Shown: in pieces, positions 1 to 64,000 of the stretch
Numbering within the stretch: position 1 is the first letter of the stretch
Layout: every line of letters begins with the position of its first letter
The notes under the pieces: generated by a model
Seen by the model: only the letters and a program-made list of their open reading frames with translations
Databases searched by the model: none
What the model was told of the DNA's origin: nothing
Made by a program: the position numbers and the translations under genes
Assembly: GCF_002128425.1 (NCBI RefSeq)
Contig: NZ_NESS01000005.1
Coordinates: 186,001 to 250,000 of the forward strand
Source: Gottfriedia acidiceleris
GTDB lineage: Bacteria; Bacillota; Bacilli; Bacillales; Bacillaceae_G
DNA length: 64,000 nucleotides
Direction: 5' to 3'

Positions 1-1419
1 CCCAGCTACTAATAAATGCGGCATTTTATTAAGCTCTGCAAATACAGCATCACCTGCGATATCTTTCCCTAACGATACAGCTAATGGATTTTGTAATTTC
101 GGATTTTTCGCTTCGAGAACTTCTCTAAGTAATACAGTCGTTATATTCGTATTAGGCACTTCAATTCCAACTGCAGATTTACCTGGAATCGGAGCTTCTA
201 TTCGAATATCTTTAGCTGCAAGTGCTAGTGCTAAATCATCACTAAGGTTTACAATACGACTAACTTTTACCCCTGCTTCTGGATATACTTCATATTTTGT
301 TACCGCAGGTCCATGATGTACTTTTGTTACTGTAGCCTTTACACCAAAGCTTTGAAATGTTCTTTCAAGCTTGTCCGCATTTTCCTTTAATTTAGACTCA
401 TTTTCACGTTTTTTAGCACCCTTTGGGTAGGCTAATAAGTCCATTGAAGGCAATACGTAATCTACCTTATCATCAATTCCTACTTCTGCAACTGGCAATT
501 CGATTGACTGATCGTCTTCCTCTGCAAAATGAGCCTGAATTTGATTCGAATTATTTGCGATTATCAATTCTGGTTCCTTTGGTGGTTGATATGTAGGAGA
601 GTATTCAATTTGAATCTCTTTTTTCGGCTCGATGGTCTCATCTTCAAATGAATTTTTAGCTTGATAATTTAGACTATTACTGTCTGTCACTTCTTCATCA
701 TTATCTTCGTAAGCATCTTTCTTTGCTTTTCTCTTTTGCTTAGCTTCAGCTCGTCTACTAGTCGTTTTTTGTTCACGACCACGTTTCCAGAAATTTGCAA
801 AATCCTTCCAGCTATCTGAAATTAAATTTCTTACTTTTGGCATTATATATTGATATATATAACCGCCAAGTGGCTTACCAGTAATAAATAAAACGCCAGC
901 AACAATTGCAATAATACCGAATAAAATCGCACCGGTTCGATCAAATAAGAAATATAAAACTGCAAAAAGTATCGCTCCAATCATCCCTCCACCAAGATCG
1001 ACTGTACTAATTTTACCTTTGGCTTCAATTAAGAATAAATCTAGCGTACTTTTTATGACAGATTGATCATGAAATTGATTATTTTTTGCTAATAAATCAA
1101 ATAGAGTAACATGACTAAACATCAATATACTAAAGAAGATTAACAATCCACCAATCGTAATGCTCGAAACAAATGGAGGTCTTTTTCGATAAATAATGCT
1201 ATATGCAGATAAACCGATAATAAAAAGAAAGCTAAGCATGTACCATTCTCCAAAGAAGAATCTCAAGAATAATACAAAGGCTTTACCTACAATACCAAGC
1301 TTTAAAATTGTTACGATTGATAGTGCTAAAAATATTAATCCACTAATTTCATACCATATTGAACCATTTCCACTTACTGATTTTCGAGCTTTTGACTTTT
1401 GCTGCTTCTGCTTTGCCAT
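1..1419 (-). CDS. spoIIIE: DNA translocase SpoIIIE/FtsK, N-terminal part (cut by window edge)
   Basis: Septal DNA pump that moves the chromosome into the forespore during sporulation. The reading frame is open from an ATG at 1417-1419 to the window edge, giving 473 codons of a protein of about 780-790 residues in B. subtilis. The N-terminus is basic and rich in K and Q. Several hydrophobic segments follow within about residues 20-180 (the FtsK_4TM membrane domain), then a charged linker, then the alpha/beta part of the motor with LERTFQSFGVKATVT and LALALAAKDIRIEAPIPGK. The last visible residues, KMPHLLVAG, sit just before the Walker A loop in SpoIIIE, so the ATPase core and gamma domain lie outside the window. 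A GGGGGTGA ribosome site precedes the ATG. Location downstream of tepA and ylzJ matches B. subtilis spoIIIE rather than the paralogue sftA. The identification is confident from near-identity of many blocks. Confidence 0.95.
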   Translation of the reverse strand, partial: MAKQKQQKSKARKSVSGNGSIWYEISGLIFLALSIVTILKLGIVGKAFVLFLRFFFGEWYMLSFLFIIGLSAYSIIYRKRPPFVSSITIGGLLIFFSILMFSHVTLFDLLAKNNQFHDQSVIKSTLDLFLIEAKGKISTVDLGGGMIGAILFAVLYFLFDRTGAILFGIIAIVAGVLFITGKPLGGYIYQYIMPKVRNLISDSWKDFANFWKRGREQKTTSRRAEAKQKRKAKKDAYEDNDEEVTDSNSLNYQAKNSFEDETIEPKKEIQIEYSPTYQPPKEPELIIANNSNQIQAHFAEEDDQSIELPVAEVGIDDKVDYVLPSMDLLAYPKGAKKRENESKLKENADKLERTFQSFGVKATVTKVHHGPAVTKYEVYPEAGVKVSRIVNLSDDLALALAAKDIRIEAPIPGKSAVGIEVPNTNITTVLLREVLEAKNPKLQNPLAVSLGKDIAGDAVFAELNKMPHLLVAG

Positions 1420-1454
1420 GTAATTCACCCCCATCTAAATTTGCAGATTCGCCA

Positions 1455-1482
1455 AAGAAAGCAGCCTTTTGGCTGCTTTCTT
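1455..1482 (-). terminator. Rho-independent terminator between ylzJ and spoIIIE
   Basis: A perfect 12-bp stem (AAGAAAGCAGCC / GGCTGCTTTCTT) closes a TTTT loop 60 bp after the ylzJ stop codon and upstream of the spoIIIE start. It probably ends the rnjB-tepA-ylzJ transcript. Confidence 0.75.
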
Positions 1483-1542
1483 AAATTGAATTTATTATAA
1501 CATATCAGAACATATGTTTACCATGTATTGTTAATAATTACC

Positions 1543-1755
1543 TCATGTTGGAAGAACTAAAATTCTTTGACCAGGTGTATATTGCATATAATGCTCGGGA
1601 TCAGTACTTACAATTCTTTTAATTTCAAAAGCTGTACCCCCAACACTATCAACCAACATTGGAACACCATTGTATTCCAAAAACTGCTGCGATGTGAACT
1701 CTTGTTGATCAACAGGAAAAATCGATTCAATTGGCATAATTGTATAAAGAATCAA
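1543..1755 (-). CDS. ylzJ: YlzJ-like protein
   Basis: A 70-residue protein of the YlzJ family, of unknown function, always seen between tepA and spoIIIE in Bacillus. The sequence starts [14 protein letters not shown] and ends [10 protein letters not shown], both typical of the family. The start codon is TTG, overlapping the tepA stop (TTGA), which indicates translational coupling; GAGGAGAA lies a few bases upstream inside tepA. No membrane segment or catalytic motif is visible. Family assignment rests on sequence and position; no function can be inferred. Confidence 0.85.
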
Positions 1756-2507
1756 AACTCATTCTCCTCTTTATTAGACTTTTCTTTTCGTTCGTCAATC
1801 AATTCTTGCAATTTACTTAGTGCTTGCCCAATCCCACCTACATCATCAATTAGTCCATATTTTACTGCATCTCCACCGACCACATTTGAGCCAATATCTC
1901 TTGTTAAATTACCTTTTGTAAACATTAATTCCTTGAAACGTTCTTCAGTAATATTTGAATGCTTCGTAACAAAACGAGTTACCCTTTCTTGCATTTTATC
2001 AAGATATTCAAACGTTTGAGGAACACCAATTACTAAACCAGTTAGACGAATTGGATGGATTGTCATTGTTGCCGTTTCAGCAATAAATGAATAGTCAGTA
2101 CTTACTGCTATTGGCACTCCGATACTATGTCCTCCGCCTAAAACGATTGATACAGTAGGTTTCGTTAATGTGGCAATCATTTCTGATATCGCTAGGCCGG
2201 CTTCCACATCTCCACCGACAGTATTAAGAACAATTAATAATCCTTCAATTTTTGGATTTTGTTCGATCGCAACTAATTGCGGAATTAAATGTTCATATTT
2301 AGTTGTCTTATTTTGAGGTGGTAATGCTACATGTCCTTCAATTTGCCCAATTATCGTTAAACAATGGATTTTTGAATCATTGCTTGCTGGAACATTTGTT
2401 TGTCCTAACTGCTGAATTTTTTCAACAATGCTCATATCCTTTTGATCATTTGGCTTTGGAGGTGCTTCTTCGTTTGGAATAGGTGTTTCATTATTTGAAT
2501 TTGTCAA
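1752..2507 (-). CDS. tepA: ClpP-like protease TepA (YmfB)
   Basis: Member of the ClpP/crotonase-fold serine proteases. In B. subtilis TepA/YmfB was first linked to protein translocation and later to spore outgrowth. The protein shows the ClpP-like core [18 protein letters not shown], then [13 protein letters not shown] with the probable nucleophile serine, and a downstream TIHPIRLTG block carrying the candidate catalytic histidine. The N-terminal ~60 residues are acidic, low-complexity and probably disordered. The longest frame opens at an ATG at 2525, but the Shine-Dalgarno AGGGGGAA lies inside that extension and points to a TTG at 2505-2507, giving 251 residues, close to the family length. 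It overlaps ylzJ by 3-4 bases and follows rnjB. Confidence 0.88.
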
Positions 2508-2602
2508 AACGGTTCCCCCTATCATTTTTCATACAAGTTAGTATGTGAAAATAATAAGGAAAACATACCCATCTAGGAGTAAGAAGTAATGACCATTTAA
2601 AA

Positions 2603-4273
2603 TTATACTTCCATTAAAATTGGAAGAATCATTGGTCTTCTTTTTGTTTCTTCATATAAGTAAGCGCTTAATCCATCTCTAATTGAATTTTTTAATAATG
2701 TCCATTCAATTTGATCGTTCTGTAACATTTTTTCTGTAATGTCTTTTACAATTTCTGTTGATTTAGTTATTAATTTTTCGGACTCACGAACATAAACAAA
2801 GCCGCGAGTTATAATTTCTGGACCAGATATGATTGCTTTCTTTTGCTTGTTAAACGTTACGACAACGATTAATATTCCATCTTGAGAAAGTAGCTTACGA
2901 TCACGTAATACGATATTTCCAACATCACCGACACCAATTCCGTCAATTAAAACGTTGCCAACTTCGACTTTTTCAGTTCGAGAAGCTTGACCATTTTTAA
3001 ACGAAACGATGTCCCCTTTTTCAATAATAAAAATATCTTCTTTTGCCATCCCTACTTCTTCTGCAATATGTGAATGTGCTTTTTGCATTCGATATTCACC
3101 ATGAACTGGTATGAAATATTTAGGCTTCATCAATTCAAGCATTAATTTTAATTCTTCTTCATACCCGTGACCAGATACGTGTACCTTTTTATACCCATAA
3201 ATTACATTTGCACCAGCTCTAAATAATAGATTTACAGAAGAGGCAACTAACATTTCATTTCCTGGTATAGGTGTTGCTGCCATAAGTACAGTATCACCTT
3301 TTCGAATTGAAACTTGTTTATGCGTACCTTTAGCAATTTTTGAAAGGGCTGCCATCGGTTCTCCTTGTGTGCCCGTTGTTAGGATGACAATATCTCTTTC
3401 TTTATAGTTATCTGTATCCACAACTGAAATCATTACATCATCAGGGATTGATAAATAATCTAATTCCTTCGCTATTTCAATCGATTTCATCATACTACTT
3501 CCGACTACTGCTAGTTTTCGCCCAGCCTCTACACTTGCATTAATAACCTGTTGGATTCGATATATATTTGAAGAAAAGCAAGCTACTAAAACTCTTCCTT
3601 TTGCATTCATTATTTCTTTTTTAATTTCTTCCGATACTTTCTTCTCAGACCCTGAAAAGCCTTGTCTTTCTGCGTTTGTGCTATCAGATAGCAAACATAA
3701 TACACCTTTATCTCCAATTAATGCTAGTTTTCCTAAATCTGCACCTGGATAAGGACTTTTTGATTGATCAAATTTGAAGTCTCCAGTAAAAACTACCGCA
3801 CCTTGTGGCGTATTTACACAAAATCCAAATGAATCGGGAATGCTATGAGTAGTCCTAAAAAAACTAATTGAACTATTTTCAAATGTTAATAAAGTAGTTT
3901 CGTCATATAGTTCAAATTGCTCAAGGTTTTTAATACCCTTTTCACTTAATTTTTCTCTTATAAATAAATAAGCTAATTTATTAGTATAAAACTTTACTTG
4001 TGGAAGTTTATTCATAATATATGGAATCGCACCAATATGATCTTCATGCCCGTGTGTTATAAAAACACCTACTATTTTATGTGCGTTTTTCTCTAAATAA
4101 CTTACGTCTGGTATGACATGATCTATTCCGTACATTTCTTGGTCAGGAAACTTTAATCCTGCATCTAACACGTAAATCAATTCACCAACTTCGACTATAT
4201 ACATATTTTTTCCGATTTCTCCTACCCCACCAAGGGCAAAAACTTTTACTTGTTCTTTCATTTCCTTCACCAC
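2603..4273 (-). CDS. rnjB: Ribonuclease J2
   Basis: Metallo-beta-lactamase/beta-CASP ribonuclease, partner of RNase J1 in 5'-3' exonucleolytic and endonucleolytic mRNA and rRNA processing. It has 556 residues against 555 in B. subtilis. The metal-binding motif is HTHGHEDHIGAIP near residues 74-86, followed by the beta-CASP domain and motif PVHGEYRM with a further histidine; the C-terminal dimerisation domain ends MILPILMEV. The start is GTG at 4271-4273, eight bases after GGAGG; further GTG and ATG codons follow within five residues, so the exact start is uncertain by a few codons. Position next to tepA matches ymfA (rnjB), not rnjA. Confidence 0.93.
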   Translation of the reverse strand: MVKEMKEQVKVFALGGVGEIGKNMYIVEVGELIYVLDAGLKFPDQEMYGIDHVIPDVSYLEKNAHKIVGVFITHGHEDHIGAIPYIMNKLPQVKFYTNKLAYLFIREKLSEKGIKNLEQFELYDETTLLTFENSSISFFRTTHSIPDSFGFCVNTPQGAVVFTGDFKFDQSKSPYPGADLGKLALIGDKGVLCLLSDSTNAERQGFSGSEKKVSEEIKKEIMNAKGRVLVACFSSNIYRIQQVINASVEAGRKLAVVGSSMMKSIEIAKELDYLSIPDDVMISVVDTDNYKERDIVILTTGTQGEPMAALSKIAKGTHKQVSIRKGDTVLMAATPIPGNEMLVASSVNLLFRAGANVIYGYKKVHVSGHGYEEELKLMLELMKPKYFIPVHGEYRMQKAHSHIAEEVGMAKEDIFIIEKGDIVSFKNGQASRTEKVEVGNVLIDGIGVGDVGNIVLRDRKLLSQDGILIVVVTFNKQKKAIISGPEIITRGFVYVRESEKLITKSTEIVKDITEKMLQNDQIEWTLLKNSIRDGLSAYLYEETKRRPMILPILMEV

Positions 4274-4330
4274 AACCTGTTCCTCCTAGTTAATTCTTTA
4301 AATTTACAGACCGTTCAAAATCTTACAAAC

Positions 4331-4360
4331 ATTATATCCTAGTCCGATCAGGTAAAACAA
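4331..4360 (-). promoter_or_regulatory. Sigma-A-type promoter of rnjB
   Basis: On the minus strand TTGTTT (4355-4360) and a perfect TATAAT (4331-4336) are separated by 18 bp. Transcription would begin about 50 bp upstream of the rnjB start codon. The call rests on consensus match only. Confidence 0.55.
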
Positions 4361-4707
4361 GATACATTCTTCCTTAAATAGGAAAATCGGATTACTTTGG
4401 GTATGTATTTTTAATCATTTTTCAACTCTCAAGTAGCTATGAATAACATTGAAAAGAAAAATTGTTGTTTCCACTTCAGCTTGCCTTCTTAAGGCTAGGA
4501 TTAAAGACTACTTGTATTAATTGGTACAAATATAGAGTACCTTTCGACAATTTTACTACCATAGTAATCATATTTTCAGATTTCTAAAATTCTCTTATGC
4601 CCCTATAGTGTTGTTCAAAAAGTATCTCACTTTAATAGTTAAATTCTTTTATTTATTTAGATGGAATGGTCAATTTTTACTTAATACAGGAATATGAATA
4701 TGTTAGA
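4361..4707. other. Intergenic region between divergent rnjB and the laccase gene
   Basis: About 350 bp with no credible reading frame. It contains a short hairpin (GCCTT-ctt-AAGGC, around 4483-4495) and AT-rich stretches. I could not find a convincing promoter for the plus-strand laccase gene; TTGTTC-16-TAATAG near 4611-4638 is only a weak sigma-A match. Confidence 0.4.
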
Positions 4708-4721
4708 AAAGGAGGATAAAT

Positions 4722-6380
4722 ATGAATGTTAATGAAAGAGAACCCCATAAATTAAACAAATTCCCCAAACAATATACCCATCCTCCATCCAGTAATTATG
4801 AAGAAACTCACTTATCCAGTATCGGTAAAGTAGATCAATCCGTAAAAATGAATCTATCTAAATTTGTAGACGAACTACCCATTCCTCCTATTTTAAAACC
4901 CCGCTGGAAAGATCAATTTTATACTTATTATGAAGTAACGATGTCCGAGTTCAAGCAATCACTCCATAGCGAGTTAAATGACTCAACTGTTTGGGGTTAC
5001 GAAGGAAGCTATCCGGGACCTACAATTAAAGTAGAAAAAGGTGAAATAGTATTTATTAAATGGATCAATGATCTCCCAGATAAACACTTATTTCCTATAG
5101 ACTATACTGTTCATGGTGCTCATTTTGATGTCCCTCAAGTAAGGACGGTAGTGCATGTACATGGTGCTTGTGTTGAATCTGAAAGCGATGGCTATCCTGA
5201 AGCTTGGTTTACAAAAGATTATAAACAAGTTGGACGTTATTTTAGAAAGCAAGTTTATCGATACGATAATTGCGATAGCGCATCTACGCTTTGGTATCAT
5301 GATCATGCACTTGGCATTACAAGGCTTAATATTTATGCTGGATTAGCAGGATTCTATCTAATTAGTGATCAGAGGGAAAGAAAGTTAAATTTACCGAATG
5401 GGAAATATGATGTCCCATTAATGATACAAGATAAAAGTTTTAATAATGATGGTTCACTTTATTATCCAAACCAACCAGATAAACCAATCAAAGAACTACA
5501 AACGTCTATTATCCCTGAATTTGTTGGTGATACAGTGATTGTAAATGGTAAAGTCCATCCTTATTTAAGTGTGGAACCAAGAAAATATCGATTTAGGCTA
5601 CTTAACGGATCTAATTCACGCTTTTTTCGAATTAAGCTTGATTCTGGTCAACTGATGTATCAAATCGCAACAGATGGCGGATTCATACAACATCCAATTG
5701 GAATAAATGAGCTCATGTTATCACCTTCGGAACGAGCAGAAGTAATCATCGATTTTACGAATCTTGAAGGTAAGAAAATTATTATGCACAGTGATGCTCC
5801 TACCCCTTTTCCAACAGGAAGACCTGTTGATGAAAATACGGGAGTTGTGATGCAATTTAAAGTTAATTTGCCGTTATCAAATGTGGATACGAGTATGATA
5901 CCAGCTAATATGGTGCCCTATCAAAAAATAAATGAACGGTCAGCTTCATTGGTGCGATACTTAACATTAGATCACAAGATGGATAAGTATGGACGAGAAA
6001 TTATGTTATTGGATAATAAACATTGGGATGCCCCCATTTCAGAAAATCCGAAAGTAGGAGCGATCGAAATATGGTATTTTATTAACTTAACGCCCGATGC
6101 TCATCCTATCCATATTCACTTAATTGATTTCCAAATTTTAGATCGAAGAAACTTTGATGTAGAAAAGTATAAAAAAGAAAGGATTATACATTACACAGGT
6201 CCACCTACTCCACCTGAAGTGCAAGAACGTGGATGGAAGGACACTGTTCAATCTAATCCAAACCAAATAACTAGAATAATCATGAGGTTTGGGCCATTTA
6301 CAGGATTATATGTATGGCACTGCCATATGTTGGAACACGAGGATTACGAAATGATGAGACCATTTATTGTGATCCAATAG
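4722..6380 (+). CDS. cotA: CotA-like spore-coat multicopper oxidase (laccase)
   Basis: Three-domain multicopper oxidase, 552 residues, aligning along its length with the B. subtilis outer spore coat laccase CotA (513 residues). All four copper-binding segments are intact: VVHVHGA, LWYHDHA, HPIHIHL and WHCHMLEHEDYEMM, the last carrying the type 1 copper cysteine and the axial methionine. CotA oxidises bilirubin, phenolics and similar substrates with O2 and makes brown spore pigment. The first ~42 residues (before MNLSKFVDELPIP) are an extra hydrophilic extension without signal peptide. A strong AAAGGAGG site precedes the ATG. The gene stands alone on the plus strand between rnjB and dapA, a place where most Bacillus have none, and ends at a shared bidirectional terminator. 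Transfer or relocation is likely. Coat localisation is inferred from the family. Confidence 0.88.
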   Translation: MNVNEREPHKLNKFPKQYTHPPSSNYEETHLSSIGKVDQSVKMNLSKFVDELPIPPILKPRWKDQFYTYYEVTMSEFKQSLHSELNDSTVWGYEGSYPGPTIKVEKGEIVFIKWINDLPDKHLFPIDYTVHGAHFDVPQVRTVVHVHGACVESESDGYPEAWFTKDYKQVGRYFRKQVYRYDNCDSASTLWYHDHALGITRLNIYAGLAGFYLISDQRERKLNLPNGKYDVPLMIQDKSFNNDGSLYYPNQPDKPIKELQTSIIPEFVGDTVIVNGKVHPYLSVEPRKYRFRLLNGSNSRFFRIKLDSGQLMYQIATDGGFIQHPIGINELMLSPSERAEVIIDFTNLEGKKIIMHSDAPTPFPTGRPVDENTGVVMQFKVNLPLSNVDTSMIPANMVPYQKINERSASLVRYLTLDHKMDKYGREIMLLDNKHWDAPISENPKVGAIEIWYFINLTPDAHPIHIHLIDFQILDRRNFDVEKYKKERIIHYTGPPTPPEVQERGWKDTVQSNPNQITRIIMRFGPFTGLYVWHCHMLEHEDYEMMRPFIVIQ

Positions 6381-6492
6381 GAGAATTCGTTGTTTTATCG
6401 GATTTTTTGTTGTTGAATAATCAATAAGCTTATAATACGTGTATTTTAAATCCGTTCAATTAGTAAAATCTTTTTACCCATATCTCTAAAAT

Positions 6493-6544
6493 AAAAAACC
6501 ACTTACGCCATCCAATTTAATCGGATAGGACGTAAGTGGTTTTT
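6493..6544. terminator. Bidirectional terminator between laccase gene and dapA
   Basis: Arms AAAAAACCACTTACG and CGTAAGTGGTTTTT form a stem of about 13 bp with flanking A and T tracts on both strands, serving the converging laccase (+) and dapA (-) genes. Confidence 0.85.
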
Positions 6545-6548
6545 GTTA

Positions 6549-7442
6549 TTAATTATTTTGTAATGCTTCGTCTAATTTGTTAATTAAGATACTTAAAGTT
6601 GTACGTTCAGCTTCTGAAAGTGGTACAAGTGGTAAACGAACTCCACCAACATCTAAACCTTTCATTTGTAAAGCTGTTTTAATTGGACCTGGGCTTGGAG
6701 CCATGAAGAATCCTTCAAATAATGGTAGTAGTTTACGGTGTAAGAATTGTGCTTTAGCCATGTCTCCTGTAAAGAAGCTTTCAGCTAATTGCTGCATTTC
6801 ATTTCCTAACACGTGTGAAGCTACAGAAACAGTTCCTTTTGAACCAATTGCAAATGCAGGAAGCGTTAATCCGTCGTCACCACAATATAATTCAAAATCT
6901 TCAGGCGTACGGTCAATAATTTCCGTCATTATGCTTAAGTTGCCAGTAGCGTCTTTAATAGCAACTATATTTTGAATTTCTGCTAATCTTACTACTGTGT
7001 CTACAGAAAGACTAGCCACTGTTCTACCTGGTACATTATATAGCATTACAGGTAGTTCAGTACTTTCAGCTGCCGCTTTAAAGTGCTGATACAGTCCTTC
7101 TTGATTTGGTTTATTATAATAAGGTACAACAACCATAATTGCGTCTACGCTTAAAGCAGAAACCTTTTTTGTTAATTCAACTGTTTCACGAGTATTATTA
7201 CTTCCTGTACCCGCGATGACAGGTATTCTTCCATCTGCAGTTGAAACAACATGACTAATTAATGCTAATTTTTCTTCTGAAGTTAACGTTGGAGATTCTC
7301 CAGTTGTTCCACAAACTACGATTGAATCCGTACCATTCTCAATTAAGTAGTTCACAAGTTTTGTTGTTTTTGCGAAATCAATATTTCCTTTTGAATCAAA
7401 AGGTGTTACCATCGCTGTTGAAATTTTACCAAATCTACTCAT
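6549..7442 (-). CDS. dapA: 4-hydroxy-tetrahydrodipicolinate synthase
   Basis: Condenses aspartate semialdehyde with pyruvate, the branch point to diaminopimelate, lysine and spore dipicolinate; cytosolic. A TIM-barrel aldolase of 297 residues. Visible are the Schiff-base lysine K163 in IVAIKDATG, the catalytic tyrosine Y135 in MLYNVPGR, the threonine pair in CGTTGES, and R140. It follows dapG by 20 bp and asd further upstream, so three consecutive steps of the pathway are probably cotranscribed. DapA supplies the substrate of the dpaA/dpaB dipicolinate synthase encoded just upstream. Confidence 0.96.
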   Translation of the reverse strand: MSRFGKISTAMVTPFDSKGNIDFAKTTKLVNYLIENGTDSIVVCGTTGESPTLTSEEKLALISHVVSTADGRIPVIAGTGSNNTRETVELTKKVSALSVDAIMVVVPYYNKPNQEGLYQHFKAAAESTELPVMLYNVPGRTVASLSVDTVVRLAEIQNIVAIKDATGNLSIMTEIIDRTPEDFELYCGDDGLTLPAFAIGSKGTVSVASHVLGNEMQQLAESFFTGDMAKAQFLHRKLLPLFEGFFMAPSPGPIKTALQMKGLDVGGVRLPLVPLSEAERTTLSILINKLDEALQNN

Positions 7443-7462
7443 TGTTCCACTCCGATCAAATA

Positions 7463-8692
7463 TTAATCCACTTTAACTGAACTAAGTTCAAATGCATCAT
7501 GAAGTGCAGTAACTGCTTCGACCATATCTTCATTTTTGACAAGCACCCAAATAGTCGTATGACTATCAGCTGATTGTAAAATTTGTATGCCTTTTTCAGC
7601 TAGTGCAGTTACAATTTTTGAAGTTACGCCAGGTACTCCTGCGATCGCAGCTCCAACTATTGATACTTTTGCACATCCTGTTGTGTATGAAGGCTCATAG
7701 CCAATTCCTTTTAATACATCAATTGCTTTTGAAGCAACTTCATCACTTACAGTGTATACTACACCATTAGGTGAGATATTAATAAAGTCTACACTTATTC
7801 CTTTATTTGCCATTGCTTTAAATACTTGAGAATGTAAATCAAAAGTATGTTCCTTTGAAGTTACTCTAATTTGAGTAACATTCGGTACATGTGCAATTCC
7901 TGTAATTAAACGATCTTGAATATTTTCACCAATAATTCGTTGTGTAGGATTCGATGTTACTAGTGTACCTAAACTATTTGAATAAGTTGAACGAATTCGA
8001 ATTGGCACTTTCCCCTGCATTGCGATTTCTACAGCCCTTGGATGAATTACTTTCGCTCCTTGATATGCCATATTACAAATTTCAGCATAAGTAACAACTG
8101 ATAAAGGTCTTGCTTCTTTTACGATCCTTGGATCTGCTGTCATTACGCCTTCAACGTCAGTAAAGATTTCGATTGTTTCTGCGCCAACAGCAACCCCAAG
8201 AGCAGAAGCAGAAGTATCACTTCCACCTCTACCTAATGTCGTGATATCACCATTAGTTGTTGATCCTTGGAATCCTGCGACTACTACAACATCAAAGTTT
8301 TCTAGCTCTTTAATTAGACGGCCACATTTCATATCAAGTATTTTTGCATTTCCAAATTCATCATTTGTTCGGAAACCTGCTGAAGCACCTGTCATTGCCA
8401 TAGCATGAATACCATTTTCATTCAATAAATTTGAAAAAACAATAGATGAAATTGTTTCACCACATGACATTAATAAATCAAGTTCTCTTTGTGTAACCTT
8501 ACTTTTTTTCGCGCCAACTAGATTTAATAGTGTATCTGTTGCATATGGTTCACCTTTTCGTCCCATTGCAGATACAACTACAACTATTTTATATCCTTTT
8601 TCTAATGCTTCTTTTATATGCTTAAGTGCGTGCTTTCTTCCATTTTCGTCACGTACTGAAGTCCCTCCAAATTTTTGGACTAATATTTTCAT
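7463..8692 (-). CDS. dapG: Aspartokinase I (diaminopimelate-sensitive type)
   Basis: Phosphorylates aspartate, the first step of the aspartate family pathway. 409 residues, close to the 404 of B. subtilis DapG. The kinase domain opens with VQKFGGTSVRDENG and holds LGRGGSDTSASALG. The C-terminal ~150 residues form two ACT domains (TQIRVTSKEHTFDLHSQVF and AKVSIVGAAIAGVPGVTSK) for feedback binding. The gene lies 25 bp downstream of asd and 20 bp upstream of dapA. Context identifies it as dapG rather than lysC; the feedback effector (meso-diaminopimelate) is inferred from that orthology. Confidence 0.94.
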   Translation of the reverse strand: MKILVQKFGGTSVRDENGRKHALKHIKEALEKGYKIVVVVSAMGRKGEPYATDTLLNLVGAKKSKVTQRELDLLMSCGETISSIVFSNLLNENGIHAMAMTGASAGFRTNDEFGNAKILDMKCGRLIKELENFDVVVVAGFQGSTTNGDITTLGRGGSDTSASALGVAVGAETIEIFTDVEGVMTADPRIVKEARPLSVVTYAEICNMAYQGAKVIHPRAVEIAMQGKVPIRIRSTYSNSLGTLVTSNPTQRIIGENIQDRLITGIAHVPNVTQIRVTSKEHTFDLHSQVFKAMANKGISVDFINISPNGVVYTVSDEVASKAIDVLKGIGYEPSYTTGCAKVSIVGAAIAGVPGVTSKIVTALAEKGIQILQSADSHTTIWVLVKNEDMVEAVTALHDAFELSSVKVD

Positions 8693-8717
8693 CCTTGCAC
8701 CTCTCTAGCAGTTTTCA

Positions 8718-9761
8718 CTAAATGATGCTTAACTCAATTAATCTTTCAGCAATTTGCACTGAATTCCAAGCAGCACCTTTTAATAGATTATCTGAAACGA
8801 TCCATAAATGGAAACCTAATGGATTATCTAGGTCTTTACGGATACGTCCTACGTATACTTCATTACTTCCAATACTGTAAAATGGCATTGGGTATAGTTG
8901 TTGTTCTGGATCATCTTGTAAAACGATTCCAGGTGCATCACTTAATAGTGATTTAAGTTCAGCTACCGATACTTCTTTATCAACTTCAATGTATACAGAT
9001 TCAGAGTGACCAGAAATTACAGGAAGTCTTACACAAGTCGCGCTAATCTGTAATTCAGGTAAATGCATGATTTTTTTAGTTTCATTAATCATTTTCATTT
9101 CTTCATAAGTATATCCATTGTCAGTAAATACATCGATTTGTGGAATTGCGTTAAAAGCAATTTGATAATGTTTCTCACCACTTTTTACCGGTAATACTGA
9201 TGGAGTTGCTTCTTCACCATTTAAGAATGCTTGCGCTTGTTCCTTTAAAGCTTCAATTGCTGTTACGCCAGCACCAGAAACGGCTTGGTAAGTTGAAACG
9301 ACTACTTTATTTAAACCAATTGTTTGACGAATTGGTTCAAGGGCAACAACCATTTGAATTGTTGAACAATTCGGATTTGCAATAATACCTTTATGATTAA
9401 ATAAATCTTTGTCATTTACTTCAGGTACAACTAATGGCACATCTTCAGCCATTCTGAATGCACTAGTGTTATCTACTACTACTGCCCCTCTTTTAACTGC
9501 TTCAGGAGCTAGTTCTTTTGATACAGAGCCACCAGCACTAAATAAAGCAATATCTACACCTTCAAAAGCCTCAGGAGTAGCTTCTTGAACAATAATTTCT
9601 TGACCTTTATATGTTAATTTTGTTCCTGCAGAACGTTTTGAAGATAAATATTTAATTTCTTTTACTGGAAAATTTCTTTTTTCCAATGTTGCAATCATTT
9701 GTTGTCCAACCGCTCCAGTTGCACCTACTACGGCTACTACATAACTTTGTTTATTCCCCAC
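8718..9761 (-). CDS. asd: Aspartate-semialdehyde dehydrogenase
   Basis: Reduces aspartyl phosphate to aspartate semialdehyde with NADPH. 347 residues. The N-terminal nucleotide-binding loop is [12 protein letters not shown]; the catalytic cysteine is C132 in [12 protein letters not shown]; the C-terminal dimerisation domain holds [15 protein letters not shown]. It heads the asd-dapG-dapA group and lies downstream of the interrupted dpaB, the same order as in B. subtilis. Because the element in dpaB sits upstream, this gene may depend on its own promoter in vegetative cells. Confidence 0.96.
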
Positions 9762-9944
9762 TTTTTTTGCACCATCCCTGTTTTCACTTTTATTAAATAG
9801 TTTACGTCAAATGAAGTTGATATTCAAAGGTTTTCGCTTGAATAATTCTTTTCATAGTAACGAGTATGTATCCTATGACACATACTCAATTTTCTTTCAT
9901 TCTAACATAGAAAAAATAATTCAGTCCTATTTTTTCTAAAATAT
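9762..9944 (-). promoter_or_regulatory. asd upstream region: hairpin and weak promoter
   Basis: Between the dpaB 3' end and asd there is an 8-bp hairpin (GAGTATGT / ACATACTC, 9862-9887) without a T tract. Closer to asd, TTGAAT-17-TAAACT on the minus strand is a weak sigma-A candidate. In B. subtilis asd-dapG-dapA has vegetative expression independent of dpaA/dpaB, so a promoter is expected here, but the match is poor. Confidence 0.35.
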
Positions 9945-10127
9945 TTATTGGAGATCACGATATTTTTCAACTAAAACAGGTTGAAGTTGTTTTCCTTCAA
10001 TAGAAGATTTCACTGTATCAAGTAATGAATCCATTCTTGCTACTAATGAATTTGGTTTTTTTATTGGATCATCTTGACCAAAGGGAATAAAATAGATATT
10101 TTTTGTACTCATTAAACGCATTAAATT
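9945..10127 (-). CDS. dpaB: dpaB 3' segment (codons 140-199 of dipicolinate synthase subunit B)
   Basis: This segment encodes NLM followed by RLMSTKNIYFIPFG and ends QLQPVLVEKYRDLQ, the C-terminal 57-60 residues of DpaB/SpoVFB. It is separated from the 5' segment (12,897-13,322) by the intervening element. The frame stays open upstream into element DNA to 10,235, but that extension has no Shine-Dalgarno, so independent translation is unlikely. Joining the two segments across the shared 9-bp core gives a 199-residue protein with no loss or gain of bases, against 200 in B. subtilis. The segment carries no internal stop or frameshift, which indicates that it is under selection and expressed after excision. 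Confidence 0.93.
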   Translation of the reverse strand, partial: NLMRLMSTKNIYFIPFGQDDPIKKPNSLVARMDSLLDTVKSSIEGKQLQPVLVEKYRDLQ

Positions 10128-10144
10128 ATGACTTAGAGGATAAT
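10119..10144. repeat. attL-type junction (left end of element)
   Basis: dpaB-side AAACG, core CATTAAATT (10,119-10,127), then element arm ATGACTTAGAGGATAAT. The dyad centre of the reconstructed attP falls between 10,123 and 10,124, so the crossover dinucleotide is probably AA, which is non-palindromic and would give the sites direction. Confidence 0.85.
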
Positions 10145-10274
10145 ACCTATTTAAATGGAATATCATTGGTTTAGGACACAGAAAAATTGACTTAAAAAGG
10201 AGTTGATTAAAGGATTTAAAAGGGGATTGAAACAAAAAATTAAGCTTAGTAAAAATAATTTTTAAGATCTCACC

Positions 10275-10811
10275 CTAATGATTGTAATGAACGATATATT
10301 TAGCGTAAACATAATCAAGTTGTTTTTTAATGCAAGTATTATAAAAGGTTTGTTTATAATCAGTATATAACACCTTTAAAAAACGATCTCTAATTGATTT
10401 AATCGTCAAATTATGAAACCGTAAATAGGTTTCAGTCCAAAATACCATATTATTTGAAAAAGTTTCATCGTCGATTTCAAAAAATGTTCGTACAGCTCGA
10501 ACTCCAATATTCCCCAGTAATACAGTAACATCCTCAACATCAACATTTGCATCAAGTTCAAAAATAATAATCTCATTATCGCTTCTAGTTCTATTATTTG
10601 TACCCTTAACTGAATATCCTATTAATTCACCTTTTGTAAGATTTAAAGCAACTACACCTTTAGCATAATCTAAAGCCCAGTTATTATAAGCTAGTTCTAA
10701 GACATCTTTTATTCTTACATTTGAAATTAAATGATCAGCAAGTTTTCGTTCGATCAACTTTTCCATTGTAAAAAATTGTTTTTTCAAATGATATTCGATA
10801 ATAATCAACAT
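10275..10811 (-). CDS. Unknown protein carried by the dpaB element
   Basis: A 178-residue protein I do not recognise. It is rich in charged and aromatic residues, has no signal peptide, clear membrane segment or cysteine motif, and begins either at the ATG at 10,811 or the adjacent TTG; AGAGAGGA lies immediately upstream and fits the TTG better. A third option is the methionine at residue 16 (MEKLIERKLADHL), which lacks a ribosome site. The middle part (GELIGYSVKGTN, IIIFELDANVDVEDVTVLLG) suggests an alpha/beta fold. It lies between the left element end and a hairpin at 10,876-10,898, converging on the dpaB 3' segment. It could be cargo, an excision accessory factor or a sporulation protein; nothing in the sequence decides. 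Confidence 0.6.
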   Translation of the reverse strand: MLIIIEYHLKKQFFTMEKLIERKLADHLISNVRIKDVLELAYNNWALDYAKGVVALNLTKGELIGYSVKGTNNRTRSDNEIIIFELDANVDVEDVTVLLGNIGVRAVRTFFEIDDETFSNNMVFWTETYLRFHNLTIKSIRDRFLKVLYTDYKQTFYNTCIKKQLDYVYAKYIVHYNH

Positions 10812-10866
10812 TCCTCTCTTTGATGAATATTTAGAATCACTATCACTATAATTACTACTGTTATGT

Positions 10867-10898
10867 AAAAAAAATGACAGATTTTTGAAGAATCTGTC
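10867..10898 (-). terminator. Terminator-like hairpin inside the element
   Basis: 8-bp stem GACAGATT / AATCTGTC (10,876-10,898, 7-nt loop) followed on the minus strand by eight T (A run at 10,867-10,874). It lies 55 bp upstream of the 178-codon ORF, so it either ends a transcript from the 61-codon ORF or limits read-through into the unknown gene. Confidence 0.65.
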
Positions 10899-11032
10899 TC
10901 AGAAGTAATTAAAAATAATTGAATCATCATGATTATGGTCATTATTATATCTGCACATAAAATGATTGCATATTTAGTTTTTTACCGTTGTAAAGTACTT
11001 TTCATAGAGGAATAGATCCTATCGAATAAAAA

Positions 11033-11054
11033 AAGCACCCTATTTTAGGTGCTT
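11033..11054 (-). terminator. Terminator after the 61-codon element ORF
   Basis: Stem AGCACC / GGTGCT (11,034-11,053) with a run of seven T on the minus strand, 13 bp beyond the small ORF's stop codon. Its presence supports the small ORF being a real transcribed gene. Confidence 0.75.
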
Positions 11055-11066
11055 GCTAAATTCAAC

Positions 11067-11252
11067 TTACTTGTCATCTTTTTTATACATTTCTTGTTTA
11101 ACAATCTTCCAACCAACTGTATGGACTTCTTCAATTATTTTCTTTCTATTTTCTTCTGTAACATCATTTGGCGCAATTATATTCACTTTTGTTTTTCCAA
11201 ATTGATAGGTAGCAGTAAATTCTGTTTGTTTACTCAGTATCACCACCCCCAT
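11067..11252 (-). CDS. Small element protein, candidate recombination directionality factor
   Basis: A 61-residue (or slightly shorter) basic protein: TATYQFGKTKVNIIAPNDV, then TEENRKKIIEEVHTVGW. The core pattern 'gkTkVnIiaPn-t-Eer' resembles small uncharacterised proteins that I associate with Bacillus prophages and serine integrases; this is from memory. It is divergent from the recombinase gene and ends at its own terminator. The start is uncertain: the ATG at 11,252 has no ribosome site, while GGGGGTGGTGAT lies just inside the frame, so translation may begin a few codons later. Large serine recombinases need a small partner to excise (SprB for SPbeta), and this is the only small protein in the element. 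Function is inferred from context only. Confidence 0.55.
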   Translation of the reverse strand: MGVVILSKQTEFTATYQFGKTKVNIIAPNDVTEENRKKIIEEVHTVGWKIVKQEMYKKDDK

Positions 11253-11333
11253 AATTCATTGTATGTTTAGTTTTATTACGGACTAACCAACCTTTTTTTG
11301 CCTATTGATTCAAAAATTAATTAATTCCTTAAT

Positions 11334-11364
11334 TTGACATATATATAGTCTATGAGGTGATTAA
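11334..11364 (+). promoter_or_regulatory. Possible mother-cell promoter and ribosome site of the recombinase gene
   Basis: CATATATA at 11,338-11,345 resembles the -10 of sigma-E promoters (CATA core), with AT-rich sequence at the -35 position. GAGGTGA (11,354-11,360) is a good ribosome site for the ATG at 11,365. TTGACA at 11,334-11,339 has no -10 at the right distance. The promoter class is a weak inference. Confidence 0.3.
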
Positions 11365-12861
11365 ATGGAACGAGTTGCATTGTACTTGCGTAAAAGCCGT
11401 GCAGATTTAGATGCAGAGGCTAGAGGTGAAGGTGAGACCTTATCAAAGCATAAAGAGCAGCTTTTAAAATTCGCTAAGGAAAATAATATAAATATAATCT
11501 GTATCCGACAGGAAATTGCTTCCGGGGAATCGCTTGTTTATCGGCCAGAAATGTTAAAGCTTTTACAAGAAGTTGAAGAATTTAAATATGATGGTGTGTT
11601 AGTAATGGATATGGATCGTCTTGGACGCGGTAATATGAAGGAACAGGGTATTATTTTAGAAACGTTCAAATCATCTAGAACAAAAATTATTACCCCAAGA
11701 AAGACCTATGATCTTCATGATGAATTTGATGAGGAATACAGTGAGTTTGAGGCATTTATGGCGCGAAAAGAATTAAAAATAATTACTCGTAGGCTTCAAC
11801 GTGGTCGAATTTTATCAGTCCAAAGAGGAAATTATATCGGAACCTTTGCACCTTATGGATATGAGATTTATGAGACGAAGGAATTCCGCTCTTTACGTAT
11901 TAATAGCAATCAGGCCAAAGTAGTGAGAAGTATTTTTGAATGGTATACGAAGGACTTGATTGGTGCAAATGAAATAGCTAACCGTTTAAACCAAATGAAT
12001 ATCCCCTCCTATACTGGAAAAAAATGGAGTTACCATTCAATTTTGGAGATGATAAAAAATCCTATTTATATTGGTAAGGTGACTTGGAATAAAAAATCAA
12101 GTAAGGGTATAAGAAAACCAAAATCTGAATGGTTAATTGTTGATGGAAAACATGAAGCAATCATTGATCCTGATCTATACAATTTAGCACAAGATATTTT
12201 AAATAGTCGATACCATGCACCTTATAATAGTAAATTAAGTAATCAGCTCGCTGGATTAATTTTTTGCAGTAAATGCGGATCAAAGTTACAGCAGCGTTAT
12301 CCAAAAGGTAAGCCTAGACAAATTGTGTGTACAAATAATCGTTGTAACACTCGATCTTCATATACTCATTTAATTGAAGAGAGACTCCTACAAGGGTTGG
12401 AAATTTGGTTAAAAGAATATAAAATAAGTTTTACGAATCAAACCGACCAGGAAGATTTTGAAGTGATTAATTTAAAAAAGCAAGCACTTAAACAAATAGA
12501 AAATGATTTAAATGAATTAATAAAACAAAAAAATAATTTATTCAATTTACTAGAACGTGGTGTCTATGATGAATCAATCTACAGTGAACGTTCTGAAATC
12601 CTCTCTAATCGACTAAAAGAACTTTCAAATAGTAAGACATTAATTTTGGATGAACTGGCTATATACAACAATAGAGAGCTGCTAAATGAACAAGTTATTC
12701 CAACCTTTGAAAAAGTGTTAGATTTGTATTACAAAACAACTGATATAGAACTTAAAAATCGTCTCTTGAAATCAGTTTTATTTAAAGTTGAGTATCAAAA
12801 AGAACAACATCAAAAACTTGATGATTTTACACTTATACTTTACCCGAAGCTTCCCCAATGA
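11365..12861 (+). CDS. Large serine recombinase of the dpaB element
   Basis: 498 residues in the usual large-serine-recombinase order. Residues 1-140 are the resolvase-type catalytic domain with YLRKSRAD (nucleophile Ser11), the IASGES motif, MDRLGRGN and the EFEAFMARKELKIITRRL helix. Residues ~155-270 are the recombinase domain (GYEIYE, NIPSYTGKKWSY). At ~300-335 is a zinc ribbon (FCSKCGSK, then CTNNRCNTRS). The C-terminus is a coiled-coil region rich in K, E and L. The catalytic end resembles SprA/YokA of SPbeta more than SpoIVCA. All catalytic residues are present, so it should be active. It is the only enzyme in the element and ends 36 bp before the right junction. It is predicted to excise the element and rejoin dpaB. 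Confidence 0.93.
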   Translation: MERVALYLRKSRADLDAEARGEGETLSKHKEQLLKFAKENNINIICIRQEIASGESLVYRPEMLKLLQEVEEFKYDGVLVMDMDRLGRGNMKEQGIILETFKSSRTKIITPRKTYDLHDEFDEEYSEFEAFMARKELKIITRRLQRGRILSVQRGNYIGTFAPYGYEIYETKEFRSLRINSNQAKVVRSIFEWYTKDLIGANEIANRLNQMNIPSYTGKKWSYHSILEMIKNPIYIGKVTWNKKSSKGIRKPKSEWLIVDGKHEAIIDPDLYNLAQDILNSRYHAPYNSKLSNQLAGLIFCSKCGSKLQQRYPKGKPRQIVCTNNRCNTRSSYTHLIEERLLQGLEIWLKEYKISFTNQTDQEDFEVINLKKQALKQIENDLNELIKQKNNLFNLLERGVYDESIYSERSEILSNRLKELSNSKTLILDELAIYNNRELLNEQVIPTFEKVLDLYYKTTDIELKNRLLKSVLFKVEYQKEQHQKLDDFTLILYPKLPQ

Positions 12862-12880
12862 ATTTGTTAACTGATTTGGT

Positions 12881-12905
12881 ATTATCATCTAAGTCACATT
12901 AAATT
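12881..12905. repeat. attR-type junction (right end of element)
   Basis: Element arm ATTATCATCTAAGTCA (12,881-12,896) followed by core CATTAAATT (12,897-12,905) and the dpaB-side CGTTCC. Excision would join AAACG-CATTAAATT-CGTTC as attB, which carries a short AACG/CGTT inverted repeat around the core. Confidence 0.85.
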
Positions 12906-13322
12906 CGTTCCATTTAAACCTAAAGCATCGTTTGTAGAAATACCTAAAACAACAGGTTTTCCATTTCTTAATGTAGCTTTAGCTGCCATTAAAACAGGGC
13001 TATCAGTTTGAGCATTAGCAAACTTACTCATTGAATTTCCTGTTAACGGTGCAATTACCATACAATCTAATTGTACTTTTGGACCAAATGGTTCCGCTCC
13101 TACAATTGAATCAACTGTTTTACGCCCTGTAATTTCTTCTATTTTTTCAATCCAGTCTTCACCTACACCAAACCTGGTTGTTGTGCTTTTTACTGTAAAA
13201 GTAACAACAGGGTATACGTCAGCTCCATCATCTACTAACTTTTGAATTTGAGGTACTACCTCTTCATAAGTACAATGTGAACCTGTAATACCAAATCCAA
13301 TTTTCTTGCCTTTCAACGTCAT
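12894..13322 (-). CDS. dpaB: dpaB 5' segment (codons 1-142), dipicolinate synthase subunit B
   Basis: Flavoprotein subunit of dipicolinate synthase, acting with DpaA in the mother cell to make dipicolinic acid for the spore core. The segment opens KGKKIGFGITGSHCTYEEV (flavoprotein fold), carries PLTGNSMSKFANA and ends LGISTNDALGLNGTNLM, after which element DNA supplies an immediate TGA (12,894-12,896). B. subtilis SpoVFB reads on as RLMSTKN, exactly what the distal segment encodes. In the unexcised state the product lacks the last 57 residues and is probably inactive. The start overlaps the dpaA stop by 4 bases (translational coupling). Confidence 0.95.
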   Translation of the reverse strand: MTLKGKKIGFGITGSHCTYEEVVPQIQKLVDDGADVYPVVTFTVKSTTTRFGVGEDWIEKIEEITGRKTVDSIVGAEPFGPKVQLDCMVIAPLTGNSMSKFANAQTDSPVLMAAKATLRNGKPVVLGISTNDALGLNGTNLM

Positions 13323-14221
13323 TTTGGTTGCCCCTTCCTTTTCTCTAAATCTACCTTTAATAGCTGTGTTAGTACGTTTCCAATTATTTGACCTGCTGTT
13401 TTAGGAGCAACGATTCCTGGTAAACCTGGTGCTAATAATGCCTTAATGCCTCTTTTTTCAGCAAAACGAAAATCTGTTCCTCCAGGTTTAGAAGCTAAAT
13501 CAATGATCAGTGAATGTGATTGTAATTTTGAAATGACACTTGCTGTAACGATTTGAACTGGAACTGTATTAATTACAACATCCACATCCTTTAAGGCTTC
13601 TTCAATGTTCTTAAATTCAAAAGCTTCTAAGCCCATTTCAACAATTCTAGCAATATGTTCTGATTTACGAGCCCCTACTTTTACTTTTGCTCCTAAATTA
13701 TGAAAAGTTCTCGCGACACTCATTCCTGTACGACCTAACCCTAATACGGCTACTTTCGAATTATGAATTGTATATTCCGTATGTTGAATTACCATCATAA
13801 TCGTACCTTCAACTGTCGGAATACTATTATAAATAGCTACATCGTCTCGTTCAAATAATTTTACTAACTTTCGATTTGAAGCTGTAACTATACTATCTAA
13901 GTAAGAGTTACTTATTCCAGAGTAAATCGTACAATGTGAAGGAGTATTATCTAAAATTTCTTTTGTCAGCACGACTTTTTCATTCGAAAAAATTGTATCG
14001 ACAACTCCTTCATTATTCGTACCTGGTACAGGTAGAAGGATTGCATCTAGATCTTTAAAATCTGCATCTGCCAATAATTCTTTTGATGCACTTGTAAAGC
14101 CACTATCTAATTGTTCAAACCCTATTAATGTTACCTTTGCGTCTAACTCTGTTAACTTCCGAATAACTTCCAGCTGTCTGGCGTCCCCACCAATAACAGC
14201 AATATGCAAGCCAGTTAACAT
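13319..14221 (-). CDS. dpaA: Dipicolinate synthase subunit A
   Basis: NAD(P)-dependent subunit of dipicolinate synthase (SpoVFA), expressed in the late mother cell. 300 residues. The N-terminus IAVIGGDARQLEVIRKL and the Rossmann motif VAVLGLGRTGMSVARTF near residue 155 are typical; the C-terminus holds ALLAPGLPGIVAPKTAGQI. The gene is intact and 4 bp overlapped with dpaB. Its substrate comes from DapA, encoded in the same neighbourhood. A sigma-K-like promoter lies about 90 bp upstream. Confidence 0.95.
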   Translation of the reverse strand: MLTGLHIAVIGGDARQLEVIRKLTELDAKVTLIGFEQLDSGFTSASKELLADADFKDLDAILLPVPGTNNEGVVDTIFSNEKVVLTKEILDNTPSHCTIYSGISNSYLDSIVTASNRKLVKLFERDDVAIYNSIPTVEGTIMMVIQHTEYTIHNSKVAVLGLGRTGMSVARTFHNLGAKVKVGARKSEHIARIVEMGLEAFEFKNIEEALKDVDVVINTVPVQIVTASVISKLQSHSLIIDLASKPGGTDFRFAEKRGIKALLAPGLPGIVAPKTAGQIIGNVLTQLLKVDLEKRKGQPK

Positions 14222-14306
14222 GCAGCATTCACCTTCTTTACATCACTATGGTAAATGGAAATTTATCTCTGTAAGCAGGACTACCGCCTAACATCTTTCT
14301 CCTAAA

Positions 14307-14336
14307 TATCTTATGAATCTTCCATTGCATTGGTGA
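14307..14336 (-). promoter_or_regulatory. Sigma-K-like promoter of dpaA-dpaB
   Basis: On the minus strand CATAAGATA (14,307-14,315) matches the sigma-K -10 form CATAnnnTA exactly, with the short -35 element AC (14,333-14,334) 17 bp upstream. Transcription would begin near 14,300, leaving a leader of about 80 nt. B. subtilis spoVF is sigma-K dependent, so position and class agree. Confidence 0.6.
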
Positions 14337-14421
14337 AGATTCTTTCTAAAATTAAGGAGCAGTAATCAAAAAGTGTTTCAATCTATACAAAAAACTATTT
14401 TCGGTCAGTTGAAAAATAAAA

Positions 14422-14449
14422 AGAGGAGCCTTTATTAAAAGGATCCCCT
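14422..14449 (-). terminator. Terminator after mlpA
   Basis: Imperfect stem AGAGGAGCC / GGATCCCCT (14,422-14,449) followed on the minus strand by a T-rich stretch, just beyond the mlpA stop codon. Confidence 0.6.
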
Positions 14450-14460
14450 AGTTAATTAAC

Positions 14461-15699
14461 TTATTGAATATTTGATGGAATTACCCCATCAGGACTTACT
14501 AATGAAACAGCATAGTCGTCAGTAAAAACAAACTTCGCAATTTCATTTACTTTATCAATTGTTACACCATCTATTAGTTGAATTACTTCATCTAAAGTAC
14601 GGTGATTTCCTAGCATTAATTCATTTTTACCATTTCGGCTCATTCTGCTATTTGTGCTTTCTAAGCCTAACATTAAATTACCTTTTAATTGCTCTTTACA
14701 ATTATTTAATTCTTTTTCTGTTATTCCATCAGCCTTTAATACTTTTAAGGTTTCTTGGATTGTTTCAAATAATTGATTTAATTGGCTTTTTCCAGTACCT
14801 GCATAAATTGCAACTGTACCGCTATCTTGGTATGCAGAGTGATAAGAGAAAACTGAATATGCAAGTCCTCTTTGTTCACGAACATCTTGGAATAATCGAC
14901 TACTCATACTGCCACCAAGTATATTATTTAAGGCAATTAATGGATATAAATCACTATGACCAAGTTCAAGACCTCTATACCCAACACAAAGATGTGCTTG
15001 CTCTGTTTCTTTCTTACGAGCAATTTGTCCATAATGTATTGTAGGGATACCAAAGTTTACATCTTTCTTTTTCCCCTCATAATTTCCAAATAAATCTTCA
15101 ACACGTTTAATAAAGGATTCATCAATATTACCCGCAATCGAAATAACAACTTGATCAGGTGTGTAAAAATCCTTCATGTACTGACGTAAAGTATCGCCGT
15201 TAAAAGATTTTAAAGTTTCTTCAGTACCTAAAATTGGATAACCTAATGGATGAGTTTCATACATAACTTTACTTAATAAATCATGTACTAAATCATCTGG
15301 TGTATCATCGTACATTTTGATTTCTTCAAGTACTACATTTTTTTCTTTTTCTAATTCACCTTCATCAAAAGTAGAATTAAAAAACATATCTCCTAACACT
15401 TCTAAAGCGTAATCAGCATGAGTATCTAACACTTTAGCGTAATAACAAGTATATTCTTTTGAAGTAAATGCATTTACTTGTCCACCAATTGAATCGAAAC
15501 TTTCAGCGATTTCTTTCGCATTGCGTGTTTTGGTACCTTTAAAGAACATATGCTCAAGAAAATGTGAAACACCATTCAGTTCCGACGTTTCATTGCATGA
15601 ACCTGTTTTAATCCAGACTCCAAGTGCAACTGAACGGACAGTTGAAATATTTTCAATTACTACTCTGACTCCATTTTTGCAAGTATGTCGTACAATCAT
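14461..15699 (-). CDS. mlpA: Zinc protease of the M16 (pitrilysin/MPP-like) family, MlpA/YmxG
   Basis: 412 residues with the inverted zinc motif HFLEH at 46-50 in NGVSHFLEHMFFKGT, the supporting glutamate further on (EIKMYDDTPDDLVHDLL), and the second half GGSMSSRLFQDVREQRGLAYS typical of mitochondrial-processing-peptidase-like proteins. Cytosolic; in B. subtilis it was linked to control of protease (aprE) expression. It lies between ylxY and the dpaA operon, as in B. subtilis, with its own terminator downstream. Confidence 0.93.
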   Translation of the reverse strand: MIVRHTCKNGVRVVIENISTVRSVALGVWIKTGSCNETSELNGVSHFLEHMFFKGTKTRNAKEIAESFDSIGGQVNAFTSKEYTCYYAKVLDTHADYALEVLGDMFFNSTFDEGELEKEKNVVLEEIKMYDDTPDDLVHDLLSKVMYETHPLGYPILGTEETLKSFNGDTLRQYMKDFYTPDQVVISIAGNIDESFIKRVEDLFGNYEGKKKDVNFGIPTIHYGQIARKKETEQAHLCVGYRGLELGHSDLYPLIALNNILGGSMSSRLFQDVREQRGLAYSVFSYHSAYQDSGTVAIYAGTGKSQLNQLFETIQETLKVLKADGITEKELNNCKEQLKGNLMLGLESTNSRMSRNGKNELMLGNHRTLDEVIQLIDGVTIDKVNEIAKFVFTDDYAVSLVSPDGVIPSNIQ

Positions 15700-15800
15700 G
15701 TAATGCCTCCTATGTATACACCATCTATTTACATTATTGTAATAAGATTGAAAAATTTAACTATATTTTACAATCATCTTAACAAAGCTGAATGTAATTG

Positions 15801-16787
15801 TCATTTGTTTTCAACTTTTTTAATTGGATCGAACCGTTTTTCATCTAATAAAGTTGAAATATTTACAACTTCTCTACCTGATGCCTCTATTTTTGTGATT
15901 AGTTCATCAAGTGCTTCAGCTGTCGGTTTCGTTGGATGCATAAGAACGATTGTACCATTACCTACTTTAGTCATAACACGATTAATAATAACTTCTCTCG
16001 GCGGTTTCTGCCAATCAATCGTATCTGCTGTCCACATTATTGTTTTTAAGCCTAAATTTGAAGCAATTTTAACTACTTCATCACGATAACTACCGCTTGG
16101 AGGGGCAAACCATACAACTTTTTGATCAGTTGTAGCTAGTATGACTGAATTGGTTTCCGTTATTTCATTTCTTATTTCCTGACTACCTAATCTTGCCATA
16201 TCCGGATGTGAATAAGAATGGTTCCCAACTTCTTGGTCTGCAGCCGTGATTAGTTGAGCAACAGTTGGGTTATTTTTTACCCATCTACCTTCGAGAAAGA
16301 ATGTTGCTTTTGCATTGTGCTTCTTTAAAACTTCTAACATTTTCGGAATATATTCATTTCCCCATGCAACATTTATTGTAAATGCTACCATTGGTTTTTC
16401 AGGATTCCCTTTATACACTGGTGATGGTGGTAAATCCTTTAAATGAACTTTTGGAGAAACTTCTTTAAATACTAGTTTATTCTGATCAAACTTACCTTTT
16501 GCCTTCATTTTCTTATACGATGCATTAATATCAACTGTTAAACCGTTATAGCCGGGTATTGCTTTCCAAACCGAGTCTACATAAGCATCTTTTGGAGGTA
16601 TCTCAAAATTTGTCGCTTTTGTTTTGATTTCATCATATAATCCACTTTTTTTTGTTTTTGCTGTTACAACTGATGATTTTGAAGTTAAGTTCCTTACGTA
16701 TTGATTAGTATATTGATTTCTAACGACTAAAATTGCTAGAAATAATGCTATTACGAATGCTAAGATTTTTAACCGACTTCTACTCAT
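15801..16787 (-). CDS. ylxY: Polysaccharide deacetylase family sporulation protein YlxY
   Basis: 328 residues. An N-terminal hydrophobic segment (residues ~7-21, LKILAFVIALFLAIL) acts as a signal anchor. The NodB-type deacetylase domain occupies the C-terminal half: MVAFTINVAWGNEYIPKM, ATFFLEGRWV, NHSYSHPDM and IVLMHPTKPT. The usual first-motif pair TFDDG is replaced by TINVAWG, as in the YlxY family, so true deacetylase activity is doubtful. The histidines of HSYSH and MHP remain. Sporulation role is known from its family only. Confidence 0.88.
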   Translation of the reverse strand: MSRSRLKILAFVIALFLAILVVRNQYTNQYVRNLTSKSSVVTAKTKKSGLYDEIKTKATNFEIPPKDAYVDSVWKAIPGYNGLTVDINASYKKMKAKGKFDQNKLVFKEVSPKVHLKDLPPSPVYKGNPEKPMVAFTINVAWGNEYIPKMLEVLKKHNAKATFFLEGRWVKNNPTVAQLITAADQEVGNHSYSHPDMARLGSQEIRNEITETNSVILATTDQKVVWFAPPSGSYRDEVVKIASNLGLKTIMWTADTIDWQKPPREVIINRVMTKVGNGTIVLMHPTKPTAEALDELITKIEASGREVVNISTLLDEKRFDPIKKVENK

Positions 16788-17180
16788 TTCCTTAACACCC
16801 TCCTACTAGAAGGAATATGATATTTTTAATAAAATAGAACAAGCTTTCTCCAACTTATGTACGACCAAATTAGCAATAACTAATTTATCTGGTAATTTCT
16901 AGTTCTACTTTTCTTATTGTAACCAAAAAAATTTTAGCCACACATTAAATTCTGGAAATTTAACCTCTCATGACTAAAGTCACAAGATTCTTTGGCATTA
17001 GCTTACTTGCAAGTGTATTTCTTTACTAACAGAGGTTTCTAAGCTAACACCTTAGTTCCTACTTTTTTTGATGTTCTAGTATAAGTACCTCAACGAATTC
17101 TATTTCATCTACATGACTGAAGTCACAAGTATTCTCGGCTGAAGTGATAATAAAAGTGGGATATTTGGAAGTAAAATAAA
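16788..17180. other. Intergenic region upstream of ylxY with repeated structures
   Basis: About 390 bp without a gene. It carries two near-identical 28-bp copies (16,969-16,996 and 17,112-17,139), an 8-bp inverted repeat TTAGCTTA / TAAGCTAA (16,998-17,005 and 17,040-17,047) and a 10-bp palindrome ACTTGCAAGT (17,005-17,014). Confidence 0.6.
16969..17139. repeat. Direct-repeat-flanked structured element, possible IS200/IS605-type remnant
   Basis: The two copies share CATGACTxAAGTCACAAG (x = A or G) followed by a TTCT-GGC segment. The motif TGACT-AAGTCA is itself a small dyad. Similar 'CATGACTGAAGTCAC' hairpins occur, as I recall, at the right end of tnpB-type insertion sequences and in their guide-RNA scaffolds. 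No transposase gene is present, so this would be a non-autonomous or decayed copy. Confidence 0.4.
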
Positions 17181-17218
17181 AAAACAACAGGTTCATTATT
17201 AAATGTGCCTGTTGTTTT
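17181..17218 (-). terminator. Terminator after pnp
   Basis: Stem AAAACAACAGG / CCTGTTGTTTT with an A run on one side and a T run on the other, 20 bp beyond the pnp stop codon. Confidence 0.85.
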
Positions 17219-17238
17219 TATTAAGGAAGGGCTAGAGC

Positions 17239-19353
17239 TTAGTTTTGCTCAGCTTTTTCTTTTTGCTCTTTTAATACAGCTTTGCGTGATAGGTTTACTC
17301 GTCCTTGTTTGTCGATTTCAGTTACTTTTACTAGGATTTCGTCTCCAAGTGAAACTACGTCTTCAACTTTCGCAATGCGTTCTTCAGCAAGTTCAGAAAT
17401 ATGAACTAATCCATCTTTACCTGCAAAGATTTCAACGAATGCGCCGAATTTTTCAATTCGTTTTACTTTACCCATGTATAATTGCCCTACTTCTACTTCA
17501 CGAACAAGGTCTTCAATAATTTGTTTTGCACGTTCGTTCATAGGTTGGTCTACAGATGAAATAAATACTGTTCCATCTTGTTCAATGTCAATTTTCACGC
17601 CAGTTTCTTCAATAATTTTATTGATTTGTTTTCCACCTGGTCCAATAACATCTTTAATTTTATCTGGGTTAATTGTCATCATTAAGATTTTTGGAGCAAA
17701 CTCAGATAATGCTGTTCTTGGTTCGCTTATTGTAGCAAGCATTGAATTAAGAATTTGCATACGTCCAATTTTTGCTTGTTCTAATGCTTCTTTTAAAATT
17801 TGTTCTGATAGACCTTCAATTTTGATGTCCATTTGAAGTGCAGTTACACCTTTAGCTGTTCCTGCTACTTTAAAGTCCATATCTCCTAAATGATCTTCCA
17901 TACCTTGAATGTCTGTAAGAACTGAATAATGTTCACCAGATTTAATTAATCCCATTGCAATACCAGCAACAGGTGCCTTAATTGGTACACCAGCATCCAT
18001 CATTGCTAGAGTACTTGCACAAATACTTGCTTGTGAAGTTGATCCATTTGATTCAAGTACTTCTGATACAAGGCGGATTGTGTATGGGAAATCTTTTTGA
18101 TCTGGAATACTTGGCTCAAGTGCTCTTTCACCTAATGCTCCATGTCCAATTTCACGGCGACCTGGTCCACGGATTGGTCCTGTTTCACCAACACTAAATT
18201 GTGGGAAATTGTAATGATGCATAAATCGTTTTGATTCTTCTATACCTAAACCATCAAGAATTTGCACATCACCTAGCGCACCTAGTGTACAAATGCTTAA
18301 CGCTTGAGTTTGTCCACGAGTGAATAATCCAGAACCATGTGTACGTGGTAGTAAACCAACTTGTGATGATAATGGACGGATTTCATCTAATTTTCTTCCA
18401 TCAGGACGAACTTTTTCAACCGTGATTAAACGACGCACTTCTTCTTTTACTAGCATTGAAAGGATTTCTTTAACTTGTCCAATACTCTCTTCGTCTGCTT
18501 CATTTTCTTCAAACTGAAGTACAACACGTTCTTTCACTTCATTGATCGCAGCTTCACGAGCATGTTTTTCATGAACTTGAATAGCTGCATTTAATTCTGT
18601 TTCACAAATTTCACGAATTTGTTTTTCTAATTCAGCATCAAGTTCATGAAGCTGAATTTCCATTTTTTCTTTTCCAATTTGTGCTACTATTTCTTCTTGG
18701 AATGCAATTAATTTTTTAATTTCTTCATGACCAAACATAATTGCTTCTAACATTACTTCTTCTGGCACTTCATTAGCTCCAGCTTCAACCATGTTAATTG
18801 CATCTTTCGTTCCAGCAACTGTTAAATTAATGTCACTGTTTTCAGCTTGCTCAACAGTTGGATTAATAATAAATTCGCCATTTATACGACCTACTACAAC
18901 TCCAGCAATTGGTCCGTTAAAAGGAATATCAGATACGGATAGAGCTAATGAACTACCAAACATAGCAGCCATTTCTGATGAACAATCTTGGTCAACGCTC
19001 ATTACTATACTGATTACTTGTACTTCATTACGGAATCCATCTGCAAATAATGGTCGAATTGGGCGGTCAATTAGTCGACTCGCTAATATTGCCTTTTCAC
19101 TCGGTCTACCTTCACGTTTAATAAATCCACCAGGAATTTTACCTACTGCATATAAACGCTCTTCGTAGTTTACTGTTAATGGGAAAAAGCTAACTTTTTT
19201 AGGTTCCTTTGATGCAGTTGCTGTTGCTAATACGACTGTATCTTCGTATCTTACTAAAACTGCTCCATTTGCTTGCTTTGCTAATTGTCCTACTTCAACA
19301 GTAAGAGTTTTACCAGCAAGTTCAGTGGAAAAAACGTGCTTTTGTTGTTCCAT
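17239..19353 (-). CDS. pnp: Polyribonucleotide nucleotidyltransferase (PNPase)
   Basis: Phosphorolytic 3'-5' exoribonuclease and core of mRNA decay. 704 residues: two RNase PH domains (first ~10-140; second ~310-540, with [16 protein letters not shown] and [23 protein letters not shown]), an intervening helical domain, a KH domain ([20 protein letters not shown]) and a C-terminal S1 domain ([20 protein letters not shown]). Full length, no defects. It follows rpsO as in most bacteria. Confidence 0.97.
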
Positions 19354-19426
19354 ATGGTATAAATACCCCTCTCTAATTTACAATTCAAAGTCTAAACTAA
19401 TTATGTAAAAAAATCGTATATTCTCT

Positions 19427-19456
19427 ATTATCTCCTATGTTTAGTAAAGAAATCAA
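19427..19456 (-). promoter_or_regulatory. Sigma-A-type promoter of pnp
   Basis: TTGATT (19,451-19,456) and GATAAT (19,427-19,432) with an 18-bp spacer on the minus strand, between the rpsO terminator and pnp. Confidence 0.5.
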
Positions 19457-19530
19457 CTAACGAGAAAAAGAGAATAAATATTTATAAATTTAAAATTCAA
19501 TGGATCTTTAATTTTAAATCGATATGTATA

Positions 19531-19560
19531 AGAAAAAGCGGGAAGAATCCCGCTTTTTCT
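19531..19560 (-). terminator. Terminator after rpsO
   Basis: A perfect 13-bp stem (AGAAAAAGCGGGA / TCCCGCTTTTTCT) with a 4-nt loop, 25 bp downstream of the rpsO stop codon. Confidence 0.85.
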
Positions 19561-19585
19561 TGAAGTATCAAATTAATACCCGAAA

Positions 19586-19855
19586 TTAACGACGTAAACC
19601 TAATTTGTTAATTAATTCACGGTAACGAGTAATGTCTTTGTTACGTAAGTAGTTAAGTAAGTTACGACGCTTACCAACCATTTTTAATAAACCACGACGA
19701 GAGTGGTGATCTTTTTTGTGAGTACGTAAGTGCCCATTTAAAGAGTTAATGTTTTCAGTTAAAACTGCAATTTGAACTTCTGGAGAACCAGTATCGTTCG
19801 CATGAGTTTTGTAAGTGCTGATAATTTCGTTTTTACGTTCTTGAGTTAATGCCAT
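19586..19855 (-). CDS. rpsO: 30S ribosomal protein S15
   Basis: 89 residues, the standard length. Signature segments [35 protein letters not shown] and [10 protein letters not shown] contact 16S rRNA and S6/S18. A strong ribosome site AGGTG precedes the ATG. Monocistronic, with its own promoter and terminator. Confidence 0.98.
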
Positions 19856-19951
19856 GTTTTTTCACCTCATAATAATATTGTTGAACACCTATCACCTAGC
19901 AGTCGTCGGTGAATCGATTTGCCAAGCAACGGTTTTTCAAGTACTTTATTA

Positions 19952-19980
19952 ATATTACATTGTTTTAATTATAAAAGCAA
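19952..19980 (-). promoter_or_regulatory. Sigma-A-type promoter of rpsO
   Basis: TTGCTT (19,975-19,980) and TAATAT (19,952-19,957) with a 17-bp spacer on the minus strand. The ~90-nt leader contains a GC-rich segment (ACCGACGACTGCTAGGTGAT) that can fold and may be a control region. Confidence 0.6.
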
Positions 19981-19990
19981 GTATTCAAAA

Positions 19991-20938
19991 TTAGTTATTC
20001 TCGCGGAAATAACTTTTTACTGTTTCACGATCTTTTTGTAATTGATCGATTAACTCATTTATACCATTAAACTTCTTTTCATCCCGTATTCTAGCATACC
20101 AAAAAATTTCAACTTCTTTTCCGTATATATCTTCATTAAAATCAAAAATATTTACTTCAATTGTTTGTTTTTGGAACTCATGATAGAAAGTTGGTTTGTA
20201 TCCAATATTACACATACCTTCATATAATTCACCGTTAACAATACATTTCACAGCATAAACGCCTACTGAAGGTAATGCGTACGGAATTGAAACTGAAATA
20301 TTAGCTGTCGGAAATCCAATTGTTCGACCACGTTTGTCGCCATCTACAACGATTCCTTTAATTTGATACTGTCTGCCAAGCAGGTGGGTAGCATCTTCCA
20401 TTTCACCAGCTTTTATCGCTTCTCTAATTCGGGTTGAACTTACTTTCTCATCGTCTAAAACGAATTTTGAAATTGTTGATTGAGTAAATTCACCTCTAGA
20501 ATGAAATGGTAATGATTCCATATTCCCTTTACCATATTTTCCAAATGAAAAATCGAATCCAGCAACAACATGTTTTGCATTTAAAGAAATAATGTATTGA
20601 TCAACAAATTCTTGTGGTAGTAGGGTAGCAAATTCCTCTGAAAATTCAACAACAAATAGTTGGTCTACACAAAGTTTCTCCATCCACTTCACTTTTAGCT
20701 CCAAAGGTGTCAAATAGGAAATCGCATCATCACGATTTCCGAGAACTGCTGATGGATGAGGATCGAATGTCATCACTGATAATAATAATCCTTTTTCATC
20801 CGCAATTTCTTTTGCAGCTTTTATGACTTGTTGATGACCTTTATGTACTCCATCAAAAAAGCCAAGTGCTAAGACCGTTTCTTTACAATCTTCTTTTTTT
20901 ATTGAATGAGGATGGGTGATTTTTATTATTTTTGTCAT
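19991..20938 (-). CDS. ribF: Bifunctional riboflavin kinase / FMN adenylyltransferase
   Basis: Makes FMN and FAD from riboflavin (called RibC in B. subtilis). N-terminal nucleotidyltransferase domain with LGFFDGVHKGHQQVI, LSVMTFDPHPSAVLG and the SSTRIREAI motif; C-terminal flavokinase domain with GFPTANIS and a YEGMCNIGYKPTF segment. The longest frame begins at 20,986, but the ATG at 20,936-20,938 (MTKIIKITHP) is preceded by AAAGGTGAT and matches the family start, giving 315 residues. It lies downstream of truB, as in B. subtilis. Confidence 0.95.
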   Translation of the reverse strand: MTKIIKITHPHSIKKEDCKETVLALGFFDGVHKGHQQVIKAAKEIADEKGLLLSVMTFDPHPSAVLGNRDDAISYLTPLELKVKWMEKLCVDQLFVVEFSEEFATLLPQEFVDQYIISLNAKHVVAGFDFSFGKYGKGNMESLPFHSRGEFTQSTISKFVLDDEKVSSTRIREAIKAGEMEDATHLLGRQYQIKGIVVDGDKRGRTIGFPTANISVSIPYALPSVGVYAVKCIVNGELYEGMCNIGYKPTFYHEFQKQTIEVNIFDFNEDIYGKEVEIFWYARIRDEKKFNGINELIDQLQKDRETVKSYFRENN

Positions 20939-21010
20939 ATTTATCACCTTTTCTATAATCAAGTCTCTTTTCCCATTATAGAACAATGAATAAAATTTAT
21001 ATAGTTTTTT

Positions 21011-21922
21011 CTATTGGTTATGGAATACTCTTGTCGGTTTAATTACAGTATTATTTTTAGGATTTGGAGTGTACATTGCAATAATTCTATTATTTTCGTT
21101 GTAGACTGCAATATATTCTCCTTCTTTACAGTTCATTGAATTTGGAAAAAATCCACCATTAAATACTCTAATCTCTTCTTCGGCATTCACATCTAGACGT
21201 GGATATTCATTAAGAGCTTGCTCCATCGATAACATTACACGATCTAAAGTAGAATCATTAGCATTTTCCTCTAATTCAGCAAAAGTAACACAATCATCAA
21301 TAGTAAATGCGCCAGCTTTTGTTCTAGTTAAATAAGACATATGAGCAGGGAAGCCTAAAAGTTCACCTATTTGAACTGCTAAAGTTCTAATATATGTACC
21401 TTTACTACAGAAAACTTCAAATTTAAATGAAATTGTATCGCCTTCGAATTCTTGTCGGTCATCAAGTAAAATAATTTCATATATTGTAACCGTTCTAGTT
21501 GGTCGTTCAACTTCGATTCCAGCTCTAGCGTATTCATATAGCTTTTTCCCATTTACTTTAACAGCAGAATACATAGGAGGAGTTTGTGTAATATCTCCTG
21601 TTAATTGATTTAATACATTTAAAATTTCTTCACGAGTAAAAACTCGATCAACCTTCTTTTGATCAATAATTTCACCATGAGCATCCTCAGTTGTTGTAGA
21701 AAACCCGATCGTAATTTCACCAATATATTTTTTCCGATCATCGGTTAAATATGGTATTAATTTTGTAGCTTCACCTACACATATCGGCAAAACACCTGTT
21801 ACTTCTGGATCAAGAGTCCCTGTATGACCGACTTTTTTTGTCTTTAAAATCTTTCTAATTTTAAAGACACAATCATGAGAGGTAAGACCCGCTGGTTTAT
21901 TAAGTGCTATTACACCATTCAT
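21011..21922 (-). CDS. truB: tRNA pseudouridine(55) synthase
   Basis: Converts U55 in the T-loop of tRNAs. The catalytic aspartate is D38 in GHTGTLDPEVTG, with KVGH upstream and the GTYIRTLA motif further on; a PUA-like domain forms the C-terminus. The longest frame begins at 21,988, but AGGTGATAAG before the ATG at 21,920-21,922 (MNGVIALNKPAG) and the family alignment set the start there, giving 304 residues. A hairpin lies between rbfA and this gene. Confidence 0.95.
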   Translation of the reverse strand: MNGVIALNKPAGLTSHDCVFKIRKILKTKKVGHTGTLDPEVTGVLPICVGEATKLIPYLTDDRKKYIGEITIGFSTTTEDAHGEIIDQKKVDRVFTREEILNVLNQLTGDITQTPPMYSAVKVNGKKLYEYARAGIEVERPTRTVTIYEIILLDDRQEFEGDTISFKFEVFCSKGTYIRTLAVQIGELLGFPAHMSYLTRTKAGAFTIDDCVTFAELEENANDSTLDRVMLSMEQALNEYPRLDVNAEEEIRVFNGGFFPNSMNCKEGEYIAVYNENNRIIAMYTPNPKNNTVIKPTRVFHNQ

Positions 21923-21958
21923 CTTATCACCTATCGCATATTTTTTAGCATGATGAAA

Positions 21959-21989
21959 AATGGATAGACGAATCACTCGCCTATCCATT
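21959..21989 (-). terminator. Hairpin/terminator between rbfA and truB
   Basis: A 9-bp stem AATGGATAG / CTATCCATT followed by five T on the minus strand, directly after the rbfA stop codon. It could partly separate truB-ribF from the upstream nusA-infB transcript. Confidence 0.6.
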
Positions 21990-21994
21990 CATTA

Positions 21995-22342
21995 TCAGTT
22001 ATTCTCTTTATTAATTTGAGTTAGCAATGTCTCAATTCGATTACCATAATCGACTGATTCATCAAATTCAAAAATTAATTCTGGCGTCTTACGTAAACGA
22101 ATACGTTGACCGATTTCAGAACGGATAAATCCTTTTGCTTTCGCTAATCCAATTAATGTATTTTGACGCTGTTCATCGTCACCTAATACTGAAATATAGA
22201 CTTTAGCTTGTTGTAGGTCACCAGTTACTTGAACATCAGTAACTGTAACGAAGCCGATTCTTGGATCTTTAATTTTTCTACCAATGATTTCACCAAGTTC
22301 TTTCTTCATTTGTTCCCCAACACGATGTGCTCTTACTTTCAT
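21995..22342 (-). CDS. rbfA: Ribosome-binding factor A
   Basis: Late 30S maturation factor with a KH-like fold that binds near the 5' end of 16S rRNA. 115 residues: [21 protein letters not shown], then the core [20 protein letters not shown] and [15 protein letters not shown]. In B. subtilis ylxP lies between infB and rbfA; here only a 211-bp non-coding gap with a GC-rich repeat is found. Confidence 0.96.
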
Positions 22343-22490
22343 ACTTTCACCTCTATCTTACAAAGCAAAACAATTCGTGCTTTCATACGATTAGTTTAAC
22401 TAATTGTATAAATAATTATTTATTTATTATGCTGAACTTATTCATTTGTGATAAGTCCGTTATTTATTTCCAATTCTAGTTCATAGTTCC

Positions 22491-22552
22491 AGCGATTTGC
22501 CCCCCTCGAGGTCTTATGCTTGTCGGGGCTGAACAAACGCCTTCCACTTTTC
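22491..22552. repeat. GC-rich folded repeat between rbfA and infB
   Basis: A compositionally distinct block in AT-rich surroundings. Outer arms AGCGATTTG and CAAACGCCT pair with one bulge, CCCC pairs with GGGG (22,525-22,528), and CTCGAG is a 6-bp palindrome. The sequence resembles dispersed intergenic repeats that I remember from Bacillaceae genomes. Confidence 0.5.
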
Positions 22553-22553
22553 G

Positions 22554-24734
22554 TTATTTACGTTTAATTTCTTCCATTACGTAAGCTTCGATTATGTCGC
22601 CTTCTTTAATATCATTGTATTTCTCGATTGTGATACCACATTCGTAGTTTGTCGCTACTTCTTTAACGTCATCTTTGAAACGTTTTAATGTGTCTAATTG
22701 ACCTTCGAATACAACGATACCATCACGAATTAAACGAACTCCGCTGTCTCGAGTGATTTTTCCGTCTGTTACATAACATCCAGCAATTGTACCAACTTTT
22801 GATACTTTGAATACTTGACGAACTTCTGCTTGACCGATTACTTTTTCTTCAAACTCTGGGTCTAACATACCTTTCATCGCAGATTCAATTTCTTCAATTG
22901 CTTTGTAAATAATACGGTGTAAACGAATATCTACATTTTCTAAGTCTGCAGTACGTTTTGCATTCACATCAGGACGTACGTTGAAACCAATAATAATTGC
23001 ATTAGAAGCAGAAGCTAAGATTACATCTGACTCAGTGATTGCACCAGCGCCTGTGTGGATGATTTTAACTTTTACGCCTTCTACTTCAATTTTTTGTAAT
23101 GAAGCAGCCATTGCTTCAACAGAACCTTGAACGTCTGCTTTTACAATTAGATTAATTTCTTTTACATTACCTTCTTGAATTTGAGCAAATAGATCTTCAA
23201 GAGATAATTTTGAGCTTTCGCTACGTTGTTGAAGAACTGCTTTTGAAGCACGTGCTTCCCCAACTTGACGTGCGCGTTTCTCATCGGCAAATACCATGAA
23301 GCGGTCACCAGCTTGAGGTACTTCATTTAAACCAGTAATTTCAACTGGAGTTGAAGGACCAGCATCTTTAATTCGACGACCTAAGTCATTTACCATTGCA
23401 CGTACACGACCAAATGAAGTACCAACTACAATTGGATCTCCAACTTTTAATGTACCGTTTTGAACTAATAAAGTTGCAACTGCACCTTTACCTTTATCTA
23501 ATTCAGCTTCAATTACAGTACCTAGTGCTTTACGTGTAGGATTTGCTTTATATTCTTCTACTTCACTAACTAAAAGAATCATTTCAAGTAACTGATCAAC
23601 ACCGTTACCATTTAATGCTGAAATAGGAACAAAGATTGTGTCTCCACCCCATGCTTCTGATACAATACCGTGTTCAGTTAATTCCTGCATTACACGATCT
23701 GGGTTTGCAGATTCTTTATCCATTTTATTCACAGCGATAATAATAGGTACTTCTGCTGCTTTTGCGTGATTAATTGCTTCAACTGTTTGAGGCATAACAC
23801 CGTCATCAGCTGCTACAACGATAATTGTAATATCAGTAACTTGTGCTCCACGTGCACGCATTGTTGTAAATGCTGCGTGACCTGGTGTATCTAGGAACGT
23901 AATTTTCTTTCCTTCGATTTCTACTTGGTAAGCACCGATATGTTGTGTAATTCCACCTGCTTCTCCAGCAGTAACCTTTGATTTACGAATATAGTCAAGT
24001 AAAGTAGTTTTACCATGGTCAACGTGACCCATAATCGTTACAACTGGTGGACGTTCTTGTAGACTAGCTTCATCATCAGCTTCATCAATAAAGCTTTCGA
24101 AATCTGTTTCATCAACAATAACTTCCTCTTCAACTTCAACACCATAGTCACTTGCTAATAATTCAATAGTGTCTTTATCAAGGTCTTGGTTAATTGTCGC
24201 CATAATGCCTAACATAAATAATTTTTTAATTAATTCTGATGGTTCTTTACCTAATTTTTTTGCAAGCTCAGATACTTTTAATGAACCTGAGAAAATTATT
24301 TTATTTGAGGTGTTCTCGGTTGAGTTATTTTTATGATTCATATTTTGGTTGCCTTTCTTTATCCCTGTCGTTTGTCGATCTTCAATTTGACTGCTTTGCT
24401 TTTGGCTATCAGTCTTTTTCTTTTTATTACTGTTCTTTTTTGATTTTACTTTTGTATCTTCTAATTGATAGTCTACTTCAAAATCAAGCTCTTCACTTGC
24501 TTCTACATTAAATGCAGGAATTACCTTAAAAGAAGATTTGGACACAGCTTTTTGGGGTTGTTTTATCTCTACAGACTTTGGTTGAAAACTCTTATTTAAT
24601 TTTTCAACAATATCTTCTGCAATTGTGGCCATATGATTCTTTACTTCGATTTTTAAATCCTTGAGTCTTTCAATAATTTCCTTACTTGAAACATTTTGCT
24701 TTTTAGCATACTCATAAATTCTAATTTTCGTCAT
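22554..24734 (-). CDS. infB: Translation initiation factor IF-2
   Basis: GTPase that places initiator tRNA on the 30S subunit. 726 residues. IF2N domains are at ~1-55 and ~150-200, separated by a lysine-, serine- and glutamine-rich linker shorter than in E. coli. The G domain starts near 225 with [13 protein letters not shown] (G1), DTPGHAAF (G3) and NKMDKE (G4); domains II-IV end EEIKRK. ATG start after GGGGGTGA. It follows rplGA by 23 bp. Confidence 0.97.
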
Positions 24735-24757
24735 ACGTTCACCCCCAGATTAGTCCA

Positions 24758-25057
24758 TTAATTTAATAATGTCTGAAGTTTTGTTGCAAATCCTTGATCA
24801 GTAATTGCAACGACCACTCGAGCGTCTTTCCCAATAGCGTGCCCTAATTCAAAGCGATTTTCAACATAACAAAGTGGAGTATTGTAAAAAGTTGTCTTGT
24901 CTTTTATTTTCTTCGCAGTTAAATCGGAAGCATCCTTTGACAAAATAACTAGTTTTGCTCTTTTTTGCTGGACTTCTTTTACAACCAACTCTTCGCCTGA
25001 AACCACTTTACGAGCTCTAGCTGCAAGTCCTAATAAAGACAATCCTTTGTTTGTCAT
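24758..25057 (-). CDS. rplGA: L7Ae-family RNA-binding protein YlxQ
   Basis: 99 residues of the L7Ae/L30e/Gadd45 superfamily that binds kink-turn RNA. Typical features are the [16 protein letters not shown] start, [12 protein letters not shown]-like core (here [12 protein letters not shown]) and the [16 protein letters not shown] end. It overlaps ylxR by 4 bp and is part of the rimP-nusA-ylxR-ylxQ-infB operon. A ribosomal role is not essential in B. subtilis. Confidence 0.93.
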
Positions 25058-25335
25058 GCTTTTTCCTTTTCTATATACGCTAAAAGTTCTTCGTATAAAC
25101 TAGAATCAATTTTAGCGTTTAATTGCTGTTCTAAAGTATTTTTTTGCTGCGCTTGTTTTACAACTTCAACAGATTTTGTTAAATAAGCTCCTCGACCCGA
25201 TTTTTTTCCACTTGGATCAATGGAAACTTCTCCTTCTTTAGAACGAACAATTCTGATTAATTCTTTTTTTGGTTTCATTTCTTGTGTTACAACACACTTA
25301 CGTAATGGAATTTTTCGATTCATGAGTTTACTCAC
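25054..25335 (-). CDS. ylxR: YlxR (DUF448) RNA-binding protein
   Basis: 93 residues with the family signature [22 protein letters not shown] and the GRGAYLTKS motif of DUF448 proteins. Basic surface, nucleic-acid binding. Recent work in B. subtilis links this family to RNase P (RnpM). It overlaps nusA by 4 bp and rplGA by 4 bp, so the three genes are translationally coupled. Confidence 0.93.
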
Positions 25336-26456
25336 TCCTCATTAAAGTCGTCAGCGTAAGCATCAAAATCATCATTAGATACAGTTAATTCTTGCGCTGG
25401 TGATGTATAGTCAATACCAATTTTATCTGCATCAGACTGTGATTTAATATCAATTTTCCAACCAGTTAAACGTGCAGCTAATCTTGCATTTTGACCTCTT
25501 TTTCCAATTGCAAGAGATAATTGGTGATCTGGTACTACTACTGTAGTTGCTTTTTCTTCTTCATTTACTAAAACTCTAATAACTTGAGATGGACTTAATG
25601 CATTTGCAACAAATTCTACTGGATCTTGTGACCAACGAACAATATCAATTTTTTCACCTTTTAATTCATTAACAATTGATTGTACACGTTGACCTTTTTG
25701 ACCTACACAAGCACCTACTGGATCTAAATCAGGGTTGCTTGTATATACTGAAATCTTAGAACGGTCACCAGCTTCACGTGCTACTGAACGGATTTCTACA
25801 ACACCATCATAAATTTCAGGTACTTCTGTTTCAAATAAACGTTTTAATAATCCAGGGTGAGTACGTGATACAAAAATTTGTGGACCTTTTGATGTTTTTT
25901 CAACTTTTGTAACAAATACTTTAATGCGATCATGGATTCTGTATTTCTCTGTTGGAATTTGTTCTGTTACAGGAAGCACTGCTTCAATTTTACCTAAATT
26001 AACATAAATTGCACGTGAATCGATACGTTGAACAGTACCTGTCATCATATCTTCTTGACGGTCAATATATTCTGAATAAATTACACCGCGTTCTGCTTCA
26101 CGAACCCTTTGTGTTACTACTTGTTTAGCAGTAGTTGCAGCAACTCGTCCAAAGTCTTTAGGAGTTACTTCTAATTCAATGATATCTCCTACCATAAAGT
26201 TTGGATTATGTTGTTGTGCTTCTTCAACTGTAATTTCTAAACGTGTATCAAACACATTGCTTACTACTTCTTTTCTTGCAAAAACGCGAATTGAACCGTT
26301 ATGTAGGTTAAAATCAACTCGAACGTTTTGTGCTTGATTAAAATTACGTTTATATGCAGAAATTAAAGCTGCTTCAATCGCTTCAATCACTACATCTTTA
26401 CTAATTCCTTTTTCTCTTTCGATTATTTCTAATGCTGTTAATAACTCCGAACTCAT
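25332..26456 (-). CDS. nusA: Transcription termination/antitermination protein NusA
   Basis: 374 residues. N-terminal RNA-polymerase-binding domain (1-~125), S1 domain near 135-200 (MMTGTVQRIDSRAIYVNLG), and two KH domains (VGACVGQKGQRVQSIVNEL and LAIGKRGQNARLAARLTGW). The acidic C-terminal repeats of E. coli are absent, as normal in Bacillus. It follows rimP by 16 bp. Confidence 0.97.
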   Translation of the reverse strand: MSSELLTALEIIEREKGISKDVVIEAIEAALISAYKRNFNQAQNVRVDFNLHNGSIRVFARKEVVSNVFDTRLEITVEEAQQHNPNFMVGDIIELEVTPKDFGRVAATTAKQVVTQRVREAERGVIYSEYIDRQEDMMTGTVQRIDSRAIYVNLGKIEAVLPVTEQIPTEKYRIHDRIKVFVTKVEKTSKGPQIFVSRTHPGLLKRLFETEVPEIYDGVVEIRSVAREAGDRSKISVYTSNPDLDPVGACVGQKGQRVQSIVNELKGEKIDIVRWSQDPVEFVANALSPSQVIRVLVNEEEKATTVVVPDHQLSLAIGKRGQNARLAARLTGWKIDIKSQSDADKIGIDYTSPAQELTVSNDDFDAYADDFNEE

Positions 26457-26472
26457 TAAAAGTACCCCCTAC

Positions 26473-26946
26473 TTAAAAAAACGTAACAGCAAGTCTTGCA
26501 CTTGCGATTTTTGGTGTTGGAATTGTAATCATTTTTTTTCTTGTTTTAATTGTTAACTCTAGTTGAACTTCCTCAGAATTGTAGGAAATTAATTTTCCTT
26601 CAAATTTCTTTTCGTCAAGGATTGGTTCGTAAGTTTTAATGAAAACTTGTTTTCCAATTGCTTTTATAAAATCTTGTTCTTTCTTTAAAGGACGCTCAGC
26701 ACCTGGTGATGAAACATCTAAAAAATATAGGTTTTCAATTGGATCTTTTTCATCTAAAACTTCACTTAATTTTTCACTTACTGCAGCACATTGCTCTAAA
26801 TCAATTCCAGACTCACTATCTATAAATACTCGAAGGAACCAGTCTTTTCCTTCTTTTACGTATTCAACATCAACTAATTCTAATCCTAGTTGTTCAATTA
26901 TTGGTTGTGCCAATTCTGTTACAACCTCTGTGACCTTCTTGCTCAA
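26473..26946 (-). CDS. rimP: Ribosome maturation factor RimP
   Basis: 30S assembly factor (YlxS). 157 residues from a TTG start: [17 protein letters not shown] is read with L as the initiator. The longest frame starts at 26,964, but AAGGAGG lies inside that extension, and the TTG at 26,944-26,946 is 6 bases after it and matches the family start MSKKVT. Core motifs [24 protein letters not shown] and [10 protein letters not shown] are intact. It is the first gene of the nusA-infB operon. Confidence 0.93.
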
Positions 26947-26981
26947 GAAGTATCCTCCTTCCAAACATTACAAGATGAAAA

Positions 26982-27003
26982 TTCCCTGCTATTTAGCAGG
27001 GAA
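26982..27003 (-). promoter_or_regulatory. rimP leader hairpin, possible attenuator
   Basis: A 9-bp GC-rich stem TTCCCTGCT / AGCAGGGAA with a 4-nt loop, followed by TTTT on the minus strand, 36 bp ahead of the rimP start. TTGTAA-17-GATTAT upstream is a possible promoter. Premature terminators in front of rimP are known in Bacillales (rimP leader). Confidence 0.5.
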
Positions 27004-27091
27004 ATTATCTTTAGTATTTCCAATTTACGCAATAATCGTAACCTAAAATTCAAGTTACAATAAACGTAAGAGATGAATAAGGGTAATAAGA

Positions 27092-27114
27092 AAGAGCAGG
27101 TTGCCCCTGCTCTT
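27092..27114 (-). terminator. Terminator after polC
   Basis: Stem AAGAGCAGG / CCTGCTCTT, 68 bp beyond the polC stop, with a T-rich tail on the minus strand. Confidence 0.7.
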
Positions 27115-27181
27115 CAAGAAAAATCCCGTGCTAAATTACATCTGTACTTACTATACCATAATTCCCAAGTTTTGCAAACTG

Positions 27182-30100
27182 TTAAAAGCCGTCGAATAGA
27201 GATAATTGGTTTTGATCAGGTAAATTTTGTAAACAACCTTGTTTATCTAAATACTCTAATACTGTTTTTGAAATTTTACTTCTTTGTTGTAAGTCTTCTT
27301 TTGAAAGGAATTCTCCGTCTTCTCTAGCTGCAACAATATTTTTAGCCGCATTCGTTCCTAATCCAGGAATGGAATTAAACGGTGGGATTAATTTGTTACC
27401 ATTTACTAAAAATTCATCAGCACTTGATCGATATAAATCCATTTTTTCAAATGAAAAACCTCGCTCACACATTTCTAATGCTAACTCTAGTACAGTCATT
27501 AAATTTCTCTCTTTTACTGATGCATCTAATCCTTTTATCGCAATTTCTTCAATTTTAGCTTTGATCGTACTTGGTCCAGCGATCATTGCTTCGATATCGA
27601 AATCTTCAGCACGTACTGTAAAGTATGCTGCATAATAAAGGATTGGATGATGAACTTTGAAATAAGCAATTCGTACTGCCATCAAAACATATGCAGCAGC
27701 ATGGGCTTTTGGGAACATGTATTTAATTTTTTTACAAGAATCAATATACCAAGCAGGTACATTATTATTTCTCATTTCTTCTTCCCACTCTGGCGGTACA
27801 CCTTTACCTTTACGAACTGATTCCATTATTTTAAATGCTAATGAAGGCTCTAATCCTTGGTATATTAAATAAACCATTATGTCATCACGACAACCAATTA
27901 CTTCTGAAAGTGAACAAGTTCCACTGTTTATTAGTTCAGATGCATTTCCTAACCATACATCTGTACCATGTGATAGACCAGATATTTGCACTAGTTCAGA
28001 AAATGTAGATGGCTTTGTATCTTCTAACATTTGGCGAACGAACTTTGTTCCAAATTCAGGAATTCCATAAGTTCCTGTCTTACATCCTATTTGTTCCTCT
28101 GAAACACCTAAAGGTTCTGGTCCAGCAAATATTTTCATAACTTCAGGGTCATCGGTTGGTATCGTTTTTGGATCGATTCCACTTAAGTCTTGAAGCATAC
28201 GGATAACGGTAGGATCATCGTGTCCAAGAATATCTAGTTTTAATAAATTATCATGGATTGAATGGAAATCAAAATGTGTCGTTTTCCATTCAGACTTTAC
28301 ATCATCAGCAGGGAATTGAATCGGTGAAAAATCATAAATATCCATATAATCTGGAACTACTATAATTCCACCTGGATGTTGTCCAGTTGTTCTTTTTACA
28401 CCTGTACATCCCATAGCTAATCGATCATATTCAGCACCACGTAAATTTAGATTATGATCATTTGCATAACCTCTTACATAACCGTATGCTGTCTTATCAG
28501 CTACAGTACCAATTGTACCTGCACGATACACATAGTCCTCACCAAAAAGTACCTTTGTATAATTGTGAGCAGTTGGTTGATATTCACCGCTGAAATTCAA
28601 ATCAATATCAGGCACCTTATCTCCTTTAAATCCAAGGAAGGTTTCGAAAGGAATATCATGACCATCTTTTTTATATGCAGTACCACATTCTGGACAATCT
28701 TTATTCGGTAAATCGAATCCAGAACCTACGGATCCATCATTGAAAAACTCTGAGTGCTTACAATTTGGACAGACGTAATGTGGTGGAAGTGGATTTACTT
28801 CTGTTATTTCTGTCATGGTCGCTACTAATGATGAACCTACGGATCCCCTAGAACCTACGAGATACCCATCATCTAATGATTTTTTTACAAGTTTATGTGA
28901 AATCAAGTAAATTACGGCAAAACCATGTCCAATAATACTTTTTAACTCTTTTTCAAGACGAGCTTCTACAATTTCCGGTAATTGCTCTCCATAAATTGAT
29001 CTTGCCATTTGATAGCTCATATCACGAACTTCATCTTCAGCACCTTCGATTTTTGGAGTATATAAGTCATCCTTAATTGGTTTAATATCTTCAATTAAAC
29101 CAGCAATTTTTTGAGTGTTTGTAACGACTATTTCTTTTGCTTTTTCTTCTCCTAAAAATGCAAATGAAGATAACATTTCATTGGTTGTTCTAAAATGAAC
29201 ATCTGGTAACCGATGTCGATTTAATGGATTTGCTCCGCCCTGAGAACCAACTAAAATTTTACGATAAATTTGGTCTTCTTTTTGTAAGTGATGAACATTA
29301 CCAGTACCAACTACAATTTTTTCTACTTTTTCAGCCATTTTTACAAGCTTCGAAATTACTTCTCTTAAATGTTGTTCATTTCGAACAATTTCTAATTCCA
29401 CTAAATGTAAAAGTGTCTCAGGTGGCATTACTTCGATATAATCATAAAACTCCATTAGCTTTTCTGCTTCTTCTGGAGATTTTTGAACACTTGCCTCAAA
29501 AACTTCACCTTTATCACATGCAGATCCAACTAATATTCCTTCGCGATGTTTCACTAATAATGATCTAGGAACCCTTGCAACCCGATGATGATAATGAATA
29601 TGAGAATATGAAACAATTTTAAACAAGTTTTTTAATCCAGTTTCATTCGTAGCTAGTAGAGTTGCATGCGATGGTCTTGCTCGTTTATAAGCATCGCCTT
29701 TCCCCATGTTATTATTTAGCTCGTCATGGTAATTCATATCTTGCTCTGCTGCATCTTTCAGCATTTTAAGAAGTAAGAATCCAGTAGCCTCAGCATCGTA
29801 TATCGCTCTGTGGTGTTGTGTTAAGTTAATATCGAATTTTTTACAGAGTGTATTTAATCGGAAGTTTTTAAAATCTGGATATAAAGTTCTAGCTAACTCA
29901 AGCGTATCAATTACACCGTTATTTGTAATACCAATTTCATATTTTTTAAAGCCCATCTGAATAAAACCCATATCAAATGAAGCATTATGAGCTACTAGTA
30001 TATCGTCACCCATCCACTCTTTAAATTCACGAAGTACGACATCAACATTTGGCGCATCTTTTACCATTTCATCAGTAATTCCTGTCAATTCAATCGTAGT

Positions 30101-31492
30101 TGCAGATAGTGGATGATGTGGATTTGCAAATCGTTCAAATCGATCAATGATTTCACCTTTATGAATCTTTACAGCAGCTAACTCGATGATCGTATCATAA
30201 ACTGCAGATAGACCTGTTGTCTCTACGTCAAATACTACATAGGTTGCTTCCTCTAATGAAATATGTGATGGATTATATGCTGTTGGTACACCATCATTTA
30301 CTAGATTTATTTCAACGCCATATAATATTTTTACACCGTGTTTTTTACCTGCTCCAAATGCTTCAGGAAAGGCTTGAACAACTGCATGATCCGTTATTGC
30401 AATTGCTTCATGTCCAAACTTACTTGCTTGTTTGACTAAATCACCTGCTGAAACAACTGAGTCCATTTGGCTCATATGTGTATGAGCATGCAACTCAATT
30501 CTACGCTCTCCTTCTTTTGCTTCGTCCTTGCGTTCATCAGGTGTAATTTCATTTATATCATTTGCAATCATGACTAAATCACGTACAAATGTATCATTTT
30601 GTACTGATCCTCTAACTTTTACCCACATACCCTTTTTAATTTTATTTAACATCGGGATATCTTCTTTATCTCTAGAGAACATTTTCACAAGTATTGAGCT
30701 AGTGTAATCAGTTATTTTAAAAGTAATTAAAACACGGCCACTCTTAAGTTCACGAATTTCAGAATCGAATACATATCCTTGAAGGACTACTCGTTTTTCT
30801 TCTTCGATGATTGACGAAATCGTATTAATTTCAGTTTCCTTAATATAATATCCAACAACAAGTGGACCTTGAGGCTCATCCCCTTCAGCTTCTTCAGCAG
30901 CCTCTTTCTTTTCTAATTCAACAAGTACTTCCATTGCTCGCTTGCGATCTTCTTCAGCTTTTTTCTCAAGAAACTCAGTTTTTTCTTCAACATTATCTTT
31001 TATCGTATTCTCAAAAAATAACTTAGGAAAACCTACTTTTTGATATAAAACTTGCAGCTGAGGAACGTATCGATTTGTAAAAGCATTCTCTTCAATTAGA
31101 CTATTTAAATCGATGATTACTTTATTATTTTCAACTGAAGGTAGGGCAGATTCTATATGTTGTAAAATAGGAGATTTCGATTCCACAGATTGAATCATAA
31201 ATGACCAATAATCAATTACTTTTTGCTCATCTATTTTTGGATTTTCTGTATTAATAACTACTGAAACATCTGCTATATGTTTAAAAGTTCTTAATAAACT
31301 TGTTACAAATACTTGAAACGTTGCAAAAGGTAAAACATTTTCTATATTAAAAGTAAACTGCCATTTTTTTTCGCTTTTATTCACTTCAAGATTTACGATT
31401 TCCCCGTTTTTAAAATACAGGTCTCTCATATCTTGGGGAAATTGAAGCTGATCTAATAATAGCTGAAACCGTTCTTGACGTGTTTGTCCCAT
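27182..31492 (-). CDS. polC: DNA polymerase III alpha subunit, PolC type
   Basis: Main replicative polymerase of Firmicutes, 1,436 residues. Order: N-terminal domain, OB-fold (~240-330), PHP domain starting [18 protein letters not shown], into which is inserted the 3'-5' exonuclease ([16 protein letters not shown] to [11 protein letters not shown]), then the polymerase core with [14 protein letters not shown] and [11 protein letters not shown], a four-cysteine zinc site ([10 protein letters not shown] to [10 protein letters not shown]), and a C-terminal helix-hairpin-helix ([16 protein letters not shown]). The extreme C-terminus QLSLFDGF is the clamp-binding peptide. Complete and typical. Confidence 0.97.
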
Positions 31493-31615
31493 TTTTTCAC
31501 CAACCTTATTATATAAATTGCTATATATGTGTAAAAAATTGAAAGTACCTCTAAAAATAAGAGGTACTTTTTTATTTGTGTGCGATTCCCGTAAGGTGTC
31601 GCTTCCACTTTTATT

Positions 31616-33313
31616 CTATTTTAACATATTTATTTCATTCACAAGGTTAGAAATTTCTACTTCTTTACTAACTTCTCCATCTCTTGTTTTTAGTTCTACA
31701 ATTCCTTCTGCTGCTTTCTTACCGACAACTACACGAACAGGAATTCCGAAAAGATCAGCGTCTGCAAATTTTACACCAACACGTTCATTTCGGTCATCTA
31801 ATAATACATCTTGTCCAATCTCTTTTAACGTTTTATAAATATCGTCTGCTAAATTTACTTGCTCTTCGTTCTTAGTATTTACAGTAATGACATGCACATC
31901 AAAAGGAGCTAGATTTTTAGGCCATACAATACCTTTCTCATCATTATATTGCTCTACAATTGCAGCTAATGTACGAGATACACCGATTCCATAGCATCCC
32001 ATAATGATCGGATTCGATTTACCATTTTCATCAAGGAATGTTGCATTCATAGACTCAGAATATTTTGTACCTAATTTGAATATATGACCTACTTCAATAC
32101 CTTTTGCAAACGAAATAGTTCCTTTACCGTCTGGTGATAAGTCACCTTCTTGGATAAATCTTAAGTCTACGAAATCTTTAACATTATAGTCTCGATTTAC
32201 AGTTACGTTAATATAGTGATAGCCTTCTTCATTTGCTCCACAGCAACCATTTACTATTCCTTTAATTGCATTATCTGCTAATACTAATAAATCAGATTTT
32301 ACTCCGATAGGACCTAATGATCCTATTTCACAGTTCATTAGCTCCTTTACTTCTTCTTTAGAAGCAAGCTCTACTGAATGTGCACCTAAATAATTCTTTA
32401 ATTTAATATCATTGATTTCGTGGTCCCCACGAGCAAGCACTAATACAAAACTTTCATCTGCTTTGAAAATAATTGATTTAATGCTCTTTTCAATCGGTAA
32501 GTTTAAGAATCCAATTACTTCATCGATTGTTTTTTGATTTGGCGTTTCTACTTTTTGAACTTCTTCTAATTTTTCATCTGATGGTTCATATTTTGTAATA
32601 ACTGGCGCCATTTCAATATTTGCAGCATAGCTAGATTCATTTGAAAATGCGATTGTATCTTCTCCAATGTCAGATAACACCATGAATTCATGCGTATCTT
32701 TTCCACCCATCGCTCCTGAATCAGCAACAACCGCTCTGAAATTTAATCCGCAGCGTGTAAATACGTTGCTATAAGCTGTAAATAAACGATCATATACTTC
32801 ATCCAAACTTTCTTGTGATGCATGGAAAGAATATGCATCTTTCATTAAAAACTCACGACCGCGAAGTAGTCCAAAACGAGGACGTTTTTCATCACGGAAT
32901 TTTGATTGTACTTGATAAAGTGTAATCGGTAATTTTTTATATGATTTTAATTCATCACGAATAATTGAAGTAACAACTTCTTCGTGAGTCGCCCCTAATG
33001 CAAATCCTCTACCATGTCGATCACGTAAACGCATTAATTCTGGACCAAAATTATCCCAACGACCTGATTCTTCCCATAATTCTTGTGCTTGCATTGATGG
33101 CATTAACATTTCCATCGCACCAGCATTATTCATTTCTTCTCGAACGATATTTGCTACTTTTTGAAGAACTTTATTACCTAAAGGTAAGAAGCTATATATA
33201 CCAGATGCATTTTGTCTAATAAAACCAGCTCTTAATAATAATTGATGACTTTTAATATCTGCATCCGATGGTACTTCACGAAGAGTTGGACTATATACGA
33301 TACTTTGTTTCAA
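31616..33313 (-). CDS. proS: Prolyl-tRNA synthetase, bacterial type
   Basis: Class II synthetase, 565 residues. Motif 2 is [17 protein letters not shown]; motif 3 is [17 protein letters not shown]. The insertion editing domain that clears alanyl-tRNA(Pro) lies between (~225-385). The anticodon-binding domain is C-terminal ([11 protein letters not shown] onward). RBS AGGTGAAT before the ATG. It follows rseP, from which it is separated by 258 bp holding a large nested palindrome. Confidence 0.97.
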
Positions 33314-33440
33314 AAGGATTCACCTCATAATTTTCTTTTATATTCTCAAATTTTTTTAATAATTTTTTTGTAAAATAGATTTCGTAGTTTCTAAAAGTTT
33401 TGCATAAAAACAACGAGTTAAAAAAAGAGCTTTGTAAGAT

Positions 33441-33526
33441 AAGAATCCGCTCCCACTTAAAACGGGCTAATTGACAAACGATATGTCACTAAGCCCGTTA
33501 TAAAAGCAAGTAAGTCGCGGATTCTT
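33441..33526. repeat. 86-bp nested palindrome between rseP and proS
   Basis: Perfect outer arms AAGAATCCGC / GCGGATTCTT (10 bp), then ACTTA / TAAGT, AACGGGCT / AGCCCGTT (8 bp) and TGACA / TGTCA around a 7-nt loop. No T tract follows directly on either strand, so it is not a plain terminator. The T-box consensus is absent, so it is not a tRNA-sensing leader. Confidence 0.75.
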
Positions 33527-33571
33527 TAACAAAATTTCATGAAATTACATGATTAAATTAAACAGAGCTTC

Positions 33572-34828
33572 TTATAAGAAAAACCTTTTAATATCATTCC
33601 AAGTTACGATGATCATTAATAACATTAAAAGCGCAAAACCAATAAAGTGAACGACACCTTCTTTTTGGCGATCAATTGGTCGACCTCTTAATGCTTCTAT
33701 TGCAAAAAATGTTAGTCTTCCACCATCAAGAGCTGGTAATGGTAATAAGTTCATAATACCAAGGTTGATACTTAAAAATGCTGCCCATTTCATTAAGTAG
33801 AAAATACCTGATTGTGCAGCTTGATCTGTCACCTGATAAATACCAACTGGACCTGAAAGATTATTGATTGAGAATTGACCAGATACTAAGTGCCCAACTG
33901 CTAATACAATTTCTTTTGTCCATCCAATTGTTTCAGTTATCCCATATTTAACCGAAGCAAAAACATTTTTTTCAACAGGTGCATATACACCGATTAAACC
34001 ATTAGTTTTATTATCGATTTTTTCTGATTTTGGAGTGATTGGAATCGAAATAACTTTGTTATCTCTTTTCACCTTAAACAATAATTCTTTACTAGGGCTT
34101 TCTCTTACAATTTTAACTACTTCTGCCCATTTTGAAACTTCTTTATTATCAATTGATAAAACAATGTCCCCTTCTTTTAGACCAGCAGTTTGTGCAGGCC
34201 CTTTTGGAAGTAATTCGCCAATTTTAGCATCATTCACTGGAGTTCCTTGTAGTAATCCCAATAAGATAAAAATGACTAAAGCTAGAACAAAATTCATCAT
34301 TGGACCTGCAAAAATGGCAATCGCTCTTTTTCCTACAGATTTACTATTAAATTGTCGGTTATACGGAGCAATCTGGTGACCTTGTCCTTCACTATAAATG
34401 AACGCTTTTTCATTTACGATGAATTTTGATACGCCTTCAGTTCCCTCTTCAATACCAATAATTTCAAGCTTATGCTCTAAATCTATTGAATCAACTTCAA
34501 CAAAACGAAGATCTTGGAAACGATCAAACTGATCAACTACAATTTTAGAAACTTCCCCAATTGAGTTAAATTGTAAACCAATATGTGACCCAGGCTTTAC
34601 TTGTACCATTTCTGGATCTTCACCAGCATAACGAACATATCCACCAAGCGGCAATAATCTTATTGTATATGTAGTTTCATTTCGATAAAATGAGAAAACC
34701 TTTGGACCAAATCCAATCGCAAATTCTCTACATAATATCCCAGCACGTTTTGCAAAATATAGATGTCCTAGTTCATGAAAAAATACAAGTGCGCCAAAAA
34801 TTACAACAAACGCTATAACTGTATTCAT
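33572..34828 (-). CDS. rseP: Site-2 intramembrane zinc metalloprotease RseP/RasP
   Basis: Cleaves anti-sigma factors such as RsiW and remnant signal peptides inside the membrane. 418 residues. HELGH near residue 18-22 (FFHELGHLYFAKRAG) is the zinc motif; the third zinc ligand lies in LLPLPALDGGRLTF near the C-terminus. A PDZ domain (GLKEGDIVLSIDNKEVSKW) sits between membrane segments. Four hydrophobic segments are visible. It overlaps no gene but follows dxr by 13 bp. Confidence 0.95.
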   Translation of the reverse strand: MNTVIAFVVIFGALVFFHELGHLYFAKRAGILCREFAIGFGPKVFSFYRNETTYTIRLLPLGGYVRYAGEDPEMVQVKPGSHIGLQFNSIGEVSKIVVDQFDRFQDLRFVEVDSIDLEHKLEIIGIEEGTEGVSKFIVNEKAFIYSEGQGHQIAPYNRQFNSKSVGKRAIAIFAGPMMNFVLALVIFILLGLLQGTPVNDAKIGELLPKGPAQTAGLKEGDIVLSIDNKEVSKWAEVVKIVRESPSKELLFKVKRDNKVISIPITPKSEKIDNKTNGLIGVYAPVEKNVFASVKYGITETIGWTKEIVLAVGHLVSGQFSINNLSGPVGIYQVTDQAAQSGIFYLMKWAAFLSINLGIMNLLPLPALDGGRLTFFAIEALRGRPIDRQKEGVVHFIGFALLMLLMIIVTWNDIKRFFL

Positions 34829-34841
34829 GTAATTACCACCC

Positions 34842-35993
34842 TTACTTTATTAGTGATGAAACGAATTGTCTTGTTTGATCATCAATGTCACGAATTTCTT
34901 CTAATGAAGGTTTACTTATTACATTGTGTTTTTCAAGAGCGTTTTCTATTAAATTCTCAATTTGTAAGAATGATATTTTATTCTGTAGAAAAGCAGCTAC
35001 CGCTTCTTCATTTGCTGCATTTAATACAGTTGGTAAACTACCTCCAACTTTTCCAGCTTGATAAGCAAAATCCAAACATTTAAAACTGTTAAAATCCATC
35101 TCCTCAAAATGAAGTGTCCCAAATTTAATTAAATCTAATGGTTTATGATTATTAACTGGTTTTCTTGAAGGATAGTTAAGTGCATATGCGATAGGTACTC
35201 TCATATCAGGTGTTCCTAATTGTGCCATTACACTTCCGTCATTGAATTCAATCATAGAGTGAATAACACTTTCTCTATGGAGTACTACATCAATTTTTTC
35301 ATATGGCATATTAAATAGCCAGTGTGCTTCAATCACTTCTAATCCTTTGTTCATCATTGTGGCTGAATCAATTGTAATTTTAGCACCCATTGACCAATTT
35401 GGATGGTTTAGAGCATCTTCAATTGTAACATCCTTTAATTGTTCTCTTGTTTTATCTCTAAAACTTCCACCTGAAGCTGTGATGATTAATTTATGTATTT
35501 CACTAGGATTTTCACCATTTAAACATTGAAAGATTGCAGAATGCTCACTATCTACTGGCAAAATTGAGACACCATATTTTTCTGCTTCAGCCATTACAAT
35601 ATGACCTGCTGTTACTAATGTCTCCTTATTCGCTAGTGCGATTGTTTTACCATTTTGGATTGCTTTCATAGTGGGAACTAAACCTACACTTCCAACAACA
35701 GCGTTAACAAGTATCGTACTGTCTTCATGGACTGCAACTTCGATTAGACCTTCTTCACCATATAAAATTTTAGTTTCCGAAGGGATACGTAAGCTCGTCA
35801 GTTTTTCAGCTTCTTCTTTACCTGCAACTGAAACTAGTTTTGGTTTAAATTCTAAAATGATCTTATATAATTCATCAATATTTCTCCCAGCTGAACACGC
35901 GACTAATTTAAAATTATTTGATTGATTTCTAATAATATCGAGTGTTTGTATGCCGATTGAACCAGTTGCTCCGAGTAAGCTGATTTTCTTCAT
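34842..35993 (-). CDS. dxr: 1-deoxy-D-xylulose 5-phosphate reductoisomerase
   Basis: Second step of the MEP isoprenoid pathway. 383 residues from ATG at 35,991-35,993 ([14 protein letters not shown]), matching the family start; the frame opens at 36,017, and AAGGAG lies 10 bases upstream of the chosen ATG with another ATG 6 bases closer. NADPH loop [10 protein letters not shown], metal site [11 protein letters not shown], and SGGSFRD are present. Neighbouring cdsA and uppS also act in membrane and isoprenoid synthesis. Confidence 0.95.
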
Positions 35994-36026
35994 TATCATA
36001 TGTCTCCTTAAATACAAAAACTAATA

Positions 36027-36815
36027 CTATAATTTAAATAGTAAATAGACTATTGGCAATGTGAAAATGATACTGTCAAATCTGTCTAAAATCCCACCAT
36101 GACCAGGTAATAAATTTCCTGAGTCTTTAACACCGTAGTACCTTTTATATGCAGATTGTACGAGATCACCTAATTGACCAAAAATCGATACAAGAACAGC
36201 TACTATTACTAAATATAGTATTGAATAATTTAAAGTTAACATAATCGATAAAATTACTGCAACAACAACAGCACAAATAATTCCACCTATTGAACCTTCA
36301 ATCGTTTTATTTGGACTAATATCTGGCCAAAGTTTGGTTTTACCTGTGGCTTTCCCAATAAAATATGCACCTGAATCAGTTGCCCAAATTACGAATAATG
36401 GGAAGAAGAAGTATGAAATGCCCATATTTCTCATCTCGTACATATAATGAAATCCGTATCCCACATATAAACTACTTAGTACTACAAAAGAAGCATCTTC
36501 AAAAGTAAATGTATTCTTTGTAATTACCGTATATGATAAAAGTAATAGGATTAGTACAATTGAAATTTCAGTTTTACCTACATCTATTGGAAAGATTCTA
36601 TTAGATAAATCGTTTGGTGTAATTGCTAACCATGTTATGATTAATCCAAGTACAGTTTGTGCACTAAATAAATTAAACTTTTTCATTCGAATTAATTCAA
36701 AATAACCGATTGTGCCAAGAGCAAATACAAGTAACCCAAACGGCCATTCACCAAATATGACTAATCCTAAAAATAATGCTCCAGCTATAACTCCTGTTAT
36801 AATACGCTGTTTCAA
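36027..36815 (-). CDS. cdsA: Phosphatidate cytidylyltransferase
   Basis: Forms CDP-diacylglycerol from phosphatidate and CTP. 262 residues, seven to eight membrane segments. The family signature is at the C-terminus: KDSGNLLPGHGGILDRFDS. Located between uppS and dxr as in B. subtilis. Confidence 0.95.
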   Translation of the reverse strand: MKQRIITGVIAGALFLGLVIFGEWPFGLLVFALGTIGYFELIRMKKFNLFSAQTVLGLIITWLAITPNDLSNRIFPIDVGKTEISIVLILLLLSYTVITKNTFTFEDASFVVLSSLYVGYGFHYMYEMRNMGISYFFFPLFVIWATDSGAYFIGKATGKTKLWPDISPNKTIEGSIGGIICAVVVAVILSIMLTLNYSILYLVIVAVLVSIFGQLGDLVQSAYKRYYGVKDSGNLLPGHGGILDRFDSIIFTLPIVYLLFKL

Positions 36816-36832
36816 GTTCCTTCACCGCTTTC

Positions 36833-37612
36833 TTAAATACCACCATATCTTCTTGCTCGATTTTGATATTCTTTTACCGCATCAATTAAACATTCTTCGG
36901 TAAAATCGGGCCATAATACATCTGTAAAATATAGTTCTGAATAAGCAATTTGCCAAAGCATAAAATTACTAATCCTTAATTCCCCGCTTGTTCTAATTAA
37001 TAAATCTGGATCTTTAAAATCACTTGTCATTAAATAATCATTAAACAAGTCTTCATTAATTTCTTCTTTATTTATTTTATTATCCAATACATCTGAAGAA
37101 ATCTTTTTAACTGCAGAAATTATTTCGTCTCTAGATCCATAATTTAGTGCAAAATTTAAAACCATACCCGTATTATTTTTGGTTTCTTCTACTGCTTTTA
37201 ATACTGCTTCTGTTGTATAGCTTGGTAATTGCTCTTTATTTCCAGTTAATCTTACCTGCACATTTTCTTCGATTAATTCAGGTAAAAATGTCCCTAGAAA
37301 TTCTTGTGGTAACTTCATTAAGAATTCTACTTCAGTTCTTGGTCTTTTCCAATTCTCCGTTGAAAAAGCATATAAAGTTAAAGTCTTTACACCTAATTTA
37401 CTAGCAGTTCTTGCAATTTTCCGAACTACTTTCATTCCTTCGTAGTGTCCCTTAACCCTTGGTAGATTTCTCTTTTGTGCCCACCTACCATTACCATCCA
37501 TTATTATTGCAACATGCTCAGGAATTACTCCGTCTACCCCATTTAATTGCGAACTTGGAGGTACATTTTTCTCTTCTTTATTTCTTTTAAAAAAAGAAAT
37601 TAATTTAAACAT
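36833..37612 (-). CDS. uppS: Undecaprenyl diphosphate synthase (cis-prenyltransferase)
   Basis: Makes the C55 lipid carrier for cell-wall synthesis. 259 residues. IIMDGNGRWAQKRNLPR holds the catalytic aspartate and the pyrophosphate-binding residues; TLYAFSTENWKRP and LIRTSGELRISNFMLWQ are further signatures. It lies 17 bp upstream of cdsA. Confidence 0.96.
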   Translation of the reverse strand: MFKLISFFKRNKEEKNVPPSSQLNGVDGVIPEHVAIIMDGNGRWAQKRNLPRVKGHYEGMKVVRKIARTASKLGVKTLTLYAFSTENWKRPRTEVEFLMKLPQEFLGTFLPELIEENVQVRLTGNKEQLPSYTTEAVLKAVEETKNNTGMVLNFALNYGSRDEIISAVKKISSDVLDNKINKEEINEDLFNDYLMTSDFKDPDLLIRTSGELRISNFMLWQIAYSELYFTDVLWPDFTEECLIDAVKEYQNRARRYGGI

Positions 37613-37650
37613 CTTTAATCCTCCGTTTAAGTATATCTAATTAAAGCATT

Positions 37651-37689
37651 GAGTAAAAAAACCCCCTTAAACAGAGGGTCTTTTTACTC
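37651..37689 (-). terminator. Terminator after frr
   Basis: Stem GAGTAAAAA-ACCC / GGGT-TTTTTACTC in the frr-uppS gap, with T-rich sequence on the minus strand. Confidence 0.7.
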
Positions 37690-37691
37690 AA

Positions 37692-37774
37692 AGCGCTTAG
37701 TTTATTTAATTATAATGCAATAATGAAATTATGTAATAGCATAAAATGAAAAATTCATTATTTTTCTAAGCGCT
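37692..37774 (-). promoter_or_regulatory. uppS promoter flanked by a 9-bp inverted repeat
   Basis: TTACAT (37,731-37,736) and perfect TATAAT (37,709-37,714), 16-bp spacer, on the minus strand. The promoter lies between inverted copies AGCGCTTAG (37,692-37,700) and CTAAGCGCT (37,766-37,774). The TATAAT is downstream of frr but upstream of its own terminator, so some transcripts may be attenuated. Confidence 0.5.
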
Positions 37775-37800
37775 AGTAAGATATACCTTGCAATGCAGTA

Positions 37801-38358
37801 TTAAACTTCCATTATCTCTTTTTCTTTATCTTTTGTGATTCCATCGATTTTTTCGATATGTGAATCAGTTTGTTTTTGAATGTCTTCTACAAGACCACGT
37901 AATTCATCTTCAGTAATTTCACCATTTTTTTCTGATTTTTTAAGATCATCATTTGCATCACGGCGGATGTTACGTACTGCTACTTTAGCATCCTCTGCAG
38001 ATTTTTTAACTACTTTTACTAAATCACGACGACGCTCTTCTGTTAATGGTGGGAAACTAATTCTGATTACAGTTCCATCATTTGAAGGATTTAAGCCTAA
38101 GTCAGCTTTTTGAATCGCTTTATCCATATCGTTAATAACAGTTTTATCGTAAGGAGTAATTAATAATAATCTTGCTTCTGGTACTGAAATATTTGCCATT
38201 TGGTTAAGTGGCGTTGGAGCACCATAATATTCAACTAAAACTTTATCTAAAATAGCTGGGTTTGCACGACCAGCACGTACTGTTGCTAATTCTCTAGAGA
38301 AAGCAGAAACAGCTTTTGTCATTTTTTCTTTTGCTAAAGAAATGATTTGATTAGACAT
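37801..38358 (-). CDS. frr: Ribosome recycling factor
   Basis: Splits post-termination ribosomes with EF-G. 185 residues, standard length; three-helix bundle and small beta domain. Signatures [19 protein letters not shown] and [17 protein letters not shown]. It follows pyrH by 2 bp, so the two are probably coupled. Confidence 0.97.
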
Positions 38359-38360
38359 CT

Positions 38361-39083
38361 TTATTTCCCCTTTACTATTGTTCCAATATTTTCGCCAAGA
38401 ACGGCACGTTTAATATTACCTTCTTCCATAATTGAGAATACAATTAATGGAATATCATTGTCCATACATAATGAAGATGCTGTTGAATCCATTACACCTA
38501 AACCTTCTTTTAATACGTCTAAATATGTAAGAGTTTCGTATTTTACAGCAGTTTTATCGATTGATGGGTCAGCTGAATATACTCCGTCTACATTATTTTT
38601 AGCCATTAAAATAACATCTGCTTCAATCTCAGCAGCACGTAATGCAGCAGTAGTATCAGTTGAGAAATAAGGATTTCCTGTACCAGCAGCAAAAATTACA
38701 ACACGTTTTTTCTCTAAATGACGAATTGCTTTACGACGGATATATGGTTCTGCAACTTGACGCATTTCAATTGAAGATTGTACACGAGATTGTACACCAA
38801 GTGTTTCAAGACTATCTTGAAGTGCTAATGAGTTCATTACAGTACCTAACATGCCCATGTAGTCTGCTGTAGCTCGGTCCATACCCATTTCGCTACCAGT
38901 TTTACCACGCCAAATGTTACCAGCACCAACTACTACTGCAACTTCAACATCTAGTTCTGCAATTTCTTTAACTTGTTCAGCTATTGATTTTATAACTGAT
39001 GGATTAATTCCAAATCCTTGTCCGCCAGCTAATGCTTCACCACTAAGTTTTAATACTACGCGATTATACTTTGCTTTACTCAT
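38361..39083 (-). CDS. pyrH: UMP kinase
   Basis: Makes UDP from UMP. 240 residues from ATG at 39,081-39,083. The longest frame starts at 39,095, but GGAGGG lies inside it and the downstream ATG ([20 protein letters not shown]) fits the family. Further signatures: [20 protein letters not shown] and [20 protein letters not shown]. It is preceded by tsf with a terminator between. Confidence 0.96.
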
Positions 39084-39132
39084 AATACCCTCCATTTACG
39101 TACACCTATGTATTTAATTTACGTTTCTTTAA

Positions 39133-39163
39133 AAAATAGGGAACACATAGTGTCCCCTATTTT
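39133..39163 (-). terminator. Terminator after tsf
   Basis: Stem AAAATAGGGAACAC / GTGTCCCCTATTTT (one mismatch) with a run of T on the minus strand, 20 bp beyond the tsf stop codon. Confidence 0.8.
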
Positions 39164-39181
39164 CATTCAAAGTAACTAAAA

Positions 39182-40066
39182 TTAGTTACCTTTAACTTGA
39201 TTCATTACTTCTTCAGCAAAGTTATCTTCACGTTTTTCTAGGCCTTCTCCAACTTCATAACGAACGAAAGATTTAACAGTTCCGTTAGCAGCTTTTACGA
39301 ATTGACCTACTTTAACGTCTGGGTTTTTAACGAAAGATTGATCTAATAAGCAGATTTCTTCGAAGTATTTACCAATACGTCCTTCTACCATTTTCGCAAC
39401 GATGTTTTCAGGTTTACCTTCGTTTAATGCTTGTTGAGTTAAAATTCCACGCTCATGCTCAACTTCTTCTTGAGAAACAGCATCACGAGAGATATATTTA
39501 GGGTTGATTGCAGCGATGTGCATAGATACATCTTTAGCAACGTCTTCTTTCGTTGTTCCTTCTACAACTGAAAGAACACCGATACGACCGCCACTGTGTA
39601 AGTAAGCACCAAATGCGTCAGCATCTGTTTTAGAAACTAATTCAAAACGACGTAATGAGATTTTTTCTCCGATTTTAGCAATTGCATGGTTGATGAATGT
39701 TTCAACAGTTTCACCAGTTTCCATTGTTTGAGCTAAAGCTTCTTCAACAGTTGCAGGTTTGTTAGCAACGATATGTTTTGCAAGAGCAGATCCTAATTCT
39801 TTGAAACCTTCGTTTTTCGCAACGAAATCAGTTTCAGAGTTTACTTCGATTAGTACTGCATCGTTTCCAGCTACTTCAACGAAAGTTAAACCTTCTGCAG
39901 CGATACGGTCACCTTTTTTAGCAGCTTTTGCGATACCTTTTTCACGAAGGTAGTCGATTGCTTTGTCCATGTTACCTTCAGTTTCAGTTAATGCTTTTTT
40001 GCAGTCCATCATACCTGCGCCAGTTTTTTCACGTAATTCTTTTACCATTTGTGCAGTAATTGCCAT
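39182..40066 (-). CDS. tsf: Elongation factor Ts
   Basis: Nucleotide exchange factor for EF-Tu. 294 residues. N-terminal UBA-like domain ([21 protein letters not shown]), then [11 protein letters not shown]-type core (here [13 protein letters not shown]), and the coiled segment. Located between rpsB and pyrH, the usual bacterial order. Confidence 0.97.
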
Positions 40067-40148
40067 ATTATTTCATCTCCTATATGTAAGCTTATTTTAT
40101 TCAATCGTTTTATAAGGTAAACAATTTTCGATTATTTAAACCTTAAAA

Positions 40149-40184
40149 AAAGGTGATAAAAGGCTAAAACCTCTTATCACCTTT
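40149..40184 (-). terminator. Terminator between rpsB and tsf
   Basis: Stem AAAGGTGATAA / TTATCACCTTT (11 bp) followed by a T run on the minus strand. It may lower tsf expression relative to rpsB. Confidence 0.8.
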
Positions 40185-40194
40185 CAAATTCTCA

Positions 40195-41008
<814 letters not shown>

Positions 41009-41037
41009 ACTATAGCATATACAACATTAATTATCAA
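41009..41037 (-). promoter_or_regulatory. Sigma-A promoter of rpsB
   Basis: TTGATA (41,032-41,037), 17-bp spacer, TATAGT (41,009-41,014) with an upstream TG extension (TGC-TATAGT), on the minus strand. Near-consensus and expected to be strong. Confidence 0.75.
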
Positions 41038-41465
41038 GAGAAAACGAGAAATTATTGTCGAAGTTTCAACAAAGTTTGTATTTCCTTTTCTCTTTACAAA
41101 TCCTTCTTCCATTTTCATCCATAAGTAGTCTATTATCAAATCATCGAACAGCTATTATTCGAACATAAGATATTCTTCCTAACTAAATAATTAACAAATG
41201 ACTGCTATTAATTAGTGATTCAGAATTGAGATTCAGCTGACCCAACAACTGAATCTTTATCAGTATTGGGAATTTTTGTTAATTTATTCAACTAAATAGT
41301 CTTCTTCTTTATATTTTATAAAATTTAAAATTAAAAAATCGATTGCCACCTACTTATTAGTTCGTACTGTAAAAAAATGAAATTGTCAATAAAGAAAGTA
41401 ATATGAGGTAATAAAATTAAAAATATCTATATAATTAAACGTAAAAATGCAAAGTATTCTATGTA
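41038..41465. other. Gap between sigD and rpsB
   Basis: About 430 bp with no credible gene. In B. subtilis swrB lies here; no SwrB-like frame is found. A hairpin AGATTCAG / CTGAATCT (41,229-41,256) may end the sigD transcript. Confidence 0.55.
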
Positions 41466-42233
41466 TTAGTTTTTACTTAAAAGGTGCTTTAATTTAAAAA
41501 TTGCTTTAGTGTGGATCTGAGAAACCCTTGAAGTCGATAAATTTATAATTGTTCCAATTTCAGTTAATGTTAATCCTTCATGATAGTATAAACTTATTAC
41601 TAGCTGTTCTTTCTCATTTAATTCAGTAACAATCGTCCTAGCAAGCAGCCTTATTTGTTCATCTTTCAGTAGCATTTCTTCTGGTGTTAATGTTTCGTGA
41701 TCTTTAATTGTATGAATAAAATTAACTTGTCCATCACAATCATCTTTGATTTGCTCATCTACAGACAACATATTGGAGAAAAATACATCATTCATTACAT
41801 TAACTACTTCTATCGAAGAATAACCAGTATACTGTGCTATTTCTTCTGGAGTAGCTTTTCGCCCGAGAGCGGGTTCTAACTTTTCAATCGCACAATCGAT
41901 TTTTTTTGCTTTATCTCTAATTGATCTAGGTAACCAGTCTTCTTTTCGAAGACCATCCAATATATTACCACTTATTCTAATTGAAGCATATGTTTCAAAC
42001 TTTAAATCCCTATTCGGATCGAATTTCTCTAATGCGTTATATAAACCCATCATTGCTAAACTTTGTAAATCATCTCTACAGACATTTGAAGGTAATCTTT
42101 GAGCTATACGATTTACATGGAAATGAACTAATGGCATATAAATCCGCATTAACGCATCTCCAGCTTGAAGATCATGATCTTCAATCCACTTTTTCCAATA
42201 ATCTTGTGAAACATTTTTTTGAACTTGAAACAC
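41466..42233 (-). CDS. sigD: Alternative sigma factor SigD (FliA family)
   Basis: Sigma-28-type factor for flagellar, chemotaxis and autolysin genes. About 255 residues. Region 2: DDLQSLAMMGLYNALEKFDP, FETYASIRISGNILDGLRKEDWLPRS; region 3 follows; region 4 helix-turn-helix: GLTLTEIGTIINLSTSRVSQ. It has no frameshift, and all regions are present. The frame opens with GTG at 42,242, but GAGGTG overlaps that codon and better serves the GTG at 42,231-42,233. In B. subtilis sigD is the penultimate gene of the 27-kb fla/che operon; here it stands alone between codY and rpsB. The sequence is more divergent than its neighbours. Confidence 0.88.
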   Translation of the reverse strand: MFQVQKNVSQDYWKKWIEDHDLQAGDALMRIYMPLVHFHVNRIAQRLPSNVCRDDLQSLAMMGLYNALEKFDPNRDLKFETYASIRISGNILDGLRKEDWLPRSIRDKAKKIDCAIEKLEPALGRKATPEEIAQYTGYSSIEVVNVMNDVFFSNMLSVDEQIKDDCDGQVNFIHTIKDHETLTPEEMLLKDEQIRLLARTIVTELNEKEQLVISLYYHEGLTLTEIGTIINLSTSRVSQIHTKAIFKLKHLLSKN

Positions 42234-43329
42234 GTCTTTCACCTCGAGCGAATTACCTTATTATGTTTAATACTTGATTAACAAATTTATAAATAGTGAG
42301 TTTTCGGTGAAAATTTATTTGTATGGTCATCATTTTATAAAAGGAATTAACACATACAAAAATTTATTCCTAGGAAGTTATCAATTAAATAAGTAATATC
42401 ATGTTGATTTTCACTATCTCCCACATGAATCGGGATTCTTCTTTTATTACTATTTAGCCTTTCAAATACTACGAATCTATTAATTTTATTCAACATATAG
42501 TTATGATTCATTCAAAATTGCATGGAAGTACCATGTATATGTTCAGTAGTGCATTTAAATGTAGTATGATAAACAAAAACTAAATTGATCACTTTTCTAT
42601 TCCTTTTAAAAATTATATTATTAAAATCCTTTAATTTATTCTCTCATTTTTTAAAATAATGTGAAACTTTATTTAGCACAACTAATATTTCTTTAAAAGA
42701 ATAAAACTTTTCTTTTTTTAAGATAATTGTTCTTATATTCCAATATTCTATTTTTAATATAATAGATTATTCTTTTGGGGTAATCTGATTTTAACTCTTA
42801 TTAAAGAGATAATTTAAACAATACAAATTTTTTAATTTATACGATTAAAAAAGAACCGTCCTTTGAATAATTGTTGTTTAGTAAATTAACTATTTACGAC
42901 TAAAAACCGAGGTAGATATAGAAATAGGGTAAAGGTAAAAGAAAGTTGGGTATAAAAAGACAGTAAATAACTAATTAGAATAGATCTAGACATTTTTATA
43001 CTTTACTTCTTTTTCTTAGTCTTAAGGAGAGTATGAACTAGAGTGGAAATAAATTAACATATACTAATTTAACAACAATATATTTGAAAACAGCCAACAG
43101 TAAAAAATAGAAAATATTATCTAATTCCCCCCGCGAAATTGTATTCGTAAAAAACGAATAATTATTATATTTATATTCAAGTAAACATTTTTAATCATAC
43201 CATAAATTTCCAATTCGTCTATACAGTTCATTTATACAATAAAAAGAAAATAGTCTTTATTTAACTAGTCTTTTTATTCTAATATAAAAATTATTTTTCT
43301 AACTAGTTTAAATTTAATGAAGACAAAAA
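42234..43329. other. Long non-coding gap where the fla/che operon would be expected
   Basis: About 1.1 kb, very AT-rich, with stop codons in all frames and no recognisable flagellar gene remnant. No strong hairpin, promoter or repeat stands out. TTGTTA with TAATAA 15 bp away close to sigD (about 42,258-42,284) is a weak promoter candidate. It looks like a deletion scar or long-decayed DNA. Confidence 0.6.
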
Positions 43330-43362
43330 AACCTTTTCCTAATTATTCATTAAGAAAAGGTT
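43330..43362 (-). terminator. Terminator after codY
   Basis: Stem AACCTTTTC / GAAAAGGTT with a run of seven T on the minus strand, 50 bp beyond the codY stop. codY is thus transcriptionally isolated from sigD. Confidence 0.85.
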
Positions 43363-43412
43363 CAACAATCATTTTAACTATTAATCCTTCTTCAAGAAGA
43401 AATTTTTAATAA

Positions 43413-44192
43413 TTAGTTAGATTTTAATTTCTCTAACTCTAATAAGAATTTATCATTTAGTACTTTAATATAAGTACCTTTCATTCCTAGTGATCTAGAC
43501 TCGATAACGCCAGCACTTTCTAATTTACGTAGTGCATTTACGATAACTGATCTTGTAATTCCTACACGGTCAGCAATTTTACTTGCGACTAATAAACCTT
43601 CATAGCCATTTAATTCTTCAAATATATGTTCAATTGCTTCTAATTCGCTATAAGAAAGAGATGAAATAGCCATTTGTACAACAGCTTTACTTCTTGCTTC
43701 TTCTTCAATTTCTTCTGCTTTTTCACGTAGAATCTCCATACCTACTACTGTAGCGCCATATTCTGCTAAAATTAAATCATCATTTTCAAAATCTTGATTA
43801 ATTCGAGCTAGAACAAGAGTACCTAAGCGCTCTCCACCACCGATAATTGGTACGATAGTTGTTAACCCGCCAGAAAATAAATCTTTATTTTCAACTGGGA
43901 ATGCAGTGTGCTCACTGTTAATATCTATATTTGATGATGTTTCATTAATATTAAATAGGTTTTGTGTATATTCTTCAGGGAATTGGCGATCACTGAACAT
44001 TTTTTGCATGCGCTCATTTTCGATTTTTTGGTGAAGACCGTAACCTAATAATTTCCCTTTACGACTTAAAATAAATACGTTTGATTCAATAACTTCTTCT
44101 AATGTATCTGCCATTTCTTTAAAGTTTACTGGCTTACCTGCAGATTGTTGTAATAACTTATTAATCTTTCTTGTTTTTTCTAATAATTGCAT
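43413..44192 (-). CDS. codY: Global transcriptional regulator CodY
   Basis: Represses stationary-phase, amino-acid and sporulation-related genes when GTP and branched-chain amino acids are abundant. 259 residues, the family length. N-terminal GAF domain (1-~155; [24 protein letters not shown]) and C-terminal winged helix with [18 protein letters not shown]. It is the last gene of xerC-hslV-hslU-codY, as in B. subtilis. Confidence 0.97.
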
Positions 44193-44281
44193 CTTTCTAA
44201 ATGCCTCCTATTTAATTGTACGTTTCCTTTGAACTTCTTCTGCAATCTCATGGCTGAAATTAAAAGTGTTCTTTAGCTAAA

Positions 44282-45673
44282 TCATAAAATGAATTGACTT
44301 ATGTCTTTATCTTTTGCAATATTTGCGAGCTTTTCATTTACATATTGTGGTGTAATCTTAATTGTTCCCATTTGAATTTCAGAAGCTTCAAACGATAGAT
44401 CTTCAAGAAGCTTTTCCATAATAGTATGCAATCTTCTTGCGCCTATATTGTCTGTAGTCTGATTAACTTCAAATGCTATTTCTGCTATTCTACGTATAGC
44501 ATCGTCAGAAAATTCGATTTGTATACCTTCTGTAGACAATAAAGCTTTATATTGTTTAATAATTGAAAAATCAGGCTCAACTAAAATACGAACAAAATCT
44601 TCAACAGATAATTTCCCTAATTCTACACGAATTGGAAAGCGACCTTGTAGTTCAGGGATTAAATCTGACGGTTTGGAAATATGAAATGCACCAGCTGCAA
44701 TAAATAGAATATGATCCGTTTTTACTGGGCCATATTTGGTTACAACAGTACTTCCTTCAACGATTGGTAAGATATCTCTTTGTACGCCCTCTCTCGAAAC
44801 ATCTTGAGTAGAGTTTTGCTTACTTGCAATCTTATCAATTTCATCAATGAAAATAATGCCTAATTGTTCAGCTCTATAAACTGCTTCTTGTGTTACTTCA
44901 TCCATATCGATTAATTTCTGAGCTTCTTCATTCGTTAAAATCTTACGAGCTTCTTTAACAGGAAGCTTTCTTTTTTTGGTTTTCTTTGGAAATAGACTAC
45001 CTAATGACTCTTGGAAGTTCATTCCCATTTGTTCCATTCCAGTTCCTTGCATAAAATCTAACATCGGAGCTTGCTGTTGCTCTACTTCAATTGACACAAG
45101 ATCTTCTTCTAGTTTTCCAGATAATAGTTGAAATTCTATATTTCTTCTTTTAGATGTTAATTCTGTATCATTCTCTTCTTGCTCAGCATTCGAGTTTTGC
45201 GAATCTTGATTAAAAAGCATCTCAAGTGGGTTTTTAAATGAAGCTTGTTTTTTCGTACTTGGTACCAGAAGTTTTACTAATCTTTGATTAGCATTTTTTT
45301 CAGCTTGATCTTTCACCTTATTCATACGCTCTTCTTTTACAATTCGAATAGAAGTTTGGACTAAATCGCGAACCATTGATTCTACATCTCTACCAACATA
45401 TCCAACTTCTGTAAATTTAGTAGCTTCAACTTTAATAAATGGAGCACCAACTAGTTTTGCCATCCTTCTAGCAATTTCAGTTTTACCAACACCTGTTGGT
45501 CCAATCATTAAAATATTTTTTGGTGAAATTTCTTCACGGAATGACTCTTCAAGTAAACTTCTACGATATCGATTTCTGAGTGCAATTGCTACTGCTTTTT
45601 TCGCTTGTTGCTGTCCAACAATATATTGATCAAGTTTTTCAACAATTTGACGAGGCGTGAAAGAAGTACTCAT
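44282..45673 (-). CDS. hslU: HslU/ClpY, ATPase subunit of the HslVU protease
   Basis: AAA+ unfoldase that feeds HslV. 463 residues from ATG at 45,671-45,673 ([16 protein letters not shown]); the frame opens at 45,730, but TAGGAGAG immediately precedes the inner ATG. Walker [15 protein letters not shown], pore loop GYVGRD, Walker [12 protein letters not shown], sensor and C-terminal SQFIL tail that docks into HslV. It follows hslV by 11 bp. Confidence 0.96.
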
Positions 45674-45684
45674 AATACACTCTC

Positions 45685-46230
45685 CTATTCTAATTCTTCT
45701 AAAATTATATTTCCGTTCGTATACACACAAATATCACTTGCAGTTTTTAAACTAGCATATGCGATTTGTTTTGCTGAAAGATTTTCCCCTGCGTTTTCCT
45801 TTAGTGCACGGCCTGCTGCAAGAGCGTAATTCCCCCCAGAACCGATTGCAAGAATTCCATCGTCAGGTTCGATTACTTCACCAGTACCAGAAATTAATAA
45901 TAATGAATTATGATCCATTACGATTAGTAATGCTTCAAGTTTATGTAATACTCGATCTGTTCTCCATTTTTTTGCTAATTCAACAGCAGCTCTTTGAATA
46001 TTACCATTATATTCAACTAACTTGCCCTCAAAAAGTTCGAATAAAGTAAATGCATCTGCAACAGATCCTGCAAAACCAGCTAAAACCTTTCCATTAAAAA
46101 GCTTTCTAACTTTTCTTGCAGTATGCTTCATTACTACTGCATTTCCAAATGTTACTTGGCCATCACCAGCCATGGCACTTTTTCCATTGTGTCTGATTGC
46201 GAAAATCGTTGTAGCATGAAAATTGGACAT
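45685..46230 (-). CDS. hslV: HslV/ClpQ, peptidase subunit of the HslVU protease
   Basis: 181 residues. Bacillus ClpQ uses an N-terminal serine in place of the usual threonine, and this protein opens [16 protein letters not shown], with Ser2 and no residue to cleave except Met, so it follows the Bacillus ClpQ type. Signatures [22 protein letters not shown] and [16 protein letters not shown]. Operon with xerC and hslU. Confidence 0.95.
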
Positions 46231-46278
46231 TTGAATCCTCCTTAGAAATGTCGATTAATTTCTAAAATTGAGCTCTTT

Positions 46279-47178
46279 TTATGCTCTAGGATGATGTAAA
46301 TTGTATACTTTTTGTAATCTTTCCTTCGTTACATGTGTATAGATTTGAGTAGATGATAAATTCTCATGTCCAAGTAATTCTTGAACACTTCGAATATCAG
46401 CACCGTTATCAAGCATATGCGTAGCAAAGGTGTGCCTTAACATATGTGGATAGATTTTATTAGTCAACGAAGTATCTTTGATCATTTTTTCTAATATACC
46501 ACGGACACCTCTTGCCGTAAGTTTTGTACCACGGTGATTCAAAAAAAGATCGTCATTCATTTGCTTGTTAGCTACTATCAGTCTATTTCGGCCATCTTCT
46601 ATATATGTATGAAGAGCTTTTTCTGCATAACTGCCAAAGGGAATATACCGCTGTTTATTCCCTTTGCCTGTTACTAAAATAGTCCCAATTTGAAAATCTA
46701 TGTCTTTTAATTTCAAATTACAGCATTCGCTTACTCGGATTCCGGTAGCATATAGCAATTCTAATAGAGCTTGATTTCTTTGTCCAAGTTCCGTATCTAG
46801 ATCGCTAATCTTAAATAGTTTTTCAAGTTCTTCCTTGTATAAAAATCTTGGTATCATAGTTTCTTTTTTAGGAAGTGACGCTAATACAAAAGGATTCTCT
46901 TTTGCTTCATTTTCTCTCATAAGAAAACGATAGAAACTTCTTAAACAAGAAATATGCTTTGAGACTGTACGTCTTGATAGCTGTTTGTCATGCAAAGTTG
47001 TTAAATAGAGACGAACATCAGAATAAGTAACTGAAGAAAATGAAATAATGGATTGTTGCTCCATAAAAACTAGAAATTGTTCAACAATTTTTTTATAACT
47101 ATTTAATGTGTATTGTGAAGAGTTTTTCTCTAATTGTAAATACTGAATGAATAATTGACACAATATTTTAATATTCAA
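46279..47178 (-). CDS. xerC: Tyrosine recombinase XerC (CodV)
   Basis: Chromosome dimer resolution at dif with RipX/XerD. 299 residues. Core-binding domain (1-~100) and catalytic domain with R148 in ATGIRVSECC, R248 in HMLRHTFATH, H271 in LLGHENLSS and nucleophile Y280 in TQIYTHVT. First gene of the cod operon, 64 bp downstream of trmFO. Housekeeping, not part of any mobile element. Confidence 0.94.
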   Translation of the reverse strand: MNIKILCQLFIQYLQLEKNSSQYTLNSYKKIVEQFLVFMEQQSIISFSSVTYSDVRLYLTTLHDKQLSRRTVSKHISCLRSFYRFLMRENEAKENPFVLASLPKKETMIPRFLYKEELEKLFKISDLDTELGQRNQALLELLYATGIRVSECCNLKLKDIDFQIGTILVTGKGNKQRYIPFGSYAEKALHTYIEDGRNRLIVANKQMNDDLFLNHRGTKLTARGVRGILEKMIKDTSLTNKIYPHMLRHTFATHMLDNGADIRSVQELLGHENLSSTQIYTHVTKERLQKVYNLHHPRA

Positions 47179-47242
47179 GGTAATTTCTCCTCACAAGCCA
47201 CTACATACTAACATATTAAGTAGCTATTTGCAATTTATTTTC

Positions 47243-48547
47243 TTAACATTCTACAAAATTCATAATTGATTCTAATGCACGGTTTGCGTAAGCTTCATAT
47301 CGTTCTTGTTTTCTTTTAATTTTCACATCAAGTCTAGGGAAAAGACCGAAGTTCGCATTCATAGGTTGGAAGTGTTTTTCACTTGTTGTCGTTATATAAT
47401 TAGCCATACTTCCAATTGCAGTTTCTGCTGGGAATACGACTAAATCTTTCTCCATTACGAATCTAGCTGCATTTATTCCTGCTACTAAACCAGATGCTGC
47501 AGATTCTACATAACCTTCGACTCCAGTCATTTGACCTGCAAAGAATAAATCCTTGCGACCTTTAAAACGATATGTTGCCTCTAATAGTTTCGGTGAATTT
47601 ATAAACGTATTACGATGCATTACACCATAACGTACAATTTCAGCATTCTCTAAACCTGGTATTAATTGTAGTACTTCTTTTTGAGGTCCCCATTTTAAAT
47701 GCGTTTGGAATCCTACTATATTATATAAAGTTCCAGCACTATCATCTTGACGTAGTTGTACAACTGCATGTGGCGTCTTACCAGTCTTTGGATCCTCTAA
47801 GCCTACTGGTTTCATTGGCCCAAATAATAACGTTTGTTTTCCACGTTTAGCCATAACTTCTACTGGCATACATCCCTCAAAGAAAATCTCTTTTTCAAAT
47901 TCTTTTAAAGGAACTGTTTCTGCTGTAGTTAATGCTTCATAAAAACGATCAAATTCTTCTTCTGTCATCGGGCAATTTAAGTAAGCTGCTTCACCTTTAT
48001 CATATCTAGATTTTAAATATACTTTATTTAAATCAATACTTTCTTTTTCTACTATAGGAGCCGCTGCATCATAAAAATAGAAATAATCTTCACCCGTTAA
48101 TTCTTTTAATTGCTGTGAAAGCTCAGGTGATGTTAAAGGTCCTGTTGCGATTACTGTTGGTCCTTCAGGAATTTTAGTCATTTCTTCGTTATGCACAGTT
48201 ACATTTGGATGATTTTTCACATACTCAGTTACACGGCTTGCAAACTCATGTCGGTCTACAGCTAATGCCCCACCTGCAGGTACAGCACACTCATCAGCAG
48301 AACGAATAATAACTGAATCTAATCTTCTCATTTCCTCTTTTAATACACCTACAGCGTTTGTTAATGTGTTCGCTCTTAGTGAATTACTACAAACTAACTC
48401 GGCAAACTTGTCAGTATGATGAGCTGGTGTTTGTCTAACTGGTCTCATTTCGTATAAATGTACTTTAATTCCTCTTTTTGCAATTTGGTAAGCGGCCTCG
48501 CTTCCTGCTAAACCTGCTCCGATTACATTAATAAATTGTTCTTTCAT
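47243..48547 (-). CDS. trmFO: Folate-dependent tRNA (m5U54) methyltransferase TrmFO
   Basis: Flavoprotein (formerly Gid) that methylates U54 of tRNA with methylenetetrahydrofolate. 434 residues. FAD-binding start [40 protein letters not shown] and [20 protein letters not shown] are family signatures. It lies downstream of topA. Confidence 0.96.
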
Positions 48548-48648
48548 TGATAACTCCTTCTACGCTGATTCAATCTACATTACGTAATAATATTTTATAA
48601 TTTTTTTCTTAAAGATTTCTTAATCAAAAGTTGATATGAAAAGTAAAA

Positions 48649-48669
48649 GTGAGCAAATTAATTGCTCAC
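48649..48669 (-). terminator. Terminator at the topA 3' end
   Basis: Stem GTGAGCAA / TTGCTCAC with a 5-nt loop, overlapping the topA stop codon region. Confidence 0.65.
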
Positions 48670-50741
48670 ACTTGTTGATCCTCTTTGTAGTCACATGATA
48701 CACATTGAACTTGAATACCTTTTTTCATTTTCTTTTCAACTAATAAGCTATCACATTTCGGACATGGTCTTGCGATTGGCTTATCCCATGATAAGAATTC
48801 ACATTCAGGATAATTCGTGCATCCATAGAATATTCGATTCTTTTTCGATTTACGTTCAATAATATTACCATCTTTACATGTAGGACATTTAACCCCAATA
48901 TCTTTTACGATTGCTTTTGTATTTCTGCATTCTGGAAAGTTTGAGCATGCCATAAACTTTCCGTATCTACCCATTTTAAAAACCATTGGGTTTCCACATA
49001 CTTCACAGTCTTCACCAGCAGGTTCATCTCTGATTTCAACTTTTTGCATTTCTTTCTCAGCTATTTCTAAGTGCTTCTCAAAACCTCTATAAAATTGATC
49101 AATGATTTGAATCCAGTTCACATTGCCGTCTTCAATTTTATCAAGGTCACCTTCCATTTGAACCGTAAACTCAATATTAATTACTTCTGGGAAAAACTCA
49201 ACTACTAAATCAAATACTATTTGACCTAGTTCAGTAGGTACAAATCGTTTATTATCTAATGAAACATATCCACGTTTTTGAATCGTTTCTAACGTTGGTA
49301 CATATGTTGATGGTCGACCAATTCCTAACTCTTCAAGAGTTTTTACTAATCTTGCTTCCGTGTAACGTGGTGGAGGTTGTGTAAAATGTTGTTCAGGTAA
49401 TATATCTTCTAATTTAACCTTTTCACCTTCAGCTAACGGTGGTAGAATGCGATCCTTTTCTTCTGTGCCATCATCATTACTTTCTATATATACCTTCATA
49501 AAGCCTGGGAATTTAACTACTGAGCCATTTGCTCTAAATATTACATCATTATTAATTAAGTCAACTTTAACGGTATCTAGTACTGCAGATGCCATCTGAC
49601 TAGCAACAAATCGTTCCCATATTAATTTATAAAGTCGATATTGATCACGGCTTACATGTGCTTTGATTGTATCAGGCGAACGTAAAGTGGACGTCGGTCT
49701 AATTGCTTCGTGTGCATCCTGTACTTTTTCTGATTTTTTTTCATTTTTTTTAGTTGTAGCAACAAAATCAGCACCATATGTATCAATTATATAAGATTTT
49801 GCTTCCTCAGCGGCAACATCGGATATTCTAGTCGAGTCAGTTCTCATATATGTGATTAATCCGACTTGTCCTCCACTACCTAGGGAAATTCCTTCATATA
49901 ATTGCTGAGCAATCATCATCGTTTTCTTTGCACGCATATTTAATTTTCTAGCTGCTTCCTGCTGTAGTAAGGAAGTAGTAAAAGCAGTTGCTGGATTACG
50001 TTTACGTTCTTTTCTCGTTACGCTTTGAACTTCAAAGTGTTCACCTTTAATTTGTGATAAAACATTTTTCACATCAGTTTCAGAATTCAATTCTACTTTT
50101 TTACCATTAACTCCGTAAAAAGATGTATCAAATGTTTCTTTCTTTGTTATAGCTTTACTTTTGATTGTCCAATATTCTTCAGGTTGGAAGATTTCAATCT
50201 CTTTTTCTCGTTCGATGATCAATCTTAAAGCGACAGATTGAACTCGACCAGCGCTTAAGCCCTTTTTCACTTTCTTCCATAGTAATGGGCTTATGTTATA
50301 CCCTACTAAACGATCTAGGACACGTCTCGCTTGCTGAGCGTCTACTAAATTCATATTAATTGGTCTAGGCTTTTTAAAAGACTCTTTAATAGCATCTTTT
50401 GTAATTTCATTAAACACTACACGACAATCCGATGATGTATCGATATTTAGTGTATTCGCAATATGCCATGCTATTGCTTCACCTTCGCGATCTGGATCGG
50501 CTGCTAGATAGATTTTTTTTGCTTTTTTTGCAGCAGATCTTAAATCCTTTAAAACTGGACCTTTTCCACGGATTGTTATGTATTTTGGATTGTAATCGTT
50601 TTCTATTTCAATCCCCATCTGGCTTTTAGGTAGATCTCGAACATGTCCCATTGATGCGATTACTTTGAATTTTTTACCTAAATACTTTTCTATTGTTTTA
50701 GCCTTTGAAGGGGACTCCACTATAACTAAATTTTCTGCCAT
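48666..50741 (-). CDS. topA: DNA topoisomerase I
   Basis: Relaxes negative supercoils. 691 residues. TOPRIM domain [16 protein letters not shown] and [14 protein letters not shown]; active-site tyrosine Y298 in [11 protein letters not shown]. Three C-terminal zinc-ribbon motifs are visible (CEVCGNP to CSNFPEC; CPTCKDG to CTNYPEC; CPKCDS to CVSCDY). dprA lies upstream, as in B. subtilis. Confidence 0.97.
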
Positions 50742-50999
50742 CTTTTAAGCCTCCCGAGAGTTTCCTATTCATTACTCTCTGTATTCCTTATTTCTTTCTT
50801 TTATTCTTATGTATTCTCAAATAGATTCATAATAAGAAGAGTTCAATTTATATTTTTGATTTTCCTTCATACAATTTCAAATTGTATAGTTTATTCTATA
50901 CATTAGTCAAATTTTATTTAGATATAAAATAACACAAGTCGCATTAGTATTGTCAATATTTTGTAATATAAACATATTTTTTTATTTTTTAGTATATTC

Positions 51000-51866
51000 C
51001 TAAAATTCCTCTAAAATATCATTTGTACATGTAATTAATTTCGCTCCATCCTGTATTAATCGATGATTTCCTTTATATTCTTCCATTATAATCGGACCTG
51101 GCACTGCAAATACCTCTCTATTATATTGAATTGCAAAATTTGCAGTAATCATCGTCCCACTATTCTCTTTTGCCTCTAAAACGATTAAACCTTTTGATAA
51201 ACCTGCAATAATTCTATTTCTTCTAGGAAAGTATCTTTTTTCTGGTTTAATATAATATGGATATTCGCTAATAACTAAATGATTTAAAGATATTTCATTA
51301 AATAAGTTACGGTTTTCTTTCGGATATATATAGTCTAACCCACATCCTATAACTGCAATCGTTGTTCCATTATGTACAATAGCAGATTTATGTGCAATGG
51401 AATCGCATCCGGATGCCATTCCACTTACAATAACACAATTTTCCATAATCAGCCCTAATATTATTGAATCACATATAATTTTCGCAAATAAAGATGGTTT
51501 TCTAGCACCAATTATACTCATCATAAATTGTTTATTAAGGATATTTTGATTACCTTTTAAGTATAAAACAAACGGAGGGTCACATATTTCTCTTAACAAT
51601 TCAGGATATAAATCATCATAAATAGTAATAATTTTAATATTTTTTTTATAGTTTTCTTTTAAAATATCAAAAATGGAAGTTGAATGAAGTTGATCATATA
51701 GCTTTTCTGCGGCTTTAGAAGTCATTTGAAAAGTAGTTTTAAATGTAGAAGGTGAATATTGATAGAGGTTTTCTAAATTTGGATCATAGAGAAGAATTTT
51801 CTTGATTGCTTGATAGTTTTCAAATAAAAAATGATGCAAATGTATAAGTCGAATTTTCTTTTTCAT
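51000..51866 (-). CDS. dprA: DNA-processing protein DprA (Smf)
   Basis: Loads RecA on incoming single-stranded DNA during transformation. 288 residues. Rossmann-like core: IGARKPS, CVIVSGMASGCDSIAHKSA, TIAVIGCGLDYIYP, SGTMITANFAIQYNREVFAVPG. The N-terminal SAM-like part is divergent and the C-terminal winged helix of longer homologues is absent, as in B. subtilis. Codon use looks more AT-rich than its neighbours. Confidence 0.92.
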   Translation of the reverse strand: MKKKIRLIHLHHFLFENYQAIKKILLYDPNLENLYQYSPSTFKTTFQMTSKAAEKLYDQLHSTSIFDILKENYKKNIKIITIYDDLYPELLREICDPPFVLYLKGNQNILNKQFMMSIIGARKPSLFAKIICDSIILGLIMENCVIVSGMASGCDSIAHKSAIVHNGTTIAVIGCGLDYIYPKENRNLFNEISLNHLVISEYPYYIKPEKRYFPRRNRIIAGLSKGLIVLEAKENSGTMITANFAIQYNREVFAVPGPIIMEEYKGNHRLIQDGAKLITCTNDILEEF

Positions 51867-51887
51867 GTACTATCCTTTCTTATAAGA

Positions 51888-51913
51888 AAGTAGCCTCCTA
51901 ATGAAGGCTACTT
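51888..51913 (-). terminator. Terminator after sucD
   Basis: Stem AAGTAGCC / GGCTACTT with a T-rich tail on the minus strand, 12 bp beyond the sucD stop. Confidence 0.7.
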
Positions 51914-51925
51914 ATTTAATCATTC

Positions 51926-52840
51926 TTATACTAAAGCTTCATGTGTCTTACATTGTTCATATAATCCACGCTCTTTTAATACACCAATTAAAGTTTCGCC
52001 CATTACTGCAGGAGTAAGTGCAACTTTAATGCCACAGCTTTCCATTGTAGCCATTTTTTCTTTAGCAGTACCTTTACCGCCTGCGATGATCGCACCAGCA
52101 TGTCCCATACGTTTACCTTCTGGAGCTGTTTGACCACCAATGAATCCTACTACTGGTTTCGCCATATTAGCTTGTACCCACTCAGCAGCTTCTTCTTCTG
52201 CAGTTCCACCGATTTCACCAATCATAATAACTGCATAAGTTTCTGGATCTTCATTGAATGCTTTTAATACATCGATGAAGTTTGTTCCATTTACAGGGTC
52301 TCCACCAATACCTACAGCTGTAGATTGACCAATACCAGCTTGAGTTAATTGATGTACAGCTTCATATGTTAATGTACCAGAACGTGATACGATTCCTACA
52401 TGACCTTTTTTATGGATGTAACCAGGCATGATACCAATTTTACACTCATCTGGAGTGATAACACCAGGGCAGTTAGGACCAACTAATCTAGTCTTTTTGC
52501 CTTCCATGTACTTTTTAACTTTTACCATATCAAGTACTGGAATACCTTCTGTAATACAAATTGCGATATCTAATTCTGCATCAACTGCTTCCATGATTGC
52601 ATCAGCAGCAAATGCTGGTGGTACGTAGATTACAGATGCATTAGCACCAGTAGCTTCAACTGCATCTTTAACTGTATTGAATACAGGTACGCCAGCAATG
52701 TCAGTTCCACCTTTACCAGGAGTTACACCACCAACGATTTTAGTACCATACTCTAACATTTGAGTTGTATGGAATAAGCCTTGTGAACCAGTAATACCTT
52801 GTACAATGACTTTTGTATCTTTATTAATGAATACGCTCAT
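51926..52840 (-). CDS. sucD: Succinyl-CoA ligase, alpha subunit
   Basis: TCA-cycle enzyme coupling succinyl-CoA to ATP or GTP. 304 residues. CoA-binding Rossmann motif [24 protein letters not shown], and the phosphohistidine region [15 protein letters not shown]. It lies 16 bp downstream of sucC. Confidence 0.97.
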
Positions 52841-52856
52841 TTTTATCCTCCCTTTC

Positions 52857-54017
52857 TTAGCCTACAAGTGCAACGATTTTTTCAGCGCCATCAGCCATTG
52901 AATCTGCTGCAACAATGTTTAAGCCTGACTCATTAAGAATCTTCTTACCTAATTCAACATTCGTTCCTTCTAAACGAACTACTAAAGGTAAGTGTAAACC
53001 AACTTGTTTAGTTGCTTCGATTACACCTTCAGCAATAACATCACACTTCATGATGCCACCGAAGATATTAACGAAAATCCCTTTAACATTTTGGTCAGAA
53101 AGGATGATTTTAAACGCTTCTGTAACTTTCTCAGCAGTAGCACCGCCCCCTACATCAAGGAAGTTAGCCGGATCTCCACCGTAGTGTTTAATGATATCCA
53201 TTGTAGCCATTGCTAGACCTGCACCGTTAACCATGCATCCGATATTTCCGTATAAAGAAATATAGTTTAAGTCATACTTAGAAGCTTCGATTTCTTTTGG
53301 ATCTTCTTCTTCTAAGTCACGGTAAGCTAAAATGTCTGCATGACGATATAAAGCATTTGAGTCAAAGTTTAACTTTGCATCTAATGCCATTACTTCTCCA
53401 TCACCTGTAACTACTAATGGGTTAATTTCAGCGATTGAGCAATCTTTTTCGATAAACGCAGTATATAAGCCCATCATGAACTTAACAGCTTTGTTTACTA
53501 AGTTGCTTGGAATGTTGATATCAAACGCAATACGACGAGCTTGGAAGCCTTGTAGACCTACTGCTGGATCAATATACTCTTTAAAGATTTTTTCAGGTGT
53601 TTTTTCTGCTACTTCTTCAATTTCAGTTCCACCTTCTTCAGAAGCCATTAATACAACTTGTGAAGTAGCGCGGTCTAAAACTAAACCAACATAATATTCT
53701 TTTTTAATATCGCAGCCTTCTTCGATAAGTAAGCGCTTAACTTCCTTACCTTCTGGTCCAGTTTGATGAGTAACTAATACTTTACCTAGTATTTCACTAG
53801 CATATGTATTTACTTCATCTAAATTTTTCGCTACTTTTACGCCACCCGCTTTACCGCGGCCACCAGCGTGAATTTGAGCTTTTACTACACATACAGCTGT
53901 ACCTAATTCTTTAGCTGCTTCTACTGCTTCTTCAACTGTGAATGCAACTTTACCGTTTGGTACTTTTACGCCATAGCTTCGTAGGATTTCTTTCCCTTGA
54001 TACTCATGGATATTCAT
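52857..54017 (-). CDS. sucC: Succinyl-CoA ligase, beta subunit
   Basis: 386 residues from ATG at 54,015-54,017 ([17 protein letters not shown]), with GGGGAGGAT before it; the frame opens further upstream at 54,059. ATP-grasp domain ([18 protein letters not shown]), then [20 protein letters not shown] and the C-terminal flavodoxin-like domain [14 protein letters not shown]. Partner of SucD. Confidence 0.97.
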
Positions 54018-54061
54018 GATCCATCCTCCCCTTTTAGAACAAGACAAATTAAAACACATCC

Positions 54062-54157
54062 CTATTGTATCTCTTACAGAATATACTGTAAATACTTTAG
54101 TAGAAAAGAATTTAATATTCTATGTTTTTATATAGAAAACCCTTTCAGATACAATAG
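54062..54157 (-). promoter_or_regulatory. sucCD promoter with overlapping dyads
   Basis: TTTACA (54,087-54,092), 17 bp, TACAAT (54,064-54,069) on the minus strand. A dyad TTACAG-6-CTGTAA (54,074-54,091) covers the spacer and the -35. An 11-bp inverted repeat CTATTGTATCT (54,062-54,072) / AGATACAATAG (54,147-54,157) brackets the whole region. This looks like a regulated promoter; the regulator is not identified. Confidence 0.5.
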
Positions 54158-54229
54158 TTAATGTAGTTTATCATATTACAATATTATTTTTCCAATAATT
54201 TATCCTTACCCATAAGATAACGTTATAAA

Positions 54230-54350
54230 AATAGATTAACGACAGTTTTAAGAATTTTTGGATGTGTAGTTTACATCATTTCTATTTATTAATTCATTTA
54301 TCTACCGAAGTATAAATTAAGTATGTATTTTTAAACGTCGTTAATCTATT
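54230..54350. repeat. 121-bp segment with 14-bp terminal inverted repeats
   Basis: AATAGATTAACGAC (54,230-54,243) and GTCGTTAATCTATT (54,337-54,350) are perfect inverted copies; similarity extends inward about 8 more bases with one bulge. It sits between sucC and rnhB, encodes nothing, and could be a small MITE or a long-range hairpin. No clear target duplication was seen. Confidence 0.55.
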
Positions 54351-54393
54351 CTATTTACTCTACCTCACTAAATTGATGTAATCTAACTACCCA

Positions 54394-55170
54394 TTATTTT
54401 AACAATAAAACCTTTTCTTTTATTGGTGCAAATGATCTTCGGTGTTCATTAATAATTCCATGCTCATCGATCGCTTGTAGATGTTCCTTTGTTCCATATC
54501 CCATATGCTTTTCAAATCCGTAGTTTGGATGCTTTAGACTAAGTTCGTACATTAAAGAATCCCTTGTTTCTTTTGCAAGTACGGATGCAGCTGCTATACT
54601 GATGCTTGTTGCATCACCCTTAATGATTGAAGTTTGAGTAATATCCAGCGGAAGTTTCATTGCATCGATTAATAAATGTTCAGGCGAATGAGTAAGTTGT
54701 TCAATTGCGCGTCTCATTGCTAATTTAGTTGCTTCGTAAATATTAATTTCATCTATTTCAGTTGAACTGGCCATACCAACTCCATAAGAAATTGCTTCTT
54801 CTTTGATTCGCTTTACGAAATACTGTCGCTTCTCTTTAGATAATTTTTTTGAATCATCTAATCCAATTAGCTCTGTATTTTCCGCTAATATTACTGCCGC
54901 TGCTACAACAGGACCAGCTAGTGGACCTCTACCGACTTCATCTACTCCTGCGATTAATTTTATATTTTGCTTATAAAGATTCTGTTCATATTCCATCATT
55001 TTAAAGAATTTTTCCCTAGCTAAATCTCTTTTTTCTTGTTCCCTATACCATTTAGCAACAAGCTTTTGCACACCAATTCTCTGGTCACTTTCGAATTCTT
55101 TTAAGAGTTCATTAGTTGGGTCAGTTAATTCACTTAGTATATTTTTTATTTCATCTATTTTCAGAGACAT
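54394..55170 (-). CDS. rnhB: Ribonuclease HII
   Basis: Removes ribonucleotides and RNA primers from DNA. 258 residues. Active-site motif GVDEVGRGPLAGPVV near residues 75-90, LGLDDSKKLSKEKR-type block (here IGLDDSKKLSKEKR), and HPNYGFEKHMGYGTKEH. The N-terminal ~70 residues are the Bacillus-type substrate-binding extension. It lies downstream of rbgA. Confidence 0.96.
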   Translation of the reverse strand: MSLKIDEIKNILSELTDPTNELLKEFESDQRIGVQKLVAKWYREQEKRDLAREKFFKMMEYEQNLYKQNIKLIAGVDEVGRGPLAGPVVAAAVILAENTELIGLDDSKKLSKEKRQYFVKRIKEEAISYGVGMASSTEIDEINIYEATKLAMRRAIEQLTHSPEHLLIDAMKLPLDITQTSIIKGDATSISIAAASVLAKETRDSLMYELSLKHPNYGFEKHMGYGTKEHLQAIDEHGIINEHRRSFAPIKEKVLLLK

Positions 55171-55229
55171 TATTTAGAACTCCTTTTATATACATGATCA
55201 GTTTGTTCCATATAAATTTTCATTAAAAA

Positions 55230-55265
55230 AGAAGAAAGTACGCTTAATCTTGCGCACTTTCTTCT
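55230..55265 (-). terminator. Terminator after rbgA
   Basis: Stem AGAAGAAAGTACGC / GCGCACTTTCTTCT (one mismatch) followed by six T on the minus strand; it overlaps the end of rbgA. Confidence 0.8.
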
Positions 55266-56143
55266 AATATTTCATCAGTCACTTCAAGCATTGATGGATT
55301 CTCGAAAGTTAATCTTCCTAATTTCCCCGCTCTTAGCTCGCGTAAAAATAAATCAGATGTTTTATCATAATCTATTATTCCGCCCGACATAAGTAATCCA
55401 CGTTTCTTTCCAATATGATCAAAAATATCTACAACTTCTTCTGAGAATAAAACTTCCTCATTCATGTCATATCTTTCTTTTAATACATTTGGATAAAATT
55501 CTCTTAAATATTTAATCGCATAGATCATTACTTCTTGTAGGTTGATGATACTATCTTTAATTGCTCCTGTAGTTGCTAATCGAAGACCTACAAGTTGATC
55601 TTCAAATTTAGGCCACAATATACCTGGTGTATCAAGCAGTTCAATTTCTTTTCCTACTTTTATCCACTGCTGCGCTTGCGTTACGCCCGGACGATCACCA
55701 GTTTTAGCAATATTTTTTCGTGCGAGTTTATTGATTAAAGTCGATTTACCAACATTTGGGATCCCAACAATTAATGCTCGAATTGCGCGAGGTTTAATCC
55801 CTTTGGATCTCATTTTATCAAACTTCTCTTTCACAAGTATTTCACAAGAAGAAATAATTGCTTTTAACCCTTGTCCAGATGCTGCATCAATAGCAATTGC
55901 CATTACGCCTTGTTTTTCATAATGTGCTAACCATTGCTGAGTAATTCTTGGATCTGCTAAATCCGCTTTATTTAACAAAAGCAATCTTGGTTTATTTGAA
56001 ATTATTTCATCGATCATTGGATTTCTAGAAGCTGCAGGTACCCTTGCATCCGCTAATTCAATTACAACATCAATTAATGAAAGTTTTTCAGTAACTTGTC
56101 TTCTAGCTTTTGCCATATGGCCAGGAAACCATTGAATCGTCAT
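55244..56143 (-). CDS. rbgA: Ribosome biogenesis GTPase A (YlqF)
   Basis: Circularly permuted GTPase needed for late 50S assembly. 299 residues. Order of motifs shows the permutation: G4 [10 protein letters not shown] (~55), G5 near 85, then G1 [15 protein letters not shown] (~130), G2/T, G3 [10 protein letters not shown]-terminus [16 protein letters not shown] is typical. It lies between rnhB and the signal peptidase gene. Confidence 0.96.
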
Positions 56144-56188
56144 GTTGCCACCTTCTTATAAATTAAATAATCAAGATTAATATGGCTT

Positions 56189-56743
56189 TTATTTTGCCAT
56201 TTCAACCTCAGATAACGGCCAAAATACAAAACTTGCTCGGCCTAAAATTTCTTTTTGACTGACTGTTCCGATAATACGACTATCTTTACTTAATCGACGA
56301 TTATCACCTAAAACGAATACTTGTCCTTTAGGTACAGTTTTTCTACCAGTAATCTCTTCTAACTTAAAGTCTTCAGTTAGAGGACCATCTGTCGTTTCTT
56401 TTTTATATTCGTTCAAATACGGTTCTTTATATGGTTTACCATTAACATATAGGACATCATTTCTATATTCTACAGTGTCACCTGGTAATCCAATAACTCG
56501 TTTAATATAATCTTTTTCCTTTGTAGCATGGAAGACTACGATATCAAAACGTCTAGGTTCATGTAGTTTGTATACGATCTTATTTACAATCATTCTACTT
56601 TGATCTTGTAATGTTGGCATCATTGAGATACCGTCAACTAAAACCGGTGTAAAAAGGAATGTTCGAATACCAAGTGCAAGTACAAGCGCAATAAAAATTG
56701 TTTTAACTAATTCCCAAATTCCACCACTATTGCTTTCTTTCAA
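56189..56743 (-). CDS. sipS: Signal peptidase I
   Basis: Type I signal peptidase, 184 residues, one N-terminal membrane anchor (~11-32). Catalytic Ser40 in DGISMMPTL and Lys81 in YIKRVIGLPGD; box E GDNRRLSKDSR. Located upstream of rbgA and downstream of rplS, as B. subtilis sipU-like or lepB genes in this operon; which Sip paralogue it represents is uncertain, so the symbol is tentative. Confidence 0.88.
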   Translation of the reverse strand: MKESNSGGIWELVKTIFIALVLALGIRTFLFTPVLVDGISMMPTLQDQSRMIVNKIVYKLHEPRRFDIVVFHATKEKDYIKRVIGLPGDTVEYRNDVLYVNGKPYKEPYLNEYKKETTDGPLTEDFKLEEITGRKTVPKGQVFVLGDNRRLSKDSRIIGTVSQKEILGRASFVFWPLSEVEMAK

Positions 56744-56862
56744 CCTAATCCCTCCATTTTATAACCTTACGTTTTGCAGTTATAACCAGTTTAAGTTAAT
56801 AACTTTATTTATGTATTCTATTTTACTTTTTATTATATCCATAATCTACAAATATTGGAAAA

Positions 56863-56891
56863 AAAGGAGCTTGTTTAATACAAGCTCCTTT
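56863..56891 (-). terminator. Terminator after rplS
   Basis: Stem AAAGGAGCTTGT / ACAAGCTCCTTT (12 bp) with a T run on the minus strand, directly after the rplS stop. Confidence 0.85.
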
Positions 56892-56898
56892 CAAAAGA

Positions 56899-57243
56899 CT
56901 ATCGAAGTTCTTTAATTCTTGCTTTTTTACCAGTAAGTGCACGTAGGTAGTAAAGTTTAGCACGACGTACTTTACCGCGACGAACAACGTCTAATTTAGC
57001 AATTTTTGGAGTGTGAACTGGGAACGTACGCTCAACACCAACTCCGTAAGAAATTTTACGAACTGTGAAAGTTTCGCTAATTCCGCCACCACGACGTTTA
57101 ATAACTACACCTTCGAATAATTGGATACGCTCACGAGTACCCTCAACAACTTTAACGTGAACTCGTACAGTATCACCAGGACGGAAAGACGGTAAGTCAG
57201 TTCTAAGTTGTTCTTTTGTAATTTCGTTGATTAAATTTTGCAT
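56899..57243 (-). CDS. rplS: 50S ribosomal protein L19
   Basis: 114 residues. Signatures [37 protein letters not shown] and [17 protein letters not shown]. Preceded by its own promoter and a conserved L19-type leader. Confidence 0.98.
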
Positions 57244-57245
57244 AA

Positions 57246-57338
57246 TTTATGCTCTCCTTTTCCAACCGATGCTCTTACAAGATTTAATGACTCGCAGCGG
57301 AACACCGAGAATAAAGGCTTAAGTATTTACTCAAGCCA
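57246..57338 (-). promoter_or_regulatory. Ribosomal protein L19 leader
   Basis: Untranslated leader with GGCTTGAGTAAATACTTAAGCC (17-bp-scale stem) and the GGTGTTCCGCTGCGAGTC block that I recognise from rplS leaders of Bacilli. Presumed L19 autoregulation site. Confidence 0.6.
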
Positions 57339-57344
57339 CAAGTT

Positions 57345-57373
57345 ATATTAACATATTCTATTAATGCACGCAA
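57345..57373 (-). promoter_or_regulatory. Sigma-A promoter of rplS
   Basis: TTGCGT (57,368-57,373), 17 bp, TAATAT (57,345-57,350) on the minus strand, starting immediately after trmD. Confidence 0.6.
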
Positions 57374-58123
57374 CTAGTTTTCTTGTTTTAATTCTTCTTT
57401 TACTTGATCCATCCATTTTGACTCTTTTTTAGAAAAAGAATAGTTTTCGAGTAAATCTGGTCGACGCGTTATCGTGCGTTTAAATGATTGTTTTGTTCGC
57501 CATTCTTCGATTAGAGCATGATTTCCTGATAATAAAACATCTGGTACTTTATGGCCTCTAAATTCAGCAGGTCTCGTGTAATGAGGATGCTCTAATAAAC
57601 CTGTACTAAATGAATCTTCAATTTTTGAAGTAGTATTACCTAGTACCCCAGGTAATAAACGAACAACGCTATCAGCAATTACCATAGCACCAAGTTCTCC
57701 ACCAGTTAATACATAATCACCAATTGAAATTTCATCCGTCACTACATGTTCACGAATTCGCTCATCATAGCCTTCATAATGTCCACAAATAAAGATTAAG
57801 TGCTCCTCTTTTGCAAGCTCTTCAGCTTTACGTTGATTAAATCGCTCTCCTTGAGGGCAAAGAAGGACTACTCTTGGCTTATTTTCACTTTTAGATACTA
57901 ATTCATCTACAGCATCAAATATCGGTTGTGGGGCTAGTACCATGCCTGCGCCGCCACCATATGGATAGTCATCAACACTTGAATGTTTATTCGTAGAAAA
58001 ATCTCTAAAATTCACACAGCGAAACTTAACAGCCTCTTTTTCTTGTGCTTTTTTTAAAATAGAAGAATTTAAAACTCCTTCAAACATTTCTGGGAAAAGG
58101 GTTAAAAAATCTAATTTCATCAT
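57374..58123 (-). CDS. trmD: tRNA (guanine-37-N1) methyltransferase
   Basis: SPOUT-class methyltransferase, 249 residues. Knot motif [16 protein letters not shown] and [15 protein letters not shown]; also [16 protein letters not shown] overlaps the rimM stop (ATGA), so translation is coupled to rimM. Confidence 0.97.
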
Positions 58124-58635
58124 AACAAGCCTTCCATTACTTCGATTTTAACTTTTTTATTCATTACATCTATTTCTTTCACAATTTGCTCAATATAAGG
58201 AATAAGTGCATCTTTTTGACCTTTTCTTTGTATAACCCAAACATCATTTGCACCTGGAGACAATATTTCTTTTATTTTTCCGATTTCTTCTCCATCAATT
58301 GTCTCAACAACACAACCAATTATTTCATGATAATAGTACTCATTTTTATCTAGTTCATGTAATTGATCTTCAGTAATCTTTAAAATCCCATTTTTCAGTG
58401 GCTCTACAGAGTTTAATGACTCATACCCTTCAAATGTAAGTAAATCAAAATTTTTATGTACGCGGTGACTTGTTACTTTTAATTCAATTGGTGTTGATTC
58501 GTTTTCTTTAAAGAAATATAGCGTATTACCTTTTGCGTAACGTTTTTCTGGAAAATCAGTTCTTGAAATAACACGAACCTCTCCTCGAACTCCATGTGTA
58601 TTTACAATTTTTCCGACATTTAAATATTTTTTCAT
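58120..58635 (-). CDS. rimM: 16S rRNA processing protein RimM
   Basis: 171 residues with the RimM N-terminal domain ([18 protein letters not shown]) and C-terminal PRC-barrel ([20 protein letters not shown]). It binds S19 during 30S assembly. Between khpA and rimM, B. subtilis carries ylqD; none is found here. Confidence 0.96.
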
Positions 58636-58873
58636 TCTATTACCTCTATATTAATTTTTCATATGTTCATTATTAGTTTGACCATTTAGGTTATATATAT
58701 GTCTATTTGGACTCCCACTGTTAAAACAGCTTGGCTATATGTCAAGTATAGCATAATTCTTGATCACTAAGGCGTGAAAAGCTATCTCTTGCCTGAATGA
58801 ACTTTTATCTTATTCATAAAAAGTGCTATCACACTATGCGGGCTTTCTTTGTGGAGAAAACTCTGTAATGTTG
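58636..58873 (-). promoter_or_regulatory. Region between khpA and rimM with an extended -10 promoter
   Basis: No reading frame resembling YlqD is present. TGC-TATACT (58,745-58,750 plus the TG extension) on the minus strand is a good extended -10, about 110 bp ahead of rimM, but no clear -35. A self-complementary AGCTGTT-TT-AACAGT lies downstream of it in the leader. Confidence 0.45.
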
Positions 58874-58907
58874 AAAACGGCCCTTAGCTATAGCCAAGGA
58901 CCGTTTT
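58874..58907 (-). terminator. Terminator after khpA
   Basis: AAAACGG-CCTT / AAGG-CCGTTTT stem (one mismatch between the two parts) 4 bp beyond the khpA stop, ending in a T run on the minus strand. It separates the rpsP operon from rimM-trmD. Confidence 0.8.
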
Positions 58908-58910
58908 ACA

Positions 58911-59150
58911 TTACTGAATATCTAAGTGAATACGTTTTGCGTGTTCATTACTTGCTGCATATACAACCGTACGAATCGCTTTAGCAATTTTACCATGTTT
59001 GCCAATCACTCTACCAGCATCTTCAGGGTTTACCTGTAAATGAAAGAATAGATTGTTCTCATCTTCTTTTACTTGAAGTGAAATATCCTCTGGATGATCT
59101 ACAAGACTTGAAACAATTGCATTTATGAGTGTATTCATCTTTTTTTCCAT
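58911..59150 (-). CDS. khpA: RNA-binding KH protein KhpA (YlqC)
   Basis: 79 residues with a single KH domain; the GXXG loop is GKHG in DAGRVIGKHGKIAKAIR. KhpA works with KhpB in post-transcriptional control of division and sporulation in related Firmicutes. It lies 2 bp after rpsP. Confidence 0.92.
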   Translation of the reverse strand: MEKKMNTLINAIVSSLVDHPEDISLQVKEDENNLFFHLQVNPEDAGRVIGKHGKIAKAIRTVVYAASNEHAKRIHLDIQ

Positions 59151-59152
59151 AA

Positions 59153-59425
59153 TTACTTGCCGTTGCGAGCGTTGTGGAATTTCTCTAAGATACCAGCTTT
59201 AGAGAATAAGTTACGAACTGTATCAGATGGTTTAGCACCTGTTCCTAACCATTTTAATGCTGCTTCTTCGTTAATTTTGATTTCAGCTGGTTGAGCAACT
59301 GGATTATAAGTTCCAATTTCCTCGATGAAACGTCCATCACGAGGAGAACGAGCGTCTGCTACTACTACACGGTAAAAAGGAGATTTTTTTGCTCCCATAC
59401 GTTTTAAACGAATTTTAACTGCCAT
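59153..59425 (-). CDS. rpsP: 30S ribosomal protein S16
   Basis: 90 residues. [18 protein letters not shown] and [18 protein letters not shown] are diagnostic. Strong AGGTG ribosome site. Confidence 0.98.
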
Positions 59426-59560
59426 TTTTAAAGCACCTCCGAAAATATTTACAACGATTTATATATTATCAAAAACCAATACTGTTTGTAAAGTAAAATT
59501 TCTTAACAGCATAATTTTTTATTAAATGATGTTTAAATGCTGGAAAATTATGCAAATAGA

Positions 59561-60904
59561 TTAGAATAAGCCCGGAAATTTGAAACCTTTCTTCTTCCCT
59601 TTTTGCATGCCACCCATCATTTTCATCATTTTTTTCATTTCTTCAAACTGTTTTAATAAACGGTTTATTTCTTGTACAGGGCGACCAGAACCTTTCGCTA
59701 TTCGCTTTCTGCGACTAGAGTTAATAATATCTGGTGTAAGCTTTTCCTGTTTTGTCATCGATTGAATAATTGCTTCTACATGAGCGATTTGTTTATCGTC
59801 AATTTGCACATCATTCAATCCTTTAATTTTGTTAGCACCTGGCATCATTTTTAAAATATCACCAAGTGGGCCCATTTTTTTAACTTGAGAAAGTTGGTCT
59901 AAGAAATCATCTAAAGTAAAAGATGCATTTCTTAATTTTTGTTCCATTTCTTTTGCTTTTTCTTGGTCTACGTTTTCTTGTGCCTTTTCAATTAAAGTAA
60001 GCACATCACCCATTCCTAGAATACGTGATGCCATTCGCTCTGGATGGAACGGCTCAATTGCATCTAGTTTTTCACCAAGTCCAACAAATTTAATTGGAGT
60101 ATTTGTAACTGCACGAATTGATAATGCTGCACCACCACGAGTATCGCCATCAAGCTTCGTCAGAACAACTCCAGTTAAACCTAATTGATCATTAAAGCTT
60201 TGTGCCACATTGACTGCATCTTGTCCTGTCATTGCATCAACAACTAGGAAGATTTCTTCAGGTTTTGAAAGTTCTTTAATTTGTGCAAGTTCTTCCATTA
60301 AACCTTCGTCAATATGTAAACGACCTGCAGTATCAATTAGGACATAGTCATGATGTTCATCCTTAGCGTGTTGAATCGCTTGTTTCGCAATTTCAACTGG
60401 ACTTACTTGATCACCTAATGAAAATACTGGCAAATCTAATTGTTTACCTAATGTTTGAAGCTGTTTAATCGCGGCAGGACGATAAATATCTGCTGCAACT
60501 AAAAGCGGCTTACGATTGTACTTTTTTCGAAGTAAATTTGCTAACTTACCTGTCGTTGTTGTTTTACCAGCACCTTGTAAACCTACCATCATAATAACAG
60601 TCGGTGGGCGATTTGCAACAGCAATTTTGCTTTGTTCTCCACCCATTAATGCTGTTAGTTCTTCTTGAACAACTTTTACAACATGTTGGCCAGGCGTTAA
60701 GCTTTGTAATACTTCTTGTCCAACAGCTCGTTCAGAAACACGTTTCACAAAATCTTTAACAACTTTAAAGTTAACATCCGCTTCAAGTAAAGCAAGACGT
60801 ACTTCTCTCATCATTTCCTTGACATCAGATTCAGATACTTTACCTTTGCCTCGAACCTTTTGTAATGTCTTTTGAAGTCGGTCGGCTAATCCTTCAAATG
60901 CCAT
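59561..60904 (-). CDS. ffh: Signal recognition particle protein Ffh
   Basis: GTPase of the signal recognition particle. 447 residues: N domain, G domain (GLQGAGKTTTTGKLA, DTAGRLHID, TKLDGDTRGGAAL) and methionine-rich M domain ending MMKMMGGMQKGKKKG. Cotranscribed with ylxM, 16 bp upstream. Confidence 0.97.
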   Translation of the reverse strand: MAFEGLADRLQKTLQKVRGKGKVSESDVKEMMREVRLALLEADVNFKVVKDFVKRVSERAVGQEVLQSLTPGQHVVKVVQEELTALMGGEQSKIAVANRPPTVIMMVGLQGAGKTTTTGKLANLLRKKYNRKPLLVAADIYRPAAIKQLQTLGKQLDLPVFSLGDQVSPVEIAKQAIQHAKDEHHDYVLIDTAGRLHIDEGLMEELAQIKELSKPEEIFLVVDAMTGQDAVNVAQSFNDQLGLTGVVLTKLDGDTRGGAALSIRAVTNTPIKFVGLGEKLDAIEPFHPERMASRILGMGDVLTLIEKAQENVDQEKAKEMEQKLRNASFTLDDFLDQLSQVKKMGPLGDILKMMPGANKIKGLNDVQIDDKQIAHVEAIIQSMTKQEKLTPDIINSSRRKRIAKGSGRPVQEINRLLKQFEEMKKMMKMMGGMQKGKKKGFKFPGLF

Positions 60905-60920
60905 AAAACCGTCCTCCTTA

Positions 60921-61268
60921 TTATTCTAATTTCTCTAACGCTTCGATCACTCGAAGTAACTCGTCATCTACAACTTTACCTTGTTTGGCATAAGTTTTCA
61001 ATTGATTTAAAAGTTCATTTCGTTGTTGAAATTTTTTTAGAAGTAATAATTTCTCTTCATATTCTTCTAACATCGTTTCAGTACGTTTTATATTATCATA
61101 AACCGCCTGTCTACTAATGTTAAACTCTTCCGCAATCTCACCTAAAGAATAGTCATCCAAATAATATAATGACATATAGCTTTGTTGTTTAGGAGTTAAA
61201 AGAGATTGATAAAAATCATATAGATAATTGATTCTCATCGTCTTATCTAACATTGTATGATCTGCCAA
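60921..61268 (-). CDS. ylxM: YlxM, helix-turn-helix partner of the SRP system
   Basis: About 115 residues. [24 protein letters not shown]; the rest is helical and charged. YlxM binds the signal recognition particle in streptococci. The frame opens with GTG at 61,277, but AAAGGA overlaps it; the TTG at 61,266-61,268 has correct spacing and is preferred. Confidence 0.9.
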
Positions 61269-61494
61269 AATTATCACTCCTTTGTTAAGTGAATTGCCTT
61301 TACATATGCTAGTTTACCTAATACATATATATCTGTCAAGTTTTTTACTTGACGATTAATAAAAAATAAACCCACTAAATTAAATTGAACTTTATCATTA
61401 TTGACTTAGCTTAAAAAAGGGAGAATTCACTTTTTTTGTAAGTTAATTTCCATTATCGAATGCTTGTCGATTCCCTCTATTCACATTAGTAAAA

Positions 61495-61532
61495 AAAGTG
61501 GATATGTCTTTCTATTTAAACATATCCACTTT
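61495..61532 (-). terminator. Terminator after ftsY
   Basis: Stem AAAGTGGATATGT / ACATATCCACTTT (13 bp) with A/T runs at both ends, 12 bp beyond the ftsY stop. Confidence 0.85.
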
Positions 61533-61543
61533 ATTTCTTTTAA

Positions 61544-62536
61544 TTATGCTTCTTTATTCATTAAGTCCCCAAATAGGCCATATACAAATTGTTCTGCTTG
61601 GAATGGTTGTAGGTCATCCATTTTTTCTCCAAGACCGACGAATTTTACTGGTACTTTTAGTTCGTTTCGAATTGCTAAAACAATACCACCTTTAGCCGTA
61701 CCGTCTAGTTTCGTTAAAACGATGCCAGAGACATTTGTTGCTTCGGAGAATGTTTTTGCTTGAACAAGACCATTTTGTCCTGTTGTTGCATCAATTACTA
61801 ATAATACTTCGTGTGGTGCGCCAGGTACTTCTCTAGCAATAACATTACGTACTTTTTCAAGTTCTTTCATTAAGTTTACTTTATTTTGCAAACGACCAGC
61901 TGTGTCACAAAGTAATACATCTACTTTACGAGCTTTTGCAGCTTGAACCGCATCATACATTACTGCAGCTGGATCTGAACCTTCACCTTGCTTAATTGTG
62001 TCAACACCAACACGCTCGCCCCAAACTTCTAATTGATCAATAGCTCCGGCTCTAAATGTGTCACCAGCAGCAAGTAGTACTTTTTTACCTTCAGTTTTTA
62101 GTTTATGAGCGATTTTACCAATCGAAGTTGTTTTTCCTACTCCATTAACTCCAACGAATAAAACAACTGTTAAACCATCTGGGTTTAGATTAAGCTCAAA
62201 TGAATCATCAGTTAAATCATCACCTTTATACAATTCAACTAATTTTTCAGAAATGACCTCTTGTACATCTTTTGGGTCTTGAATATTTTTTCGTTTTACT
62301 TCAAATTTCAATTCCTCTACTAGTTCCATTACTGTGTTTACACCAACATCAGCCATAATTAATATTTCTTCAAGTTCTTCAAAAAAATCTTCATCTACTT
62401 TACGGTATCTTGCAAATAAATCGTTTAATCCTTCTGTAAGGTTATTCCTAGATTTTTCTAATCCAGATTTAAATTTTTGAGTTACTGACTCCGTTTGCTT
62501 TGAGATTGTTTCTTTTAATTTCTTAAAAAAGCTCAT
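61544..62536 (-). CDS. ftsY: Signal recognition particle receptor FtsY
   Basis: Receptor GTPase that docks SRP-ribosome complexes at the membrane. 330 residues; short N-terminal A region, N domain, G domain ([34 protein letters not shown]). It lies 14 bp downstream of smc, as in B. subtilis. Confidence 0.97.
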
Positions 62537-62550
62537 AATTTCAATCCTTT

Positions 62551-64000
62551 CTAATTACCATTCGATAATAATGCTTCGCCTTCATCCAAACGAACTGATA
62601 CTAGTGTAGAAACTCCATATTCTTGCATCGTAACACCATATAATACATCACATTCTTCCATTGTTCCTTTACGGTGTGTAATAACAATAAATTGAGTTTG
62701 TTCACTAAAATATTTTAAGAATTTTGCAAATCGAGCTACATTGGCCTCATCTAGTGCAGCTTCTACCTCATCAAGTACACAGAAAGGCACTGGACGCACT
62801 TGTAGAATCGCAAAAAGTAGTGCGATTGCCGTAAGCGCTCGTTCTCCTCCTGATAATAAGCCTAAATTTTGAAGCTTTTTACCTGGTGGCTGTGCAACAA
62901 TATCGACACCTGTTAACAATAAATTTTCTTCATCCGTTAGAACTAAATCAGCTCTTCCTCCACCAAACAACTGTGTAAAGACGACTTGGAATTTTTCTCG
63001 AATTGCACTAAAACTCGTTTCGAAACGTTTTGTCATTTCTTCATCCATCTCACTTATTACATTGTAAAGTGTGATTTTTGCTTCATTCAAATCAGTTCTT
63101 TGCTCTTGAAGAAAATCATGACGTTCAGATACTCGTTCATACTCATCAATTGCACCAATATTTACTGTTCCTAACTCATCGATTGAACGTTTTAATAGTT
63201 TAACTCGTTTCCTTGCATCATCAACAGTCATTTCTAGTTTATATTTCATTTTTGCTGCTTCGTAAGTAGTCATATACTTTACATTCAATTGTTCTAGACG
63301 ATTTTCAAGCTCTACATCAAGTCGATTACTATTTACTTCTTGCTGTTTTAGTAAATCAGAAAGCGATTTATATTGACGTTGCTTTTCACGTAATGATTGA
63401 ACATAATCTTCTAGCTCTGTTTGATAAGCAATTCGTTGCTCTCGGCGTTTAGAAATAATTTCCGTCGTTTTTGAAAATTCAATGCGCGTATCAGAAATTA
63501 TTTTTTCGAGCTCTTCCTTACCATTTTCATTTGTCATAAGTTCACTAGATAAGAAAATTATTTTTTCCTTCGTTTCTTCAAGAATTTGCTTTTGTTTTAT
63601 AGAATTTTCTTCATATTGTCGAATTCTTTCATTACTATAACTTAACTTTTGCTCTTCTTGTGCGAGAGAAATTTTCAGACTAGTTAACTTGGATTGTAAT
63701 TCATCTTTAATTTCCTTTTGATTTAGTTTTCGTTCAGTTAATTCGTTTATTTTTTGCTCTTTTGAGATAATCTCATATTTCACATTAGCATCTAATGACG
63801 ATAATTCCTCTAAACGGTCTTTAACCTTTAATAAATCACTAGCTGAACTTCCCATTTCTAAATCATAGATTGCTAAAGCATCGTTTATATTTTTTTCTTC
63901 AAATTCGATGCTTTTTAGTTGTTCCATAATCGAAACAATTAATTGCTTAACTTTTTGAATTTCATCATTTAATGTTTTAGCTTCTGAAGAACTTTCTTCA
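62551..64000 (-). CDS. smc: Chromosome partition protein SMC, C-terminal part (cut by window edge)
   Basis: The frame is open from the stop at 62,551 to the window edge (483 codons of ~1,190). It covers part of the second coiled coil (heptad-like, rich in E, K, Q) and the C-terminal head: signature LSGGERALTAIALLFAILQ and Walker B FCVLDEVEAALDEANVARF, then the D-loop and VITHRKGTMEECDVLYG. The hinge and N-terminal Walker A are outside the window. Confidence 0.95.
   Translation of the reverse strand, partial: EESSSEAKTLNDEIQKVKQLIVSIMEQLKSIEFEEKNINDALAIYDLEMGSSASDLLKVKDRLEELSSLDANVKYEIISKEQKINELTERKLNQKEIKDELQSKLTSLKISLAQEEQKLSYSNERIRQYEENSIKQKQILEETKEKIIFLSSELMTNENGKEELEKIISDTRIEFSKTTEIISKRREQRIAYQTELEDYVQSLREKQRQYKSLSDLLKQQEVNSNRLDVELENRLEQLNVKYMTTYEAAKMKYKLEMTVDDARKRVKLLKRSIDELGTVNIGAIDEYERVSERHDFLQEQRTDLNEAKITLYNVISEMDEEMTKRFETSFSAIREKFQVVFTQLFGGGRADLVLTDEENLLLTGVDIVAQPPGKKLQNLGLLSGGERALTAIALLFAILQVRPVPFCVLDEVEAALDEANVARFAKFLKYFSEQTQFIVITHRKGTMEECDVLYGVTMQEYGVSTLVSVRLDEGEALLSNGN

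Follow-up and report, generated by a model that had tools for sequence, protein, structure and literature searches.

How can dpaB (spoVFB), a gene required for making dipicolinic acid (DPA), the compound that shields the spore from heat, serve a cell whose assembled genome carries it in two pieces? Inspecting the window, that is, the whole 64,000-nucleotide stretch of Gottfriedia DNA analysed here, we found the minus-strand gene interrupted by a 2,778-bp element, arranged as follows.

12906..13322, minus strand: 5' portion of dpaB (spoVFB), lying upstream of the core (TIGR02852, 1.2e-71)
13322..12894, minus strand: dpaB 5' part as read, 142 codons closed by a TGA that belongs to the element
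12897..12905, minus strand: core AATTTAATG, 5'-side copy
10119..10127, minus strand: core AATTTAATG, 3'-side copy
9945..10118, minus strand: 3' portion of dpaB, lying downstream of the core (TIGR02852, 7e-24)

The first-pass annotation had claimed that the 5' segment is halted at codon 142 by an element-borne TGA, that the gene resumes beyond the element with RLMSTKN, and that joining the two across a 9-bp core gives 199 in-frame codons, all of which the sequence bears out. Counted from the core, the 3' part runs from 10127 down to 9945 on the minus strand, and the joined halves amount to 600 nt, or 199 aa plus a stop, in frame; both parts match spore_dpaB TIGR02852, and the two junction stretches that were compared share no exact match longer than AATTTAATG. 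A second intact dpaB, which the annotation held would, together with a lack of excision products, speak against its reading, was sought across the whole genome, where no further dpaB match appeared at E ≤ 0.001. That dpaB is split by an element whose removal restores the frame is confirmed, and because the same split recurs in 11 of the 13 genus (Gottfriedia) genomes, with the arms around the core conserved, it is more than chance. Relatives with an uninterrupted dpaB, a comparison the annotation had advised, were found both within the genus (G001 and G004, each with a whole gene and an intact empty site) and in sister genera (6/6 genomes). As G001 is a close relative without the element, the element is dispensable.

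On its element side, each core is flanked by a half-arm of the presumed circle site.

12878..12896, minus strand: attP half-arm TGACTTAGATGATAATACC, inverted repeat of the other arm
10128..10147, minus strand: attP half-arm GGTATTATCCTCTAAGTCAT, conserved

These arms are kept in the carriers, with G008 partly diverged in both arms and core, such that its two cores have only TTTAATG in common. Rebuilt attP (the circle site) is an inverted repeat, with 19-21 of 26 positions agreeing in each of nine scored carriers, while attB symmetry comes to 9-10 of 22 positions at the same centre and reaches 14 of 25 at another, attB not being clearly symmetric. The G009 assembly is broken at the core: its contigs end there, and one end holds circle-junction bases, so that evidence for the circle comes from a single genome of the 13, at one contig end where a single base is discriminating. 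A direct core repeat, inverted arms and a frame restored on removal are features of elements of the skin/vfbin kind.

The element had been described as a recombinase, a small protein and one further gene, and this inventory holds, with three ORFs in 2.8 kb.

11365..12861, plus strand: large serine recombinase, 498 aa, with Resolvase, Recombinase and Zn ribbon domains
11067..11252, minus strand: small protein, 61 aa as listed, candidate recombination directionality factor, of a family found beside related recombinases
10275..10811, minus strand: 178-aa ORF, found only in this genus here, no Pfam/PHROG match

Structural or replication genes of phage, as would mark a prophage, were not found among the three ORFs, of which the recombinase alone has a good family match. 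A large serine recombinase is itself a hallmark of the skin/vfbin kind; this one matches the phrog_95 integrase (8.6e-102) and the SprA structures 9dxh and 9dxd (E ~1e-49). Its relatives adjoin a split sigK in 14 of the 25 loci examined, which places it in the skin-type (sigK) recombinase lineage. In the recombinase tree this split-sigK lineage lies apart from SprA and from the site-2 dpaB recombinases, with weak inner supports (40-54), and phage relatives lie among it in a branching order too weak to give the direction of descent. Judged by sequence, the element recombinase thus belongs to a lineage found elsewhere at sigK; sigK itself is whole in this genome. In Petroclostridium sp. X23, sigK is possibly invertible, through a segment of 1.7 kb, an arrangement that may be stranger than the dpaB element. 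Within the order, dpaB is also interrupted in two further families, where both the site and the recombinase differ from those here, making it a repeated target. In G118 dpaB joins in frame; in G078 the longest common word leads to an out-of-frame join, so the G078 core is not defined.

The small protein, which may be 56 aa long if translated from a downstream CTG/TTG start, is modelled as a hairpin plus helix (pLDDT 65). Members of its family are encoded divergently from related recombinases in all 20 class loci fetched (three weakly), and the family profile found no match among 3,094 control ORFs. With an enlarged profile, for which E-values other than those of loci L108, L109 and L112 are circular, these three scored only 0.0037, 0.013 and 0.00035, and a 72-aa C. 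difficile ORF equal in length to CD1234 scored 1.3e-6; neither they nor the C. difficile ORF matched the Gottfriedia-only profile. A tblastn search for relatives in phages found none, profile searches recovered distant relatives, among them a phage ORF that lies close to its recombinase, and PDB relatives stayed at chance level (best E 0.048). These results suggest that the small protein is likely the directionality factor of the element, and its family a candidate for the same role beside many skin-type recombinases.

The 178-aa ORF has no Pfam or PHROG match, one NCBIfam match at chance level (0.093) and one weak match (6.5e-4) among 397 other class genomes; tblastn found no relatives in phages and plasmids, and its fold model (pLDDT 42) was too poor for a fold search.

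The regulatory signals at the locus are as follows.

14307..14334, minus strand: sigma-K-like promoter of dpaA-dpaB, ACC-N16-CATAAGATA
11258..11265, minus strand: CATACAAT, sigma-E-like -10 of the small gene
11280..11289, no strand assigned: conserved box GGACTAACCA in the interval separating the divergent genes, invariant in 11/11 aligned carriers
11033..11054, minus strand: terminator-like hairpin after the small gene (z -4.7)
10876..10898, minus strand: terminator-like hairpin upstream of the 178-aa ORF (z -2.4)

The promoter upstream of dpaA, called sigma-K-like against what we take to be the consensus, is present in 12 of the 13 genus genomes and absent in G004; a looser form, AC-N16/17-CATAnnnTA, was counted 6 times over 128 kb of strand. 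The interrupted gene is accordingly, as in skin and vfbin, a mother-cell sporulation gene. By eye, the -10 of the small gene reads CATACAAT in 9 of 11 carriers and CATATAAT in 2 of 11; it resembles what is presumably the sigma-E consensus and, as CATACAAT, turns up at 6 places over 128 kb of strand, and the -35 has no match to sigma-E. Terminator-like sites (3 in the region, against 1.8 +/- 1.5 in shuffles) and sigma-70 promoters (16 sites, against 19.0) are near shuffle level, so neither scan stands out by number.

We consider it very probable from these sequence features that the locus holds a very small vfbin-like element of the skin lineage, excised in the mother cell and thereby restoring dpaB. 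We infer excision itself, the role of the small protein, the mother-cell timing and DPA dependence. The sporulating mother cell would make the 61-aa (perhaps 56-aa) directionality factor, which would let the serine recombinase of the element recombine one core copy with the other. A circle would be released, dpaB would regain its 199 codons, and the dpaAB operon, driven by sigma-K, could then yield dipicolinate synthase. In the forespore the element would stay in place and would therefore be inherited through the spore.

Excision might instead be non-developmental, proceeding constitutively at low frequency and yielding a mixture of cells, as in bet-hedging or phase variation, with DPA coming from excised cells only. 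The circle-junction bases at the G009 contig end carry no timing, and SprA and CD1231 are described as expressed in vegetative cells (PMC4191935; PMC5025042), both of which suit such a scheme, yet germ-line loss should cure the element, which is kept in 11/13 genomes, and the small gene is preceded by a sigma-E-like -10. We regard constitutive excision as unlikely.

Selection bears on two further explanations. The annotation had called both dpaB parts free of decay, and median dN/dS is indeed 0.014 for the 5' part and 0.049 for the 3' part (55 pairs); both halves are constrained like the intact host neighbours dpaA (0.056), asd (0.045), dapG (0.032) and mlpA (0.054). Constraint is weaker on the element genes than on those of the host (recombinase, median 0.086, 54/55 pairs finite; 178-aa ORF, 0.22, 47/55), and no stops lie within their aligned stretches, which cover at least 85% of each gene. 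Such purifying selection on both halves would also be expected if the element stayed in place and the two parts were translated apart to assemble into a working two-piece protein, and the 3' part does open with in-frame ATG codons. This is nevertheless very improbable, as no ribosome-binding sequence was seen by eye ahead of the 3' part, dpaB is in one piece in two genus genomes, and the constraint on the recombinase and the conserved att arms would be left unexplained. A recent or dead insertion leaving dpaB a pseudogene in these strains, for which its interruption in the assembled state might speak, is scarcely credible and is rejected by dN/dS, since most members of the genus share the insertion, the median pS is 0.18-0.36, and neither dpaB half shows decay, nor do the element genes where aligned.

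Returning to mother-cell excision, the recombinase and small gene would form a module of a sigK-occupying lineage, here targeting dpaB with almost nothing else. It seems to us reasonably probable that this module came to occupy a sporulation gene other than sigK, was reduced to recombinase, directionality factor and orphan, and has been kept genus-wide, the 61-aa family being an unrecognised directionality factor of the whole lineage. The element would represent a developmental DNA excision switch in naturally near-minimal form, and empty sites in two relatives alongside a long-kept element elsewhere make this a clean system for asking why cells keep interruptions.

The kind is already known: vfbin lies in spoVFB (dpaB) of Bacillus weihenstephanensis KBAB4 (Abe 2013, as cited in PMC4191935, PMC5595907 and PMC10747680). 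According to these citing passages, vfbin interrupts the same gene and has its own recombinase, which is expressed, and the element excised, in sporulation; it is described with phage-related genes, in contrast to the three ORFs in 2.8 kb here, a likeness drawn from description. What marks the present member is its small size, its genus-wide presence and its skin-lineage recombinase. The skin elements (B. subtilis SpoIVCA/Skr; C. difficile CD1231/CD1234) likewise combine a recombinase and a small protein with a short core and inverted arms, the likeness being drawn through relatives adjoining split sigK. Their target is sigK rather than dpaB, the Gottfriedia element is far smaller, and in B. 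subtilis skr is described as overlapping the spoIVCA start (PMC6957869), whereas the small gene here is divergent. The gin element in gerE of B. cereus ATCC 10987 is described as an intervening element that is not a prophage, with GirC as its recombinase, GirX as its directionality factor and a 9-bp common sequence (PMC5595907), like the 9-bp core here; it occupies another gene and is likened by description. As for SPbeta, which resides in spsM, the recombinase is 30% identical to SprA, and the small protein was rejected as a SprB homologue (2.7 and 3.6 bits); sprB is reported to have a perfect -10 and an imperfect -35 (PMC4191935), as does the small gene. The annotation had ranked the element among the simplest developmental switches, which is fair against the systems compared here, although SPmini, an engineered SPbeta whose genes are just sprA and sprB, is reported to suffice for excision in sporulation (PMC4191935): SPmini is small by engineering, the Gottfriedia element by nature.

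Joining the two parts of dpaB core to core produces a 199-codon frame, and the first-pass annotation, which had described a 142-codon 5' part closed by an element-encoded TGA, a 9-bp core and this in-frame join, proved exact as a description of the sequence. Each part matches the spore_dpaB family, and a genome-wide search retrieved no further dpaB match at E <= 0.001. The intervening element measures 2,778 bp and has a G+C content of 30.1%, against 34.1% in its flanks. The features of the locus are as follows.

13322 to 12894, minus strand: dpaB 5' part, 142 codons, then a TGA from the insert
12897-12905 and 10119-10127: two copies of the core AATTTAATG, the 9-mer that is the longest exact match between the junction stretches
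11365-12861, plus strand: large serine recombinase, 498 aa, with Resolvase, Recombinase and zinc-ribbon domains
11252-11067, minus strand: small ORF, 61 aa, divergent from the recombinase
10811-10275, minus strand: 178-aa ORF
10127 to 9945, minus strand: dpaB 3' part, starting at the core

SprA of SPbeta is among the solved structures matched by the recombinase (9dxh, 9dxd; E about 1e-49), and phage integrases reach at most 51% identity to it. Family searches with the 61-aa and 178-aa ORFs returned no phage structural family. Terminator-like hairpins lie 3' of the small gene and 5' of the 178-aa ORF, in a scan whose total did not rise above that of shuffled sequences.

We found dpaB split at this site in 11 of the 13 genomes of the genus and whole in two (G001 and G004), as it is in all six genomes from other genera of the family. 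At 8 of 13 loci, in records of Gottfriedia acidiceleris, G. luciferensis and Bacillus sp., the recombinase is 77-96% identical. Across the order, dpaB is present in 381 of 397 genomes drawn, and among the matches listed only G078 (L079/L080) and G118 (L081) outside the genus have it in two pieces at E <= 1e-12, a cut-off that overlooks splits with a smaller piece. There the break falls near profile position 80-90 (about codon 88) and is made by elements of 21 kb (G078) and 11 kb (G118) whose recombinases are 28-33% identical to the window's; rejoining over GATTG gives 198 aa in frame in G118, and no core could be defined for the join in G078. The different split position and different recombinases indicate that dpaB has been struck independently at two sites. 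Amongst the other 47 genomes of the same survey, G050 alone has two strong dpaB pieces (L071/L077; profile 1-159 and 153-187), perhaps through a frameshift; their overlap at profile positions 153-159 ruled it out as the same split. A dpaB match with two in-frame TGA codons was seen in genome G199 (L072).

In a tree of dapG, asd, dpaA and mlpA, G004 falls outside the remaining genus members, and G001 groups with G008 at a support of 59, which is 82 in the tree of dpaB. The simplest account would be a single insertion following the divergence of G004, with G001 losing the element cleanly; a repeat insertion into the same dpaB site, in place of one insertion and one loss, is a conceivable but less simple alternative. 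Clean germ-line loss is suggested for G001, where dpaB is intact (L051, L082) although its probable sister by both supports carries the element. The unrooted recombinase tree broadly agrees with the host tree, G008 being most distant, followed by G002 and G007; in the main group its branching order, partly weakly supported, differs from that of the hosts. The element is 2,778 to 3,042 bp long in nine of ten measurable genomes and 9,227 bp in G008; that of G009, broken by a contig end, falls outside the ten. In G008 (L058 1-11801, a contig of Bacillus sp. EAC), the 9.2-kb element has additional genes in the interval from the 178-aa ORF to the small gene, which we named by eye, without a family search, as large secreted WxL-like surface proteins and an Mga-type helix-turn-helix regulator.

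Over 55 carrier pairs, which are not independent, the 5' part of dpaB has a median dN/dS of 0.014 and the 3' part one of 0.049; the medians of the intact neighbours are 0.056 (dpaA), 0.045 (asd), 0.032 (dapG) and 0.054 (mlpA). The element genes give 0.086 (recombinase; 54 finite pairs of 55), 0.27 (small gene; 54) and 0.22 (178-aa ORF; 47). The aligned stretches of the carriers, 85% or more of every gene, are free of internal stops. Constraint of this degree would not persist in the 3' part of dpaB if that part did not serve as protein.

In most carriers the reconstructed circle site has the sequence GGTATTATCCTCTAAGTCATAATTTAATGTGACTTAGATGRTAATACC. Around a central TT, 19 to 21 of 26 positions are mirrored in the nine scorable carriers, scoring being done without G008 (whose cores have only TTTAATG in common) and G009 (broken at the core). 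The rejoined site, attB, reaches 9-10 of 22 about this TT and 14 of 25 about a different centre. A symmetric circle site beside a less symmetric attB is the usual pattern of serine integrases. The same attachment-site pattern is described for gin (PMC5595907).

In G009 (G. acidiceleris 1-17), the core forms the end of one contig and the start of another: the first runs to the final base common to attL (an element end) and attB, and the second opens with two post-core circle bases, one of which differs from attL in a by-eye comparison. The circle-junction pattern occurs in one of 13 genomes, at this contig end; the attB pattern occurs only in G001 and G004. By a hand calculation from about 180 ends and 5.1 Mb, a contig end would fall by chance no more than about 10 bp from the core with a probability of the order of 4e-4. 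By this one differing base, the assembly suggests that excised DNA was present in the sequenced culture. Upstream of dpaA, 12 of 13 genus genomes have ACC-N16-CATAAGATA, which we take to be a sigma-K-type promoter from its consensus. With such a sequence before dpaA, dpaB would be required at a late stage and in the mother cell, a cell that can lose the element without harm to the lineage.

The recombinase is matched at E <= 1e-80 in 60 of 398 class genomes, the window's own counted. We examined 20 of the strongest class places and five more distant loci, the top of a ranked list and not a random sample. At 14 of these 25 loci (10/20 class and 4/5 distant), judged from the two longest neighbouring frames at each, a split sigK directly adjoins the end of the recombinase; at the remainder this position is taken by other genes, by transposon or recombinase genes, or by a contig end; sigK is whole in the window's own genome. 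In a recombinase tree, the window's recombinase has sigK-type and phage relatives around it and stands clear of SprA and the second-site dpaB recombinases, with several weak inner supports (40-54) and one phage and one sigK recombinase as nearest displayed neighbours. These relationships indicate that the sigK, phage and dpaB modules are of common lineage, compatible with more than one direction of descent among them.

In Petroclostridium sp. X23 (L046, NZ_CP124862.1; 7580-7588 and 9290-9298), the two halves of a split sigK face opposite ways. An in-silico flip of the 1,719 bp enclosed by the GGTAATGAA cores yields a single 237-aa open frame. No uninterrupted match in this genome exceeds the sigK cut-off; the best of its long matches, in which the first 17 positions are missing, is presumably sigE. 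DNA inversion, and not excision, may be what switches sigma-K in this one genome, and a literature search on sigK inversion by a serine recombinase in the mother cell found only a C. difficile paper.

A profile of 11 Gottfriedia copies of the small protein, the candidate directionality factor, recognised a member at 17 of 20 class loci, and an enlarged profile at all 20, every one divergent from the recombinase and weak at L108, L109 and L112; among 3,094 control ORFs the small-protein profile had no match. The small frame adjoins or overlaps the recombinase start in 16 of these loci and lies 0.5 to 5.5 kb away in L118, L120, L121 and L122. Phage THSA-485A has a member near its recombinase, and a C. 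difficile plasmid, with a recombinase 47% identical to the window's, has a weak one, a 72-aa ORF. This ORF equals in length CD1234, the proven 72-aa directionality factor of C. difficile skin (PMC5025042). A circular 57-kb C. difficile plasmid record (L070, NZ_CP149754.1) holds a skin-like recombinase, Cwp26 and a predicted vanZ1 beside phage genes.

Sequence comparison found no relation of the small protein to SprB, and its fold is modelled as a hairpin plus helix (pLDDT 65). The first ATG of the gene is replaced by ACG in G002, so the probable translation start lies about five codons downstream of the listed ATG. Upstream lie an invariant GGACTAACCA box and, without a clear -35, CATACAAT (9/11 carriers) or CATATAAT (2/11), which we take to be a sigma-E-type -10 from its consensus. 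The description of sprB of SPbeta is similar: its -10 is perfect, its -35 imperfect, and an additional regulator is suspected (PMC4191935).

Sporulation genes known to be interrupted include sigK (skin), spsM (SPbeta), spoVFB (vfbin) and spoVR (vrin), and further gerE (gin), kamA (phi3T) and yabG (yin) (PMC4191935, PMC5595907, PMC10747680, PMC6957869); in Alicyclobacillus, an infectious phage is described in sigK (PMC13141910). By these descriptions, vfbin shares its target gene, spoVFB or dpaB, with the present element. Title and abstract searches on dpaB/spoVFB recombinase elements and Gottfriedia returned none on this element, and our literature searches found no earlier description of a natural, genus-wide minimal element at dpaB. 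The minimal two-gene unit itself is not a new idea, since an engineered SPmini with only sprA and sprB is already known to excise (PMC4191935).
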